Of a DNA stretch of 64,000 bases, positions 1-64,000 are shown piece by piece. Under the pieces are notes generated by a model. The model saw nothing but the letters and a program-made list of their open reading frames with translations. It did no database searches and was not told the DNA's origin. Position 1 is the stretch's first letter. Every line of letters starts with the position of its first letter. A program made the position numbers and the translations under genes. Source of the stretch: Cerasicoccus sp. TK19100 (GTDB lineage: Bacteria; Verrucomicrobiota; Verrucomicrobiia; Opitutales; Cerasicoccaceae). The stretch covers positions 1 to 64,000 of the forward strand of contig NZ_JAPWDU010000001.1 of the NCBI RefSeq assembly GCF_027257155.1. The letters run 5' to 3'.

Positions 1-300
1 CCGCCCGGGCTCCAGTCGAGCAGCCAATGCGCTCCAGGGCGACGTCGAGCCAGCCCGGCTTCGGAAAATGACGCTTCCTGCGACGTGTTAGTTCTACCAT
101 TCTCGGAAGCATCATTTTCCTAAATAATGCCAAAAAAGGAAGACAGAAGGGCGACGCTCCGTCGTCGCCGTGCGCTGGAGTCAGCATTTGCCCAATGGGC
201 AAATCTATCGGTCCAGGCTTCGACAAGCTCAGCCCGGGGCAGGATGCTGACGGCGGTGACGAAGCACCGCCCTCCAGTGATATTCACGCCCTATTAAGGC
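1..300. repeat. Non-coding, hairpin-rich intergenic repeat
   Basis: I see no gene here. From about 150 to 275 there are two short hairpins: GGCGACG/CGTCGCC near 152-171 and GGCGGTG/CACCGCC near 254-272. They are bracketed by CTGGAG/CTCCAG and by an outer pair, GTCAGCAT (about 179) and ATGCTGAC (about 243). Between them lies a palindrome, ATTTGCCC/GGGCAAAT, near 187-204. Blocks of this stretch recur on the opposite strand at 56816-56890, so it belongs to a dispersed intergenic repeat family. Confidence 0.55.
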
Positions 301-1170
301 TTACCTCCCCCAGCGCTCCAGCGCCAGCCCATCCGGGCGCGTGTGCGGCAGGTAGAAATTGAGCGGGCTCTCGGCATCGCCGAGTAACTGGCGCTGAAAT
401 TCATCGGCCTGTGCGAGTAGCGCTTCGTCCTGCGCGCTGAAATCGATCGGGCGGAGGTATTGCCAGCAATAGCCGTAGTAAAGGTTCTTGCGGGATACCG
501 TAGAATAGTTCGGGCCGACGGCGTGCAGGACGCGGTTCTCGAAAATGACAGCGTCGCCAGGCTTGAGCTTTACCTCAATTGCGCCGTTGGGCTCGTCATC
601 CACCGAGGGCGCTGCACCACCGTAACGGTGGCTACCGGGGACGACTCGCAGCGCGCCGGCGTCAGGGATGGTCGTGTCTGTCAGGAAATAGCCGATCTTG
701 GTGTAGAGCCAGGGCTCGATGCCGTGGACGCCAGCCGGGCGCGGGTTGGGTCCGTCGCGATGCCAGTCAATCTGCTTGTGACTGCGGGCGGTGTTGGGCG
801 GCGAGGGCGGGCGGATAAACATGTGGCTTGTTGTGAGCGTGATTGCGGGCCCCATCAGGTCTAGGATCAGCGGAAATGCCGAGGGGTGCGTCAACAGCGC
901 GAGCAGCTCGGGAGCAAAGGTGACGGCGTTACGCAGCTCGAGTGGGTCACCCGGGTTGCGCGTGCCCTTGAAATGCTCAGCCAGCGTGGCGTCTGCGCGG
1001 TCGACCACGGCGAGGTATTGCTCCACTTCGGCAGCGCTCAAGGCCTGCGGAATCACGAAGAATCCATTGCGCTCGAAGGCGTCTTTTTGCTCTTGAGTGA
1101 GGGCATGGCAGCCGGGCAGGGGCGCGGGCGAGTTGGTGGCGGGGGTGGGGGGATTTGAAGTTTCAATCAT
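301..1170 (-). CDS. Phytanoyl-CoA dioxygenase (PhyH) family protein
   Basis: Predicted Fe(II)/2-oxoglutarate-dependent oxygenase of 289 aa, a usual PhyH length. The iron ligands are visible as the HxD pair H137-x-D139 in an IDWHRDG context and a distal H216 in VLHAVGP. R227 (TVSRKN) is the likely 2-oxoglutarate-binding arginine. There is no signal peptide, so it should be cytoplasmic. The substrate cannot be read from sequence, since the family hydroxylates very diverse small molecules. It is divergent from an AraC-type regulator 74 bp away, which suggests a regulator/target pair as often seen for catabolic PhyH genes. Fold assignment is firm; substrate unknown. Confidence 0.9.
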   Translation of the reverse strand: MIETSNPPTPATNSPAPLPGCHALTQEQKDAFERNGFFVIPQALSAAEVEQYLAVVDRADATLAEHFKGTRNPGDPLELRNAVTFAPELLALLTHPSAFPLILDLMGPAITLTTSHMFIRPPSPPNTARSHKQIDWHRDGPNPRPAGVHGIEPWLYTKIGYFLTDTTIPDAGALRVVPGSHRYGGAAPSVDDEPNGAIEVKLKPGDAVIFENRVLHAVGPNYSTVSRKNLYYGYCWQYLRPIDFSAQDEALLAQADEFQRQLLGDAESPLNFYLPHTRPDGLALERWGR

Positions 1171-1244
1171 GCCGGTATTCTAGCGTATCTCGCCGATTTC
1201 TACCTTGAAGAACTTTCGCTCATACCTTTAAAAATCAAAGCTAT

Positions 1245-2078
1245 ATGGCTGAGCGCGTTACTGAGTTTTCCCGTCTGCTGGATCGTGTGGCCCGTGCAAC
1301 GGGCAGTGTGGTCAACTTTGCAGACCTGCGGGGAGTCTCTTTGCGATTGCCAGAATTGCAACTGCGCGGCGAGCAGTTCTACCACTATGGTTCCTTTTGC
1401 CTGCATGCGAAATTCCATAACCGCAATGTCGACTGTGCGCAGAACAAGGAAAAATCAAAGCAGCGGGCCGCAGCGCAAAACAGCCCGTTCTGGGGTTGCT
1501 GTCCCTATGGTTTGTGGGACCTCGCCTACCCGGCGACATGGAATGGCGCGCTGGTGGGCATTTTTTACTTGGGGCATTTTCGGGGCGAGGAGCCGCTTAA
1601 GCCCGTGGCGGGCAAGGCGTTTTCGGGCCCCTTGCCGCCGCGAATCACCGATGAAAAGCGCGACGAGTTGCTCCGCTACGGGGACTTTTTAACCGACTAT
1701 CTACGACTCGTGCTGGATGAGTCTCTCGGCGAACTGGAGGGGCTCGACCGCGGGCAGTCACTGGTTTTTTACCGCGATGCGACCAGCCAATACATCGCGT
1801 TTCACTACCACGAGCCGATCAACCTGCAAACCTTTGCGACAAGCCTGGGGCTGCACCCCAATTACCTGGGCCAGCAGATCAAGCAGGCGCACGGCCGGAC
1901 TTTCTCCCAACTGCTCAGCCAATATCGCATCGAGCGCGCGCGGACGCTGCTGCGCTCTACTCAAAAGACCGTTACCGAGATCGCCTTTGAGTGCGGCTTT
2001 CGGGACTCGAACTACTTCAGCACGGTGTTCCGTGTGGCTGAAGGTGTGGCCCCGCGGGCGTATCGCGGGCAGGGGTGA
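1245..2078 (+). CDS. AraC-family regulator with PocR-like sensory domain
   Basis: 277 aa. The last ~95 residues hold the two helix-turn-helix motifs of the AraC/XylS family (around INLQTFATSLGLHPNYLGQ and KTVTEIAFECGFRDSNYFS). The N-terminal half has the spaced cysteines and the GLWDLAYP…GALVGIFYLGHF pattern typical of PocR-type ligand-binding domains, which bind small molecules or metals. It is divergently transcribed from the PhyH gene and probably controls it. The start codon follows the short shared intergenic region. The DNA-binding assignment is secure; the PocR label is from motif resemblance only. Confidence 0.88.
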   Translation: MAERVTEFSRLLDRVARATGSVVNFADLRGVSLRLPELQLRGEQFYHYGSFCLHAKFHNRNVDCAQNKEKSKQRAAAQNSPFWGCCPYGLWDLAYPATWNGALVGIFYLGHFRGEEPLKPVAGKAFSGPLPPRITDEKRDELLRYGDFLTDYLRLVLDESLGELEGLDRGQSLVFYRDATSQYIAFHYHEPINLQTFATSLGLHPNYLGQQIKQAHGRTFSQLLSQYRIERARTLLRSTQKTVTEIAFECGFRDSNYFSTVFRVAEGVAPRAYRGQG

Positions 2079-2157
2079 GTCCGCCTAACGCGCTGAAAAT
2101 CGTTGCTTGCCCCGCGCCGCACGTGCGCCACACTGGGCCGTTTCAAAATTTTGAGCC

Positions 2158-5130
<2,973 letters not shown>

Positions 5131-5230
5131 TCTACCCACAGAAATTTAGCCGCGGATGATCGCGGATGTTGCACGGATGCCATCAGCGCGAAACTGTTGG
5201 CATTTGTTTTTGAAGGTGTAGGCGGTGATC

Positions 5231-5414
5231 GAAACACAAGGGGATAGTTTTCGAAAAGATAACCACTGTTGTTGAGTCAACACATGGGGATGTGTTGGGC
5301 CACGACGTGGTAATCTGTTACCTTAACACATGGTAATGTGTTGGCGAAACCGATCGGTATGTGTTTTGAAAAACGATTATGATCATTTTATCAAAACGAT
5401 GGTAGTCGTTTTTA
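5231..5414. repeat. Array 1: eight degenerate dyad units with 23-bp period
   Basis: Eight units begin at 5231, 5254, 5277, 5300, 5323, 5346, 5369 and 5392. Each is an imperfect palindrome with a central six-base block (GGTAAT, GGGGAT, CGGTAT, TATGAT and so on), a left arm rich in A/C and a right arm complementary to it. Arms differ between units but tend to co-vary: AACACAT with ATGTGTT, AAAACGA with TCGTTTT. The array fills the gap between convergent valS and the secreted-protein gene and ends on that gene's stop codon. Confidence 0.85.
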
Positions 5415-6632
5415 GCCGGGCTCCCCGACGGGTGCCCACGTGACGGTGAAGAACATCACTGCATCGCCAAAGAGAAAGCCCGTAAAATATCGCGGGTTGA
5501 TCTTTACACCTTTCCAAAACCAGGCTCCGGGTATGTTGCCTAGGTCAAGGTATTGCGTCATCATGAGCAGGGGCTCCCGAAATGCGAATTGCTGGCAAAG
5601 TCGGTCTGCGATGGCATCATTATCTGTTGCGAGTGCGGCACCGATCGCGAGCCCGGTCGCGCTGAGTCCCATGTCCATGACAATGGGGCCGGAGTCGTTG
5701 TCTTCCGGTCCATGTATATCGGGCGGGTACTCGTCGAATCCATAAAATGCCCCGGACTCACGCTCCAGCACGGGGCGAATGTTTCTAAAGAGAGATTTGG
5801 AGGCTGCGGGGTCGAGGTACCCAAGCATCATCACGCGCATGAGAACATCGCAACCGCGCGGAGGCTGAGGTACCTCGCTATAGCCAAATCCGGCGACACT
5901 GCGTGGCAGCTGTGTTGCTTCGTCGAATGCATACTTTGCAATCCAAAGTTCATGCTTCTTCCAAAGTGAGTCGACGGAGATGTCGGGCGTTAACTCAGGG
6001 GCGAGCCGGAGTCCGTAGAGACTGGCCACGGTATCGTAATTCCAGGAGTAGTTGGGGTAGGAGTGGATGGGGGCACCATCGGCACGTTGCAGGGCGTCGG
6101 CCAGCAGTTGGTTAATATGCTGGTGATAGCGGCTCAGCTGGGGGTCTTTGCCGCCGGCTCGCAGGTAGAGCCCGAGCGCGATGGAGACCGTGCTCAGTGT
6201 CGTGGCTTGGCGGTCGTAGTCTTTTAGGTTGAGCAAATCGTCGTTGCGCGCGTTGACGATTTTTCCCGCGACCGGTATCCCGAGCTTTAGGTATTGGGCG
6301 GCTAGCTTTAGATTGGCTGGGCGGTTGTCGGGCTCACTGGCGGCGAGATGGGTAAAGGCGATTGCTGTGAGGAAATACGGGTATAGCTGGCCTTCGGGGA
6401 AGAGCCCGCACTCGCGATTTACCCGTTCTTGCAGAGTGGCCGGGTCTTGCGCCCAAAGTGCGAAGTTGTCCCGCATCATGCGTATGGCGCGCTCTCGCTG
6501 CTGTGCGCCGTCCACGTTTTGCAGGGTTGGCAGCGCCGCGAGTGGATCCATTTGCTCAGCTTTCAGCGTTAATGACAGGAGTAGGCAAATGCATACTAAT
6601 AAGCTTCGGCGCATGGTGTTAAGATATAACAT
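5412..6632 (-). CDS. Secreted protein of unknown function
   Basis: 406 aa with a clear N-terminal signal peptide (MRRSLLVCICLLLSLTLKA; the second Met at 6614 is an equally good start). The mature part is mostly helical, with aromatic/acidic segments such as SYPNYSWNYDTVASLYGLR and GFDEYPPDIHGPEDNDSG. The overall look recalls an (alpha/alpha)-toroid carbohydrate-active or polyprenyl-type fold, but I recognise no family. It is divergent from the mechanosensitive channel gene 85 bp away. The 17-bp palindrome family (5933-5949, one mismatch) lies inside the reading frame. Existence of the gene is well supported; function unknown. Confidence 0.8.
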   Translation of the reverse strand: MLYLNTMRRSLLVCICLLLSLTLKAEQMDPLAALPTLQNVDGAQQRERAIRMMRDNFALWAQDPATLQERVNRECGLFPEGQLYPYFLTAIAFTHLAASEPDNRPANLKLAAQYLKLGIPVAGKIVNARNDDLLNLKDYDRQATTLSTVSIALGLYLRAGGKDPQLSRYHQHINQLLADALQRADGAPIHSYPNYSWNYDTVASLYGLRLAPELTPDISVDSLWKKHELWIAKYAFDEATQLPRSVAGFGYSEVPQPPRGCDVLMRVMMLGYLDPAASKSLFRNIRPVLERESGAFYGFDEYPPDIHGPEDNDSGPIVMDMGLSATGLAIGAALATDNDAIADRLCQQFAFREPLLMMTQYLDLGNIPGAWFWKGVKINPRYFTGFLFGDAVMFFTVTWAPVGEPG

Positions 6633-6717
6633 CGGAGGGGCTTTTGCCTCGGTGCCATGTATCCCTGCAATTCGCTTCTCGCAAGGTTTGCCAAAAGGTG
6701 ATGTTTCGCTCTAGCCT

Positions 6718-9700
6718 ATGTCCATGATTCGGGGGCTGTTACGAAATTTCCACTTGGGGTGCTGGCGTGGTGGTGCGGTGCTGGTGGCTGTGCTGTTATG
6801 GTGGAGCGCTGCGCTGATGGCACAGAACCCGGTGGCGGATGTTCTGAAAACTGCCGTGACGCCTGCGCCGGCTGCGGCGAACAAGCCAGCGGCGACGCCG
6901 TCTACAGACGCCCCGGCAGAGGCGGAAGCCACCCCCGAGGAAGCCGATGAAAGTATGGTCAGCGGGGATTCGAATGAGCTGACCATTGAAGACGTGCAGG
7001 CGGCTTTGGCGAAGCAGCCGGAGCCGACGGCCGACCAGCCTGCCACGCGGGAATACAACGATCTGCAATCCGCGCTGGACCTGCTGAAGGAGCAGAGGGA
7101 CTGGGAGGACAAGCTGGCCAAGCTCAAGAAAAGTGCCAATGGCAAGGAGTCCTACGCCGACGATTTAGCCAAGGCCAAAGCCGAGGCGCAGGCGCTCGCC
7201 GACAAGCCTTTGCCCGAGACCAGCGAGGCCACGGAAACCGCGATCAAGGTGCTGGCTCCGCAACTGGACGAGGTGAACGACCGCGTGAAAGAGCTCAGCG
7301 CGCTGATCTCCAATGCGCCGCAGCGACGGCTGGAGCAGACTCAGCGTCTGAACGAACTGAAGACCAAGATTAATGATTTAAAGACCGATGGTGCGGGTAC
7401 GGGCGTCGAGGCCATGTTGAACAAAGCCAAGGTTCAACGGGCGGAAGCCGAGTCAGATTTTTTAGATTTGTCCATCGCCTCGACCGATGCGCGCAAGGAC
7501 TCGGTGGCGAGTCAGTTGGAGATCGCCAAGACGCGGCAGACCGCGCTCAAGGAGCGCAGTGAGCTGCTGACCGCTCACCTGAAGAAGCTCCGGGCCAACG
7601 ACCTGAAAAAGCAGGAAGCCGCCATGCGCGAAGCCGCGCGCAAGGCCGCGATGCAGTCTCCGGCTTTGCAGGCCCTGGCCGCGAAAAACGAAGACCTCCT
7701 ACAGCGTCGCAAGGATTTGAACGGTTACTTGAACCACATCGGGCAGCGCTACAAATATTATCAGGAGCAGTCTGAGTGGATTAAAAAGCAACTAGCCGAG
7801 ATCAAGGAGCGCGTGAGCATCTCGGGCTTTTCGCAGACGGCGGCGGCGATCATGCTCAAGGAACTGCGCCGCCTGCCGCACGAGAAAGATCTCGAAAATG
7901 AGCAGGACGACCTCGAGGAAGAGGTCCGCGCGACGCAACTGGAGCTGTATGATTTGCCGCAGGACTTAAGCGATTCGCTGACCGTTGAGCAGCAGTTTGC
8001 CGCGCTCGGCATCCCGCTGACGGACGAGGAAAAGGCCTGGCTGAAAAACAACGGCGAGCTCGACGTGCTGACCGACCTGCTCACGCAGAGCCGCGAGATT
8101 GTCAGTGGTTTGCGCAAGGATGCCAATGCCTACTTCGAGGCCTTGCTCGCGACGGATTCCGAGATCCTTACTACGATGCAAGCCACGGAGGATTTCCGCG
8201 ACTATGCCTCGGAGAACATCCTGTGGATTCCGAGCCGCGACGTGATGTCGGCGCAAGATATTACCTCGTTCCCCAGCTTGGTGGGGACGGCCTTGCATGA
8301 ATTTACCTCGATCCTGGATGTAATCGTCCGCGGGCCTGTTTTGCGTTCGCTGGTGTTTTTGATCATCGTGTTGGGGTTGGGCGCACTGACCCGATTTTGG
8401 GCAAAGTCGACCCATACCGAGCGCCAACTGCCCGCGAGCATTAACAAGATTGGCCGCACCTTGCGGCTCACGGTTTTTGAGGTGTATATCGCCTTTTTGC
8501 CGCTGACGTTCCTGCACCTGCTGGCCTGGGTGTTCGATGATCCACAGTTTAATGGCAACCTCGCCGCGGCGCTTGAATACACCGCGACCACGGTGGCCAC
8601 GGCGACGTTCTTCCTGGTGTTTCTCTACCGGATAACGGGGACGAACGGGCTCGCGCAAAATCACCTGCGTTGGCCGCGCTTCGTCTGCGTGCGGATTAAT
8701 ATGGCGGTGAAACGCTTTTTAGTCCCGGCGCTGCTTTTTGCGTTCTTCTCGATTTTGCTGGATAACTACGCGCAGTTTATCGACACGATTTCGGGTACCC
8801 GGATTATGCTGTTGCCGTCGTTCATCCTGTCACTGCTGGCGCTGCATACCATTTTCTCGCCCAAGCATGGCATCCTTTCGCGCGGGGATACGGTGTGGAC
8901 GCGGACGCCGTCGCTTCGCTGGGGGCTGTATATTTTCTTCATGTGCTGGCAGCTGTTTCTGTGCTCTTTGATTGTGAGCGGCTACATGCTGGGGGCAGTC
9001 ATGCTGTGGGGACATACGTTCCGCACGCTGTGGATGCTGGCGCTGATCTTTATCATTAAGGGGCTGGTCGAGCTCTACCTGGAGATCCAGCAGTGGCGCG
9101 CCCATCAGCAGGAGCGGGAGGAGCTGGCCGCCGGTCAGCTTGGCGCGACGCAGGAGAAGTTTGGCTTCGACCTCGACGACTCAACGCGGCAGGTGATCGG
9201 CTTTGTGCAGTGGATGTTTATCCTGCTGGGCGTCAGCGCGATCTGGGCCGACGCCTTTCCCTCGCTGCGCAAGCTCGGCTCGTATCCGCTGATCACTTTT
9301 CACGAAGAGCCCTTCCTTACGCTGGGGCAGTCGGGCATGCTTACGCTGTGCATCATCACCACGGTGCTGTTGGCGCGCAGTTTGCCACGGTTATTTGAGA
9401 TACTCCTGCTACGCCGTATCGCCTCGATCGATCCCGGCAGCCGCCATGCCTTTTCGACGCTCATCGCGTATGTCGTCGTGGTGATCGGCGTCATCTGGGC
9501 GAGCCAGATTTTGATGATTGAATGGGGTAATATCCAATGGTTGGTGGCGGCGATTTCGGTGGGGCTGGGCTTTGGCATGCAGGAGATATTTGGCAACCTG
9601 GTGGCCGGCATTATCCTGTTATTTGAGCGGCCGATCCGGGTGGGCGACATCATCACTATCGGCAACACCACGGGTAAGGTGACCCGCATCCAAATGCGCG

Positions 9701-10128
9701 GCACGACGATCATGGAATGGGACCGCCGCGAGCTCATCGTGCCAAACAAGGAATTCGTCACCGGACAGCTGACGAACTGGACGCTCAGCGATACGCTGAC
9801 ACGGCTAACGCTCAATGTTGGCGTGGCTTACGGCAGTGACATCACCCAAGTGAAGGCGCTGCTTTTGGAAGTCGTAAAGAGTGACCCACGTGTTTTGAAA
9901 GACCCGGCACCGGCTGCATTTTTCAAGCAGTTTAACGAGAGCTCACTGGACTTCCTGGCCTTTGCTTATCTGGGCACGCTCGATGATCGGCTGGGGGTAA
10001 CGAGTGATTTGCAGCAGGGCATTTACGAGGCGCTTAATGGTGCCGGTATTAAGATTCCGTTCCCCCAGCGGGACATCCACGTTATCGATATGCCCGCCAA
10101 AGATTGGGGCGCGCGAGAGAGCAGTTAA
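6718..10128 (+). CDS. Large MscS-family mechanosensitive ion channel (MscK/MscM-like)
   Basis: 1136 aa, the size of the MscK/MscM class rather than short MscS. Order of domains: signal/TM segment at about 17-37; an Ala/Pro-rich linker; a long periplasmic coiled-coil region at about 100-450 rich in Lys/Glu/Ala; a series of transmembrane helices from about 540 to 920; then the conserved MscS pore and beta domain (GLGFGMQEIFGNLVAGIILLF, IRVGDIITIGNTTGKV, LIVPNKEF), ending near residue 1130. It should gate under membrane tension in the inner membrane and release solutes on osmotic downshift. It stands alone between a divergent secreted-protein gene and a response regulator. Confidence 0.93.
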   Translation: MSMIRGLLRNFHLGCWRGGAVLVAVLLWWSAALMAQNPVADVLKTAVTPAPAAANKPAATPSTDAPAEAEATPEEADESMVSGDSNELTIEDVQAALAKQPEPTADQPATREYNDLQSALDLLKEQRDWEDKLAKLKKSANGKESYADDLAKAKAEAQALADKPLPETSEATETAIKVLAPQLDEVNDRVKELSALISNAPQRRLEQTQRLNELKTKINDLKTDGAGTGVEAMLNKAKVQRAEAESDFLDLSIASTDARKDSVASQLEIAKTRQTALKERSELLTAHLKKLRANDLKKQEAAMREAARKAAMQSPALQALAAKNEDLLQRRKDLNGYLNHIGQRYKYYQEQSEWIKKQLAEIKERVSISGFSQTAAAIMLKELRRLPHEKDLENEQDDLEEEVRATQLELYDLPQDLSDSLTVEQQFAALGIPLTDEEKAWLKNNGELDVLTDLLTQSREIVSGLRKDANAYFEALLATDSEILTTMQATEDFRDYASENILWIPSRDVMSAQDITSFPSLVGTALHEFTSILDVIVRGPVLRSLVFLIIVLGLGALTRFWAKSTHTERQLPASINKIGRTLRLTVFEVYIAFLPLTFLHLLAWVFDDPQFNGNLAAALEYTATTVATATFFLVFLYRITGTNGLAQNHLRWPRFVCVRINMAVKRFLVPALLFAFFSILLDNYAQFIDTISGTRIMLLPSFILSLLALHTIFSPKHGILSRGDTVWTRTPSLRWGLYIFFMCWQLFLCSLIVSGYMLGAVMLWGHTFRTLWMLALIFIIKGLVELYLEIQQWRAHQQEREELAAGQLGATQEKFGFDLDDSTRQVIGFVQWMFILLGVSAIWADAFPSLRKLGSYPLITFHEEPFLTLGQSGMLTLCIITTVLLARSLPRLFEILLLRRIASIDPGSRHAFSTLIAYVVVVIGVIWASQILMIEWGNIQWLVAAISVGLGFGMQEIFGNLVAGIILLFERPIRVGDIITIGNTTGKVTRIQMRGTTIMEWDRRELIVPNKEFVTGQLTNWTLSDTLTRLTLNVGVAYGSDITQVKALLLEVVKSDPRVLKDPAPAAFFKQFNESSLDFLAFAYLGTLDDRLGVTSDLQQGIYEALNGAGIKIPFPQRDIHVIDMPAKDWGARESS

Positions 10129-10223
10129 GTTACGATGTTGCTTGCTGTTTAGCGAATATCGGTTAACGATTTATGCACTCTACACAGCAAAATTATCCTA
10201 ACCCGGAACTGCATTTATTTAAT

Positions 10224-10613
10224 ATGGCGGAAAATTATTCTGCTCTTGTTGTCGACGACGAAGGCCACCTGCGCAGCATGCTGCGCGCGCTTCTTAAACG
10301 CATGGGCATCACCAATCTCTACGAGGCCAGCAACGGCACGGAGGCTTGTGAAGTTTATAAACAAAAGAGCCCCACGCTCGTCCTGATGGACGTCAATATG
10401 CCGGGGATGAATGGTATCGAAACGCTGCAAGAGCTGCGTCGTACCGATCCCAACGCGACCGTGGTGATGATGACCTCCATGACCTCGCGCAAGATGGTCG
10501 AGGCGAGCATCGATTCCGGTGCCGCGCACTTCATTCGCAAAGATACCCCGATGAAGGAAATCGAGAGCATTCTGCGTGACATACTTGCTTCCTGTGAAGG
10601 GACCTCATCATGA
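10224..10613 (+). CDS. CheY-like single-domain response regulator
   Basis: A stand-alone receiver domain of about 129 aa. The acidic pair D11-D12, phospho-acceptor D56 (LVLMDVNMPGMNG), T84 and K106 are all present. I placed the start at the Met just before the fold (MAENYSALVVDDE); an upstream Met at 10173 would add 17 unconserved residues, and neither has a strong ribosome-binding site. Its stop codon overlaps the start of the PilB/GspE ATPase gene (ATGA), so the two are translationally coupled and probably work together, for instance with the phospho-receiver tuning pilus or secretion motor activity. The partner kinase is not obvious. Confidence 0.9.
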   Translation: MAENYSALVVDDEGHLRSMLRALLKRMGITNLYEASNGTEACEVYKQKSPTLVLMDVNMPGMNGIETLQELRRTDPNATVVMMTSMTSRKMVEASIDSGAAHFIRKDTPMKEIESILRDILASCEGTSS

Positions 10614-12463
10614 GTGACGGGTCACTTGCTCCCAGCCAAAAGCTATACTCGCTGAAAGAACTTTGCGCGGGCGTGGAGAACGAGCGCCGTAATTCGGCGT
10701 TTGCCGATGAGCAAGTCGACCAGCTTGAAATCAATCGCCTGTTTACCGCGCGGCGCGGTCGGGCCAAGGCGCGTCCTGTGCCGCCGGCATATCGGGAAGA
10801 GCCGCTTGAGGCCGAGGCGGCCAAAATGTTGGACGACGCCATTAGCGCCAAAGATGTCATGGCGCTGGACCGCCTGGTCAGCGAAGGCATCATCAATAAG
10901 AACATCGCTTCGCGCAAGTGGAGCGAGGCCATCGATTTCCCTTACGTCGATCCTTTTCAAAGCATCGTTACGCCGGATGCCGTAGCGAGCATCCCGAGCG
11001 AAATTGCCGAGAAGGCGATGGCCTTGCCGCTGTATGTTTTCGACAACGTGCTGACGGTCGCCATGGCCACGCCGCAAGACGAGTCGCTGGTCAGACGCAT
11101 TGCCGCGATCTGCGATCTGGAGATCAGCCCGGTGTTCTCGCTGCCCACGGATATCAAGGCGGGCATTGCCATCCACTTTGCGCCCAACGAAAGCATCGAG
11201 CAAAGCATCGAAGCCTTTGAAAATGTCCACGGCAACATCGAGCACGCGCTCGAAAGCATGGGTGAACTGGAGATGGCCGATGCCAAGCCGATCAGCGCCA
11301 TTCTTGACGCCGTGCTGCACCTGGCCATCCGCGAGCGCGCGTCGGATATCCACTTGGAACCTTTCGAGATCGGGGTGCGTATTCGCTTCCGCGTGGATGG
11401 TAAGCTGCACGAGGTTCGCTACTATTCACATGCGGTGCACCGCGCCGTGGCTGCACGTTTGCGCGTGCTGTGTAAGGTGAACGTAGCCGAATCACGCTTC
11501 CCGCAGGACGGGCGCTTCTCGATGCCGTTGGGCACGGGCACGGCGAACTTCCGCGTGTCGATCCGCCCCGTCGCTAGAGGAAGTAACGTTGTTATCCGTA
11601 TCCTTGGAGGCACCGGTCGGCGCAAGCTGATGAGCCTGGAAAGCATGTTAATTTCCTCGGACATTATCACGCCGTACAAGCAAGTTGTTCAAAGCCCGAA
11701 TGGCCTGATCTTTGTCACCGGCCCAACTGGATCGGGTAAGACTTCGCTACTTTATGCCTCGTTGGAGAGCATCAACAACGGCGAGATTAACATCACCACG
11801 ATCGAGGACCCGATCGAAGTGGAGATACCGGGCATTGCGCAAAGCCAGGTCAACAGCCATATCGATCTCAGCTTCCCGCTCCTCTTGCGCTCCATGCTGC
11901 GACAGGACCCGGACGTGATTCTCGTTGGTGAAATCCGTGACCTCGAAACTGCCCGTATCGCCACCGAGGCCGCGCTGACCGGGCACCTGGTTTTTGCAAC
12001 GCTGCACACGAATAACGCCATCCAGGCCGTGGTGCGCCTGATTGAGATCGGAATCGAGCCATACATGGTGGCACCGTCGATCAATGCGGTGGTTGCTCAG
12101 CGCCTGGCCCCGCGCCTGAACCCGCGCTTCCGCGAGCCTTACGTGCCTTCTTCCACCGTGCTAAATGAGTTCTTCAACGATTGGGAGCAGGTGCAGGACT
12201 TCACCTTCTACCGTCCGCGCAACGACGACGATGGCCTGCGTTTTGGCTTCCAGGGGCGCATTGCTTTTCACGAAATCGCAATCGTCAATGATCGCATGCG
12301 TTCGCTAATTGGTGCCAACGCTGGCGTGATGGAGCTTCGTGAGGCCGCCGAAGAAATGGGCTACCGCCCGCTGCGCTACGATGGCCTCAAGAAAGCTTTA
12401 CTTGGCCTGACTACGATCGAGGAAATTGCCCGCGCCACTCCGCAAGAGTGGGAGTCGAAGTAG
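10610..12463 (+). CDS. PilB/GspE-type secretion/pilus ATPase lacking the zinc tetracysteine motif
   Basis: 617 aa hexameric motor ATPase of type II secretion or type IV pilus systems, acting at the inner membrane. Visible: an MshEN/GspE N-terminal domain (about 75-210), Walker A GPTGSGKT at about 371-378, Asp box IEDPIE, Walker B ILVGEIRD at about 437-444 and His box ATLHTNNA. The region after QRLAPRL, where PilB and GspE normally carry two CxxC pairs binding zinc, has none (LNPRFREPY…DDDGLRFGFQGR). No other pilus genes lie next to it; only the overlapping response regulator shares its operon. The ATPase family is certain, the exact system is not. Confidence 0.92.
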   Translation: MSDGSLAPSQKLYSLKELCAGVENERRNSAFADEQVDQLEINRLFTARRGRAKARPVPPAYREEPLEAEAAKMLDDAISAKDVMALDRLVSEGIINKNIASRKWSEAIDFPYVDPFQSIVTPDAVASIPSEIAEKAMALPLYVFDNVLTVAMATPQDESLVRRIAAICDLEISPVFSLPTDIKAGIAIHFAPNESIEQSIEAFENVHGNIEHALESMGELEMADAKPISAILDAVLHLAIRERASDIHLEPFEIGVRIRFRVDGKLHEVRYYSHAVHRAVAARLRVLCKVNVAESRFPQDGRFSMPLGTGTANFRVSIRPVARGSNVVIRILGGTGRRKLMSLESMLISSDIITPYKQVVQSPNGLIFVTGPTGSGKTSLLYASLESINNGEINITTIEDPIEVEIPGIAQSQVNSHIDLSFPLLLRSMLRQDPDVILVGEIRDLETARIATEAALTGHLVFATLHTNNAIQAVVRLIEIGIEPYMVAPSINAVVAQRLAPRLNPRFREPYVPSSTVLNEFFNDWEQVQDFTFYRPRNDDDGLRFGFQGRIAFHEIAIVNDRMRSLIGANAGVMELREAAEEMGYRPLRYDGLKKALLGLTTIEEIARATPQEWESK

Positions 12464-12471
12464 GCGTTGAG

Positions 12472-12609
12472 AAGGAAAAAGGAAAAAGATTAAAGGAAAA
12501 AGTTGAATCAGGAATGCGAAAATTTATCGCGTCCATTACTTACTTTGCTGGCAAAAAAACGAACCAAACTAGCTGGACTTTTTCCTTTAATCTTTTTCCT
12601 TTTTTCTTC
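12472..12609. repeat. Long A/G-rich inverted repeat between convergent genes
   Basis: The left arm (about 12472-12503) and right arm (about 12577-12609) are complementary over about 33 bp with a single mismatch. The core is GGAAAAAGATTAAAGG and its complement. A 73-bp loop separates them. The position between two convergent genes and the terminal T-runs in both directions fit a bidirectional terminator, but the arm length is far beyond a usual terminator, so it may also be a small MITE-like element. Confidence 0.8.
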
Positions 12610-12612
12610 GCC

Positions 12613-14364
12613 CTACACATACCTCGGGAACTCCGCGATGAAGCGGCTGCCTTTGCGGTCGGTGCGGTTTTCTGCGTAAACATTGCCGCCCATTTCTTCG
12701 ATCATCAGCTTGACGATCGATAGGCCCAGGCCGGTGGAGCTTTCGCCGCCGGTGGGCACGGCGCTGCCGCGTGAGAATCGGCCAAAGAGTTTGCTCAAGT
12801 CCGTATCGGTCAGGCCGGGGCCTTCGTCTTGCACGATGACTTGGAGCATGTTGTTCGCCTTTTCATACTCCAGCAGCACGAGGATCTCGCCACCGTTGGA
12901 GGTGTACTTAACGGCGTTGTTGATGAGGTTATCGAGGATTTCCCGAACACGGCCCAGATCGCCATGGGTGGTCGGCGATTCGACGTGGTTCGCGTATTTG
13001 AGATTTAGATTCTTTTTCTTGGCGGCGAGGGTGTTGAATTCCACGACATCCTTCAGCACGTCGTTTAACTGGACCGTTTCGCTTTCGCCAGGCTCCACGC
13101 CACTGTCGAGCGCTTCGACATCGAGCAGCTCCATGACAAGCTCCAACATGTGGTCGGATGCGCTGCGAATGGTTTCGAGGCTTTCGATTTGGTCGGTGCG
13201 CAGGGGGTCCTCGCCAGGCATGGCTTCGAGGTCTTCCTTCATCATTTCCGCGAGGCCGCGGATGCTCCCCAGCGGGTTTTTAAGGTCGTGCGCGGCGATG
13301 CCGAGAAACTCTGACTTGCGCTCGTTGGCCTCTTCCGCGCGAGCTTTGGCAAATTCCGCTTGTGCCTTGGCACGGTCCGCCTGGCTCTTGGCGAGGATGA
13401 TTTGTTCTTCGATCTTACGGCGTTTGCGGATCTGAGTTTTGAGCGAGAAAATCCATGCGATGGTTAAGCCAATGACAACGAGCATCGCGACGCCGATTTT
13501 GCCAAAGATCAGGTATTTTACCTCCTGATAGCGGACGGCGATCCATTCCTGTTCCAGGTTGTTGCGCTTCTCCGGGCTGACGTTGGCCAGGACCTTGTCG
13601 ATGATGCCAATGAGCATGGGGTCAGTCGATGCCATGCTGAGGCCGATGCGGTTAAAGGGCGTGGGCGCAGCGATTTGGACGTTGTCGAAATTTTCCGAGC
13701 GGATCAGGTAGCTGATGATGGCCAGGTTACCAATGTAGGCAAAGGCTTCACCGTGCGAGACTGCGTAGAGGGCTTCGCGGCGGGTCGGGTAGGTGACGAG
13801 TTTGAGCTCGGGGTAGTCGTTGCGCAGCAGGTCCTCTTCGAAAAAGCCTTCCACGACGGCCACTTTCTTGCCGATCAAGTTACGCATGGAGCCGACGAAA
13901 TGCGCGTCATCCCGCGTGGCGATCACCGAGGGGAAGACCGCATAGGGCGTCGAGAAGTAAAACTTGTCGCGACGTTGCTGGGTTGCCACGGCACCGGACA
14001 TCAGGTCGATCTTGCCTTCGCTGGCCTCGGTCATGAGGTTCTGCCAAAGGTTGCTGTGGCGGATATCAAATTTAATGCCGGTCTCTTCGGAAATCAGGTC
14101 CAGATAGGCGATGGCCAGACCGACGACTTTACCGTCCGCATTCTCGTATTCAAATGGCGGAAAGTAGTTGTCCGCCCCCACGGTGAGTGTCGGGTGTTTT
14201 TTGATCCACTCCAGCTCCTCGTGGGTAAAGACAACAGGCTGCGGGCTGTTGCTGACCTCCGCAAGGGGGTCGATGTTGGTGTCCTGCGCAGCCACCCGAC
14301 AAGCCATCAAGGCTATGCAGGTCAACAAGCATAATAGGTTGTTGATGTTAAGATGTTTAAACAA
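12613..14364 (-). CDS. Sensor histidine kinase with periplasmic SBP_bac_3-type sensor
   Basis: 583 aa. Signal peptide (to about residue 26), then an amino-acid-binding-protein-like solute domain (about 55-275, starting at LTVGADNYFPPFEYENADG), one transmembrane helix at about 290-310, a short coiled-coil linker, a HisKA domain with phospho-acceptor H359 in AAHDLKNPLGS, and an HATPase domain with N-box NLINNAVKYT, G1 DEGPGLTD and G2 TGLGLSIVK. This is the BvgS/EvgS-like layout without attached receiver domains. It should autophosphorylate on binding a small ligand in the periplasm. No response regulator is next to it on the same strand; the receiver at 10224 is the nearest candidate partner. 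Confidence 0.94.
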   Translation of the reverse strand: MFKHLNINNLLCLLTCIALMACRVAAQDTNIDPLAEVSNSPQPVVFTHEELEWIKKHPTLTVGADNYFPPFEYENADGKVVGLAIAYLDLISEETGIKFDIRHSNLWQNLMTEASEGKIDLMSGAVATQQRRDKFYFSTPYAVFPSVIATRDDAHFVGSMRNLIGKKVAVVEGFFEEDLLRNDYPELKLVTYPTRREALYAVSHGEAFAYIGNLAIISYLIRSENFDNVQIAAPTPFNRIGLSMASTDPMLIGIIDKVLANVSPEKRNNLEQEWIAVRYQEVKYLIFGKIGVAMLVVIGLTIAWIFSLKTQIRKRRKIEEQIILAKSQADRAKAQAEFAKARAEEANERKSEFLGIAAHDLKNPLGSIRGLAEMMKEDLEAMPGEDPLRTDQIESLETIRSASDHMLELVMELLDVEALDSGVEPGESETVQLNDVLKDVVEFNTLAAKKKNLNLKYANHVESPTTHGDLGRVREILDNLINNAVKYTSNGGEILVLLEYEKANNMLQVIVQDEGPGLTDTDLSKLFGRFSRGSAVPTGGESSTGLGLSIVKLMIEEMGGNVYAENRTDRKGSRFIAEFPRYV

Positions 14365-14514
14365 TCCAGACTACATAACGGACTTTATGTGAATTTGTTT
14401 AGTCAAATATTCAAATAATTACACATGCTCAAATGATCAATTTGCCCATGCCTTTATTGGTTTTTAAGTGCTGGTGTGAGGCTGTGCCTGATCGCTTTTT
14501 CCAGTCACCAACGT

Positions 14515-14542
14515 AAAAAAGCATGCCTTTATGGGACATGCT
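14515..14542 (-). terminator. Rho-independent terminator of the PEP-CTERM gene
   Basis: Read on the minus strand, a stem GCATG-CC / GG-CATGC with a one-base bulge and short loop is followed by six T residues, about 50 bp past the stop codon of the upstream PEP-CTERM gene. Confidence 0.7.
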
Positions 14543-14590
14543 CAAGTATTGGGGATGGTTCTCCTTCGGCTGGATTTGCTGCGTCGATTC

Positions 14591-15382
14591 TTAGCGTGAG
14601 CGGCGACGATATATGGCCAGTGTCAAGCAGGCCAAACCGGCCAGCATGGCGTAAGTTTGCGGTTCGGGTACGGCGGCAATGATTACCGGATCGACGGTAG
14701 AACCGCTGCTACTGCTGTTGAAGGTGAAGCTGGTAACGGATTCACCCAGGGCGACGCCGAAGTCAGAGAAATCAATGCCCACACCCATGATGTTTTGGGT
14801 GATGGTTGGTGACCCCAGGGTGGCGCTAAGGGTCAGCAATTGTGTCAAGTTGCCCGGCGTGCTGGACAGTGACAAAACGTCGTCGTTGAAAGTATTCGCG
14901 CCGCTGTCGCCATAGTCGCTGGAGTTAACGGTCAACTGGACACCGTTGATGCGTATTTCGAACCCGTCGGCCCCAGATGAATTGATCTCGTAAAAGAACA
15001 TATCCGGGCCGTCGATATTAACAACTGGTGATTTGAAAATGGCCGCGACACTGTCATTCGTGATGGTGGGGTTGATGATGCCTGTGTCCCCGCGCCAATC
15101 GGTTTCAAGGAAATCCCGACGCTGCTGTTCAGTCGGGTTGGAGGGGCCGCCATCATTTTGCAAGAGGACCGAAGAGCTGGCCCCCGCGAATGCCGTCAGC
15201 TCGATTTGTGTGAGCTCGCTAGTCGAATAGGTTTTGCCGTTTAGCGTGACTGAGTCGAGCACCGAGCTGGTAAAAGTGCCGTAGTTATTGGGATCGTCAC
15301 CTTGAGTGCCGAGGGGGGTGAATGCAGCCTGAGCCGAGCAGGCTACCGAAATGGTTAGTAAGAAGTGGGGGTATAAACGCAT
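14591..15382 (-). CDS. PEP-CTERM sorting domain protein
   Basis: 263 aa secreted protein. N-terminal signal peptide (MRLYPHFLLTISVACSAQA), a beta-rich middle with many Thr/Ser/Asn/Gly residues, and a C-terminal PEP-CTERM tripartite signal: VPEPQTYAML, a hydrophobic helix, then RRRSR. Such proteins are exported and processed by an exosortase, usually to reach the cell surface or exopolysaccharide. The middle domain is not recognisable. It is followed by an intrinsic terminator and is divergent from a LacI regulator about 300 bp away. Confidence 0.9.
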   Translation of the reverse strand: MRLYPHFLLTISVACSAQAAFTPLGTQGDDPNNYGTFTSSVLDSVTLNGKTYSTSELTQIELTAFAGASSSVLLQNDGGPSNPTEQQRRDFLETDWRGDTGIINPTITNDSVAAIFKSPVVNIDGPDMFFYEINSSGADGFEIRINGVQLTVNSSDYGDSGANTFNDDVLSLSSTPGNLTQLLTLSATLGSPTITQNIMGVGIDFSDFGVALGESVTSFTFNSSSSGSTVDPVIIAAVPEPQTYAMLAGLACLTLAIYRRRSR

Positions 15383-15690
15383 AATCTTATGGGAGATATT
15401 TATAATGCAAATACTGCTGGGAGGTCAAGCCGAGAGGGATTTCTATCTAAGGCTTTCCTTCGGTTTAATTGCTGGCGATTGCCTCAAATGATTGCGACGC
15501 AACAAAGCTGCACAGGTATTTTGATCTTCCGTTTCTTTTCATTAAAGAAGTCGGGGAAGGCGGGCGCTTCTAATCCACAGTGCTTGGTAAGATGGCAGCG
15601 TGTTCTTCATTTTAAGGGGCGTCATGAAGTTAGGCTTTTCACCGACGGGTTGTTGGGGAATGATCATGGCGAAACTTTGAAAATACCCCA
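15383..15690. other. Intergenic region between divergent PEP-CTERM and LacI genes
   Basis: About 300 bp with no convincing gene and no clear operator palindrome. It should hold the promoters of both flanking genes. Confidence 0.5.
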
Positions 15691-16731
15691 ATGGCCAAGC
15701 CCAATGATCAAGCGAAAGCGCCGACGTTGAAAAGCATTGCTCATGCATTGGGTATGTCGGTTTCCGGCGTATCCATTGCGCTGCGCAACGATCCATCGAT
15801 TCCCCAGCATACGCGCGATCGCGTACAGCGAGAGGCGGCGCGGCAGGGCTACCGGCGTAATCCACTGGTGTCGGCTTTTTGCGCGAACCGCCGGCCCCGT
15901 GAAACGAACAAGCTGACAACCTTGGCCTACCTGCGTTATGGTGCGACGAAGTTTGCGAAGGACCCGCACTCGACCAATAAGCAGTTCTTTGAGGGAGCGG
16001 TGGCGGGCGCTGAGGCACTCGGCTATCAAGTCGATGTTTTTGATCCGGTCAACCAAGGCATCGATATGCAGCGCCTGGACGATATCTTATACGCACGGGG
16101 CATCCGGGGCTTGCTCATCGGCTCGCCATTTCCGCCAAGTGACTGCATGAATCTGCGTTGGGAGCGCTATGCGGTGGTCAGCCTGGGGCAGGGGATGGTT
16201 GGACCGGAAATTCATAATGTCTCCAGCGATAATTTCGAAACGTTGGTCAGGGTTTTTCATTCTCTGGAGCGCATGGGCTACTCTCGCCCGGGGATGATTC
16301 TGGACGACGCCTTTGATGCCCGGGTGAACCACCACTGGAGCGCGGCTTGTCATTCACTGCGCGAGCAGCGCGGGGACGCGTTTCCCAGCGTGCTTTATCA
16401 GCGAGTCAAGGAACTGGACTACGAGGCGATTGTCGATTGGGCCAACCGCAAGCAAGTGGATGTCATCATGGGGAACCGCCATGATTTAATTCCGGGTTTG
16501 CGGCAGCGCGGGCTGAAGATACCGGAAGAGATCGGCTTCGTGGCGATGCAAGGCGTCCACCTGGACTCCCGTATCGCCAGCGTGCAGCGAAACGCACGGA
16601 AAATTGGCGAGATCGCGGCCGAATTATTGGTGGATGAACTGCATCGCAATCAGCGCGGTATTCCCGAGCTGGCAAAGCGGGTTCGGGTGCTTGGAGGGCT
16701 GGCACCGGCCGCCAGTTTGCCAGAGCGGTAA
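15691..16731 (+). CDS. LacI-family transcriptional regulator
   Basis: 346 aa. N-terminal LacI helix-turn-helix (about 10-60: TLKSIAHALGMSVSGVSIALRNDPSIPQHTRDRV) followed by a periplasmic-binding-protein-like effector domain ending in the standard VQRNARKIGEIAAELLVDEL segment. The hinge region lacks the typical SxxLRxxxT pattern and instead reads GYRRNPLVSAFCANRR, as in a verrucomicrobial subgroup. It is flanked by two PEP-CTERM genes, which are possible targets. The effector sugar is unknown. Confidence 0.92.
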   Translation: MAKPNDQAKAPTLKSIAHALGMSVSGVSIALRNDPSIPQHTRDRVQREAARQGYRRNPLVSAFCANRRPRETNKLTTLAYLRYGATKFAKDPHSTNKQFFEGAVAGAEALGYQVDVFDPVNQGIDMQRLDDILYARGIRGLLIGSPFPPSDCMNLRWERYAVVSLGQGMVGPEIHNVSSDNFETLVRVFHSLERMGYSRPGMILDDAFDARVNHHWSAACHSLREQRGDAFPSVLYQRVKELDYEAIVDWANRKQVDVIMGNRHDLIPGLRQRGLKIPEEIGFVAMQGVHLDSRIASVQRNARKIGEIAAELLVDELHRNQRGIPELAKRVRVLGGLAPAASLPER

Positions 16732-16927
16732 ACCAGTATTCGTGAGCTGATTCACTTCTCGCAGCATTCGTTTACGAGCTGGGGTCTGGGATTAGCGATG
16801 GCTTAATCGGCAATCAAATCGCCGGTCGCTTTGTCCTACTAAACCATTTCAGTAATGGATGCATTGATTGGGTAGATCCGGCTGCATAGGTTGTGGCGAA
16901 ATTCACCCTAATCCAATTCTACCGACA

Positions 16928-17869
16928 ATGAAATTTACCCTTTCGCCCCAATTTGCTATCGCTGGCGCAGCCTGCCTTTTGATCGGAACCCTCAGCGCAC
17001 CGGCAGCGGTGGTTGTCTGGAATGGCTCGATCAGTGACGACTGGTCCACTGCCGATAACTGGTCTCCCTCGGGCGTGCCCGGCAGCTCGGACCAAGCGGT
17101 CATTAACAATGGTGACTCAGTTAACCAAAACGGTAGCATTACGCTGAATGATGTTAACGGCACCTCCGACGATGGCCTCCAGCTGACTAGCGGTACCCTC
17201 TATGTGACCGGTGATTTTACCTCCTTCACCAGTGGCGGTTCAAACAGCAGCCCCATTAACAACGTAGGCGTTGATGGGGGTGCGACGACAGCCTCGCTGA
17301 CGGTCGATGGAACCTTGAGCATTGGTAACACCAAGAACACTTCGGGCTCGGCATCCAGTTTGAATATTTTCTCGGGTAGCTCAGTCGTGACCAATATTTT
17401 CCAAGGCCGCCATGCTGGTAGCAGTAGCTCTGACAATACCGGTGGCTGGAACCTCAACGTGACTGGCGGTTCGATGTTCGCGAGCACGTTTTCCTGGTCG
17501 ACGGTGGCGGCCTCCGATCCCGACCCCCGAGGCGTTATCACGCTCGGTTCCACGAGTTCAGCGGAGGGCGGTAGCTTGACGGTTACCACCATGTCGGCCG
17601 ACTGGGACGATCGCTCAAATCAGTATGTTCTCTTTAACGATGAACTCGGTTCGCTGACCTTCGGCAAAACGAACTACGAGAACATCGCTGACGTGGAGAA
17701 CCTGCTTTTCAATGACTTTATCCGCAAGGACGCATCGATCACCAATCCTTTCGAAGTCACCGATAATGGCGACAGCTGGACGGTGTCCATCGTTCCCGAG
17801 CCGTCGACTTACGCGCTGATCTTTGGTGGGTTGGTTTTGCCGCTACTGGCACTGCGCCGTAGGCGCTAA
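16928..17869 (+). CDS. PEP-CTERM sorting domain protein with beta-helix repeat start
   Basis: 313 aa from the Met that begins a proper signal peptide (MKFTLSPQFAIAGAACLLIG); the open frame extends 20 codons further upstream but that part is unlikely to be translated. The mature protein starts VVVWNGSISDDWSTADNWSPSGVP, the W…NW…G.P pattern seen at the head of autotransporter-type beta-helix proteins. It ends in VPEPSTYALIFGG, a hydrophobic helix and RRRR, a full exosortase signal. It is probably a surface or matrix protein of unknown role. Confidence 0.9.
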   Translation: MKFTLSPQFAIAGAACLLIGTLSAPAAVVVWNGSISDDWSTADNWSPSGVPGSSDQAVINNGDSVNQNGSITLNDVNGTSDDGLQLTSGTLYVTGDFTSFTSGGSNSSPINNVGVDGGATTASLTVDGTLSIGNTKNTSGSASSLNIFSGSSVVTNIFQGRHAGSSSSDNTGGWNLNVTGGSMFASTFSWSTVAASDPDPRGVITLGSTSSAEGGSLTVTTMSADWDDRSNQYVLFNDELGSLTFGKTNYENIADVENLLFNDFIRKDASITNPFEVTDNGDSWTVSIVPEPSTYALIFGGLVLPLLALRRRR

Positions 17870-18039
17870 AACTTTTTGGGAAAGCACAAGCGTGTAACGT
17901 TTGTTGGTCACTCAATCAAAGAGACGCTTGCGGGGTTGAGTCTCCCCCGACATCAGGGTTCCGATAGGGTAAGCAATCCTGGTGATGGCCCAGCTCCGCA
18001 AGCCCTTTGATTTGAACAAAGCCAATGACATCGCTCGCG

Positions 18040-18065
18040 AATAAGCACGCATGCTTATTTTATTG
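18040..18065 (+). terminator. Hairpin between convergent PEP-CTERM genes
   Basis: Perfect 8-bp stem AATAAGCA/TGCTTATT with a four-base loop, followed by TTATT. It lies about 170 bp past the + strand gene. It could act as a weak terminator; the T-run is short. Confidence 0.4.
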
Positions 18066-18105
18066 AGCGCAAGTAGCTATGCTCGAATTGACTTTGTCGT
18101 ATATA

Positions 18106-18122
18106 ACTTTGCAATGCAAAGT
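18106..18122. repeat. 17-bp palindrome ACTTTGCAATGCAAAGT, copy 1
   Basis: Perfect palindrome around a central A, extended here to 19 bp by a flanking A/T pair. It sits 13 bp beyond the stop of the minus-strand PEP-CTERM gene. Identical 17-bp copies lie inside coding sequence at 49684-49700 and 54522-54538, and a one-mismatch copy at 5933-5949. Confidence 0.85.
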
Positions 18123-18134
18123 TTACTGCGCGCG

Positions 18135-18827
18135 CTAGTCCGCTTTGGCGTGCTGCTTCCGGCGACGAATATAGAGAACGGCACCGATCATGGTAAAGCC
18201 AGCTATGGCCAAGTAGGTCGATGGCTCCGGAATGGCGGACGGCGAGTAATCGTAGGTAAGGGTCACACTGGATCCCGGATCGATGGTGACGAGCGCCGTG
18301 CTAATGCCCGAAAGACTGAAGGTGCCCAAAAATCCGGTGCCGAGATCGCCCCACGTCAGGGTAAAGGGACTACCGCCGGTAATAGTGGCCAGAATGGCTG
18401 GATCGTAACTAACGCCAGCGTCTGCGGGCAGAAAGGTGATGCTTTGTGCGAGGTTGCCGGTGGATGCTGACACAGGCGAGTTGGGCCCATTGCCGCCGCC
18501 AAATCCACCGCCATTACCGTTGTAACCAAAGGTGTCGACTGAGTAGCTGCCGGAGAGGCTGGCACCAATGCTGCCGCCGCTGGCACCCGTGGTTGCGTTG
18601 GTCGTTAGCGTGTAACTCCAGGCAATGGTAAAGGAATTTAGTGTGCCTAGCCCGCTGTCGAAGGGGTTAAAAACCGCCGATACATTGTTGACGTTTTGAA
18701 CAAACGGTGAGGAACCGGGGGTTCCGTTAAACAGAGTCGTATCGAAATTTTCGCTTTGGACGACAAGCGCGGCGTTGGACAAAGCAGGCATGCAGAGTAG
18801 AGCCGCGAGAGAAAATTTTGATGTCAT
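18135..18827 (-). CDS. PEP-CTERM sorting domain protein
   Basis: 230 aa. Signal peptide (MTSKFSLAALLCMPALSNA), a choice-of-anchor-like beta-sandwich region rich in Gly/Ser (SGNLAQSITFLPADAGVSYDPAIL) and a C-terminal IPEPSTYLAIAGF, hydrophobic helix and RRRKQH tail. Secreted and likely exosortase-processed. No enzymatic motif is seen. Confidence 0.9.
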   Translation of the reverse strand: MTSKFSLAALLCMPALSNAALVVQSENFDTTLFNGTPGSSPFVQNVNNVSAVFNPFDSGLGTLNSFTIAWSYTLTTNATTGASGGSIGASLSGSYSVDTFGYNGNGGGFGGGNGPNSPVSASTGNLAQSITFLPADAGVSYDPAILATITGGSPFTLTWGDLGTGFLGTFSLSGISTALVTIDPGSSVTLTYDYSPSAIPEPSTYLAIAGFTMIGAVLYIRRRKQHAKAD

Positions 18828-19294
18828 ATAAGTCTAGTAGTAGGATTTATTAATCTGGTATCCGATGCAAATTTCCCGGTCAAGCACGATGTTTGAAGGT
18901 AATGATGATTCTTTCGAAGGGGCGTGGTTATCGCTTTGGTTAATGAGTGTTTTCAACTGAGCTATACCGACAAAATACAGTCGCGACTGTGTCCTGGCTA
19001 CAGGATGTCTGCTGCTAATTCTGCTGATTCAAACTCAGGAATTAGCAGTGCTGAATGGATACCCAAAATGGGCCGTTTCAGCAATAATTCTGGGAGGAAG
19101 GAGCGGGGGTGACCGGCCTATTGCCAGAGCGGTCATCACCGTAGCCATCGCCCACTCTCCAGAGGGTGACAGGCCAGCAACCCTGTTGCTTTCCTCGGAT
19201 TCGCACGCCTGATAACCCCTTATTCGCCATCGCCCATGAAATTATTTCCGCACCATCTATCCAATGCGTCGCCGACGCCTAAGAAAGGCCTCGC
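18828..19294. other. Intergenic region with a 10-bp-stem hairpin
   Basis: No credible gene in about 465 bp. A perfect inverted repeat CTGCTAATTC (19012-19021) / GAATTAGCAG (19039-19048) with a 17-base loop is the only strong structure; it has no T-run, so it is not a plain terminator. The rest (19100-19200) contains short GC stems but fits no riboswitch pattern I know. Confidence 0.45.
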
Positions 19295-19525
19295 ATGTGG
19301 GGCTTAGCATATACCGTTGCCACGTGCCTGCTGGATATCCTGACTGAGCTGCGGTTTTTCTTTAAATATCGGCTGCGGGAATACCCGATTGATGTTCTGT
19401 GCTTCCTCCAGTACCACGCGACGGCCGTCGACCAATGGGTAAAAAGCCGTGGCGTGGCACGTCGGGTCAAGCAGGAGGAGCGGCGCCACAAGCTGTCTCA
19501 GATCATGTCGCTGTTTGATTATTAG
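19295..19525 (+). CDS. Small hypothetical protein or gene remnant
   Basis: A 76-aa frame with a plausible protein-like composition: a hydrophobic start, then LRFFFKYRLREYPIDVLCFLQYH and a basic C-terminal helix (VKQEERRHKLSQ). It ends 20 bp from the convergent deacetylase gene. The style recalls the C-terminal tail of membrane-associated glycosyltransferases, so it might be a remnant of one, but this is a guess. A 70-aa frame overlaps on the opposite strand. No ribosome-binding site supports the start. Confidence 0.3.
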   Translation: MWGLAYTVATCLLDILTELRFFFKYRLREYPIDVLCFLQYHATAVDQWVKSRGVARRVKQEERRHKLSQIMSLFDY

Positions 19526-19544
19526 GGAGTGTTTTGGAGCCTGC

Positions 19545-20204
19545 TTATACTAAAAATAAGTCCGGCAGCTCGGCCCACTCGGCGTCGGGGTCTGCCGTGA
19601 TGCGGGCTATCTTTTCGTCGAAAGCAGTCCATTGTGCTTCGGTGCAAAGTTCGTAGCTGTGACCCCAAAAGTAGAAAACACCACAGTCGGATGCCTTAGC
19701 CTGCTCATAGCGTTCCCAGAATTGCTCGTTGTGGAAATGGCAGTCGGCAGCGAAAAACATCGCGTCGTCGACGGGCCAGCAGGGGGTGGCGTTTTTGGTG
19801 GTGCGCGCGTAGCAATGCCCGGCTTCGCGGACGACGTCCGCCGTGGCCGCATCGCAGTCTCCAAAGGGATAAACAAAGCCATGCACCGGCTGCTGAAACC
19901 AGTCCTGCAAAATCTTGCGGGCGTCGACCACTTCAGCGCGCCAGTCATCTAGGGCAATGCGGGTTGGCCAGGGGTGGCTCATGCTGTGATTGGCGATGGT
20001 GAAGCCCGCATAAACCTCGGCCAGTTCGCCTTTGGCCAGGCGCTGGATTGTTTTATTCCACTTCTCGCTGTGGCCGCCATGACGCTCCGCATGGTGCGTT
20101 TGCGGATTGAGGTTGAAGGACGCTCTTGCGCCGTGCTTGCGGAGGATTTCGATGAGGCGGATGTCGTCATTGACGCCGTCATCCCAGCATTGGATAACTT
20201 TCAT
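19545..20204 (-). CDS. Polysaccharide deacetylase family protein
   Basis: 219 aa NodB-homology-type carbohydrate esterase (CE4-like). The metal/catalytic residues are visible: the D8-D9 pair in QCWDDG, and H73 and H77 in the IANHSMSHPW motif. Later conserved pieces include FVYPFGDCDAATADVVREAGHCYARTT. There is no signal peptide, so it may be cytoplasmic. The N-terminus begins right at the first beta strand, so the start is well placed. It probably removes an acetyl or related group from a sugar or small amide; the substrate is unknown. It stands alone, with array 2 upstream. Confidence 0.88.
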   Translation of the reverse strand: MKVIQCWDDGVNDDIRLIEILRKHGARASFNLNPQTHHAERHGGHSEKWNKTIQRLAKGELAEVYAGFTIANHSMSHPWPTRIALDDWRAEVVDARKILQDWFQQPVHGFVYPFGDCDAATADVVREAGHCYARTTKNATPCWPVDDAMFFAADCHFHNEQFWERYEQAKASDCGVFYFWGHSYELCTEAQWTAFDEKIARITADPDAEWAELPDLFLV

Positions 20205-20471
20205 AGCGATGCTTTGGGTAGGTTAAGAGGCATAAATCAGACTGCGAAACTGAGCACGGCTCCGCATATTGGCAAGTTCGTAGAAGTGACGATGCCTGCA
20301 CTCTTCTGCCTCTCTCTGGGAGGCGGTTGTAGCCCGGTGTCCAAACCGAGCTTGTGCCATCCAGCAGGCCAGTTCGCAGGCACTGCATCCTGCTCGGGAC
20401 AGCAGGCTCCACCTTAGTCTGGTGGATTGGAAATCAACACATGCCCGCAAGGGGCGAGCTCAAGTGTGACA
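20205..20471. other. GC-rich non-coding stretch upstream of the deacetylase
   Basis: No gene seen. It contains short repeated pieces such as GCAGGC and GCATCCTGCT that also occur in the intergenic repeat at 56816-56890, so it looks like decayed repeat DNA. The promoter of the deacetylase gene should lie at its left end. Confidence 0.4.
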
Positions 20472-20655
20472 AAAAGGCATGGTAATCGTTTTTGGAAAAC
20501 TATCCTAATCATTTTCGAAAAAGCATTAGGTTATGTTGCGTCAACAGATTAGGATGTGTTGGAGCAAAAGATTACAGTGTGTTGCTCCAGCCGATGGTAA
20601 TGTGATGCCTCAACCCATTAGGTTGTGTTGGTCCAACACATGGGGATGTGTTGCT
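20472..20655. repeat. Array 2: eight degenerate dyad units with exact 23-bp period
   Basis: Units begin at 20472, 20495, 20518, 20541, 20564, 20587, 20610 and 20633, exactly 23 bp apart. They follow the same plan as array 1: an A/C-rich left arm ending in AT, a six-base centre (GGTAAT, CCTAAT, TAGGTT, TAGGAT, TACAGT, GGGGAT) and a right arm of the type GTGTTG or CGTTTT. The last unit is nearly identical to unit 3 of array 1. It lies 136 bp past the 3' end of a PEP-CTERM gene. Confidence 0.87.
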
Positions 20656-20790
20656 AAAAACGAAGGCCCAAAGGCTAATAATACCTCACTGCGCCAAGAA
20701 AACAAATGATCGTCGCACCCTCAAGGTGACTGAAATGATACACGACTTATCGCCAAATCTTAGCGCCATTCACGTCTGACCCCTTTCCCT

Positions 20791-21390
20791 CTAACCGCGC
20801 TGATGCGCCCTGACCTTGCGCCGACGCCACACCAGCAGGCCGAGGCCCGCGAAGCCCGCCAATGCGATGTATGTCGAGGGCTCAGGGATGACGGAGGCGG
20901 GAATCACGGTCAAGGTTGCCGAGTCGGCGGTGGCGCCGCTGCCCCACGTCCACACATACGTGCCGGGCGTTAACCCAATCGAGGCGAGCGATTGCCCTGG
21001 AAAAGTCGCGGTATTAAAGAGAGGACTTCCGCTGACGTAGCCATTCGGCAAGTAAACGATCCCCGCGCCGCCGCCATAGACACCGAAGGCATCTCCAGTG
21101 TCTGCGACGGAAAATAGACCGCCCCCCGGCCCAATACTCGTTGGGCCTGAAATAACACTGTATACTCTGATTGTCCCCGTTTCAAAAAGGAAGAAGGCTG
21201 CACTCGCTGAAATTCTGGCGCTAGATGCGCCAGTCGTTCCTCCTGTGCTCAAAGCGGCGGTATTCGCCGAACCCGAACCAGTGAACACCACATCGGGTCC
21301 GACTTCCTCCAGCGTGAAGACTAAAGCCGCCTGACAGGTGTTGATCCCCAACAGCAGAGAAAGAAGCAGTATTGGTCGCATGATTATCAC
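20791..21390 (-). CDS. PEP-CTERM sorting domain protein
   Basis: 199 aa. Signal peptide (MRPILLLSLLLGINTCQA; the Met at 21381 is the likely start, 3 codons inside the longest frame). The mature part is short and beta-rich. The C-terminus is a canonical signal: IPEPSTYIALAGF, a hydrophobic helix and RRRKVR. Its 3' end is duplicated, in decayed form, about 650 bp upstream (21465-21610). Confidence 0.9.
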   Translation of the reverse strand: MIIMRPILLLSLLLGINTCQAALVFTLEEVGPDVVFTGSGSANTAALSTGGTTGASSARISASAAFFLFETGTIRVYSVISGPTSIGPGGGLFSVADTGDAFGVYGGGAGIVYLPNGYVSGSPLFNTATFPGQSLASIGLTPGTYVWTWGSGATADSATLTVIPASVIPEPSTYIALAGFAGLGLLVWRRRKVRAHQRG

Positions 21391-21464
21391 AAATTTCCCG
21401 CCACTACGAATGTCAATTCACATTACAGCAGTAGGTAAAAATTCCATTGCGGCATGAGGAGCAT

Positions 21465-21610
21465 TTACCAGCGCCGACGCCACAGCAGCAGGCCGAGGCC
21501 CGCGAAGCCCGACAGCGCAATGTACGTCGAGGACTCAGGGATGACGGAGGTGGCGCTAGCGGTCAAAGTCGCCGAGTCCACGGTAGCGCAGCAATGGGCC
21601 TTTTCGTGTT
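21465..21610 (-). pseudogene. Decayed duplicate of a PEP-CTERM gene 3' end
   Basis: About 110 bp around 21474-21585 closely match 20824-20935 of the neighbouring PEP-CTERM gene. The encoded tail reads DSATLTASATSVIPESSTYI… followed by GFAGLGLLLWRRRW, against DSATLTVIPASVIPEPSTYI… in the intact gene. The PEP triplet has become PES, and there is no signal peptide or N-terminal domain in frame. It is a truncated tandem copy. Confidence 0.8.
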
Positions 21611-21719
21611 CAACCGTCGCCGCAAGCGCGCGAAAGAGTCGGCGTTCTTCGCGGTTCAGTGAGCGTTCGCTGAATACGATGCCACTTCTATGTCGGGGCC
21701 AATATTTAAATTCTACGTT

Positions 21720-21755
21720 CGACCCTTTCTGTCGGCCCGACCCTTTCTGTCGGCC
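21720..21755. repeat. Two perfect tandem 18-bp units
   Basis: The unit CGACCCTTTCTGTCGGCC occurs twice, back to back, followed by more CGGCC-type sequence. It sits just before the AT-rich GHKL gene and may mark its insertion boundary. Confidence 0.8.
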
Positions 21756-21865
21756 GGTCGGCCGCGACCCCGTGAATTGGGAAATGATCTTTTTTACTTG
21801 TAACATTTTTGATCTGAATTTAATGCAATAAATATGGCTTGTTACAACATTACCCTATAGCTCAT

Positions 21866-23452
21866 ATGAAATCAGAACACGATATCATTGATGCTACGCC
21901 AAGTAAGAGAATTTATCGCTCTATTATTGCTGATTACGGTCTAAATACTGCCATTTCTGAATTGATAGACAATGTTATCGATTCACGAAAACGGCGTAAG
22001 TTTAAGCGAAAAATTAAAGTTATCATTCAGATCGGTACTGATGATCAAACGATTCTGATACGTGATGATGCAGGTGGTATCCGTGAGGAAGACCTTTCTA
22101 AGCTTATTAGTCCGGGACAAAGCCATTCTGATGGGGAGTCTCCATCAATTGGCATATTTGGCGTTGGCTCTAAGCGAGCGGCAGTTGCGCTAGCAAGAGA
22201 TATAAGGATTTCAACACGCTATTCTACTGAGGATACAAGTTTTTCAGTTGAGTATGATGACGAATGGCTGAAGGTCGAAACTTGGTTACTGCCTTGTTAC
22301 AAAATTCCTGATTTAGCACCAAATACAACAGAGATTCTGCTGTCTAGGCTCAGGCTTCACATCTCAGAAGAAGACTGCAGTAAGTTGCATGAGCACCTAT
22401 GCTATACTTATGCACATTTCATTAAAGATGAAGTAATCGAAATAACTCTCAACGGTGCCACCGTTAATCCCTTGTTTTTCGATAAATGGGCATATCCAAT
22501 TGGCGCGGAACCAAGGGAATTTACAAGGCGTTTTAAACCAGAAGGGCATGACCTTAGAATCTTATTTAAAATCACTTCTGGCGTTACATATGAGCAAGGC
22601 TCAGTTGGAGGAAACTACGGAGTTTATATTTATTGTAATGAACGCCTGATTGTGTCTGCATCCAAAGCACCTGAATATGGATTCCAAACTGGAGTAGCTG
22701 GAGTACCACATCCAAGGATGTCCAATGCACGTATCATTGTCGAATTGACTGGAGGGGCCGCTCGTTTGCCCTGGAATAGTAGCAAGACAGGGTTAAATTA
22801 TAATCATGAAGTATTTAAAGCAATACGAGAAGATATACACACGGCTGTAAAAAATGCTACAGCACTAAGCAAAAGATTGCAGCCTGACTTTGAAACTTCA
22901 GTAGAGCCTTATAAAGCAGGAACTGTTATATGTTCAAATTTAAGAGATGATGAGCACTTGAAGCCTAGTAAATTGCCAGAAATACCAAAAGCTAGGAAGA
23001 CGATTCAGGTGACGATTTCTGAGTTAAATAAAAAGGTTGGGATTGAGAAACCATGGACGGTTGGAGCATACGAATCGGTGATCGCTGTTGAGACTATAAA
23101 AAAGCAGCACAACCTGAAGCAGAGAAATCGCATTTTGCTAATTATCTTGGATTCTACGCTCGAGATTGCCTTCAAGGATTATCTAGCACATGAGGTTACA
23201 CAGCCAATGGGACAAGGGCAATTAACTGCTTTGTTTAACAACAGAATCGATGTTAATTCTCGAGTTAAGCAAACTGTGCTTCCGAATGACGATATTCTGT
23301 GGAGCAAGGTTGATTACTTTTATAAGATGAGATGCGAGCTAGTTCATAAGCGAGTTACCGTTGGTATTTCCGATCAGGATATCGATGAATATGAGAAGCT
23401 GACAACAAAACTACTCACAGAAATGTACGGGCTTAATTTTCCAGGAATCTAG
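21866..23452 (+). CDS. GHKL ATPase with C-terminal HEPN-like region (candidate defence gene)
   Basis: 528 aa from the first ATG; the open frame extends 9 codons further upstream without a good start. The N-terminal part is an Hsp90/MutL/MORC-type GHKL ATPase: N-box SELIDN with E32, D35 and N36; G1 DDAGG at 67-71; G2 GIFGVGSK at 96-103. The last ~100 residues are helical and contain YKMRCELVHKR, an R489-x4-H494 motif like the catalytic signature of HEPN ribonucleases. The DNA is much richer in A and T than its neighbours and lies between a broken PEP-CTERM copy and clpB, which suggests transfer. Stand-alone GHKL-plus-effector proteins are often anti-phage genes; this role is inferred. No partner gene is adjacent. 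Confidence 0.8.
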   Translation: MKSEHDIIDATPSKRIYRSIIADYGLNTAISELIDNVIDSRKRRKFKRKIKVIIQIGTDDQTILIRDDAGGIREEDLSKLISPGQSHSDGESPSIGIFGVGSKRAAVALARDIRISTRYSTEDTSFSVEYDDEWLKVETWLLPCYKIPDLAPNTTEILLSRLRLHISEEDCSKLHEHLCYTYAHFIKDEVIEITLNGATVNPLFFDKWAYPIGAEPREFTRRFKPEGHDLRILFKITSGVTYEQGSVGGNYGVYIYCNERLIVSASKAPEYGFQTGVAGVPHPRMSNARIIVELTGGAARLPWNSSKTGLNYNHEVFKAIREDIHTAVKNATALSKRLQPDFETSVEPYKAGTVICSNLRDDEHLKPSKLPEIPKARKTIQVTISELNKKVGIEKPWTVGAYESVIAVETIKKQHNLKQRNRILLIILDSTLEIAFKDYLAHEVTQPMGQGQLTALFNNRIDVNSRVKQTVLPNDDILWSKVDYFYKMRCELVHKRVTVGISDQDIDEYEKLTTKLLTEMYGLNFPGI

Positions 23453-23605
23453 TGTCGCGCTGAGAAGTATCGTCGCATGCTTGAGACAACTTGGCTCAAT
23501 CTTATTTCCTTATTTGGTGGATTAGGGTTTTGTAAGGTTCTCTGCATCATTTGGTTAAAGTTTGATGGCTGTCGAGTATGCCACCGGCACGCAACCTGCC
23601 CTTAA

Positions 23606-26230
23606 ATGGGCATGAATATCGATTTTAACCGCTTTACCGAGAAGGCCCGTGAGGCCGTGATGGGGGCGCAGAATGATGCCCGCACCCGACACCACCAACA
23701 GATTGACGGGTGGCACTTGCTGCAGGCGTTGTTGGAGCAGCAGGGGGGCATTGTGCCGAGCTTGCTCAACAAGCTGGAGATTACGCCCAACGCGGTGCGA
23801 CTCGCCAACGAGCGCGAGCTCGACCGCCTGCCGTCCGTGACGGGCAGCACCAGCGCCAGCAATGTCTACGTGACGCAGGCGCTGCAGGATGTCTTTACCT
23901 ACGCCGAGAAGCAGGCGCAGAAGCTCAAGGATGAATACATCTCCGTGGAGCATCTGCTGCTGGGCCTCGTCGCGAACAAGGACGACAAGCTGCGCGCGTT
24001 TTTTAAGTCCTTTAACCTGGACGAAAAGCGTGTGTTGGAAGCGCTCACGCAAGTGCGCGGCAATCAGCGCGTGACGTCGCAGAACCCAGAGTCGACCTAC
24101 GAAGCCCTGGCCAAATACGGGCAGGACCTCGTGGAGCTCGTCAAGCAGGGCAAGCTCGACCCGGTCATTGGCCGCGATGACGAGATTCGCCGCGTGATCA
24201 GGATCCTTTCCCGCAAGACGAAGAACAACCCCGTGCTCATCGGCGAGCCCGGCGTTGGCAAGACCGCCATCGTTGAAGGCCTCGCCCAGCGTATTGTGCG
24301 TGGCGACGTGCCCGAGGGCTTGAAGGACAAGACCGTTTTTGCACTCGACCTTGCGAGCCTCGTGGCTGGCGCGAAATACCGCGGCGAGTTCGAAGAGCGT
24401 CTCAAGGCCGTGCTGAACGAAATCAAGTCCAGCGATGGCAAGGTGATCCTCTTCATCGACGAGCTGCACACGATCGTAGGCGCGGGCAAGACCGAGGGCG
24501 CGATGGACGCGGGCAACATGCTCAAGCCCATGCTGGCCCGTGGCGAGCTGCGCTGCATCGGCGCGACCACGCTCGACGAATACCGCAAGTATATCGAGAA
24601 GGACGCCGCGCTGGAGCGCCGTTTCCAGACGGTCATGGTCGACCAGCCAACGGTCGAGGACACGATTTCGATCCTGCGCGGCCTGCGCGAACGTTTCGAA
24701 GTGCACCACGGCGTGCGCATTCAGGACGCCGCGCTGGTGCAGTCGGCGGTGCTGAGCCATCGCTACATCAGCGAACGCTTTTTGCCGGACAAGGCCATCG
24801 ACCTCGTCGACGAAGCTTGCGCGCAGATCCGCACGGAAATGGACTCCATGCCCGCCGAACTCGACGGCCTCAACCGCCGTGTCATGCAGTTGGAGATCGA
24901 AGAGCAGGCCCTCAAGAAGGAGAAGGACGAAGCCTCGAAGCAGCGCCTCGAAACGCTGCGCAAGGAGCTGTCCGACATCCGCGAGAAGGCCAATGCGCTG
25001 CGCGCCCGTTGGGAGGCTGAAAAGGCCGAGCTGGGCAAGGCGCAAAAGGTGCGCGAGGAGATTGACCAAGTCCGTCAGCAGATGGCCGAAGCCGAGCGGG
25101 TTTACGACCTGCAAAAGCTCGCCGAGCTGCGTCATGGCCGCCTGCCTCAGTTGGAGCAACAGCTGAAGGACCTCGAGGTCAAGGAGCACAAGCAAGTCGA
25201 GAAGGGTGATACCCTCGTGCGCGAGGAAGTTTCCCCGGAAGAAATCGCCGAAATCGTGGCGCGCTGGACGGGTATCCCGGTCACGCGCCTGGTCGAAGGC
25301 GAGCGCGACAAGCTGCTTAACTTGGAGAACGTTTTGCACGACCGCGTGGTCGGCCAGGATGAAGCGGTGACGCTCGTCAGCGAAGCGATTTTGCGTGCGC
25401 GTTCGGGCATCAAAGACCCGCGCCGGCCGATTGGTTCGTTCCTCTTCCTGGGGCCGACGGGCGTCGGTAAAACCGAGCTCGCGAAGACCCTGGCAGAGTC
25501 GCTCTTTGACACCGAGGACAACATCGTGCGCATCGACATGAGCGAATACATGGAGAAGCACAGCGTGGCTCGCCTGATCGGCGCGCCTCCGGGATACGTC
25601 GGTTACGATGAGGGCGGTCAGCTGTCCGAAGCCGTGCGTCGCAAGCCGTATTCGGTGGTGCTGTTCGACGAAATCGAAAAGGCCCACCCGGACGTCTTCA
25701 ACGTGCTGCTCCAGATCCTCGACGACGGTCGCATCACCGACAGCCAGGGGCACGTGGTGAACTTTAAGAACACCGTGATCATCATGACCTCCAACGTCGG
25801 CAGCCGCTACCTCATCGAGGGCGTCACCGGCAGCGAGATCCCCGAGAGCGTGCGCGAATCGGTGATGACGGAACTGCGCGCAGGATTCCGACCGGAATTC
25901 CTGAACCGCATCGACGACATCATCCTGTTCAAGCCGCTCAAGCTGGAAGAGATCACGCGCATCGTGGACCTCCTGGTCGCCGATTTGAACACGCGGCTCG
26001 AAGACCGCCGCGTCACGGTTACTTTGGATGACAAAGCTCGCGAGTGGGTCGCCGAGCGCGGCTACGATCCGGTCTACGGCGCCCGCCCGTTGAAGCGGTT
26101 CTTGCAGAAGCGCGTGGAGACGCAGTTGGCCCGCAGCCTGATCGCCGGCGACATCGGCGAGGGCGACCAGATTAGCTTCACGATTGCTGACAACGAGCTG
26201 CAGATGCAGCAGGCCCAAGCAGTTTCATAG
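23606..26230 (+). CDS. clpB: ATP-dependent chaperone ClpB
   Basis: 874 aa, the normal ClpB length. Layout: Clp_N repeats (1-150), first AAA+ module with Walker A GEPGVGKT at about 213-220, a long middle coiled-coil domain (about 400-530) that distinguishes ClpB from ClpA/C, and a second AAA+ module with Walker A GPTGVGKT at about 616-623, then the ClpB D2-small C-terminal domain. It works with DnaK to disaggregate proteins. The start may be the second Met (23612). No CIRCE element or clear sigma-32 promoter is visible upstream. A strong terminator follows. Confidence 0.97.
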
Positions 26231-26264
26231 TAGAGTCAGAGTAGAGAGAATAGTAGTAAAGGCA

Positions 26265-26300
26265 GAGCCCCGGTCAGTTGGATGGCCGGGGCTTTTTATT
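26265..26300 (+). terminator. Rho-independent terminator of clpB
   Basis: GC-rich stem AGCCCCGG…CCGGGGCT followed by TTTTTA, about 35 bp past the clpB stop codon. Confidence 0.9.
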
Positions 26301-26537
26301 TGGGTACTGGCAATATTATTATGGAGCGGTTCGGTATGTCCGCAGGTTGGGCTGGCGCACATCCTGCATATTTGGAATGCCTGTTAGGCTAATTTGGCTG
26401 TAAACATTTCATGCACGTAAAGAGGCAAGATATTCACCAAATGAAAATCTGAAAACTGGAACATTTGCCAAGTTGGGCAGTCCAAAATAAACATAGGAGT
26501 TTAGTAACAGAGTAGTAGTATATAGCAGAAGTAGTAG
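26301..26537. other. Non-coding stretch between two matching terminator hairpins
   Basis: No gene seen. It is bounded on both sides by hairpins of the same AGCCCCGGTC/GGCCGGGGCT sequence. It could encode a small RNA ending at the second hairpin, but no promoter stands out. Confidence 0.35.
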
Positions 26538-26573
26538 CAGAAGCCCCGGTCATTGTTTGGCCGGGGCTTTGTG
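26538..26573. terminator. Second copy of the clpB-type terminator hairpin
   Basis: Stem AAGCCCCGGTC / GGCCGGGGCTT, almost identical to the hairpin at 26265, with a poor T-run (TTTGTGTTT). It lies 21 bp from the 3' end of the convergent PurQ-like gene and may serve as the barrier between the two. Confidence 0.6.
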
Positions 26574-26593
26574 TTTACTGAGAGGGGGTGCCT

Positions 26594-27652
26594 CTAGTTG
26601 CCAGATTTGTCCAGGATGTCGGCGAGCTTCTCGTTAAGTCCGCCAACTTCCTTGATGATTCGGGCGAGGACTACCTTGTTGCGGTAGGCCACGGACATCA
26701 GTGACAGATGCTGACTCGTTTCGGTAATAACGTAATGATTGCCAGTGGTCGTGGCCATATTACTCGTTTGCTCTTTGGCCGAATGTTTATGCAGCTTGTG
26801 TAGGTATTCACCGACATCATTGCTAGAATCTGTCGTATTAACCGTTCGCTCACCGTTGACCGAAAGCAGCATTTTGTGGCCCGGCAGGTATGCGTAGATT
26901 TTATCCATCGACATGCTGGATGCGCAATTGATGAGCAACTGCTCGATTTGCGCCTGCGCATCGGGGTTGAGTTGGGGCACCTTGGGCTCGACCTTGGGTT
27001 GCTTGAGGAACGCACTCAGGACGCGAGCGCCGATGGTGCTACGATGGATGCCGTGCTCAACAGCTGCCTCGGGGTGAGGCATCATGCCGAATACGTTTTC
27101 ATCTCGGTTGCGAATGGCGGCGATGTTGCCTACGGAGCCATTGGGATTGTTGGCGTAGCGGAACAAAATCTGCTGGTTGGTCTGTAGCGAATTAAGATCG
27201 CGGTCGTCCACCCAGTAGCGTCCGAAGCGGTGAGAGACGGGTAGCTCAATGGTCTCGCCAAGGCGGCGAATACTGAAGTTCTTCGTGCTGTCTTCAACGT
27301 TTAGCGACTCGTAATCGCAGTAATGCATACGACTGGCGTTTTCGGTAAACGTGCCAGGCAGAAGCTTCGCTTCGCAGAGGACTTGGAAGCCGTTGCCAAT
27401 CCCAAGTATGGGGCCGCCGCTTGTCGCGAAGTCTTTTATGGCTTGGAGTATCGGTGTAGATTTCGCCAAGGCCCCTGCGCGCAAATGATCCCCGAAAGAG
27501 CATCCCCCAGGGATAATGATAGCGTCTGCCCCCGCAAAGCTTTTGCTCTTGTGGGGAAAGAGTCTGGCTCGCACATGCAGCTCACCAATGAGCGCATGTA
27601 GCAAATCACGATCTCCGGTGGACCCTGGCAATTGAACTACGCCAACTTTCAT
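26594..27652 (-). CDS. PurQ-like class I glutamine amidotransferase with Gly in place of the nucleophile and a C-terminal extension
   Basis: 352 aa. Residues 1-217 match PurQ, the glutaminase subunit of FGAM synthase: PGGCSFGDHLRAGA at 48-61, GIGNGFQVL at 84-92 and the HPE motif at 193-195. In active PurQ the second of these reads GICNGFQ; here the cysteine is Gly86 (codon GGC, one base from TGC), so glutamine hydrolysis should be lost. Residues about 230-345 form an extra domain (KIYAYLPGHKMLLSVNGE…HLSLMSVAYRNKVVLARIIKEVGG) with the strand-helix style of roadblock/longin domains. It is the last gene of a group with two small proteins of that fold, only 9 bp after the preceding one. A regulatory or scaffold role is more likely than purine synthesis. 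Confidence 0.82.
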   Translation of the reverse strand: MKVGVVQLPGSTGDRDLLHALIGELHVRARLFPHKSKSFAGADAIIIPGGCSFGDHLRAGALAKSTPILQAIKDFATSGGPILGIGNGFQVLCEAKLLPGTFTENASRMHYCDYESLNVEDSTKNFSIRRLGETIELPVSHRFGRYWVDDRDLNSLQTNQQILFRYANNPNGSVGNIAAIRNRDENVFGMMPHPEAAVEHGIHRSTIGARVLSAFLKQPKVEPKVPQLNPDAQAQIEQLLINCASSMSMDKIYAYLPGHKMLLSVNGERTVNTTDSSNDVGEYLHKLHKHSAKEQTSNMATTTGNHYVITETSQHLSLMSVAYRNKVVLARIIKEVGGLNEKLADILDKSGN

Positions 27653-27661
27653 TTCCCAATC

Positions 27662-28024
27662 TTACTCCGCTGGATTGAATTCTTCGTTGATGGTCAGGCA
27701 AATTTTATCCAGTCGATTTAGGATGAGGCCGAGGTTGGTTGCCTTCGGAAAAACTGCCATTACCGACAGTGTCGGGGCAAGAAAGCGGGCGACGTAGAAA
27801 GTGTCGCCCCAAGTCATGATCAATTCTTGGGGGCCGCCGTCCTGTGCATCTTGCTCGGGGATTCGGCCGACTAGCTTTTTAAAATTTTTAATGAAACGAG
27901 AAAAACCTCGATGGTCCCTCTTGTGGGGAAGCATGAGCAACGGACTCGTGTCCTTGCGGTAAACGATGAAGCACTGGCACGAGGTCAGTTGGATAAAGTT
28001 TTGGTAGAGTTCTTCGTTTTCCAT
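27662..28024 (-). CDS. Small longin/roadblock-like protein
   Basis: 120 aa, no signal peptide. The pattern of strands and helices (CFIVYRKDTSPLLMLP, ELIMTWGDTFYVARFLAPTLSVMAVFPKATNLGLILNRLDKICLTI) resembles roadblock/LC7 or longin folds that bind small GTPases, but the match is weak. It lies 9 bp upstream of the PurQ-like gene and 54 bp downstream of a true roadblock gene. Its start codon follows a terminator-like hairpin with no Shine-Dalgarno sequence, which suggests controlled or weak expression. Confidence 0.7.
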   Translation of the reverse strand: MENEELYQNFIQLTSCQCFIVYRKDTSPLLMLPHKRDHRGFSRFIKNFKKLVGRIPEQDAQDGGPQELIMTWGDTFYVARFLAPTLSVMAVFPKATNLGLILNRLDKICLTINEEFNPAE

Positions 28025-28025
28025 A

Positions 28026-28059
28026 GAAAAAGCACATCTTGCATGGAAGCAAGATGTGC
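28026..28059 (-). terminator. Hairpin between roadblock and longin-like genes (attenuator candidate)
   Basis: Perfect 11-bp stem GCACATCTTGC/GCAAGATGTGC with a six-base loop, followed on the minus strand by five T residues, ending 1-2 bp before the next gene's ATG. It looks like an intrinsic terminator inside the gene group. Confidence 0.75.
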
Positions 28060-28078
28060 AGTTTGAAAGTGAGGAGGT

Positions 28079-28435
28079 TTAGAGTTCGACGCCTTTTTCG
28101 AAAGTGCCGAGTGATATACGAGCCATGGCCAGGTTTGCCTGTGCGCGATTTACGGCAATGTAGAGGAAGATCGCATCGTTCTTCGCCAAGGGACGAATGA
28201 TGTGATATTGGGTTCCGAGGGTGATCAGGATGTCCTCGATATTATCTTCCAGGCCGAGGGTGGCCATGGTAGCGCGCTTTGCCTTTACCACTTCTGTGTT
28301 CCCAGCTGCGGCAGCTTCGAGGTTTAGCGAACCGCCGCCGGCCATGCCGAGGACCATGCCGCTATCGGAATCAACGAGGCATGCGCCAATGAAACCTTTA
28401 ATGTCGCTGAGAGGATTGAGATCTACTTCTTTCAT
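28079..28435 (-). CDS. Roadblock/LC7 domain protein
   Basis: 118 aa single-domain protein. The family pattern is clear: KGFIGACLVDSDSGMVLGMAGG, then a helix, DILITLGTQYHIIRPLAKNDAIFLYIAVNRAQANLAMARISL. Bacterial members (MglB and relatives) dimerise and often act as GTPase-activating partners of MglA/Ras-like GTPases or as scaffolds. No GTPase gene is in the window. It is the first gene of the group with the longin-like and PurQ-like genes, separated from them by a hairpin. Confidence 0.88.
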   Translation of the reverse strand: MKEVDLNPLSDIKGFIGACLVDSDSGMVLGMAGGGSLNLEAAAAGNTEVVKAKRATMATLGLEDNIEDILITLGTQYHIIRPLAKNDAIFLYIAVNRAQANLAMARISLGTFEKGVEL

Positions 28436-28930
28436 CGTTTGATTTTCAGTTATTTAGTGTTTTTTTTGGGGATAAAAGCCTGTAGGAAGCATGCAGAAAG
28501 TCATGCGTAGCATGGGTTTCGTGATGTATCTTTTTGATGCAGGCAAATCCTTAGGCTTTAACGTTCTTTGCTGCTGGAGATTAAGACTTTTTTTTACAAG
28601 GACTCGTCGCCATGCAAATGATCGGACCTTTGATTGATTCATGGTATTTATTCGGTTCGGTCATTGGATAATTGAGTATATCGGCATGCATTTAGTGGAA
28701 TATGCTTGTTGTTGAAGAGCTTAGCGTGAAATGACTTCGCTGAGCACTGCTTAGATTACTCTTCAGGAACGCTCGGGTTGTTTTTTCGCGAAAAAAATTC
28801 ATTTTAGGTGGCTTAATTGTTTCTTCGGAACTGATTTTCGGCATCTTTGAGAATGCAGTCTTACTAATCTGGCCGATTTTTTGTAAATTCCGTCTCGCAA
28901 ACTACTTAGAACTTGAGGAAACCTAGCTAA
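28436..28930. other. Long AT-rich intergenic region
   Basis: About 495 bp between divergent genes. A 62-codon minus-strand frame exists but has the composition of random sequence, so I do not call it. Runs of T (28460, 28590) and small GCATGC-type stems are present. It presumably carries promoters for the roadblock operon and the next gene. Confidence 0.5.
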
Positions 28931-29548
28931 GTGAAGTGGTTTTTATTGATATTGCTGCTGGGGGCGGCTTCGGCGGGCCTTTATTTTGCACAAGATTTTG
29001 ATCTGGATGACTGGTTGTTGCCAGCGGAGGAGAGCGCGTTCGTTGAGGATGCGACGGAAGGCTTAACGCGCGAGACGATGACGCTGGTTGATCGGGATGG
29101 CCGTGAGCTGGTATGCCAGCTCGTTTCCGTGGACGGTCAGATGGTGACGGTTATTCGCAGTGTGGACGGGCAGACATTTTCCTTCGGCATGGATCGGCTG
29201 AGTCGCAAGAGCCGTCAGGAACTGGAGCAATGGCAGGCCCAAAATGGAGGAAGAACCATCAGTGAATTCGATGAATATGAATTGGCCAAGGCCAAGGTGC
29301 GCGTGGAAATTGTCGTTTCTGAAAACATTGACGCGACGCCCGATGTGAAGCGCTTCCTGAATGCGCATGACTTCAATTACGTGGTTTACGACGCCTTTAA
29401 ATCCACCAAAGGGCGGCGTTTGCTGGAAGAGCACGGGCTTACGCGCGGACCGGCTTTCATCATTGGCGATGAGGTGGTCGTCGGCTTGCAGCTCAGGCGT
29501 ATTCAGGAGCTGATTATCGAGGAATACCGCCGACAAAACGGCGGTTAA
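28931..29548 (+). CDS. Membrane-anchored protein with SHD1-like and cysteine-less glutaredoxin-like domains
   Basis: 205 aa with a GTG start, supported by GAGG about 13 bp upstream. An N-terminal transmembrane/signal segment (MKWFLLILLLGAASAGLYFA) is followed by an SHD1-like module common in Planctomycetes and Verrucomicrobia (RDGRELVCQLVSVDGQMVTV…FSFGMDRLSRKSRQEL). The C-terminal ~85 residues resemble a glutaredoxin fold (VEIVVSENIDATPDVKRFLNAHDFNYVVYDAF…GPAFIIGDEVVVGL) but lack the CxxC or CxxS active site; the expected cysteine positions are in ENIDAT. It may bind a ligand rather than do redox chemistry. Confidence 0.75.
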   Translation: MKWFLLILLLGAASAGLYFAQDFDLDDWLLPAEESAFVEDATEGLTRETMTLVDRDGRELVCQLVSVDGQMVTVIRSVDGQTFSFGMDRLSRKSRQELEQWQAQNGGRTISEFDEYELAKAKVRVEIVVSENIDATPDVKRFLNAHDFNYVVYDAFKSTKGRRLLEEHGLTRGPAFIIGDEVVVGLQLRRIQELIIEEYRRQNGG

Positions 29549-29670
29549 TCCCCAACTCCTTGGCGGTGACGTTGAGCTTTATCCGTTGAAGTTGCCTGGC
29601 CAATGGGCACTAAGCGTTACCTTGCCTGGAGACTTGCCGTGGTGAATGGTTTCTGTCATTTGTTTAGCCT

Positions 29671-30342
29671 ATGTCATGCGGTGGACTTAGATGGCTAGTG
29701 GTGCTTGGCTTAAGTTGGGTATGGATGCTCTGCGCGACGGCCAGTGTCGATCTGCCTTCTGCCAGCTCGGCGCAGGGCTACGTCGCGCGGCTGCTGATCA
29801 ATGAAGCGCCATTCCCTGGCGAGCGGGGGTATGTCTCGGAGGCTGATACCCAGGCGGCCATGGAGGCAATTCTGCTCACTTTACATGCCCGGAGTGTGGA
29901 CCTGCCCAAGCCTTACACCCGCGAGCAGGTGGCCGATACCCAGTCGCCAAATATTCTCGATGTGATTACCGCGGGAGGCGTGCGCGGGCAGGTGGATGGT
30001 TTTTATCGCGACCCCCAGGGAAATCTCGCCACGGAACCGCGTGTCAATGAGCGCGTAAATTATCTGATGGGCATTGCGGGGCAGGGGAAGCCGGGTCGTT
30101 TTGCGCGTCTGCTCAATCACGCCATCACGATCAGCAACCAATACTTCGCCGGGCAGTTGCGGGTCGTCGACCGCTACGGGAATTTGACCTACATTGGCAC
30201 GACGCCGGTCACCGGCGGCAGCTACGCCTGGATGACGAATCACCCGAAATTCCACCCGCGCGGCTACTTCGTCAAAATTCCGGATGGCAACCAGGGCGCT
30301 TTGGGCGGCAATCGCTTTTTCACGCTCAAGCGGATTGATTAA
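29671..30342 (+). CDS. Exported protein of unknown function
   Basis: 223 aa with an N-terminal hydrophobic export signal (LRWLVVLGLSWVWMLCATA). Conserved-looking pieces include LINEAPFPGERGYVSEADTQAAMEAILLTLHAR and NHAITISNQYFAGQL. The first piece faintly recalls cell-wall hydrolases of the SleB type (repeat of E/A-rich helix after an INE motif), but I cannot confirm this. It lies about 120 bp after the SHD1 protein gene on the same strand. Confidence 0.65.
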   Translation: MSCGGLRWLVVLGLSWVWMLCATASVDLPSASSAQGYVARLLINEAPFPGERGYVSEADTQAAMEAILLTLHARSVDLPKPYTREQVADTQSPNILDVITAGGVRGQVDGFYRDPQGNLATEPRVNERVNYLMGIAGQGKPGRFARLLNHAITISNQYFAGQLRVVDRYGNLTYIGTTPVTGGSYAWMTNHPKFHPRGYFVKIPDGNQGALGGNRFFTLKRID

Positions 30343-30384
30343 GCCGCCGGATCGGCCTTGTTGAAGTTTGGTGGCAAAGAAATT

Positions 30385-31092
30385 CTACACGCGGAAACGA
30401 ATCACGCGGTAGGCACTGCCATCGTCCTCGGGCAGGAGCAGGAACACGTAATGGCTGCCTTTGCGCACGGTTTGTGAGCCGGAGTAAACCATGGACCAGC
30501 CGTCCGCTACTTGGGCGGCGCATTTGATTTCGAACTGCAAGTCCGAGCCGACGGGCCGGAGGGGCACTTGCTTGGATTCGAGCGGCTTCAGGGTAAATTT
30601 CTGGTCGCCCGCCAGGCAGGCAACGGTGAGGTTTCCGAGGTTGAGCATCAGGGCTGCGTCGCGCACTTGCGACGCGCGGCTTAGATCGATGGGAAGCATC
30701 GCGTAGCGGGAGCCTTGATCTAGCAGCGTGAGCATGGTGCGCTGTTCGTTGGGCTTGAGGGCGAGGGATGCGGCTTCGGCATAGGCTGGCAGGCCGTCGG
30801 GCCCCACGCCGGTGCGGCGGTATAGCTTGAAGTCTGTCGGCCCGGCGTACTGAAACTCCGGTGTGCGTTGGCCGGAGTTGACCGTCACTTCCTGCGCTTC
30901 GCCTTTGGAAAAGTAATACAACTTTTCCGACTTGCGCGTGGCACCTTGGGCAACGGCTTGAGCGCCTTTGGCCTTGCCGCCAACCAGGTAGAGGCTGATC
31001 TTGCATTTGACGGCTGGCGGCGCTTCATCGGCGCGTAAGTAGACTCCGGAAAAGAGCATTAGCAAGGTGAGGCAAATGATGGTTCTGCGCAT
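30385..31092 (-). CDS. Secreted protein of unknown function, partner of the cassette A gene
   Basis: 235 aa from the Met of a good signal peptide (MRRTIICLTLLMLFSGVYLRA); the longest frame adds 53 basic residues that overlap the upstream gene and are not real. The mature part is beta-rich with no known motif (FKLYRRTGVGPDGLPAYAEAASLALKP). It starts 7 bp after the stop of the Verru_Chthon A-like gene, so the two form one operon and it probably serves the same envelope or pilus-like structure. Confidence 0.75.
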   Translation of the reverse strand: MRRTIICLTLLMLFSGVYLRADEAPPAVKCKISLYLVGGKAKGAQAVAQGATRKSEKLYYFSKGEAQEVTVNSGQRTPEFQYAGPTDFKLYRRTGVGPDGLPAYAEAASLALKPNEQRTMLTLLDQGSRYAMLPIDLSRASQVRDAALMLNLGNLTVACLAGDQKFTLKPLESKQVPLRPVGSDLQFEIKCAAQVADGWSMVYSGSQTVRKGSHYVFLLLPEDDGSAYRVIRFRV

Positions 31093-31099
31093 GGTGGGC

Positions 31100-34000
31100 T
31101 TAGTGGATACGGGGTGAATCGAGCCAGCGGAAACTGGTGATGACAAAACGCCGTCCTTGCCCATCGATAGGGTCGCCCGCCGTGATGTCTTCGCTCGGGT
31201 TAATTTTGTTGGGCGTTCTCTGGATGATGGCCTCGGCCCAGGCTTCGCCATTGCTCTCGCCCAGAGGGTTAAGCGATTCCGCCCAGACCCGAATGCGGAA
31301 GGTGTCGGACCTCACCGTCAATTGGCTGCCGAAGGCCGCCAGCAGATCGCCTTGTGTGAGGAATGCGGGGGCGTTGGCGGCGAGGGCACCCCGCATGGCA
31401 TCGCGATTGAATTCGCGAAAATAGCGGGTGCTCATGATGTTGTCTTCGTAAAGATTTTCGGGGTCCTCAATGCTGTAGGCGTAGGTGTCGTCGTCACCGT
31501 CGCTGGCATCGTTGGCGTCGTAGAAATTGTCGTTGATACCGGACGCGTCAATGGCGGCCTGGAGCGCGCCCTTTGCTTGCCAGTCTTCCGGTGAGTCGAT
31601 GGTGCGACCGAGGTGGCTGGTTGGCGTGGGGGAGCGATTAATGAACTCAGCGACCGACATGAAGGGCCCGCGGATTTTTACCTGCTGAACGATTGCCTGG
31701 GCCAGCGCGTCGATCTCAGTGGCGTTCAGAGTGCGGAAGCCATTGTAGGACTCAGTGTCTTCGGGGAGGCTGGTGGATTGTGGATCCGCCTCGCTGCTGA
31801 GCGGGTAGGGGTGGCGCAGGTATGGGGCCTGGGCCGCATAGCTCTCGGTCGAACCATCGGCGATGGCCACCTCGGCACCGAAATTGGCAGCCAGAAGGGC
31901 TTTCCATGCTTCGACAGAGGTTGAGTTTACGTTGAACGCGCCGTGGACATAGAGCTCGCCTGCGGCTTCGGTGGCGGAATCCAGATTGGCGTCGATGTGT
32001 TCCATCTTTGAGTAGATGCGCGGGTTCTCGGCGAGGTAGCTGCCCTCGCGTAGCTCGCTATCGACGACGGTTGAAAAGAAGTAATCGTCCCAAAGGGCGG
32101 TGTTCAGATTCCAGGAAAGGTCGTAGTAAACGGGTGGCCCGGAGTCGGGGCTATTGAAGTCGGGCCACTGCTCGCGGTAAACGGCATCGGGGGCCAGGTA
32201 AGGGCTGGCGCTGCTGCTGCCAATGGCGTAGGCGGGCGCGGTGTTGCTCCACTTCCAGTATTGCTGGGCCTGTGTGTAGTTTTGTGCGAGGCCGAGGCGG
32301 GCGTGCCGCAGGTCTCCAATGGAGTAAAACTCGCGGCTGGATCTTGGCAGGTGAAACAGCGGTGCGCTGAGGCTGCCCGAGGCGTCATCGGTGAAGCCGA
32401 CAAAGGCGTTGTCGCCTCTGCTGGGGATTTCCGCATCGTCGGGTGCTGCGGCGAGCTCGGTTGTGTAAAAGAAGTCCGCGATCCATGACGGGTTGTCGCC
32501 GGTGCCCCCGTTGCTGCTTGAGCCGGTTTCATATTCCAGCGGCGAACGCCCCACATACGGCGCGGCTGGGTTGTAGTCTTCCAGCCACTGAATGCGGAAA
32601 TATTCCGCGCCCGAGCTGCTGGTGGCTTCGTGCTCTTCAAGGCGGCTTTGCGCGAATTTCTGACCTGCTCGGTAGGAGAAGTTGGCAGGAATGTCCTCAA
32701 TGAGTGGGCCCGTTGCCGAGCCGAGTGGACCGTAGGTGCTGAGCTGGGGGCCGGTTGCGAAAAGCCGGTCCCAGCGGCTACTGGAGTTAAAGCCGGAGGC
32801 GTTGAGACGCTCAATGTGTTGCAGGGGTTGCTGGCTCAGCTCGCCTGCGTTGCGTGCTAGCCGGACGACGCCCGAAACGCGCTGCTCGGATATGGTTTGA
32901 ATGGCGGTTAGCTCGTGCTGAGCGGGATCCACCGTCATGGTTGAGTTGGGCACTTTGAAGGCAAAGGAGAAACCGCCGCGATAGCCGGGGTAGAGGTCCA
33001 GCGGTGCGGTGGCGTCTGTTATCACCTGATCTGGCGTCAGGGGGGTGAAGACGATGGCTTCGCCGGGCTGGAGATTTGTATTGAGGTTGAGCCTGAAGGC
33101 CATGCGACCGTAGGCCGGCGTATTGAGGCCTATGTATTGGAAGGCGTGCCCGTCGTGAGTCGCGCCGCTGCTGGGAAAATTGATCGCCGCTTCGCTGGAG
33201 CCCGAGCGTGGGCTCCACTCGACGCGATGGAGCCACTTGAGCTCGGTTGCGCCGCTGTTGGAGAGCTGGGAATCGACGACAAATGAGCTGGCGTCGATCT
33301 CGGCGTCGTAAGGGTTCCACAGGACGAAGGCGGGCTGGAGAAAATACCAGATCGCGTATTGGTTGGCGGTGGGTTCTTCCAAAACGAGCACATTCACGTG
33401 GAGCTGGACAAGCGTCAGCACGGGGGTGATGCCCGGACGGTCGCCTGTGTAGGGGATCGGGGCATAGGCCGCGTCGGCGTTGAGCGATCCGTTGGTGGGC
33501 GTCAGGTTGACCCAGGCATGTAGCTGGTCCCACGTCGGGCCGCCGTTGTCACCGGCTTGGTTGGTGGCCGCAGGAAAGATGGGGTTGCCGCTCAACGCAG
33601 GGTTCAAGCCATCGGCACTAAGGCCGTTGGTTAAGTCAAACTTCAGGCCGCCCCAAAGCCCGCTGGCGTTTTGGGTTGTTTTGGAGAGGACGCCCGCGCT
33701 GTTAAACGTTGCGTGGTGGAAGATTTCAGCCGCGAGGGAGTCGCTCGTTGCGGAGAAGGTGTCGAGCGCCGCGATGTCGATGGCGCGTTCAATCTGGGCG
33801 CGCTCTGGGCTGTCGCTGGTGAACGCCGTCAGGCCGGGAAGCAGCTCGATGCCCGCTGAGGCCGGGGCGACGAGGGCTTGGTTGGCAAGCGGGACTAATT
33901 CGGTGGGCGCGCTGGCTGGCGACCGGACACTGAGGTTCGCCTTCACGCCTTCATCGATGACGGCCCAGGCAAAGCGACCCGTGGGCACGCCGTTTGCATT

Positions 34001-34531
34001 GGTGATGGTTTCCTTGGGCGCGAGGATGTTGTTTCCCGGATTCCGGGCGTCCTCGTAGAGCAGCGCGATGGTGGCATCGCCATTGGGGTCGGGGAGGGGG
34101 TCGCTGAGTGCGTTAAGATAGTTGCCGGGGTAGGCGGTGTCGGTCTCGGGGTTGAATGTTGTCTGGTCGTTGCCGCTAATCAAGGTGCGGGGTAGGCGCT
34201 CGGGGTAGGCGGCGTTCCAGACTGTGGTCAGCCACGGGTTGCCGACGCTTTCGATCGCTGGCGTCACGGGGTCGGAATCGTAAAGCTCGTGGCGGGCGCT
34301 GATGCGCGCATCGGGCCCAAGAAACTGCTGGACCTCGCCCATTGCCTCTAGAATGGCGAATCGGGTGACTTCCCGCGTCTGCGCGTCCTGGACATTCTGG
34401 CTGGAGGTGGACAGCTCCACTTTGGTCAGGGTGGTGAGGCTTGTCATCAGCAGCACCATCATGGCCATTAATATCAAGGCAATGACCAGTGCGAAGCCGC
34501 TGTGACGGGATGAGGCTAGACGATATCTCAT
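31100..34531 (-). CDS. Verru_Chthon cassette protein A-like giant prepilin-like protein
   Basis: 1143 aa. It begins with a type III prepilin signal, HSGFALVIALILMAMMVLLMTSLTTL, where cleavage would follow the Gly and leave a methylated Phe as in pilins. Behind it is a very large, mostly beta-rich exported region ending in TIQRTPNKINPSEDITAGDPIDGQGRRFVITSFRWLDSPRIH. Size, start and ending match the family described as Verru_Chthon cassette protein A, found mainly in Verrucomicrobia with smaller pilin-like cassette members. Those other members (B, C, D) are not adjacent here; instead one small secreted protein follows. Function in the family is unknown; it may resemble PilX/PilY-type minor pilins. 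Confidence 0.85.
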   Translation of the reverse strand: MRYRLASSRHSGFALVIALILMAMMVLLMTSLTTLTKVELSTSSQNVQDAQTREVTRFAILEAMGEVQQFLGPDARISARHELYDSDPVTPAIESVGNPWLTTVWNAAYPERLPRTLISGNDQTTFNPETDTAYPGNYLNALSDPLPDPNGDATIALLYEDARNPGNNILAPKETITNANGVPTGRFAWAVIDEGVKANLSVRSPASAPTELVPLANQALVAPASAGIELLPGLTAFTSDSPERAQIERAIDIAALDTFSATSDSLAAEIFHHATFNSAGVLSKTTQNASGLWGGLKFDLTNGLSADGLNPALSGNPIFPAATNQAGDNGGPTWDQLHAWVNLTPTNGSLNADAAYAPIPYTGDRPGITPVLTLVQLHVNVLVLEEPTANQYAIWYFLQPAFVLWNPYDAEIDASSFVVDSQLSNSGATELKWLHRVEWSPRSGSSEAAINFPSSGATHDGHAFQYIGLNTPAYGRMAFRLNLNTNLQPGEAIVFTPLTPDQVITDATAPLDLYPGYRGGFSFAFKVPNSTMTVDPAQHELTAIQTISEQRVSGVVRLARNAGELSQQPLQHIERLNASGFNSSSRWDRLFATGPQLSTYGPLGSATGPLIEDIPANFSYRAGQKFAQSRLEEHEATSSSGAEYFRIQWLEDYNPAAPYVGRSPLEYETGSSSNGGTGDNPSWIADFFYTTELAAAPDDAEIPSRGDNAFVGFTDDASGSLSAPLFHLPRSSREFYSIGDLRHARLGLAQNYTQAQQYWKWSNTAPAYAIGSSSASPYLAPDAVYREQWPDFNSPDSGPPVYYDLSWNLNTALWDDYFFSTVVDSELREGSYLAENPRIYSKMEHIDANLDSATEAAGELYVHGAFNVNSTSVEAWKALLAANFGAEVAIADGSTESYAAQAPYLRHPYPLSSEADPQSTSLPEDTESYNGFRTLNATEIDALAQAIVQQVKIRGPFMSVAEFINRSPTPTSHLGRTIDSPEDWQAKGALQAAIDASGINDNFYDANDASDGDDDTYAYSIEDPENLYEDNIMSTRYFREFNRDAMRGALAANAPAFLTQGDLLAAFGSQLTVRSDTFRIRVWAESLNPLGESNGEAWAEAIIQRTPNKINPSEDITAGDPIDGQGRRFVITSFRWLDSPRIH

Positions 34532-34933
34532 GTGGGGTGGGGTAAAGCTATGGTTCAGAAGAGGAAATTAGCGATTAATATATATTAAATATGACGTCAA
34601 TTATTTTCTGTAGTCAGAGATGTTGGAGCAGTGCATTACTGATTGTTATCGTCTTTATAGTAATGATTAGAGAGGAATTTGCTTATGTGGGCCACTCTGT
34701 AGGATGTGTTTGTTAAATATTAAATTTTTTCTTTGGTTATCGCGAAATGCAAACAGGCAATCACCAGCAGCGAACTCCGGGCGACGACTGCGTGGTTGCG
34801 GTGGGCTGCTGTCGGGTTGTATGGGCTGGACACCTCCTTTGCCGGTGCCGGATTGGCCTGGTCTGGCGAAAATGTGATCCCGGTGTGCAATTACTAGCTT
34901 GTCAGTGCTTCGTGTCAGTTTACGGTGAGCAGT
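34532..34933. other. Intergenic region between divergent genes
   Basis: About 400 bp, AT-rich near the cassette A gene. An inverted repeat ATTACT/AGTAAT (about 34634-34665) is the only structure. No gene is seen. It should hold both promoters. Confidence 0.5.
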
Positions 34934-35245
34934 ATGAAGCGAATTATTACGTTAGTTTTCCTCTGCGTCTTTCTCTCAGCCTGCTCCAGCAGCAAATCCA
35001 GTGGTATCAAGGCCCTGCACTTCGGGATGTCTCCGGACCAAGTGACCGAGGAAATGGGGGATGACTACAATGTCGTCGCCAATTCGATCAACCAGGACGG
35101 TAAGAAAGTCACCGGTTGGCGTTACCAGGGCGACAAGGATCAGCCCTCATACATGGTGTATTTCGTCAATGGTAAGCTCGCGCAATGGGGCGAGGCCGGC
35201 GCGCTGCAAAACATCCCCACACTGGGCGATCCGGACGCGAAATAA
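34934..35245 (+). CDS. Small lipoprotein, SmpA/OmlA (BamE)-like
   Basis: 103 aa. Lipoprotein signal with lipobox LSAC (MKRIITLVFLCVFLSAC). I chose the inner Met because GGTGAG lies 4 bp upstream of it at proper spacing. The mature part has IKALHFGMSPDQVTEEMGDDYNVV and GWRYQGDKDQPSYMVYFVNGKLAQWGE, the BamE/SmpA pattern of a GMs.eqV helix followed by a W.Y strand. It is probably anchored in the outer membrane. It precedes fabZ on the same strand by about 125 bp. Confidence 0.78.
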   Translation: MKRIITLVFLCVFLSACSSSKSSGIKALHFGMSPDQVTEEMGDDYNVVANSINQDGKKVTGWRYQGDKDQPSYMVYFVNGKLAQWGEAGALQNIPTLGDPDAK

Positions 35246-35369
35246 GCGACCGTCAGTAGTAAATTCATTTTCAGGCGCAATGTCCGGTCGGGCGTTGCGC
35301 CTTTTTGATATTGGCCGATCAGCGACATTCGCCGTTGCAATCTGCATCGGGGCGTCGAATAACTGGAGG

Positions 35370-35807
35370 ATGGAAGAAATACTCCGCACGATTCCCCATC
35401 GTCCGCCATTCCTCTTTGTCGACGAAATCGTCGAAATCAACGAAGAGCGGGCTCTTTGCCGTCGCACCATGCGCGCGGATGAGAATTTTTACGAGGGCCA
35501 TTACCCGGGTAACCCGATTACGCCCGGCGTGCTGCTTTGCGAGGCGGTTTTCCAGACCGGCGCGATCTTCCTGGCGAAGCGCCTGGAGGCGGCCGGGGTA
35601 GACCTGGCCAATAAAACGCCGGTGCTCTCACGCATCCAGGACGCGCGTTTCAAACGCATGGTCAAGCCCGGTGACACCATCGACATTGAGGCTATTTTCA
35701 AGGAAGAAACGCGCGGCTTCAACTTCATGCGCGGCGCGATTAAATTGGATGGTAAGACGGCCCTGACGATCGACTTTGTGCTAGCGCTGGTTGACGAAAG
35801 CCAGTGA
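35370..35807 (+). CDS. fabZ: 3-hydroxyacyl-[acyl-carrier-protein] dehydratase FabZ
   Basis: 145 aa hotdog-fold enzyme of fatty acid elongation that removes water from 3-hydroxyacyl-ACP. Catalytic H44 is in GHYPGNPITPGV and E58 in LCEAVFQTG. The family start (M.EILRTIPHRPPFLFVDEI) fits the ATG at 35370. A GGAGG directly touches this ATG, too close to act on it, so initiation may depend on coupling or another signal. Cytoplasmic. Upstream is the small lipoprotein gene; mcsA follows 136 bp later. Confidence 0.95.
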   Translation: MEEILRTIPHRPPFLFVDEIVEINEERALCRRTMRADENFYEGHYPGNPITPGVLLCEAVFQTGAIFLAKRLEAAGVDLANKTPVLSRIQDARFKRMVKPGDTIDIEAIFKEETRGFNFMRGAIKLDGKTALTIDFVLALVDESQ

Positions 35808-35943
35808 TTTGGTGCAACTTGTGCTAAGGGCTGGTGACTATACCTCCAGACACGCGAGTGTGGAATACAAATCAAACCCTTATGCGTAACGATTTGGTGC
35901 CGATATTGAAATGTATCGGTAATTAACAAATTAGGAAAATTAT

Positions 35944-36459
35944 ATGGCAAAGCCACCGGATTGCAGTCACTGCCAGAAGCAGGCCACCATTCACCTGACG
36001 CAGATCGTAAACAACGAAATCAAGAAGTTGGACTTCTGTGAGGATTGCCCTCACCAGAAGGGCGTCACGGACCCGGCCGGTTTCTCCCTGGCAGACCTCC
36101 TCTCCGCAGGAGAAGGCTCCACCGCCCCACTGGAGCGGGATCACGGCGTGTGCCCCTCGTGCGGCTTCAGTCCCAAGAATTTCAAAAAGCTTGGCCGCCT
36201 CGGCTGCCCGGATTGTTATGAGTCGCTGGGTTCGTTTATCGAGCCCATGTTGGCCAAAATGCACCGCGGCACACAGCACGCGGGCAAGGTCCCGGACGCC
36301 CTCGTATCGCGCATCCGCCACGCCCGTGAAATCAAGGAGACCGAAGAAGCGCTCGAGGCTGCCATTGCCTCGGAAAATTATGAGGAAGCCGCCAAACTTC
36401 GCGATGAGTTGAAAGCCTTGCAAAGCACCTCTGAGTCGGCTAACTTTTCTCATGGATAG
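35944..36459 (+). CDS. mcsA: McsA-like zinc protein, activator of arginine kinase McsB
   Basis: 171 aa. Four CxxC pairs form the zinc-binding part (CSHC, CEDC, CPSC, CPDC), and the C-terminus carries a UVR motif (EEALEAAIASENYEEAAKLRDELKAL). In Bacillus, McsA binds and activates the protein-arginine kinase McsB and adapts substrates to ClpCP. Here it directly precedes mcsB and clpC, which confirms the assignment. Confidence 0.92.
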   Translation: MAKPPDCSHCQKQATIHLTQIVNNEIKKLDFCEDCPHQKGVTDPAGFSLADLLSAGEGSTAPLERDHGVCPSCGFSPKNFKKLGRLGCPDCYESLGSFIEPMLAKMHRGTQHAGKVPDALVSRIRHAREIKETEEALEAAIASENYEEAAKLRDELKALQSTSESANFSHG

Positions 36460-36551
36460 GGCAGCGTCGTTGCCCCCGATATTGTTCTTTATTTTCGATG
36501 TGCGCCTCGCCAGTGCACGAATCTCCCATGCCCAGGACTTTTTACGCAAAT

Positions 36552-37637
36552 ATGCAAATACAACCGCTAATTGACGGCAAAAGCGAACTCACCCACGCTG
36601 CCGAACCGCCACAGGAGGTGGTCATCAGCACGCGGGTGCGCTTGGCGCGCAATATACAGGGACACCCATTCCCCGGGTGGGCCAAAACGGCGCAACGACG
36701 TGACGTGTTGACCGCCTGTGAGCAGGCCATCGCCTCCTTGGCGCAGATGCAAAAGAGCGCTGTGCTGGAAATTGAGAATCTTTCCGACCTCGAAAAGCAG
36801 GTGCTTGTGGAGCGCCACTTGATCAGCCGTGAGCTCTCCGCGCATGGCGTGGGGGCCGGGGTGGTCGTCAGCCCGGATCAGGCCGTGGCGATCATGATTA
36901 ACGAGGAGGACCACTTGCGCATTCAGGTGCTCCGCTCGGGCTATCATTTCAAGGATGTCTGGGACTGCATCGACGCAATCGACAGCTCACTGGAGCAAAA
37001 GCTGGACTTCGCTTTCTCCGAGGATATCGGCTACCTGACCGCCTGCCCAACCAATGTGGGAACGGGTTTGCGGGCTTCGGTGATGATGCACCTGCCGGGG
37101 CTCGTCCTCGCCGGACAGATGGAAAAAGTCGTCCGCGCGGTAAACCAGCTGGGCATGGTCGTGCGCGGCCTGTTTGGCGAAGGTTCGGACGCTTCGGGTA
37201 GCCTTTTTCAGATCTCCAACCAGCAAACCCTGGGCGAAAGTGAGGCCGACATCCTTCGCCGTCTGGGCAGCGTGATCGAGACGATTAAGGAGCAGGAAAT
37301 CAACGCCCGCTTGCGCCTCGTGGAGAACGATCCATCGAAATTGGCGGATAAAATTGGTCGCGCCTACGGAATTTTGCAGCATGGGCACGTTTTAAGCTCA
37401 AGCGAGGCTATGAATTTTCTTTCGCTCATACGTCTGGCGGTCGACCTGGGTCTACTGCCGGTTGAGCAGAGAGCCCAAGTGGATCGCTTGATTCTGGAAT
37501 GTCAGCCGGGCCACATCCAGTTTGCCGCCCGGGAAAATATCGACACCGAAGGCCGCGACATCGCGCGTGCCCGCCTCATGCGGGAAGAAACTGGGCAAAT
37601 GCCGCCTCTCAATTTTGACAAGCTGGCATTTTCATGA
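36552..37637 (+). CDS. mcsB: Protein-arginine kinase McsB
   Basis: About 361 aa from the Met that best fits the family (MQIQPLIDGKSE); the open frame extends up to 36498. It is an ATP:guanido phosphotransferase-type kinase: VVISTRVRLARNIQGHPFP at the start of the catalytic core and YLTACPTNVGTGLRAS with the conserved cysteine. It phosphorylates arginines on proteins and so marks them for ClpC-ClpP degradation. It lies between mcsA and clpC with short gaps (about 40 bp to clpC). Confidence 0.94.
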   Translation: MQIQPLIDGKSELTHAAEPPQEVVISTRVRLARNIQGHPFPGWAKTAQRRDVLTACEQAIASLAQMQKSAVLEIENLSDLEKQVLVERHLISRELSAHGVGAGVVVSPDQAVAIMINEEDHLRIQVLRSGYHFKDVWDCIDAIDSSLEQKLDFAFSEDIGYLTACPTNVGTGLRASVMMHLPGLVLAGQMEKVVRAVNQLGMVVRGLFGEGSDASGSLFQISNQQTLGESEADILRRLGSVIETIKEQEINARLRLVENDPSKLADKIGRAYGILQHGHVLSSSEAMNFLSLIRLAVDLGLLPVEQRAQVDRLILECQPGHIQFAARENIDTEGRDIARARLMREETGQMPPLNFDKLAFS

Positions 37638-37676
37638 TTTTAATAGAGTCACTAACACCAAGGAACTGATAACTGA

Positions 37677-40169
<2,493 letters not shown>

Positions 40170-40189
40170 TCGCCGAAAACAACTTAAAA

Positions 40190-40223
40190 CAAAAGCCGTC
40201 CCAAATTGGGGCGGCTTTTTTGT
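40190..40223 (+). terminator. Rho-independent terminator of the clpC operon
   Basis: Stem AAAAGCCGTCCC / GGGGCGGCTTTT with loop AAATT, followed by six T residues, 20 bp past clpC. Confidence 0.92.
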
Positions 40224-40272
40224 TCTGCCAATAAAGTGTTCTAGGCTTGGCAGATGCGAAATGGCTTGGCCC

Positions 40273-41421
40273 TTACCGCTTGTTGCGGTGCGTATCCATG
40301 CCCTCTGGCTGATTAACCTCCTGGACCGGGATGGGCTCCTTGGGGTTCGCGTCGAACGTTTCCCAAGGCATGGGCTCTTCTTCCTTTTTGCCTATCTTCA
40401 TTTCGACCGGGCCGCTGTCGTTTTCCGGGGCCGGGCCAGCTTCACGGAGGAAGAATTTGATGTAGGCCTTCTTGCGTAGGCGCTCGAGCCAACGCTGTTG
40501 CGCCTGACGTGCGAGTTGCGTGGTGATGGCCTGCTCAATTTCCTGGCGAACGGCTTCCAACTGCTTCACGCCGGATTCACGCTTCTCTTCGACCATCACG
40601 ATATAGGTCACGTTTTCGATGACAACGGGCTGGCTGTATTGGCCGACGTCCAGTTGCATGGCGGCGTTGGCAAGTTCGTCGCGCAGGTCACCAAACTCGC
40701 GCCATCCCCAGTCGCCACCGTTGGCGGCATTCATGTCCTGGCTATATTTGCGTGCCAGTTCGGCGAAGTCACCGCCCTGTGCCAGTTGCTCGATGATGGT
40801 GGCGGCCTGCTGCTGCATCAGGTCTTCACTTTCGCCCGTCATGGGCATCAGGGTGATCATGCGCAGCTTTACGCCTTCGTCTTCGAAGAACTGGCTTTTG
40901 TTCTTCTCATAGTATTCCTTGATCTTCTGCGGGCTGACTTCGGTTTGGGACTTCATCATCTGGCCACGCATGTAGCCTACGATGATGCGGTCTCTCAGCT
41001 CCTCGCGGAACTGCAGGTCTGTCTTGCCCTGCATGCGCAGGTAATCGAGAAATTCCGGGCGACTGCCGTTAAATTCTTTGGTGATGTAGTCGTCGTATTC
41101 GTTGTCCAGGTAGGACTGGGGGATCATGTAGCCCTTCTCATTGAACTCATCGATGATCAGGATCTGGTCGATCATGTTTTGCAGGATTTCGCGGGTGATC
41201 GACTGGATGTTGCGATCAAACTCCATGCGCGAGCGAGAGCTGCGGCGGACTTCTGGCACCAGCGGTGCGACTTCCTTGCGCAGTGCTTCCAGCGTAATGA
41301 TTTCATCGTTCACCTGCGCGGCAATGCCGTTGGTGTATTTAATGTCCCAATCTTCCTTGGGCTGAGCCTGCGCGTTGAGCGCAATGATGAAAGAGAAAAT
41401 GATGAGCAGGTATTTCGTCAT
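40273..41421 (-). CDS. SurA-like periplasmic peptidyl-prolyl isomerase
   Basis: 382 aa. Signal peptide ([19 protein letters not shown]), a SurA N-terminal chaperone region (about 30-170), one parvulin-type rotamase domain (about 175-280: VKLRMITLM…GGDFAELARKYSQDMNAANGGDWGWREFG) and a C-terminal helix returning to the chaperone part. It should assist folding of outer-membrane proteins. Its start overlaps the stop of mfd by 4 bp, so it is translated from the mfd mRNA. The acidic/proline tail (EEPMPWETFDANPKEPIPV) is unusual. Confidence 0.9.
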   Translation of the reverse strand: MTKYLLIIFSFIIALNAQAQPKEDWDIKYTNGIAAQVNDEIITLEALRKEVAPLVPEVRRSSRSRMEFDRNIQSITREILQNMIDQILIIDEFNEKGYMIPQSYLDNEYDDYITKEFNGSRPEFLDYLRMQGKTDLQFREELRDRIIVGYMRGQMMKSQTEVSPQKIKEYYEKNKSQFFEDEGVKLRMITLMPMTGESEDLMQQQAATIIEQLAQGGDFAELARKYSQDMNAANGGDWGWREFGDLRDELANAAMQLDVGQYSQPVVIENVTYIVMVEEKRESGVKQLEAVRQEIEQAITTQLARQAQQRWLERLRKKAYIKFFLREAGPAPENDSGPVEMKIGKKEEEPMPWETFDANPKEPIPVQEVNQPEGMDTHRNKR

Positions 41422-44400
41422 GTCAGATTTGGTTCCTGTCGTTTCAGGAATGTCAAAATTTCGCGCATTCTGGTTATGGCGTCCCTGCCGGTCAAGCGGG
41501 GAAACCGATTACCGATCAATAGGAATTCCGATGCCTTTTTGCGCGCGTATTTGCATTTAAGTTTGTTGCCTTCGGTTTCGACTGTGGAAAAGCCACAACG
41601 TTCAGCCCAGACGCGAATTTCTGTCAATAAAAGCAGGGTTTTCACTTCGGCAGGCAGTTTGCCAAAGCGATCTTGCAGTTCCTCGCCGATCTCCGCCACC
41701 GCCTCCGGGCGGGAGGCCAACGCGAGCCGGCGGTAAAAATCGATGCGAAGCCGGGCCTCCGGCAGATAAACTTCGGGCAGGAAGGCCTCTACTTTTTCCA
41801 CGGCGTCGCGGTCGCGGTCGATCTTCTTCAGCGCGTCGTAGCCGATCTTGACCTCGCCGCCGACGGCCTCGTCCACGTAGCGGCCCACGAGCACGAAATC
41901 CAGCTTCACGTTGGCGCGGATGACGGCCGCGTGCTCATCCCCCTTGAGCCGCGCGATGCTCTGGCGCAGCAGCTGGCAATACAGGTCGAAGCCGACATTG
42001 GCAATGTGGCCGTGCTGCTTCAGGCCGATCAGGTTGCCCGCGCCGCGTAGCTCCAGGTCGCGCATGGCGATGCGGAAGCCCGCGCCGAGTTGGTTGAACT
42101 GCCGGATCGCGCCCAGCCGCTTGCGGGCCAGATCGAGCAGGCGCCCGTGCCGGTGCAGCAGCAGGTAGCAATACGCCTGGCGGTTGAAGCGCCCGACGCG
42201 CCCACGCAATTGATACAGCTGACTTAGGCCAAAGCGATCGGCACCTTCAATGATGATCGTATTGCAGTTGGGAATATCCAGGCCGTTCTCGATGATCGTC
42301 GTGCAGACGAGCACGTCGTAGCGCCCGCTGACGAAGTCCGTCATGACTTTTTCCAGGGCGCGTTCGGACATCTGGCCGTGGCCGACGCCGATGTTCAGCT
42401 TGGGCATCATCTTGCGCAGATGGGCGGCGACGGCTTCGATGGTTTGCACCTGATTGTGCAGATAGAAAACCTGGCCGCCGCGCTCGATTTCCCGCTCGAT
42501 CGCGGTCTGCACCAGCTTGGGCTCGTAGCTTTTGACGATGGTTTCGATCGGGCGGCGGTCGCGGGGCGCGGTCTCGATGACGCTGAGGTCGCGCGCGCCG
42601 ACCAGCGCAAAGTAGAGCGTGCGCGGGATTGGCGTGGCGCTCATGGTGAGCACGTCAACGTTGCGCTTGAGCTGCTTGAGCGACTCTTTTTGCCGCACGC
42701 CAAAGCGGTGCTCTTCGTCGATGACGAGCAGGCCGAGGTCCTTGTATTTTACATCTTTGCCGAGCAGCGAGTGGGTGCCGACGACGATGTCGATCTTGCC
42801 CTCCTTGAGCTGTTTGATGATCTCGCGCTTCTGCTGTGGAGTGCGAAAACGGGACAGCATTTCCACGGTGACCGGGTAGTTGGCGAAGCGGTCGCGTAGC
42901 GTTTGAAAATGCTGCTGGCAAAGGACGGTCGTTGGGGCCATGAGCGCGACTTGCTTGCCGTCGAGCGCCATCTTGAACGCGGCGCGAATCGCAACCTCGG
43001 TCTTGCCAAAGCCGACATCGCCGCAGAGCAGGCGGTCCATCGCGAGTGGCTTTTCCATGTCGCGCTTGGCGTCTTCGATGGCCTGCTTTTGGTCGCGCGT
43101 TTCCTCGTGGATGAAGGCATCCTCGAAATCGCGGAGCCAGGGGTGGTCGGGCGCGCAGGCATGGCCGGGGCTCGTCTCACGCTCGGCCTGCAGACGGAGC
43201 AGTTCCCCGGCAAAGTCCAGCGTGGCGCGCTCGGCGGCGGCCCGCGCCTTGAGCCAAGCGCTGCTGCCGAGTTTGCCCAGCTTGGGCGTGGCTTTGCTCA
43301 GGCCGACGTAGCGGCTCAGCAAATGGCTTTCGTGCAGGCGCAGGTGAACGGTGACGCCCTCATCGAACTCCAGCGAAATGACTTCCTCCTCGCGCTGGCC
43401 GACCTTCAGCTTCTGCAAACCGCGGAACATGCACACGCCGTTTTGCAGGTGGACGAGGTAGTCACCGTCGGCGAGCTCGGAGAAGTCCAGCGCCTGATCG
43501 ACAGCCTGCCGGTGTGGCATCTTGCGCTGGCGACGACCCACGCGAATGCGCTTGCGACCAAACAGCTCAGCCTCGGTGACAAAGACTTCCTGCCGCTCTG
43601 GCAGGGCCAGGCGAAAGCCTTCGCTCAGGCCGGCAATGATGCAGTTGGCCTTGAGCTGCTTTCCCGACGGGTCCTCGGTCAGCATCTCACGCAGGCGACG
43701 CTCCTCGGCCTCCGTTTTGAGCACGAAATGCACTTGGTGACCGCGCTTGTGCCACTGCAAAATCTGGTGGAGAAAGTCGCGCCGCGAGCGTTGCTCGGAC
43801 TCCTGACGAATCACGCCCAGCTGGTTGCTTTCGGCAAAGGTTACGTAGGGCTCCAGGGCCTCACTCACAACTTCTTCGCGCTGTGGGGAGTCGCCGAGCA
43901 GCGGATGATCGAGGTCCAGCTCGGCCAGGGCAAACCACTGGTCGGCTTTGCCCGCACGGGCGTCCATCAGGTGTTTGAGGTTGCGCGAGGGTGGGGGGAT
44001 GTTCTCCGGATATTGGAAAAGCTCGGGCGCGTCCTCGGCCAGCTGACGCGGCTCGCGGATCAGCCACGTGACCTTCTTAGGCAGGTAGTCGAGCAGTGTG
44101 GACTGGTCGGTTGAACTGCTCTCAATTGCGGGGGAGAGTAGCGCTTCCTTTACCGAGTCGCCCGAGCGCTGGCTGGTGGGATCGAACTCCTGAATGGCGT
44201 CAATTTCGTCGCCGAAAAAGTCGATGCGCAGTGGGGCCGTGGCGTTGAGCGGATAGATGTCGATCAGGCCGCCGCGCACCGCGAATTGGCCCGGCGTCTC
44301 GCAGATGGCCTCGGAGTCATAGCCAAGCTCGTTGTTCAGCTTGTCGATCAATCCTTGAAAATTCACCTGCTCGCCAACTTTCAGGCGGACCGACGCTGTC

Positions 44401-44795
44401 TTGAGCTGCTTGGGTTGCGGCACGTGCTGGAGCAGGGCACCCGGGTGGACCGCCAGACAAATGTGCTCGCCAGGCTTGGGGGCGACGAGCGCCGAGAGCG
44501 CTGCCAGTCGGTCGCAACTGAGCTCGAAGGCGCGCGCGTCGTCTTCCTCAAAATCGCCGAGGTTGGGGAGGCTGAGGACGCGCAGATTCGCCTTGGGTTT
44601 CTGTCTGCGGAAAAAGAACTCCAGGTCCTCTGCCCAGGCTTCCAGCGTGCGCCCGGCTGGGCCAAGCAGGACCGTTACCTGCGGCGGTTTGCCATTCGCC
44701 GTGAGCAGGTTGGCGCTGACCGCAGGCACAGCGGGACCGGCCACCCCAAAATAAAGGCGGATATCTGCATCGGTTGGCAGAACGACCGGTTTCAT
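41418..44795 (-). CDS. mfd: Transcription-repair coupling factor Mfd
   Basis: 1125 aa, the usual size. Visible are the UvrB-homology region, the RNA-polymerase-interaction domain ([19 protein letters not shown]), the superfamily 2 DNA translocase with Walker [10 protein letters not shown] and box DEEHRFG, and the C-terminal TRCF domain. It removes RNA polymerase stalled at DNA damage and recruits UvrABC. It is the first gene of a two-gene operon with the SurA-like chaperone. Upstream lies a 280-bp gap without a gene. Confidence 0.97.
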
Positions 44796-45078
44796 GACTT
44801 CAAGCGCGCAGGAGTGCGACAGGCAAACGATTCAGAGAAATGGAATTTCGAGGAATGGCAACCGCGCAATGGTGGCAAATGGATACCTCGCTTACTCCAA
44901 CTGACTGAGGAAGCATCTAACCGCGTTAAATCACGCAGGATACGAAGTCTTTTCGAAGTGTCATTGTCCGTCGATACTTCGCACTCCGAAACTATACTAA
45001 GTTAGACTTCGTGGGCTTCGTGTCCTTCGTGGTTTTAACCAATGCAGTATTTGAAAAAGCACACATTAGATTTGATCA
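44796..45078. other. Intergenic region with phased CTTCGTG repeats
   Basis: No gene. Near 45005-45035 it contains ACTTCGTGGGCTTCGTGTCC and then TTCGTGG, a series of about 9-bp-spaced CTTCGTG words; on the other strand this reads as the CCACGAAGGACACGAAG-type repeat seen between genes in several environmental phyla. The mfd promoter should be at the left end. Confidence 0.6.
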
Positions 45079-45762
45079 TCAAATCCCTAACTGCTCAATT
45101 GCGCTGCGGGCGGCAGCCTCTTCAGCTTCTTTTTTGCTGAAGCCAGCGCCGGTGCCGAGGGTCTCGCCCGAGACGATGACCTCGGCCTTGAATTCCTTGG
45201 CGTGGCCGGGGCCGGTTTCGTCGACAATGTTATAGCTGGGCTGATCGCGACCGTTGGCTTGAGTCCACTCCTGCAGGCGGCCCTTAGGATTATCCCGAGC
45301 GAGGCGCTTACTCAGGCGAACGTTGAAATCTCCAAACCACAACATCAGGCAAGCACAGGTTGTGGCGTAATCACTGTCCAAATAGATGGCACCAATGAGC
45401 GCTTCGAGTGCGTCTTCGAGGGCGGCGTCGCGGTGTTGGCCGTCCTGAGAAATTTCTGCTTCGCTCATGCGCAGATGGGCCGGTAGCTCCAGCTCTCGCG
45501 CGAGCTGAGCGAGGAAGTCCCCCTTCGCGAGCACCGATCTTGCCTGCGCTAGGTGGCCTTCGCGCTCATCGGGAAAGGTATGGAAAAGCGTTTCGGCGAG
45601 GAACAACCCGAGCACGGAGTCTCCTAAAAACTCCAAGCGCTGGTTGTCTGACGCTTCCGGCGTTTCCTGCAAGCGTGATGAGTGGGTCAGCGCCTGCTCC
45701 AGTAGAGCCGGATTGTTGAAATGGTGACCGATACGTTGCTCTAGCGAGCTGGCTCCTGCCAT
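45079..45762 (-). CDS. rnc: Ribonuclease III
   Basis: 227 aa double-strand-specific endoribonuclease that processes rRNA and mRNA. The signature NQRLEFLGDSVLG with catalytic acidic residues is at about 40-52, the second acidic cluster is ALEDALEALIGAIYLD, and a C-terminal double-stranded-RNA-binding domain (about 160-227) is complete. It begins 13 bp after the lexA stop, so the two genes form an operon. Confidence 0.97.
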   Translation of the reverse strand: MAGASSLEQRIGHHFNNPALLEQALTHSSRLQETPEASDNQRLEFLGDSVLGLFLAETLFHTFPDEREGHLAQARSVLAKGDFLAQLARELELPAHLRMSEAEISQDGQHRDAALEDALEALIGAIYLDSDYATTCACLMLWFGDFNVRLSKRLARDNPKGRLQEWTQANGRDQPSYNIVDETGPGHAKEFKAEVIVSGETLGTGAGFSKKEAEEAAARSAIEQLGI

Positions 45763-45775
45763 GGACGCAAAATGG

Positions 45776-46408
45776 CTAGAGGCTGCGCACGACGGCTTTG
45801 GCGATACCCTGGATCAGCAACTCGGATACGGGGTGCAGCTCCGGGTAGTCGGCATTTTCGGCCTTGAGATAGGGGGCGCGGCCAGCGGTTTGCACAAAGC
45901 GCTTGAGGGTGGTCTCGTTGTCGATCAGGGCGGCGACGATATCACCATTGCGCGGTAGGCCAGGCTCCAAAACGACGACATCGCCGTCGAAAATACCCGC
46001 ATCGATCATGCTCTCGCCACGGACCTTCAGCGCGAAGGCGCGCTTGTTGCGGCGGACGCCTGCGGTGCCGATATCCAACTGGAGGCGACCAACTTCACCA
46101 CCGGATTCCACGCCTTCCGGGTAACCGGCGGCAATGCTGCCATAAATCGGAATATCCACGACGTCTTTGGCGAACACGGGCTTGTTGGTGCCGTCATCAT
46201 AAGTGACGCGGAAAGTGCGGGCTTGGCCGGGGGCGCGGCTGATGTAACCCTTGCGCTCCAAGGCGCGGAGGTGGCCCATCACGGCATTGGTGCTTTTGAA
46301 GCCAAAATGTTCCTGAATTTCGCGAATGCTGGGCCAGTAGCTCTGCTCACGAAATTGTTGCTGAATGAAGCCTAGAATCTCGTGTTGACGGGTGGTAAGT
46401 TTTTTCAT
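45776..46408 (-). CDS. lexA: LexA SOS repressor
   Basis: 210 aa from the Met of MKKLTTRQHEILGFIQ; the frame begins 7 codons earlier without reason. N-terminal winged helix (1-68), cleavage site A94-G95 in SIAAGYPEG, and catalytic dyad S133 (RGESMID) and K169 (TTLKRF). It represses DNA-damage genes and cleaves itself on RecA filaments. rnc follows in the same operon. A TTGACA box lies about 50 bp upstream. Confidence 0.96.
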   Translation of the reverse strand: MKKLTTRQHEILGFIQQQFREQSYWPSIREIQEHFGFKSTNAVMGHLRALERKGYISRAPGQARTFRVTYDDGTNKPVFAKDVVDIPIYGSIAAGYPEGVESGGEVGRLQLDIGTAGVRRNKRAFALKVRGESMIDAGIFDGDVVVLEPGLPRNGDIVAALIDNETTLKRFVQTAGRAPYLKAENADYPELHPVSELLIQGIAKAVVRSL

Positions 46409-46432
46409 GATCGTTCGATAGTTGTGCAAATG

Positions 46433-46460
46433 AGTATTAGATTAATGTTCACTGTGTCAA
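46433..46460 (-). promoter_or_regulatory. Candidate lexA promoter
   Basis: On the minus strand, TTGACA (46455-46460) is followed 16 bp later by AATACT (46433-46438), about 25 bp before the lexA ATG. A near-palindrome TATTA-GAT-TAATG overlaps the -10 region and could be a LexA operator, but the operator type of this lineage is not known to me. Confidence 0.5.
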
Positions 46461-46473
46461 TTCTTTTAGTGCA

Positions 46474-46505
46474 CAAAAAAGCGCAGGGCCGCGTGGGCCC
46501 TGCGC
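46474..46505 (-). terminator. Rho-independent terminator of the 46544 gene
   Basis: Perfect 10-bp GC-rich stem GCGCAGGGCC / GGCCCTGCGC with a five-base loop and six T residues on the minus strand, about 40 bp past the stop codon. Confidence 0.92.
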
Positions 46506-46543
46506 GAATAGCGGTCAGGTAAATGGTTGTCGCAGTGCTCCCT

Positions 46544-47071
46544 TTAGGCGCCGATTTTGATGTTGGGCACGATTTCGAACTCGCACAGATCAGCGGTTAC
46601 ATTGAGCAGGCGCTCAAGGTCGCGCGTGCTGCTTAGCGAGCCCGCCAGGTAGAGTTTGTTGTCGTTGACGCTGTAGGTCATGTCCGAGATTTGACTGAGC
46701 AGTTTTACATCTTCATGGGACTGCATGATCATGGCCATCGTCATGGAGCGCACCTCGAAGGCGGCGTCTTTGGCGGCATCGGTTTCGCTGGCAGGTGTCT
46801 CGGCGTGGTTAAGCACGTAGCCTTGGTTATTGCGGGTGAGCGCACTGGCGTTGGTGGCCTGGACGCTGCCGTCGTGGAGCCTGATCATCACCGTGGGCGC
46901 GACTTTGGCGTTGCTGCGCAGCGGTTCGACGAGCACGCCGATTACCTGGCCTTCAGGATTGGAAACGGAAACGCCGGATTCGGCATTTGCGGATGTTAAA
47001 GTGGCCGCCAATACAAAGAGGGCCATGTAGAAGCCCCGTAAGAGGCGAGCGTAGTAATATACATTTTTCAT
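46544..47071 (-). CDS. Exported protein of unknown function
   Basis: 175 aa with signal peptide (LLRGFYMALFVLAATLTSANA). The mature part has a small beta domain (GVSVSNPEGQVIGVLVEPL…MIRLHDGSVQATNASAL), then a helical/beta C-terminal region (MTYSVNDNKLYLAGSLSSTRDLERLLNVTADL). No family recognised. It is a single transcription unit with a strong terminator downstream and a 9-bp-arm inverted repeat directly upstream of its start codon. Confidence 0.75.
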   Translation of the reverse strand: MKNVYYYARLLRGFYMALFVLAATLTSANAESGVSVSNPEGQVIGVLVEPLRSNAKVAPTVMIRLHDGSVQATNASALTRNNQGYVLNHAETPASETDAAKDAAFEVRSMTMAMIMQSHEDVKLLSQISDMTYSVNDNKLYLAGSLSSTRDLERLLNVTADLCEFEIVPNIKIGA

Positions 47072-47118
47072 GACGCGATTGGGTTAACTGACTAGTAATA
47101 AACTAGACGAATCGCGTC
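47072..47118. promoter_or_regulatory. Inverted repeat at the start of the 46544 gene
   Basis: GACGCGATT (47072-47080) and AATCGCGTC (47110-47118) are perfect complements; a second pair, CTAGT/ACTAG, lies inside. Directly upstream of the ATG, this could be an operator or a 5' leader hairpin. Confidence 0.55.
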
Positions 47119-47384
47119 CATGCAGGCAGTATTCACTGCCTTACAGATTCATATTTGGAGTTGTGGGGGGTTCTCCCATTTTCAGGCAGGGGCATACTCA
47201 GGGCAATGCGGGCCACCGCGAGCAATGCGCCGCGATTCCTTTACACTCCCTTTACAGAATTCGCGATATTTGGGTAACTTCTCCTAAATAAGACCGCTTT
47301 CTCAGGTTGGGCAGTCGCCGCAATCGTCGCGATAAAAGGCTTTAAGCCGTCGGTCGGATGGCTTTTATTGCGGTAAATCTCCGC
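47119..47384. other. Intergenic region upstream of purU
   Basis: No gene. A small GGCAGT/ACTGCC hairpin lies near 47124-47139. The purU promoter should lie on the right side. Confidence 0.4.
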
Positions 47385-48254
47385 ATGAGCGCTCCATCCT
47401 TAGACCGTCAAATCACCGCCTTGTTGTTCGGCCCCGATCAGCCTGGTATCGTCGCCAATGTCTCCAGCTGGATTTATGCGCGCAGTGGTAACATTCGCCA
47501 TGCCGACCAGCACCGCGACGACGCTGCCAATGTATTCTTCCAACGCCTGGTATGGAACCCGGCTGAAGACCACCATGCCGAGGCCGAGAGCCAGGCCTTC
47601 AAACAATATGCCGAGACCGAGCTTGGCATGAGCTGTAATGTGTCGCTGGGCATTGAGCAGCAGCGCGTCGGCATCATGGTATCCAAGATAGACCACTGCT
47701 TTCACGACATCGCGCTACGGTTCAAGTCGGGTGAGTTCCCGGGCAAGGCAGTCGTCGTGGTGTCAAACCACCCCGACATGGCCGAGGCCGCGGCGTCCTA
47801 CGGGTTGCCGTTTCACCACGTGCCGGTGACCCAAGCGAACAAAGCCAGTGCCGAGCAGGAGCAGATTCGCCTGCTGCAGGAGGCGGGGGTGGACCTGGTG
47901 GTCATGGCGCGCTACATGCAAGTCCTGTCGGAAGACTTTTTGGCCAACATCGGCTGCCCGGTGATTAACATTCACCACAGCTTTTTGCCGGCTTTCGCGG
48001 GCGGGCGTCCTTACCACCAAGCCTACGAGCGGGGGGTGAAATTGATCGGGGCGACGGCGCACTTCGCTACGGCCGACCTCGACGAAGGGCCGATCATCGC
48101 GCAGGATGTCGCTCGCGTGACGCATCGTCATGGGCCCAAGGATTTAATCCGCCGCGGCAAGGATTTGGAAAAGGCGGTCTTTGCCCAGGCGATTCGCTGG
48201 CAGCTCGAGCATCGCATTCTTGTTTATAATAACAAAACCGTCGTGTTTGACTAA
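47385..48254 (+). CDS. purU: Formyltetrahydrofolate deformylase
   Basis: 289 aa from the Met of MSAPSLDRQITALLFG. N-terminal ACT domain (GPDQPGIVANVSSWIYARSGNI), then the formyltransferase-fold catalytic domain with NIHHSFLPAFAGGRPYHQAYERGVKLIGATAHF and D at DEGPII. It hydrolyses 10-formyl-THF to formate and THF and balances one-carbon pools, supplying formate for purine synthesis. A hypothetical gene follows after 27 bp and is probably co-transcribed. Confidence 0.95.
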   Translation: MSAPSLDRQITALLFGPDQPGIVANVSSWIYARSGNIRHADQHRDDAANVFFQRLVWNPAEDHHAEAESQAFKQYAETELGMSCNVSLGIEQQRVGIMVSKIDHCFHDIALRFKSGEFPGKAVVVVSNHPDMAEAAASYGLPFHHVPVTQANKASAEQEQIRLLQEAGVDLVVMARYMQVLSEDFLANIGCPVINIHHSFLPAFAGGRPYHQAYERGVKLIGATAHFATADLDEGPIIAQDVARVTHRHGPKDLIRRGKDLEKAVFAQAIRWQLEHRILVYNNKTVVFD

Positions 48255-48281
48255 GCGGGGCACCCGCCATTAGCTAACGAT

Positions 48282-48794
48282 ATGAGCTTCAACCCTGACG
48301 ATTACGGCCCGGTGTTGGCCGAGTGGCTACGCATCAAGCACCCCGTCAACCTCGGTCCCGGCCAGCCCGATGAATCGCTGCGTACCCGCTTGGGCGAATT
48401 GACAATCGACCACGCATTTGCGCACGCAGAAGTTCGCGATGCTGAGATGGCCAAGGCATGCCTTAGCGGCGTGCTGCTACGCCTCGATTTTCTGGATGAG
48501 TCGCACACGATCAGCCAGGGCATCGACAACTCTACCGGAAGTTTTTGGCATGGTATCATGCACCGTCGCGAGCCGGACTACGGCAATGGCAAGTATTGGT
48601 TTCGCAGTGTGGGACGCCACCCAGTCCTGGCCAAACTCGCCAACGAATATCCCGGCTTCACCGCGGAGGGTTTCATCGACGAAGTGGCCCGCTGCACGGG
48701 CACGGGCGTCACCGATGAACAGCGCTGCCAGCAAATCCAGCAACGGGAGTTCGAGCTACTGTTTGACTTTAGCTATCGCGGTGCGGTGGTGTAG
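48282..48794 (+). CDS. Conserved hypothetical protein
   Basis: 170 aa, no signal peptide. It contains a striking conserved-looking block LDFLDESHTISQGIDNSTGSFWHGIMHRREPDYGNGKYWFRSVGRHP, rich in His, Asp, Trp and Arg, which suggests a metal or nucleotide site. I recall similar proteins in Verrucomicrobia and Planctomycetes but no assigned function. It is 27 bp after purU. Confidence 0.8.
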   Translation: MSFNPDDYGPVLAEWLRIKHPVNLGPGQPDESLRTRLGELTIDHAFAHAEVRDAEMAKACLSGVLLRLDFLDESHTISQGIDNSTGSFWHGIMHRREPDYGNGKYWFRSVGRHPVLAKLANEYPGFTAEGFIDEVARCTGTGVTDEQRCQQIQQREFELLFDFSYRGAVV

Positions 48795-48847
48795 GTTTTA
48801 TATTCACAACAGCGTTATTTTTACTAAAGCTGTTGCCACTTATTAAA

Positions 48848-48987
48848 GGTAGCGCGGAGCGTCCTCGCTCCGCAAGGATTGAGGCACTACATTAGTAAGT
48901 TCGTTGATGCTCTTTGCGCTAATGTGATGCTTTCGGAATGATTTTATGTATTGCCACCGCTTGCGGAGCGAGGACGCTCCGTGCTAC
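48848..48987. repeat. 28-bp inverted repeat pair between convergent genes
   Basis: The left arm (48848-48875) and right arm (48960-48987) are complementary over 28 bp with one mismatch. Each arm is itself a hairpin, GCGGAGCG…CGCTCCGC. Such GGAGCGTCCTCGCTCC palindromes are typical intergenic repeats; here they may also stop transcription from both sides. Confidence 0.8.
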
Positions 48988-49010
48988 ATTTTCCTTCCAC
49001 TCGGTTTCAG

Positions 49011-52000
49011 TTAGCCTCGTCGCTCTATCATCGGCGCGCGTAGAATGCCCGTCGGCTTGAGTTGCCAAATGCGGTTGTGGCATTCGTTTTGGACCTGCCA
49101 TGCCGGCGGGCCAAACCAATCGTATTCCGGCAAGTTATTGTGCACCGCGCCAAAGGTGTTGTGGCGGTTGCCGTAGCAGCGAATGCGCACGGTGTGCTTG
49201 CCTGCGCTCAATGTTCCGAGCGTGGCGCGATACGGGGCGAAGGGGACCGGGCCGCGGTCCTTGCCATCGACCCAGATCCGCAGCAGGTGCCCGGCGAAGG
49301 TTGGGCAACGCAGCGCGTAGTCACCGGCTTCAGCAATGTCGATCTCGCAGGTGTAGTCGAGGTTGCCGCCGTAAAAGGGAAGCCCCTGCGATGCCACATT
49401 GCCCCAGAACAACTTTTCGTTGTTCGTTAAGAAGGCATGGGCACCGCGAATCTCCACGGCGAAGTCTCCCAGCAAATAACACCACTCCAGATAGCGCTCC
49501 ACGGCGTGTAGCTCTTGCTCGATTTCGAGAATGTGGTCGCCGGCGGAAAGCGTCGGGAGCTCCATCGTCGGCAAGTCGCGGTCGACCCACCAGCCGGTGG
49601 CCTTGGGGACCAATACTTTGCCATCCAAAGTAAGTTTGGATTCTGCCAAACGCTCGCACATTAGGCGGGCGTTGGTGATGTCCACTTTGCAATGCAAAGT
49701 AAAACGACGAGTCACGCGATGCCTCTCGCCGAGATCAGTGATCGAGTAGGGCTGGCGCATCTCAGGCCAGTGGAAACGGTCGGCGAGCTGCATCTGCGTC
49801 ATGCGACTGTCTTGCGCGGGTTGCCTCGGTTCGTCATCCACGCGCCACTCAGGCATGTCGAGTAGCAGGCAGTTGGGCTCTTCGGTGGTCACGCTTTGCG
49901 GCTCGGGCAGGTCGTGGAGGTAGTCCCATTGCGGTGTCGGTAGTTTGTGCTCACCGAAGCCAGGGCTCAGGCGTAGCAGACGGTGCGACTGCGGTTGGAA
50001 ATCCCAGGGAACCAGTGTCCAGCGACCTTGCTGAGAGTAGGCGCAGTCGACTTCCTCGCCGGTGGAGGTGTCGAGCTCTCGCACTTGCCAATGCCCCTTC
50101 AAGCGGATGGTGGCTTCGGTAATAGGGATTGGCCAAGGGCGTTTTTGCAGACGCTTTTTCTGGCGGTTGCAGCAATAAACGATGCGTTCTTCGCCGACTT
50201 GCCTAATCTGGTGATTGATCGAATTGATGGGCTGGCCATCCGTAACGGTGTGCACGGCTATTTCGCGCCACGGCTCCAGAGCCTCGCGCAGGGAAAGCAC
50301 ATCATTGCTGATTAGCTTTGCATCGCAAAGTATGTCTTTGGCGGCGGAGCTTTTTTCGCCGTTAACGAATCCCGGAAGGCTACCCAATATGAGCACCATG
50401 CCGCCGCGCTCAGTGAATCGCTTCAGGCTGTCGAGTGTGCTTTGGCGGATCGAGTCGAGGTTGGCCAGCAAGATGACATCGTAGGCCATTTCGCCGACCT
50501 GTAATTGCGCGGCTTCGGTCTCGCGTTCCTGCGTGGGGAGCAGTGACTCGGCGATGTAATCGAAGTCGAAGCAGCTCTCGAGCAGCCAGTTGGTCGTTTG
50601 CTGAAAACGCACCTCGTGCTGGTTGCGGGTAAAGTCTTCCAGGCTGCGCACGCCATGGCAGAGCCAGATGCTTTCAGCTGGGTGGATGTAGCCAATGCGG
50701 ACCAAGGCCTTGCCGGCCGAGAGCGCGCAACCAACGCGAGAAAAGTGGTCTTCAACGAGTCGATACTCTTGGTACCAGGGCGACTGCGGGCCAATGGCGG
50801 CGGGGTAGTCCAACTTACTGCGGCCCTCCATACTGAGCCACGCCAAGTGGGGGATGCGCAGGTTGATACCGAGTGCCGCCTGCCAGTCACCTTGTGTCTT
50901 ATGTCCGGCGAAATCGAAGTCCCAATTGGTCACCCCATAGAGCTCGCTCATCACGGTGGGGCGGCCATCCTGTCGCGCCACACTCACGGCTTGCTTCGCG
51001 GTGGCGGGCTTGTAGTCATCGCAAAGTATGTCGATGCCGGGCAGTTGAAAGCCGCGATAGTGCCGCATGCATTCGCCGAGGCTGTTGACTTGGCCGGGCA
51101 GGTTATCTTCGTTGAGCATGTGGCCGGTCGAGGCGATGCCGTGCTTTTCACACCACGCGCCAAGCTGGTCACTGTAGGCCTCGGCGAAGCGCTCGGAAAG
51201 GTGGTCCCACAAGCGCCAGCGCCACGGGCTGGGGCCATCGGGCGTCGGCCAGAAAAATTCCGGTAAGATGTCCAGCAGCTCGGCACCCCAGGCTTCGCGG
51301 AAAGTGTCGGGCAGGTCGCCGGTCCAGGCCAGCGAGCCTTTACCGCTGAAGGGATTGGGTAAATTTGTATTGAAGCCGATGCTGGGTTCGTCGGTAAAGA
51401 TCGACGGAATGTCGGCGGGAAACTTTCCGCCAAAAGCTTTAAGATAAGCCTCGTGCGTGTGCTCAATGAAGGCCTGCGTCGCCGCTGGGCTCAGCATGTC
51501 CAAATGCGAGCCGCCGTTATGCCGGTCCATATCCTCCTGGATGACATGTGTGAGAAACCAGTCGTCGTCGCGGCCGTCTGCGTAGTCAATGCGTTTGCTG
51601 CCAAGTAGGTAGCCCTGCGCATCTTGCTCAATGCGGTAAGCGCACACCGGACTGCGATATTTGGAGTCTGGCTGCGCCGGGCGGCCTTTGGTGATCTCCA
51701 TCCAGTTCTGGCGATGCGTCAGCTCGCGTGTGACGACACCTCCGCCAAAGCCCGACGGCCAGGTGTCTTCATCGTAAAGGTAGCTGAGCATCCCTTTGCT
51801 CGCACCGTGCTCGCGGGCTGCCTTGATCGCATCGAGGAAGTCCTCGCTCATGTAGGGCGTTTTCAGACCGAAGCGAACGTGTAAATGATAGCCGCCCATG
51901 CCCATTTCGGCAAACGCATCGATCTGCTCGCGCAGGCGATCATGGTCGGTCAAGTCGTGGTTCAGCGCCCAAAACGGAGCGCCGCGAAACTGCACAGGAG

Positions 52001-52031
52001 GTTTACGGAAGGGGGCCAGGTCGAAGCTCAT
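49011..52031 (-). CDS. Glycoside hydrolase, GH106-like (alpha-L-rhamnosidase type)
   Basis: 1006 aa. The start has the family opening FRGAPFWALNHDLTDHDRLREQIDAFAEMGMGGYHLHVR and LSYLYDEDTWPSGFGGG; a central catalytic region includes PSIFTDEPSIGF; the C-terminal third is beta-sandwich (DYALRCPTFAGHLLRIWVDGKDRG). No signal peptide is visible, so it is probably cytoplasmic and acts on imported oligosaccharides. Family members I know cleave rhamnose or related sugars; the exact substrate is uncertain. A LacI regulator is about 940 bp away. The 17-bp palindrome copy (49684-49700) is in frame, encoding TLHCK. Confidence 0.82.
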   Translation of the reverse strand: MSFDLAPFRKPPVQFRGAPFWALNHDLTDHDRLREQIDAFAEMGMGGYHLHVRFGLKTPYMSEDFLDAIKAAREHGASKGMLSYLYDEDTWPSGFGGGVVTRELTHRQNWMEITKGRPAQPDSKYRSPVCAYRIEQDAQGYLLGSKRIDYADGRDDDWFLTHVIQEDMDRHNGGSHLDMLSPAATQAFIEHTHEAYLKAFGGKFPADIPSIFTDEPSIGFNTNLPNPFSGKGSLAWTGDLPDTFREAWGAELLDILPEFFWPTPDGPSPWRWRLWDHLSERFAEAYSDQLGAWCEKHGIASTGHMLNEDNLPGQVNSLGECMRHYRGFQLPGIDILCDDYKPATAKQAVSVARQDGRPTVMSELYGVTNWDFDFAGHKTQGDWQAALGINLRIPHLAWLSMEGRSKLDYPAAIGPQSPWYQEYRLVEDHFSRVGCALSAGKALVRIGYIHPAESIWLCHGVRSLEDFTRNQHEVRFQQTTNWLLESCFDFDYIAESLLPTQERETEAAQLQVGEMAYDVILLANLDSIRQSTLDSLKRFTERGGMVLILGSLPGFVNGEKSSAAKDILCDAKLISNDVLSLREALEPWREIAVHTVTDGQPINSINHQIRQVGEERIVYCCNRQKKRLQKRPWPIPITEATIRLKGHWQVRELDTSTGEEVDCAYSQQGRWTLVPWDFQPQSHRLLRLSPGFGEHKLPTPQWDYLHDLPEPQSVTTEEPNCLLLDMPEWRVDDEPRQPAQDSRMTQMQLADRFHWPEMRQPYSITDLGERHRVTRRFTLHCKVDITNARLMCERLAESKLTLDGKVLVPKATGWWVDRDLPTMELPTLSAGDHILEIEQELHAVERYLEWCYLLGDFAVEIRGAHAFLTNNEKLFWGNVASQGLPFYGGNLDYTCEIDIAEAGDYALRCPTFAGHLLRIWVDGKDRGPVPFAPYRATLGTLSAGKHTVRIRCYGNRHNTFGAVHNNLPEYDWFGPPAWQVQNECHNRIWQLKPTGILRAPMIERRG
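49684..49700. repeat. 17-bp palindrome ACTTTGCAATGCAAAGT, copy 2
   Basis: Exact match to the copy at 18106, here inside the glycoside hydrolase reading frame. A looser copy (three mismatches) is in the same gene at 50315-50331. Confidence 0.85.
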
Positions 52032-52113
52032 GACGATGGGGGTTATTGCATCAGCATATCGCTTTATGTCAGGTATAAAATGCTGACGCTGGGAGTGTTA
52101 TTTCCTGTAGGCA

Positions 52114-52155
52114 AAAAATAACAGCAGACGCCACCCAGGCGTTTGCTGTTATGAG
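52114..52155 (-). terminator. Rho-independent terminator of the PEP-CTERM gene
   Basis: Stem ATAACAGCA-ACGCC / GGCGT-TGCTGTTAT, about 15 bp with one mismatch and a five-base loop, followed by six T on the minus strand, 25 bp past the stop. Confidence 0.92.
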
Positions 52156-52179
52156 AAAAAACGATTTGCGCTCGTGCGT

Positions 52180-52860
52180 TTAGCGGCGGCGCTTGATCCA
52201 GCAGAGGCCAAGCAGGGCCATGGCACCAAGGCCTGCGGCGTAGTGGCCTGGCTCTGGGATGACCGATACATTGCCGTTCAGCACTACGTTGTCGACTCGC
52301 ACGTTGTTGCTGTTGGTCGAGTTCGTATCATCCGAATAGGAAATGCGGAAAGTGATCGAGGACAGTCCCTGATACTCGGGGGCGCTGAGCGAAATAGCTC
52401 CGCTGCTGATGGTTTGGGTGCTGTTTTCGACAATGGTGTTGCCCTCGCTAAACAGAATTGCCTGAGTGCTGCCAAATCCGTCAACGCTGGACTGCAAATA
52501 CACATTGTAAGCAATGGCTCCGCCGGCGTTCTTATACATGCCGTAGTTAAAGCCAACGGAGCTAAGATCGAGCTGAAAACCAGGGTCGGCATTCACCGTA
52601 AAGGTAAAGTAGCTATCACCGTCCAAGGCTTCGGCTTGCGTGCTGCCGGTGGCATTCACGAAGATGTAAGCGGCATCGCTACTGGACGAAATGGCACCGC
52701 GGCCCGCCGGGTCGGTGATTACTTCAAAGTCCAGCGCATTGGCGTTGCTGGTGATCGTGGTTGGCGCGGCCGCGCCACCGTCAAAATCATAGGTGACTAT
52801 CTGGACTTGTGCCGCTGCGGTGGTAGCCGCAAGGATTGCAAATGGGATCGTGAGTTTCAT
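52180..52860 (-). CDS. PEP-CTERM sorting domain protein
   Basis: 226 aa. Signal peptide (MKLTIPFAILAATTAAAQ), a beta-sandwich middle (GFQLDLSSVGFNYGMYKNAGGAIAYNVYLQSSVDGF) and a C-terminal IPEPGHYAAGLG, hydrophobic helix and KRRR. Exosortase-processed surface protein. It is divergent from a LacI regulator about 108 bp away, so it is a likely target of that regulator. Confidence 0.9.
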   Translation of the reverse strand: MKLTIPFAILAATTAAAQVQIVTYDFDGGAAAPTTITSNANALDFEVITDPAGRGAISSSSDAAYIFVNATGSTQAEALDGDSYFTFTVNADPGFQLDLSSVGFNYGMYKNAGGAIAYNVYLQSSVDGFGSTQAILFSEGNTIVENSTQTISSGAISLSAPEYQGLSSITFRISYSDDTNSTNSNNVRVDNVVLNGNVSVIPEPGHYAAGLGAMALLGLCWIKRRR

Positions 52861-52951
52861 GGACTGATCGAGGTTATTGGGTTGTTGAATGGGGTGAGTG
52901 AACTTTGCGATTACTTTAGCTATTGAAAACGCTGGCGCAAATCGGCAGAAA

Positions 52952-52965
52952 TGTAATCGATTACA
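52952..52965. promoter_or_regulatory. Perfect palindromic operator TGTAATCGATTACA
   Basis: A 14-bp palindrome with a central CG, as in LacI-family operators, 3 bp before the ATG of the LacI-type gene and within the divergent promoter region shared with the PEP-CTERM gene. It points to autoregulation. Confidence 0.75.
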
Positions 52966-52968
52966 ATT

Positions 52969-54033
52969 ATGGCGGGCTCACGCAAAAATACCGAGGATCA
53001 ATCTGGGCGGTTAACCGTTCAGGAGGTCGCGCGTGAGGCTGGCGTGAGCACGGCGACGGTTTCGAGAGTCACCTCCGGGCAGGGCAGCGTTTCGGCAAAA
53101 ACGCGGCAAAAGGTGGAGGCCGCGATTGAGCGTTTGGGGTATCGGCCGGACTTGACCGCTGCCTCGCTCCGGCAAAGCGGGGCACGTCGAAACCATAGCC
53201 TGGTTAAGGTGGCGGTGCTCACGAATTACCAACGCTATGCGCCTTACAAAACACCCGCCGTTCGTGCGACGGTAGAAGCTGGCAAACTGCGGGGGTTCCA
53301 AGTCGAGCATTTTGATCTGACGCATGACGGCCCCGCTGAAAGCCTGCTGAACAAGCTCTACAATCGAGGCTACGACGCGCTGATTTTTGAAGCGTTGTCC
53401 TGGGAAACTTCGCTGGACGTGGAGGCGCTGTCGCGGTTTGCCTTGGTGAGCTATGATCGGCGGGTGCAGGAATTTCCCTGCCACATCGTGCGCTACGACA
53501 TCACTGAGGTGCTTGAGCGAACGTGGGATATGCTGACTGAGCGAGGCTATCAGCGGATCGGCTTGATCAAGGCTCGATTCGATCACACTCACCCGGACGA
53601 GCGGGTGATGGGCGAAGTCTCAGCCGGCTTGCTCGAGGGTGTGCCAAGCGAGCGCCGCATCCCTTTGTTCAGCGATGTGTCGCTAGAGAAGCAAGCGCGT
53701 AGCGCATCCTTTTTGCGTTGGTTAAAGAAGTATCAACCGGATGTTGTTGTGGGGTATGGTTCATGGCATTTGGACTGGTTGGCCGCTCGCGGCTTATCAG
53801 TCCCGGAGGATGTGGCGTTCGTGACGCTGCAAGATGCCGAGGCTCCGGTGTGTGGTTGGCGTGCGAGTATGCAGGTGATGGCCGACCACGCGCTTGATTT
53901 GATCGAGCAAATGCTGCGGCGCGGCATTCGGGGCCCGCATAAGAATTATTTGGAGACGATCATTCGCCCCGAGTGGGTGGATGGGGAAACTTTGCAGGAC
54001 AAAGTTAAGGCCGCGCCGTCGCCACCTGTTTAA
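52969..54033 (+). CDS. LacI-family transcriptional regulator
   Basis: 354 aa. HTH at about 15-65 (LTVQEVAREAGVSTATVSRVTSGQGSVSAKTRQKVEAAIERLGYRPD) with the hinge AASLRQSG, then a sugar-binding-type effector domain ending in ASMQVMADHALDLIEQML. A perfect palindrome lies just before the start codon. Flanked by a PEP-CTERM gene and the GH106-like hydrolase, it may sense the sugar released by that enzyme. Its 3' end overlaps convergent ksgA by 4 bp. Confidence 0.92.
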   Translation: MAGSRKNTEDQSGRLTVQEVAREAGVSTATVSRVTSGQGSVSAKTRQKVEAAIERLGYRPDLTAASLRQSGARRNHSLVKVAVLTNYQRYAPYKTPAVRATVEAGKLRGFQVEHFDLTHDGPAESLLNKLYNRGYDALIFEALSWETSLDVEALSRFALVSYDRRVQEFPCHIVRYDITEVLERTWDMLTERGYQRIGLIKARFDHTHPDERVMGEVSAGLLEGVPSERRIPLFSDVSLEKQARSASFLRWLKKYQPDVVVGYGSWHLDWLAARGLSVPEDVAFVTLQDAEAPVCGWRASMQVMADHALDLIEQMLRRGIRGPHKNYLETIIRPEWVDGETLQDKVKAAPSPPV

Positions 54034-54863
54034 TCCTGAGCCAGACTTGGTAATTTTCGCCAGCCTTCAAGCGGTATGGCCTCAGGGCGAGTTGTCTCGG
54101 GGATCTCCATTTGCGCGAGTTCGGCGAGCCAGGGCTTTAGCTCGTTGCTGCGGGGGTGCTTGTTCACCAGGCTGCCGATCTGCTTGCGGCGCTGGGTAAA
54201 AATGCTGCGGATGGTTTCGCGTTGCGCGCGGTTGAAATGAAACGCATCGGGCAGCCGCTCCAAATGAAGCAATGTGGAGTCGACATCCGGTGCCGGGTAA
54301 AAACATTGCCGCGATACTTTATGCCCGGGTTTACGCTGGTAGGCCGCCTCGATAAAAATAGATATCGCGCCGTAGTTCTTTTGTCCGGGCGCGGCGGTAA
54401 AGCGGTCGGCGGCTTCTTTTTGCAGCATCAGCACCATGCAGTCGGGCAGGGGACCGGCGAGGACCTTTTCCATCCAGGGAGTGGAGATCGCGTAGGGTAA
54501 GTTGGCGACGATCTTGAAATTACTTTGCAATGCAAAGTCTGCGCGCGGGTGGTCCACGGCGTCGCCATGCAGTAGGTGGAATTGCTCCGGGTTTTCCTGG
54601 GCGAGTGTCGCGTCGAGGTTGGCATGCAGACGCTGGTCAAACTCGACCGCCCACACTTCGGCACCGGCAGCCAACAGCGCGGCAGATAGGGTGCCGAGCC
54701 CGGGCCCGACCTCGACGACTTTGTCGCCGGCTTGGACGTTAGCCAGCTCCAGGGACTTGCGCACGATGTTGCCATCGACCAGAAAGTTCTGGCCGAGGCG
54801 TTTATTGGGCCGATGCCCGAGGCTTTCGAGCAGGGTGCGCGTTTCTGAAGGCGACAATGGCAT
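54030..54863 (-). CDS. ksgA: 16S rRNA dimethyladenosine transferase
   Basis: 277 aa from the Met of MPLSPSETRTLLESLG; the frame begins 7 codons earlier. SAM-dependent methyltransferase that dimethylates two adenines at the 3' end of 16S rRNA. Motifs: KRLGQNFLVDGNI, SAM site VVEVGPGLGTLSAAL and catalytic VANLPYAIST. Copy 3 of the 17-bp palindrome encodes FALQS just before the NLPY motif, in a linker that varies in the family. Confidence 0.95.
   Translation of the reverse strand: MPLSPSETRTLLESLGHRPNKRLGQNFLVDGNIVRKSLELANVQAGDKVVEVGPGLGTLSAALLAAGAEVWAVEFDQRLHANLDATLAQENPEQFHLLHGDAVDHPRADFALQSNFKIVANLPYAISTPWMEKVLAGPLPDCMVLMLQKEAADRFTAAPGQKNYGAISIFIEAAYQRKPGHKVSRQCFYPAPDVDSTLLHLERLPDAFHFNRAQRETIRSIFTQRRKQIGSLVNKHPRSNELKPWLAELAQMEIPETTRPEAIPLEGWRKLPSLAQD
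54522..54538. repeat. 17-bp palindrome ACTTTGCAATGCAAAGT, copy 3
   Basis: Exact copy of the palindrome at 18106 and 49684, inside the ksgA reading frame. Confidence 0.85.
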
Positions 54864-54910
54864 GACGGCATTCAGCAGCGCCACGCCATGTCAGGCGAGC
54901 ATTTTTCTGT

Positions 54911-56662
54911 TTAGGCTGTCACCGCGTTACACAACGGCTTTGCAAAATTGCAGAGCGGGATCTTGGCGTTGTCGTGGTATTCGTTGCGCTCGTAGAAGGT
55001 GGGCGGTTCGTAGGTCCAGCCGCTGGCCAACCGCTTGGCCTCTGCTTTAATCAGGTGGGAAACATACGGGCTGGCCAAGCCGGACAAGCGCGCCTTCAAC
55101 CCAAACGTATCCTGCAAATCCTTGAGCAAGGCGCGCAGGCGATCCTGCACCTCGACATTGCCCTTGAAGTGCTTGATCGCCGCCTTGATGACGGGCGGGT
55201 AAGTCGTGGCCAGGCTGGAGGCCTCCTGCTTGAAACGGCGCACGATGCGCTGGTCTGCGTGCTCGGCGTAGCGCTTCCAGCCCGCCAGTGTGGTGCGCGC
55301 GATGCGCAGGATGCTCGGGCCGTTGACAGCGAAGTCGTGGTTAAATGCGCGGATGACCCAGTCTCCTTCCGAGCCGGCGGGGATGCTTGGGTGGTGGTAA
55401 TTGAACTCCAGTTGCCCGTGGATATCAGCCGGATTGAACGTGCTCTCGTCCTTCATGCGGCCTTCGCTGGTGAGCTGGCGGTGAAGCGCGGTGCCGGGGA
55501 TCGGCGTGTAGAGCATGAACTGGTGGAAGTCCGTATCGTGCGCGGCGGCGTAGTCGAGGGCGGCGGGCAGGTTTTCCGGGGTGTGTTCTTCCAGACCGAT
55601 GATGGTCGACCCCAGGACGCGGATGCCGTGCGACTGCAGCTCTTTGACGAGCTCGAAGGTGTCGATGCCCTTGGTCTTTTTATACTGGCTGTTGCGCCCT
55701 TCGATGCCCATCCATACCCAGCTGATGCCGAGGCGCACGAGCTGCTCGATCTTGTAGCTGCGCAGGATGTTCGCCGAGGCAAAGACGTACAGTGACCACG
55801 CCTTGTCGTGCTCTTCGATCAGCTCCAGCAGTCGCAGTGCGCGCTTGCGGTGAAAGAGGAAATTCTCGTCCATCACGAAGAAACTATTCGTCTGCAAGCG
55901 CTCGGAAAGCTGGCTCATGATGGCGAATAATTCATCGCCCTGATTGTAGAAATTGATGAACTTGCCCTTGCCGCCAAACATGGCCGACGTAGAGCAGAAA
56001 TTACAGCCGAGCGGACAACCGACTGAGGGTATCAGGGTCGCGGCGGTGTCGCCCGGCTTGGGGTTTAAACTCAATCCCGCAGTGCGTGCGCCGAAGCCGG
56101 ATAAGGTCGCAGGGTGGTTGACGGGGCGGTCGGGATCTTCGCCCAGGTATTCGCGGAACCAGCGCACGCCGTCACCACGGGAAATCAAGTCGGCGTCTAC
56201 ACGCTTGCGCAAATCCGGGATGTTGGAAATGTGCCCGCCGATGACGATGGTCGCCTTGGGCTGATGCTTCCGGATCAGCTTGCACATGTGTTTTACCTTG
56301 AGGATATTTGGTGTGATCGCGGTGATGCCGATCACGTCGTATTCGTTGTTTTTGATCTCTTCGATAAAGCGATCCTGGACTGGGAAATCCAGCAGTGTGC
56401 ACGGTGCCTGGATGTTCGCCTGGATGATCATGATGCCCCAGCTGCGGTGAAACATGCGCAGCGAAAATGGCCCCTGCGTGCGCGTTACCTGGTTGTGGTA
56501 AAGCTCCATCGGGTTCAGCTTGCGGCTGCCGTATTCGTCGTCCTGCGCGTAGGGCCCGAAGACGGAGGTTAAAAGGATTCGCGCTTTGCCGCCGAGCGGG
56601 TGACGCGGAGTGGGAATGAGCGGCTTACGCGGCTCTTGAGAAATTGCTGCTAATGTTGGCAT
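54911..56662 (-). CDS. B12-binding-domain radical SAM protein
   Basis: 583 aa from the Met of MPTLAAISQEP; the longest frame adds 33 residues. An N-terminal cobalamin-binding-like Rossmann domain (about 75-195: DVIGITAITPNILKVKHMCKLI…ATIVIGGHISN) precedes the radical SAM core with the 4Fe-4S motif CPLGCNFC, followed by FVMDENFLFHRKRALRLLELI. The C-terminal ~180 residues are specific to this subgroup. It probably catalyses a radical methylation or rearrangement on a lipid or secondary metabolite; the substrate is unknown. It is upstream of ksgA on the same strand by about 48 bp. Confidence 0.88.
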   Translation of the reverse strand: MPTLAAISQEPRKPLIPTPRHPLGGKARILLTSVFGPYAQDDEYGSRKLNPMELYHNQVTRTQGPFSLRMFHRSWGIMIIQANIQAPCTLLDFPVQDRFIEEIKNNEYDVIGITAITPNILKVKHMCKLIRKHQPKATIVIGGHISNIPDLRKRVDADLISRGDGVRWFREYLGEDPDRPVNHPATLSGFGARTAGLSLNPKPGDTAATLIPSVGCPLGCNFCSTSAMFGGKGKFINFYNQGDELFAIMSQLSERLQTNSFFVMDENFLFHRKRALRLLELIEEHDKAWSLYVFASANILRSYKIEQLVRLGISWVWMGIEGRNSQYKKTKGIDTFELVKELQSHGIRVLGSTIIGLEEHTPENLPAALDYAAAHDTDFHQFMLYTPIPGTALHRQLTSEGRMKDESTFNPADIHGQLEFNYHHPSIPAGSEGDWVIRAFNHDFAVNGPSILRIARTTLAGWKRYAEHADQRIVRRFKQEASSLATTYPPVIKAAIKHFKGNVEVQDRLRALLKDLQDTFGLKARLSGLASPYVSHLIKAEAKRLASGWTYEPPTFYERNEYHDNAKIPLCNFAKPLCNAVTA

Positions 56663-56815
56663 GAGAGCCTCAGCAATAAGCCTCCTGCCGGGAAATCCCA
56701 TGATAAACCCAGGGAGGCCAACGGATAGAAGCAGCCGTTGCGCGCCCTGCAAGCTCCGCAACTAATTATTCACCAGGTGTACTTTTCAGCAGGGCTGATC
56801 GCGGTCAGTAGGAAA

Positions 56816-56890
56816 GGTAGGGCGCAGTCTCCTGACAAGCCGCCAGCATCCTGCTGGACCGTCAGATTTGCCATTGGCAAATGCAACCAC
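56816..56890. repeat. Intergenic repeat related to the valS insertion and to the window start
   Basis: The left 29 bp match the left arm of the valS element (4144) with two mismatches. The rest, read on the opposite strand, matches blocks of 183-262 (GCATTTGCC…GGCAAATCT…CGGTCCAG, then GCAGGATGCTG.CGGCGG). It contains the palindrome ATTTGCC/GGCAAAT. Confidence 0.75.
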
Positions 56891-56909
56891 TCCTCTGGGC
56901 GGCCTAAGG

Positions 56910-57701
56910 CTAAGCCGAATGAAACTCCTCCACCAGCTCAGTCGGATCGTCCTGTTTCATCAGGGCCTCGCCGACGAGAATCGCTTTGGCACCGCAAGCT
57001 CGGGCGCGTGCTGCGTCGTCGCCGCTGAAGATGCCGCTTTCGCTGACGGGGATGACGTCGTCGGGCATTTGCGGAATGATCTTTTCAGAGATGCCGATAT
57101 CGGTCACAAAACGGCTGAGATCGCGGTTGTTCACGCCGACAATCTTTGGGCTGAACTCGAGCGCGCGGTCCAGCTCGCGTTCGGTGTGGACCTCAAACAG
57201 TGCGTCTAGTCCCGCGGCTTGGGCGGCGTCGTAAAGGCGGTCGATCTCGTCGTCTTCCAGCGCGCGGACGATGATTAAAATGCACTTCGCGCCGGCCTCG
57301 GCGGCTTCGACAATCTGCACCGGGTGGATGAAGAAATCCTTGCGCAGGCAGGGGATGTCGCGGCGGTGGTCGCTGAGGAAATCCGTGACGTTGCACAGGT
57401 CTTGCAGGCTGCCGCCAAAGTATTTTTCATCGGTCAGCACGGAGAGGCAGTCGACCTCGGCGTTGTGATACTTGCGGGCTTGCTCGGTGGCGTCGGGCAG
57501 CTCAGCGATTTGCCCAGCCGACGGCGAGCGCCGCTTAATCTCCGCAATCACGGCCAGCCCTTTTGGCGCGAGCAGTGCCTCCGCAAAGGTCTTGCCGGTG
57601 TGGTTGCGCGCCAGGCGGCTAAGCTCGCTCTCGCGCACCGGGCGGATGCGGTGTTCCATTTCGAGGCGCTTGTGCGCCATGATCTCGGCAAGTTTGTCCA
57701 T
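56910..57701 (-). CDS. trpC: Indole-3-glycerol phosphate synthase
   Basis: 263 aa TIM-barrel enzyme of tryptophan synthesis that closes the indole ring of CdRP. Catalytic pieces: EIKRRSPS, CLRKDFFIHPVQI, EVHTERELDRAL, VGVNNRDLSRF and SESGIFSGDD. The length is standard. No other trp gene is next to it; an EI24-type membrane protein gene lies 54 bp upstream on the same strand. Confidence 0.96.
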   Translation of the reverse strand: MDKLAEIMAHKRLEMEHRIRPVRESELSRLARNHTGKTFAEALLAPKGLAVIAEIKRRSPSAGQIAELPDATEQARKYHNAEVDCLSVLTDEKYFGGSLQDLCNVTDFLSDHRRDIPCLRKDFFIHPVQIVEAAEAGAKCILIIVRALEDDEIDRLYDAAQAAGLDALFEVHTERELDRALEFSPKIVGVNNRDLSRFVTDIGISEKIIPQMPDDVIPVSESGIFSGDDAARARACGAKAILVGEALMKQDDPTELVEEFHSA

Positions 57702-57755
57702 GATGAAAACCTGCGAATGAAACGCATTCCCGTGCCGCTGGCAAGGCGGGAGGCG

Positions 57756-58535
57756 CTACTTTTCGCCGATCGTTTCTGGTGCCGTGGCAGGCGCGGCAGT
57801 GTTGTCGTTATCGATCCGGATGCCGTAGAGCACCCCGGCGACCACGGAATACGTCGGGCCAACGAACCAGCCGACGACCGGAATGGCCTGGATCAGCAGC
57901 CCGAGCATGGCGAAAATCGCCGAGCCCGCAAAGTGCTGCCGGATGGCGCGAAAGGACTCTCTTGGCGTGTAGCCCGCGCGGTCCATATACGGGTCGATGT
58001 AGGAGACGCCGCTGAGAAACATCTGAATGGGAAACTGAATGACCATGCCGAGCAACACACCCACCAGCGGCATAAAGCCGAGCGCGACGCTCGCCAGCAG
58101 CACGCCAATTGACGCGGAAAAGGTCCAGATAAACATCAGCAGCGGGCGCTGGATGGACTCCCACAGCGTGCGCTCGGTTTCCATGACTTTGCCCTGTTCC
58201 GCGCGCTCGATCTTGGTCGAAAGCGTGTCGAGAAACGGCCCGTAGCAAATCAGGACCAAGCCGCGAAACGCCACATACAGTGGCCCTGAAAACTGGACCA
58301 CCAGCAGCAGCCAAAAAATCGCCCGCAGCCAGGCCGGCAGTTGCTCTTCGCCAAAGAAGAAGGCTTCAACCTCGCTGAACAACCAATTACCCATCGCCAG
58401 GTAGCCCACAAACAGCAGCACCGTCAGCGCTATGGAGATCAACACTGGCCAAACTAGTATTTTCCAGAACTGCATTTTCCAGAGCAACTGGTGAGCCCGC
58501 CGATAGGCAGCAATGGGATGGCGAATGCATTTCAT
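57756..58535 (-). CDS. EI24/CysZ-like membrane protein
   Basis: 259 aa with about four to five hydrophobic segments (about 25-50, 75-100, 130-185, 210-235). The layout and the opening AYRRAHQLLWKMQFWKILVWPVLIS fit the EI24 domain family, which includes the sulfate permease CysZ. No sulfur-assimilation genes are nearby, so transport of sulfate is uncertain. It is upstream of trpC, perhaps co-transcribed, and is divergent from the LarA-type gene. Confidence 0.82.
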   Translation of the reverse strand: MKCIRHPIAAYRRAHQLLWKMQFWKILVWPVLISIALTVLLFVGYLAMGNWLFSEVEAFFFGEEQLPAWLRAIFWLLLVVQFSGPLYVAFRGLVLICYGPFLDTLSTKIERAEQGKVMETERTLWESIQRPLLMFIWTFSASIGVLLASVALGFMPLVGVLLGMVIQFPIQMFLSGVSYIDPYMDRAGYTPRESFRAIRQHFAGSAIFAMLGLLIQAIPVVGWFVGPTYSVVAGVLYGIRIDNDNTAAPATAPETIGEK

Positions 58536-58635
58536 GATAGCGCGGATTCTCGTGTAGATTAGCCGATGTTAATTAGCAAGGCTTTGCGCTTGAAGCGGAT
58601 TGACGCCCATGGACCATGCGATTGAATATTTCGTC

Positions 58636-60021
58636 ATGAATACCCTCCAGCCCGTGCATCTGCCCTTTGGCGCAAAGAATATTGCCCTCAACTTTCCGGA
58701 GAATGTTGAGGTGCTCTCGATGGGGACGCCGGTGGCGCTGGAGAACCCGGGACAAGCCGTACAGGATGCGCTGGACAACGCCATTGGCAGCCCGGGGCTC
58801 GATGCCGTCATTGCGCACAAGAAGTCGCTGGGCAAAGACCCGTCCGCGGTGATCGTGATTTCCGACAACACCCGGCCCGTGCCGTATCGTGGCGAGTCCG
58901 GCATCCTATGGCCGATTGTGGAGCGCTTGCTCAAGCAGGAGGTCCGAGCGGAGAAGATCATGGTGCTCGTCGCCACGGGCATGCACCGCGGGCTAACCAA
59001 GGACGAGATCGGCTGGATGATCGATGCACGTGTGCTCGAGGCCGGTGTGCGCGTGATCAACCACGACTGCCAGGAAACGGAATACCTGACCTACCTCGGC
59101 AAGACCCGGCGCGGCAGCGAGACGTATATCAACCGACGTTACCTCGACGCGGACATCAAGATTTTAACCGGCCTCGTGGAGAGCCATTTCATGGCCGGGG
59201 CCTCGGGCGGGCGTAAGTCGATTTGCCCGGGCATTATCGGGGAGGCGAGCACGTTTGTGTTCCATGGCGCGCCAATGATGGCCGACCCCAACACGACCGA
59301 TCTCAAGCTCGCGGGCAACCCTTGCCACGAGGAGTCGTTTGAAGTCGCGAGCAAGGCCGGGGCGGACTTCATTGTTAACGTCACCCTCGACCACGAGTTT
59401 AACCTGACGGGTGTCTTTGCGGGCCACCTGAAAGATGCACACGAGGCCGCCGTAGAGCATTTAAAAACCTACACCGCTGTGCCGTGGTCCGGCGAATACG
59501 ACGTAGTGCTCACGCACGCGGGCTTCGTCGGCATCAACCACTATCAAGCCGCGAAGGCAGGCACCGTCGCCGCGCGCATCGTCAAGCCCGGCGGGCATGT
59601 GCTGATGGTTGCGGACACGACGGACACAGACGTCGTCGGCAGCCTGGCTTACCGGACGGTGTTGCAGATTCTCAAGCTCAGCGGCCCCGACGCGCTGGAG
59701 CGTACGCTGCTGTCGCCGGACTGGAAATTCATCCCCGAGCAGTGGCAGGTGCAGATGTGGGCGCGGCTCTTTAAGAAGATTCCGCTGGATCACTTTCATT
59801 ACTACAGCCCGCAGTTCACCGAGGCGGATTACCGCGTCTGCGCCGGTGAACGTCTCGCCGCGCTGGCTGACGTGGACACCACCGGCGCTGATCCTGAAAA
59901 ACTGATCCCCGAGCTGTTCAAGAAAGCGCTGGCCAAACTGTTCGCCCGGCACGATGGCGACGAACCCCTCCGCGTGGCTTATCTGAAGGACGGCCCGTAT
60001 GGGATTCCGTTGAAGGATTAA
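58636..60021 (+). CDS. LarA-family nickel-pincer racemase
   Basis: 461 aa from the Met of MNTLQPVHLPFGAKN. Family marks of LarA (DUF2088): SDNTRPVPYRGE, ATGMHRGLTKDEI and SGGRKSICPGIIG, whose Lys is the attachment site of the nickel-pincer cofactor in lactate racemase. It probably racemises or epimerises a 2-hydroxy acid or sugar acid; lactate is not proven. The cofactor genes larB, larC and larE are not in the window, so they must be elsewhere if the enzyme is active. Confidence 0.9.
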   Translation: MNTLQPVHLPFGAKNIALNFPENVEVLSMGTPVALENPGQAVQDALDNAIGSPGLDAVIAHKKSLGKDPSAVIVISDNTRPVPYRGESGILWPIVERLLKQEVRAEKIMVLVATGMHRGLTKDEIGWMIDARVLEAGVRVINHDCQETEYLTYLGKTRRGSETYINRRYLDADIKILTGLVESHFMAGASGGRKSICPGIIGEASTFVFHGAPMMADPNTTDLKLAGNPCHEESFEVASKAGADFIVNVTLDHEFNLTGVFAGHLKDAHEAAVEHLKTYTAVPWSGEYDVVLTHAGFVGINHYQAAKAGTVAARIVKPGGHVLMVADTTDTDVVGSLAYRTVLQILKLSGPDALERTLLSPDWKFIPEQWQVQMWARLFKKIPLDHFHYYSPQFTEADYRVCAGERLAALADVDTTGADPEKLIPELFKKALAKLFARHDGDEPLRVAYLKDGPYGIPLKD

Positions 60022-60085
60022 TATTTGCCCCGTTGGGGCAGCTTGTTGGCAAAGCAATGGGCTGTGAATTTCCTATCAACGCTGG

Positions 60086-61063
60086 CTACTCCACCATCGT
60101 CATCCCATCCGGGGTGACGGGTTTGGCCGTGTAGATCACGTAATCGGCGCGGGTGGCGTCGTCGGGGTTCCATTGCTCGGGGTCGGCTTGGGCGACGGCG
60201 CTGATGGTCGCCACTTGGAGGCTTGGTGCCTGGTGCTTGATGCGTTGCAGGGTGCCGCCGAGGTTGGCGATGTGGAAGTCGCCGATGAAGAGGAGGACCT
60301 TGCTGTGTGACTCCTTGGCGGTGACGACAGCGTTGGCCATGGTGGCGTCCCACACGCGCTGGGCACGAAGGAAGGCCTGGGCGTCAATCTGCGGAGCCTC
60401 GCCGTGACCATGGCCATGGCCGGTCATCATGCCGACAAAGCGGTCGTGGTAAGCTTGGTCGTTGACGGACTCATCGGGCACGACGGCGAAGGGTGGTTGG
60501 TGTGCGTTGATCGCGGCTTGCAAGGTTTCGTAATTCTCCAGGCGGGCGGCGCGGGCGTATTCGCGCGGGGCATTGGCGGCGATGACGGCGGCACCGTGCG
60601 GGCGCTGTTTTTTGGCAGCGTCGATGATGGGCTGATACCATGCAGACCAGGTGTTTTTGCCGCCGCCCCAGTTGGCCGAGTTGGTGAGCTCGATCAGCGT
60701 GGCGGTCTCGATTTGGCCGTCGAGGTAGAGGTCGATCCACACCTGCTCGTGGCGCTCCAGCATTTCCATCGCAATGGCGGCATCGGGGTGCGCGCTGAGG
60801 AGGTCGCTGGCCAGTCGCTGCTCCAAGTGGTGGCCAATGACGTCGTTATGTTGCTCTCCCCAGAGAATGACGTCGGCCGCAAGGACGCCGTTGCTCATGG
60901 CAATCCAGTTCACCGGCGTGCCGGTTTTGGCGTCGTAGATCACCCAGTCTGGCCCCGGCGCTTTGGCTGCTGGTTGGCTGCTGGTCGCGCAACCGGTGAG
61001 CAGTGCCACGGCGAGCAGCGAAAGCATAAAATAGGGCCACGAAATAGGAGTCATCTTTTGCAT
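60086..61063 (-). CDS. ChaN-like lipoprotein (iron/haem-related)
   Basis: 325 aa from the Met of MQKMTPISWPYFM (a second Met at 61054 is also possible). Lipobox LLTGC. The ChaN/EreA-like fold is seen in ADVILWGEQHNDVIGHHLEQRLASDLL, AMEMLERHEQ, VIAANAPREYARAAR and LLFIGDFHIANLGGTLQRI. A His-rich GHGHGHGE stretch could bind metal. ChaN-type lipoproteins are iron-regulated and bind haem in some bacteria. Array 3 lies directly upstream in the region shared with mazG. Confidence 0.88.
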   Translation of the reverse strand: MQKMTPISWPYFMLSLLAVALLTGCATSSQPAAKAPGPDWVIYDAKTGTPVNWIAMSNGVLAADVILWGEQHNDVIGHHLEQRLASDLLSAHPDAAIAMEMLERHEQVWIDLYLDGQIETATLIELTNSANWGGGKNTWSAWYQPIIDAAKKQRPHGAAVIAANAPREYARAARLENYETLQAAINAHQPPFAVVPDESVNDQAYHDRFVGMMTGHGHGHGEAPQIDAQAFLRAQRVWDATMANAVVTAKESHSKVLLFIGDFHIANLGGTLQRIKHQAPSLQVATISAVAQADPEQWNPDDATRADYVIYTAKPVTPDGMTMVE

Positions 61064-61123
61064 GCTGGGCAGTGTGTGCGGTTGAGAATGGATTTCAATA
61101 ACTGCTTTGCGGAATGTTCGCCG

Positions 61124-61283
61124 GAGTTTGCCCATAGGTTTCGTGACACGATGACTATAGTCAAACAGCCACAATACACCTGGGTTTCACGACAGTTTGC
61201 CCATAGTTAAACTGTCACGAAAGGTATAGGAAACTGTCACGAAACCTATGGGCAAACTGCCGCGAAAGGCATAGCCAAACTCC
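61124..61283. repeat. Array 3: seven dyad units with 23-bp period (different sequence from arrays 1-2)
   Basis: Units begin at 61124, 61147, 61170, 61193, 61216, 61238 and 61261: period 23, except one unit of 22. Centres are CCTATGGG, ACTATAGT, GGTATAGG or CCCATAGG types, and arms are AAACTG/CAGTTT or TCACGAAA/TTTCGTGA. Unit 1 is the near-perfect reverse complement of unit 6. The junctions (TGTCACGA, GTGACAC) are also near-palindromic. It sits in the divergent promoter region between the ChaN gene and mazG. Confidence 0.85.
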
Positions 61284-61385
61284 GGATGATGCCGCAGGGG
61301 GAAAAGGCTTGGTCGTGAAGTTGGCTTTTCCCGCGAAAAACGGGGTTGTGGCGATGCAAAGCTTAGCTTATGAAGTTGAGCAAAT

Positions 61386-62072
61386 ATGGCTTCGATCGAC
61401 GATTTACGCGAAACAGTTTCCCGCCTGCGCGGGCCGGGCGGTTGCCCGTGGGACATTGAGCAGACGCACCAGACGCTCTGCGATTGCCTCGTGGAGGAGT
61501 GCGCCGAGCTGCTCGATACCATCGACCGCCTCGACTACGAGCACATGCAGGAAGAGCTCGGCGACGTGCTGCTGCAGGTGATCATGCACACGCAGATGGC
61601 TGAGGAGGAGGGGCGCTTTACCTTCGATCAGGTCGCGGCTGATATTAACGAAAAACTCGTGCGCCGCCACCCGCATGTCTTCGGTGATCTGGATTTGAAG
61701 GACTCCGACGCCGTCCTGAAAAAGTGGGAGGAGATTAAGGAGGAGGAAAAGAAGAACGGCCTGCGTCCGCTGGAAGACGGCCCGTTCAAACACCTGCCGC
61801 CCCAACTGCCCGCGCTGCGCTATGCGCTCAATGTTTACAAGCAGATCGACAAGAAAGAGCTGCCCGTCGCTGATGAATTTTCCACGGCCGCCGTTAATGA
61901 ATTGGCCGATGGTCTGACCGAGGAGCACGCCGGACGCGCGCTCTTTGAGCTTGCCGCCGCTTGCCGCAAGGCAGGCATTGATCCCGAGTCCGCGCTTCGC
62001 CGCCACGCCAGTGAGACGCAGCGCGCCATTGCCGAACGTGTCACAGAAGCAGAACAGTCTCCGGCTGGTTGA
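61386..62072 (+). CDS. mazG: Nucleoside triphosphate pyrophosphohydrolase MazG
   Basis: 228 aa. The MazG all-alpha NTPase domain is seen at the N-terminus (RLRGPGGCPWDIEQTHQTL, EECAELLDTID, EELGDVLLQVIMH), with metal-binding acidic residues in EECAE and EELGD. It hydrolyses NTPs or dNTPs to NMP and PPi and helps clear abnormal nucleotides. The second domain is present as usual. The next gene starts 25 bp after its stop or overlaps it. Confidence 0.95.
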   Translation: MASIDDLRETVSRLRGPGGCPWDIEQTHQTLCDCLVEECAELLDTIDRLDYEHMQEELGDVLLQVIMHTQMAEEEGRFTFDQVAADINEKLVRRHPHVFGDLDLKDSDAVLKKWEEIKEEEKKNGLRPLEDGPFKHLPPQLPALRYALNVYKQIDKKELPVADEFSTAAVNELADGLTEEHAGRALFELAAACRKAGIDPESALRRHASETQRAIAERVTEAEQSPAG

Positions 62073-62097
62073 AGTTGATACCAGCCAAGGCGCCCTG

Positions 62098-62784
62098 ATG
62101 GTGCCCTACGAGATCCGCCGCTCCCGGCGGGCGCGTTACATACGGCTGAGCATCGGGCGGCACAACCACGCGCTGCTTTCCGTGCCGTGGCGCTGTGCGT
62201 TTGTCGAGGCGCTGGAGTTTCTCCGGAGTCAGGGCGACTGGCTGATGCGCAACCTCAGCGAGCACCCGACACGCACCTCGCTCAAGGATTATTTGGAGAC
62301 GCACCCGCGGCTCTACGCCATGGGCAAGGCGCTGCGCCTGAGCCAGGGCTTTACCCGCGCCAAGCCGTTCTATGTTTATTCGACCGACAACGACGAGGTG
62401 GAGCTCCGCATCCGCGCCGAGGGAGACGTCGAGGAAAACCTGATCGCGCTGGTCCGTACCTTCGCGCAAGAAGTTATTGAAAAGCGCACTATGGAGTTGG
62501 CCAATCAAGTCGGTGCCCGCATCAAGCGCGTCAGCGTGCGCAACCAGGCCACGCGTTGGGGCAGCTGCTCCAGCAGCGGCACGATCTCGCTCAACTGGCG
62601 GTTGGTGCTTCTGCGCGCCAACCTGCAGGACCACGTCATTTACCACGAGCTCGCGCACGTCCAGCAGATGAACCACTCAAGCAAGTTCTGGAACCTCCTC
62701 CGCGCCTACGACCCCCAAACTGACGCGCACAATGAGCAGCTCAACCCCGCCGGTGCCAAGCTGATGCCGTTGGGGCGGCTGTGA
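62098..62784 (+). CDS. YgjP-like (DUF45) metal-dependent hydrolase
   Basis: 228 aa from the first well-placed ATG; a GTG at 62038 overlapping mazG is an alternative. The zinc site is clear: HELAHVQQMNHSSKFW near residues 182-197, with RNQATRWGSCSSSGTISLNWRL ahead of it, both hallmarks of the YgjP/M48-like family. Its natural role is poorly known; E. coli YgjP is reported as a UTP pyrophosphatase. The last 23 bp of the gene, including the stop codon, are repeated exactly at 63681-63703 beyond the transposase element. Confidence 0.9.
   Translation: MVPYEIRRSRRARYIRLSIGRHNHALLSVPWRCAFVEALEFLRSQGDWLMRNLSEHPTRTSLKDYLETHPRLYAMGKALRLSQGFTRAKPFYVYSTDNDEVELRIRAEGDVEENLIALVRTFAQEVIEKRTMELANQVGARIKRVSVRNQATRWGSCSSSGTISLNWRLVLLRANLQDHVIYHELAHVQQMNHSSKFWNLLRAYDPQTDAHNEQLNPAGAKLMPLGRL
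62762..62784. repeat. 23-bp direct repeat, left copy (gene 3' end)
   Basis: Perfect copy of 63681-63703. It contains the stop codon of the YgjP-like gene; core CCGTTGGGGCGGCTGTGA. It brackets the RAYT insertion. Confidence 0.9.
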
Positions 62785-62892
62785 TTCCGAACTACATATC
62801 TAGGCGAGGTTTTCGCGAAATGTTTGAAACTGAATATCGGTGTATGGCTAGTAGATAGGGCAATCGTTCCGCTATTTGCCTAGATGCCGATC

Positions 62893-63006
62893 GGTAGCGC
62901 CAAAGGTGCGATTGCATATTAGCCTAGGCCGAAGGTTGCGAAGCAACTGGAGGCCTAGGTAAATTTGTTTAGAAATATGAATTGAGCGCCAACGGTGCGG
63001 TCGCAT
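62893..63006. repeat. Left inverted repeat of the RAYT element
   Basis: Reads GGTAGCGCCAAAGGTGCGAT, then GCATATTAGCCTAGG, the hairpin 62923-62959, and GAGCGCCAACGGTGCGG. Complementary to 63490-63602. Confidence 0.85.
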
Positions 63007-63018
63007 GCTACGTGGAAT

Positions 63019-63471
63019 ATGCCGCAATCTCTTAGCTCTGTATTGGTGCATTTCGTCTTTTCGACAAAGGATCGGTACCCGTATATCGATGATGGTGTCA
63101 TGGAAGCATTTCACGCCTACTTGGCATCAATATCCCGTGGTTTAAATTGCGTAACTTTTCGTGTTGGTGGTGTGGAAGACCATGTTCATTTTGCGGTGGG
63201 TTTAGCACGTGAAGTTTCCCAGAGCGTGTGGATTGAGCATGTGAAGACGGAGTCGTCCCGATGGATCAAAACTCAAGGAGAGCAGTATGCAAATTTCGCC
63301 TGGCAGCGCGGTTATGGGGTGTTTTCAATTAGCCCAAGCCACTTGCCTTCATTGATCGAATACATCAATGACCAAAAAGAGCATCATCGTAGAGAAACAT
63401 TTCAGGATGAGTATCGACGGTTGTTGCGCAAGTATGGGCTGGCATTCGATGAAAAGTATGTCTGGGGGTGA
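63019..63471 (+). CDS. REP-associated tyrosine transposase (IS200/IS605 TnpA-like)
   Basis: 150 aa from the Met of MPQSLSSVLVHFVFSTKDRYP. Y1 single-strand transposase fold: the HUH motif is H55-V-H57 in GGVEDHVHFAVGL, and the likely catalytic tyrosine is Y115 in LIEYINDQKEHH, with Q119 as metal ligand. The sequence block FAWQRGYGVFSISPS is typical of the group found in Planctomycetes and Verrucomicrobia. Both active-site elements are intact, so it may be active or recently active. Confidence 0.93.
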   Translation: MPQSLSSVLVHFVFSTKDRYPYIDDGVMEAFHAYLASISRGLNCVTFRVGGVEDHVHFAVGLAREVSQSVWIEHVKTESSRWIKTQGEQYANFAWQRGYGVFSISPSHLPSLIEYINDQKEHHRRETFQDEYRRLLRKYGLAFDEKYVWG

Positions 63472-63489
63472 AGGTGGTGCATTGTGATG

Positions 63490-63602
63490 ATGCCGCCGCG
63501 CCGTTGGCGCTCCATCTTGTAATTACCTTAATTACCTAGGACTACGGTTGCTGAGCAACCTTTGCCCTAGGCTAGTATGCGAGCCGCGCCGTTGGCGCTA
63601 CT
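63490..63602. repeat. Right inverted repeat of the RAYT element
   Basis: Reads GCCGCGCCGTTGGCGCTCC, the hairpin 63535-63571, then GGCTAGTATGCGAGCCGCGC and GTTGGCGCTAC. Complementary to the left arm. Confidence 0.85.
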
Positions 63603-63680
63603 GAATGGAATTCTTTGGATAGAGTTTGATGTCCATCCTCAGTGTATGGCAAAATTGATTTTCTCAGCATTTATATGCTT

Positions 63681-63703
63681 TGATGCCGTTGGGGCGGCTG
63701 TGA
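63681..63703. repeat. 23-bp direct repeat, right copy
   Basis: Perfect repeat of 62762-62784. It marks where host sequence resumes after the insertion. Confidence 0.9.
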
Positions 63704-63804
63704 GACGGGCGGTGAGCGAGGTATCTGCTCCCGGAGTCTGATAGGGTCAATATGGCGCTATTTTGCCTTTGCGCCGGGGGGCGAAGTTTGGCAGATTACT
63801 CGCT

Positions 63805-64000
63805 ATGTTGCACAGCCTCCTCATCGTCGACGACGAGAAGCACACGCGTGACGGCCTTATGGCGGCGTTTGAAGACGACTACGAAGTATCCGTGGCGCGG
63901 GATGCCGAGGAGGCTTTTCGCCTGCTCGATGCGGACGAGTTTACCGTCGTGCTGACCGACTTACGCATGGCCGGGCAAAGCGGCCTCAAGGTCATCGACA
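63805..64000 (+). CDS. Response regulator receiver domain, NtrC-like, cut by the window end
   Basis: 65 codons visible. It starts MLHSLLIVDDEKHTRDGL with the acidic pair D9-D10, then TVVLTDLRMAGQSGLKVID with the phospho-acceptor Asp in LTDLRM. The DLRMxGxxGL wording is typical of NtrC/AtoC-type regulators, so a sigma-54 AAA+ domain may follow outside the window. The start is placed by the receiver fold. Confidence 0.85.
   Translation, partial: MLHSLLIVDDEKHTRDGLMAAFEDDYEVSVARDAEEAFRLLDADEFTVVLTDLRMAGQSGLKVID

Follow-up and report, generated by a model that had tools for sequence, protein, structure and literature searches.

The window analysed here is a stretch of 64,000 nucleotides from contig 1 of a 5.07-Mb, 13-contig Cerasicoccus genome (Verrucomicrobiota). 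Three genes lie on its minus strand in the order gene 1 (P0003, 28079..28435), gene 2 (P0002, 27662..28024) and gene 3 (P0001, 26594..27652). They encode a small roadblock-like protein of 118 aa from a widespread family without a Pfam match, a second small protein of 120 aa that is probably of the roadblock type according to its predicted fold, Foldseek and profile comparison, and a PurQ homologue of 352 aa with an added C-terminal domain. An earlier note on this DNA had placed the three frames at these positions with 9 bp between genes 2 and 3, which was borne out, and had proposed to check whether the genes stay together. They do so in three of the four Cerasicoccus genomes (that of the window, C. 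maritimus and C. frondis), and every carrier has a gene 3 with Gly86 and the C-terminal tail. The gaps between genes 1 and 2 and between genes 2 and 3 are 54 and 9 bp in the window, 48 and 10 bp in C. maritimus, and 52 and 47 bp in C. frondis, and none of the three genes was found in the fourth genome of the genus (G069). The genes upstream of the trio are common to the window and C. maritimus; when a 13-kb C. frondis locus was compared with the proteins of the window, the trio alone matched, plus one frame antisense to gene 3.

Matches were confined to Cerasicoccus both for gene 2 (3 of 273 genomes of the order) and for the gene 3 tail (3 of 223). We rejected the idea that genes 2 or 3 came from a phage or a plasmid, as P0002 and the tail had no plasmid match at E up to 1 and P0002 had no match in viral contigs. 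A role in anti-phage defence was likewise rejected, since P0001-P0003 had no PADLOC match at E up to 0.01. The trio is a new arrangement of known parts, so far in one genus.

The region contains 8 terminator-like matches, compared with a shuffle mean of 3.7. One of them, a hairpin with a T run behind it, lies between genes 1 and 2 (28032..28059, minus strand) and is a probable internal attenuator. Each of the three carriers has a hairpin at the corresponding position, with a paired change from T-A to C-G and with the T run present in two of the three, and its folding energies (-19.7, -20.9 and -20.4 kcal/mol) were not reached by any of 200 shuffles in each case. The simplest reading of these sequences is that the hairpin acts as a partial terminator that would keep genes 2 and 3 below the level of gene 1. 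A palindromic terminator-like repeat lies beyond the end of gene 3 (26540..26570) and has a T run in the plus orientation only.

The PurQ-like head of gene 3 and the canonical PurQ

Residues 1-217 of gene 3 (27002..27652, minus strand) form a PurQ-type glutamine amidotransferase domain that lacks the catalytic Cys. P0001 lies above the curated NCBIfam PurQ cut-offs (240.4 bits against a cut-off of 212, and 218.1 bits against 177.8), which makes it an annotation trap, because automatic annotation would probably call it PurQ. The nucleophile codon (27395..27397, minus strand) encodes Gly86 in all three paralogues and Cys in 10 of 10 canonical PurQ proteins, so that P0001 reads GIGNGFQ where the other PurQ of the genome reads GICNGFQ. 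The GG.SFGD (oxyanion) loop, Gln90 and the HPE motif (His193-Pro194-Glu195, 27068..27076, minus strand; 3 of 3 paralogues) are retained. The earlier note had described this combination of Gly86 with an intact oxyanion loop and HPE, and it is seen in the sequences of all three carriers. We also scanned 387 genomes of the phylum for GIGNGFQ, using the exact codons of that peptide, a pattern that would miss variants, in a sample that left outside the trio carriers G094 and G104, two genomes of the genus with the same proteins as C. maritimus and C. frondis. There were 9 matches, compared with 1 for a reversed control, and they comprised the window, two PurL proteins of the single-chain type in which this site is Gly, and six frames without PurQ likeness by eye.

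The active site has changed beyond the nucleophile. Of 121 columns that are invariant in 10 canonical PurQ proteins, the three paralogues retain 75, while 46 are altered in at least one of them, and at 12 of the 121 the three paralogues share one identical new residue. These fixed changes include Cys13 to Gly, Cys59 to Ala, Cys86 to Gly, Gly142 to Arg, Asn145 to Arg, Arg147 to Trp and Arg196 to Ala. Some of them are not unusual, as Thermotoga maritima PurQ (3d54) has Arg at site 145 and PurL chain 4l78, which we take to be the Salmonella enzyme, has Ala at the site of Arg196. Site 142 is Gly in both of these structures and in 10 of 10 canonical PurQ proteins, and the Arg142 codon of gene 3 (27227..27229, minus strand) falls in the predicted glutamine-binding loop, with Arg in 3 of 3 paralogues. 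In an alignment of low score (hhalign E=0.035), the site corresponds to the NHG-motif Gly of CarA proteins from genomes of the same bacterial family, whose loop presumably contacts glutamine in carbamoyl-phosphate synthetase. The retained invariant columns together with the fixed active-site changes indicate that the fold was kept while the active site changed. Because the nucleophile is absent, the head should not hydrolyse glutamine, and gene 3 is best described as a PurQ homologue that should not be expected to work as a glutaminase. The AlphaFold model of gene 3 has a mean pLDDT of 48.9, with residues 99-226 under 50.

The retained and altered residues also bear on whether gene 3 could be a catalytically dead glutamine sensor whose roadblock tail reports nitrogen status. 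Such a sensor would fit the preserved oxyanion loop, Gln90 and His-Glu pair, and 4wxy is a structure in which glutamine is bound to an inactive glutaminase mutant. However, the change of Gly142 to Arg in all three paralogues affects the very loop that aligns with the CarA motif and its presumed glutamine contact, and we consider this sensor role rather improbable.

The canonical, Cys-bearing purQ of the window's genome lies at G000:C3:624923-625525, directly downstream of purS, and its product scores 318.7 bits on the same NCBIfam PurQ model. A 771-aa frame downstream of this purS-purQ pair looks, on inspection by eye, like a purL-like frame in a sister genome, and we read it by likeness as a putative purL. 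All 10 genomes of the family that were searched have a PurQ match; at site 86 all 10 canonical copies carry Cys and the three additional ones Gly, every carrier of the trio having a canonical Cys-bearing purQ as well. We rejected a single-genome error or recent mutation, because both the Gly and the tail recur in C. maritimus and C. frondis, and we rejected the loss of the genome's only purQ, because a Cys-bearing copy follows purS on C3. The earlier note had suggested looking for a canonical purQ elsewhere in the genome and had named as damaging to its reading a Cys-to-Gly change in one genome with no other purQ and with Cys in the relatives; since Gly86 occurs in three species and a canonical purQ was found, this is not the situation in Cerasicoccus.

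Residues 1-217 of gene 3 share 53% identity with the canonical PurQ of the window's genome, which, together with the 75 retained invariant residues, would be compatible with a decoy or regulatory PurQ that still attaches to PurL/PurS and tunes purine synthesis according to its roadblock partners. Against such a role, gene 3 has no linkage to purS or purL, purS adjoining the canonical copy on C3, and 46 of the 121 invariant columns are altered in at least one paralogue. We regard a decoy function as unlikely.

The three paralogues form one clade (support 100/100). In the best tree they group with all four canonical Cerasicoccus PurQ proteins, with weak support (65/53). Nesting of the paralogue with the canonical copies of its three carriers was rejected (AU p=0.034), and placement with either of two other clades of the family was not (AU p=0.417 and 0.097). 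For the same species pairs, dN was 0.19-0.24 in the PurQ domain of the paralogue and 0.03-0.04 in canonical purQ, and it reached 0.415-0.70 in the tail. Synonymous values by NG86 were beyond scoring for the PurQ domain in all pairs, and were 2.9, 1.4 and none for the tail, so that the nonsynonymous/synonymous ratios are rough. As synonymous change in the PurQ domain exceeds what NG86 can score, gene 3 still looks constrained: on these sequences it looks like a fast-evolving gene under constraint, the tail being the least constrained part. Protein evolution faster than that of canonical purQ is what one would expect of a decaying purQ duplicate lying beside roadblock genes by chance. The intact frames, the same fixed changes and the tail in three species, and the synonymous change in the PurQ domain, which lies beyond scoring, all speak against decay, and we find it hardly credible.

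Probable roadblock-type domains in the trio and the relatives of gene 1

The earlier note had given the PurQ-like protein an extra domain of about 115 residues in roadblock or longin style. The extension is there, measures about 125 residues (225-349; 26606..26980, minus strand), and is predicted to resemble MglB, on which it can be superposed. Its predicted order is helix, two strands, helix, three strands, helix, at a model pLDDT of about 57. The part of PMC5680233 on which we rely gives the roadblock order as a-bb-a-bbb-a and the longin order as bb-a-bbb-aa. The best VIA-align matches of this low-confidence model were MglB 6izw_B (Z 12.7, rmsd 2.5, 116 aligned) and MglB 6hjm_S (Z 12.7, rmsd 2.9, 117 aligned), followed by other roadblock chains at Z values of about 10-12.5, and GAF domains reached 10.4 and 9.9. 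Foldseek listed Rag, Ragulator and MglB chains behind the PurQ chain 3d54. In profile tests, none of 60 column shuffles was as good as the match between the tail and an MglB-like set, and 1 of 60 was as good as that between the tail and the gene-1 family. Given the Z values of the GAF domains and the pLDDT, we call a roadblock fold of the tail likely rather than shown.

Gene 2 had been described as longin-like. Its AlphaFold model (mean pLDDT 54.1) is of low confidence and has the order H-EE-H-EEE-H, which is the roadblock order, so that the protein would be roadblock-like rather than longin-like. MglB 6hjm was the best Foldseek match (E=0.0071, prob 0.85), and MglB, Ragulator and archaeal roadblock chains ranked high, with E values from 0.007 upward and none at 0.001. 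VIA-align gave gene 2 no Z of 5 or more, MglC and MglB reaching only 3.5-3.6, and its top rows include NTF2-like folds, an NTF2-like design being the highest. The profile of gene 2 matched that of the gene-1 family (0 of 60 shuffles as good) and did not match the MglB-like set (24 of 60). With low confidence, gene 2 is better read as a roadblock-type protein than as a longin.

Gene 1 had been called a true roadblock/LC7 gene. Pfam Robl_LC7 (PF03259) had no match at E up to 1 in P0001, P0002 or P0003, and none anywhere in the window's genome; 1 of the 54 genomes searched matched. By profile, the gene-1 family showed no match to the MglB-like alignment (21 of 60 shuffles did as well), and hhalign probabilities among these families were low, 11.7% at best. 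A 14-row profile of the gene-1 family matched PDB 7yh1, a 'Roadblock/LC7 domain protein', at E=0.0031, a match that fell to E=0.025 with 10 rows and, when the profile had 3 rows, was absent at E up to 1. One gene-1 relative, a fusion to DUF4388, has a weak Robl_LC7 match (E=0.18). What stands of the earlier description is therefore a roadblock-like protein, suggested by weaker evidence than a Pfam match, namely 7yh1, the fusion and the neighbours of its relatives.

The gene 1 protein of the window shares 86% identity with its C. maritimus counterpart and 78% with that of C. frondis. By tblastn the family is present in 28 plasmid records, all at less than 60% identity (50-59% among the 20 matches listed), from hosts that include Streptomyces, Hymenobacter, Deinococcus, Acinetobacter and Comamonas. 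No match to gene 1 was found in phage records. Four IMG/VR contigs carry family members, the DUF4388 fusion being one of them, and two of the four lie upstream of frames read by eye as terminase. Within the sampled genomes of the order (3 of 246) and the phylum (1 of 387), gene 1 matched only in Cerasicoccus, which suggests that the genus acquired it.

Neighbourhoods were opened for 12 of the 28 plasmid records, one of which carries no annotation there. An annotated roadblock/LC7 gene lies near the gene-1 relative in 6 of the 12 loci (Acinetobacter, Comamonas, Agarilytica and three Streptomyces); two of the three Streptomyces loci share a protein accession and are thus not independent. A small GTPase accompanies the relative in 2 of 12 (Comamonas, and Agarilytica, where it is annotated as hypothetical and was identified by Pfam), a BLUF protein in 1 of 12 (Agarilytica), and a DUF4388 protein in 1 of 12 (Deinococcus sp. 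QL22). The Comamonas set also contains a 235-aa protein with a helix-turn-helix match just under the Pfam cut-off (21.8 against 22 bits).

The genus has further roadblock clusters. C. frondis has a second gene-1 copy, clustered with a coiled-coil-like protein and two small proteins, and a C. maritimus cluster consists of a coiled-coil-like protein, a 161-aa protein, a 291-aa Robl_LC7 protein and a protoglobin. The coiled-coil-like protein of C. maritimus has weak PADLOC matches, which look like coiled-coil matches; it is 29% identical to its C. frondis counterpart (E=1e-22). Between the C. frondis and C. maritimus clusters, the two small proteins that precede the roadblock gene resemble each other in a proline-rich end only, P0002 has no BLASTP match to a 110-aa C. 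frondis protein, and the 161-aa protein occurs in 1 of 10 genomes of the family and is absent from the window's genome. The 291-aa protein matches Robl_LC7 at 7.2e-17, and the protoglobin gene that follows it matches at 3.5e-24; we found no open-access paper on a roadblock protein with protoglobin. That roadblock genes adjoin a sensor-like domain more than once in the genus supports, without proving, a scheme of exchangeable heads.

The search for GTPase partners and the possible role of the trio

Roadblock proteins are mostly known as GTPase regulators or as parts of scaffolds. The predicted fold of the gene 3 tail, and less surely that of gene 2, resembles MglB/MglC of Myxococcus; the trio differs from these proteins in having neither an MglA-type GTPase that we could find nor a Pfam Robl_LC7 match, and in the fusion of the tail to a pseudo-glutaminase. 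The earlier note had proposed pairing with MglA-like GTPases, and the Cerasicoccus genomes offered no candidate. For a profile built from the Comamonas and Agarilytica GTPases, the best match in the four genomes of the genus had E=0.0159, over 30 positions, and Pfam Ras had four matches in the window's genome: IF-2, MnmE, Der and a 618-aa frame of no assigned identity. As no MglA-type GTPase was found, a complex of the trio probably works without an MglA-type switch.

A GTPase encoded elsewhere in the genome, which the trio would serve as MglB serves MglA, would accord with the Comamonas and Agarilytica relatives of gene 1, which lie with small GTPases and roadblock/LC7 genes. These sets, in each of which the gene-1 relative stands beside another roadblock protein, resemble the Group 3 MglA systems, the Comamonas set in particular; in the part of PMC4316618 used here, Group 3 systems comprise an uncharacterised protein whose ends are receiver-like and winged-helix-like, together with an MglA homologue and either a single MglB homologue or two. 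By analogy we infer that gene 1 may correspond to the second MglB homologue of such systems. The Comamonas, Agarilytica and Group 3 sets differ from the trio in containing a GTPase together with a BLUF or winged-helix-like protein, where the trio has its PurQ-like head; among the three proteins of the trio, no receiver or winged-helix-like Pfam match was found. In view of the profile and Pfam Ras results, a GTPase partner elsewhere in the genome is very unlikely.

We lean on balance, though not strongly, to the reading that the trio makes one GTPase-free roadblock complex in which the pseudo-glutaminase serves as a non-catalytic input or docking head. Genes 1 and 2 would be free-standing roadblock-type subunits with which the roadblock tail of gene 3 would dimerise, and the PurQ head would thereby be displayed as a non-catalytic binding module. 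With Arg in place of Gly142, what the head binds is probably not glutamine, as in PurQ, but a protein partner or an altered ligand, and this binding would be relayed through the roadblock dimer to some output; no output component was found in this analysis. Owing to the hairpin downstream of it, gene 1 probably exceeds genes 2 and 3 in abundance. Of the earlier proposal, the repurposed glutaminase fold in a roadblock assembly agrees with the trio in three of four genomes, Gly86 in 3 of 3 carriers, a separate canonical purQ and the MglB-like predicted tail, and the part that is not supported is the pairing with an MglA-like GTPase.

Gene 3 can be set beside two better-known proteins. Its head belongs to the same sequence family as PurQ, the glutaminase of FGAM synthase (T. 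maritima 3d54_D), from which it differs in the missing catalytic Cys, Arg for Gly at site 142, the added roadblock-type tail and the separation from purS/purL. Rag GTPases with Ragulator, as far as the part of PMC5680233 used here describes them, combine an alpha/beta head and a roadblock tail with free roadblock subunits in the same order as the trio, but the head of gene 3 has a glutaminase (GATase) fold and is not a GTPase. Foldseek aligns RagA/RagC over both domains of gene 3, with a two-domain rmsd of about 10-14 A; the likeness is one of domain order, with no evidence of descent. A bolder and doubtful extension is that the trio would be a convergent bacterial counterpart of Rag/Ragulator, in which a dead glutaminase head docks on two roadblock subunits and, with no GTPase involved, reports on a nitrogen or purine metabolite, as one of a wider set of exchangeable heads (BLUF, protoglobin, DUF4388 and PurQ). 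No description of a GATase-roadblock fusion of this kind was found among the open-access titles and abstract openings listed. A dead metabolic enzyme as the only non-roadblock domain would show a metabolite-binding fold plugged into roadblock signalling, in a three-protein set that is small enough for direct testing.

Intercistronic hairpin and antisense frame in the window

An intercistronic hairpin at window positions 28032-28059 is conserved and shows paired base changes, and we consider it a probable attenuator. On the minus strand, an open frame of 887 aa (window 23555-26218) lies antisense to the frame at 23606-26230, which by eye reads as ClpB; the 887-aa frame is most likely an artefact of codon composition.

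Roadblock-like genes at other loci

In Cerasicoccus maritimus, a roadblock cluster (L046 1865-2407 and L047 2830-5386, loci from outside the window) contains a protoglobin gene together with genes for a coiled-coil-like protein and a Robl_LC7 protein rich in proline. Cerasicoccus frondis carries a second copy of gene 1, which encodes the small roadblock-like protein; this copy sits in a cluster of genes whose small protein products have no Pfam family (locus L048 2124-5737), and upstream of this cluster lies a frame that by eye appears exosortase-like. On a viral-collection contig, a DUF4388 domain is fused to a gene-1-like domain (L027 5455-6342). Further relatives of gene 1 occur at L026 5953-6357 and L028 5950-6357 and are apparently prophage cargo; frames read by eye as terminases lie 1.2-2.4 kb downstream of them.

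A Cys-less glutaminase in single-chain FGAM synthase

In two genomes of the same phylum (G430 and G514), the catalytic Cys of single-chain FGAM synthase (TIGR01857) is replaced by Gly in a partial frame (L077 and L078, 1030-3021, minus strand), and this Gly-bearing enzyme has HSE in place of HPE. It is a further Cys-less glutaminase, here within a purine enzyme itself.
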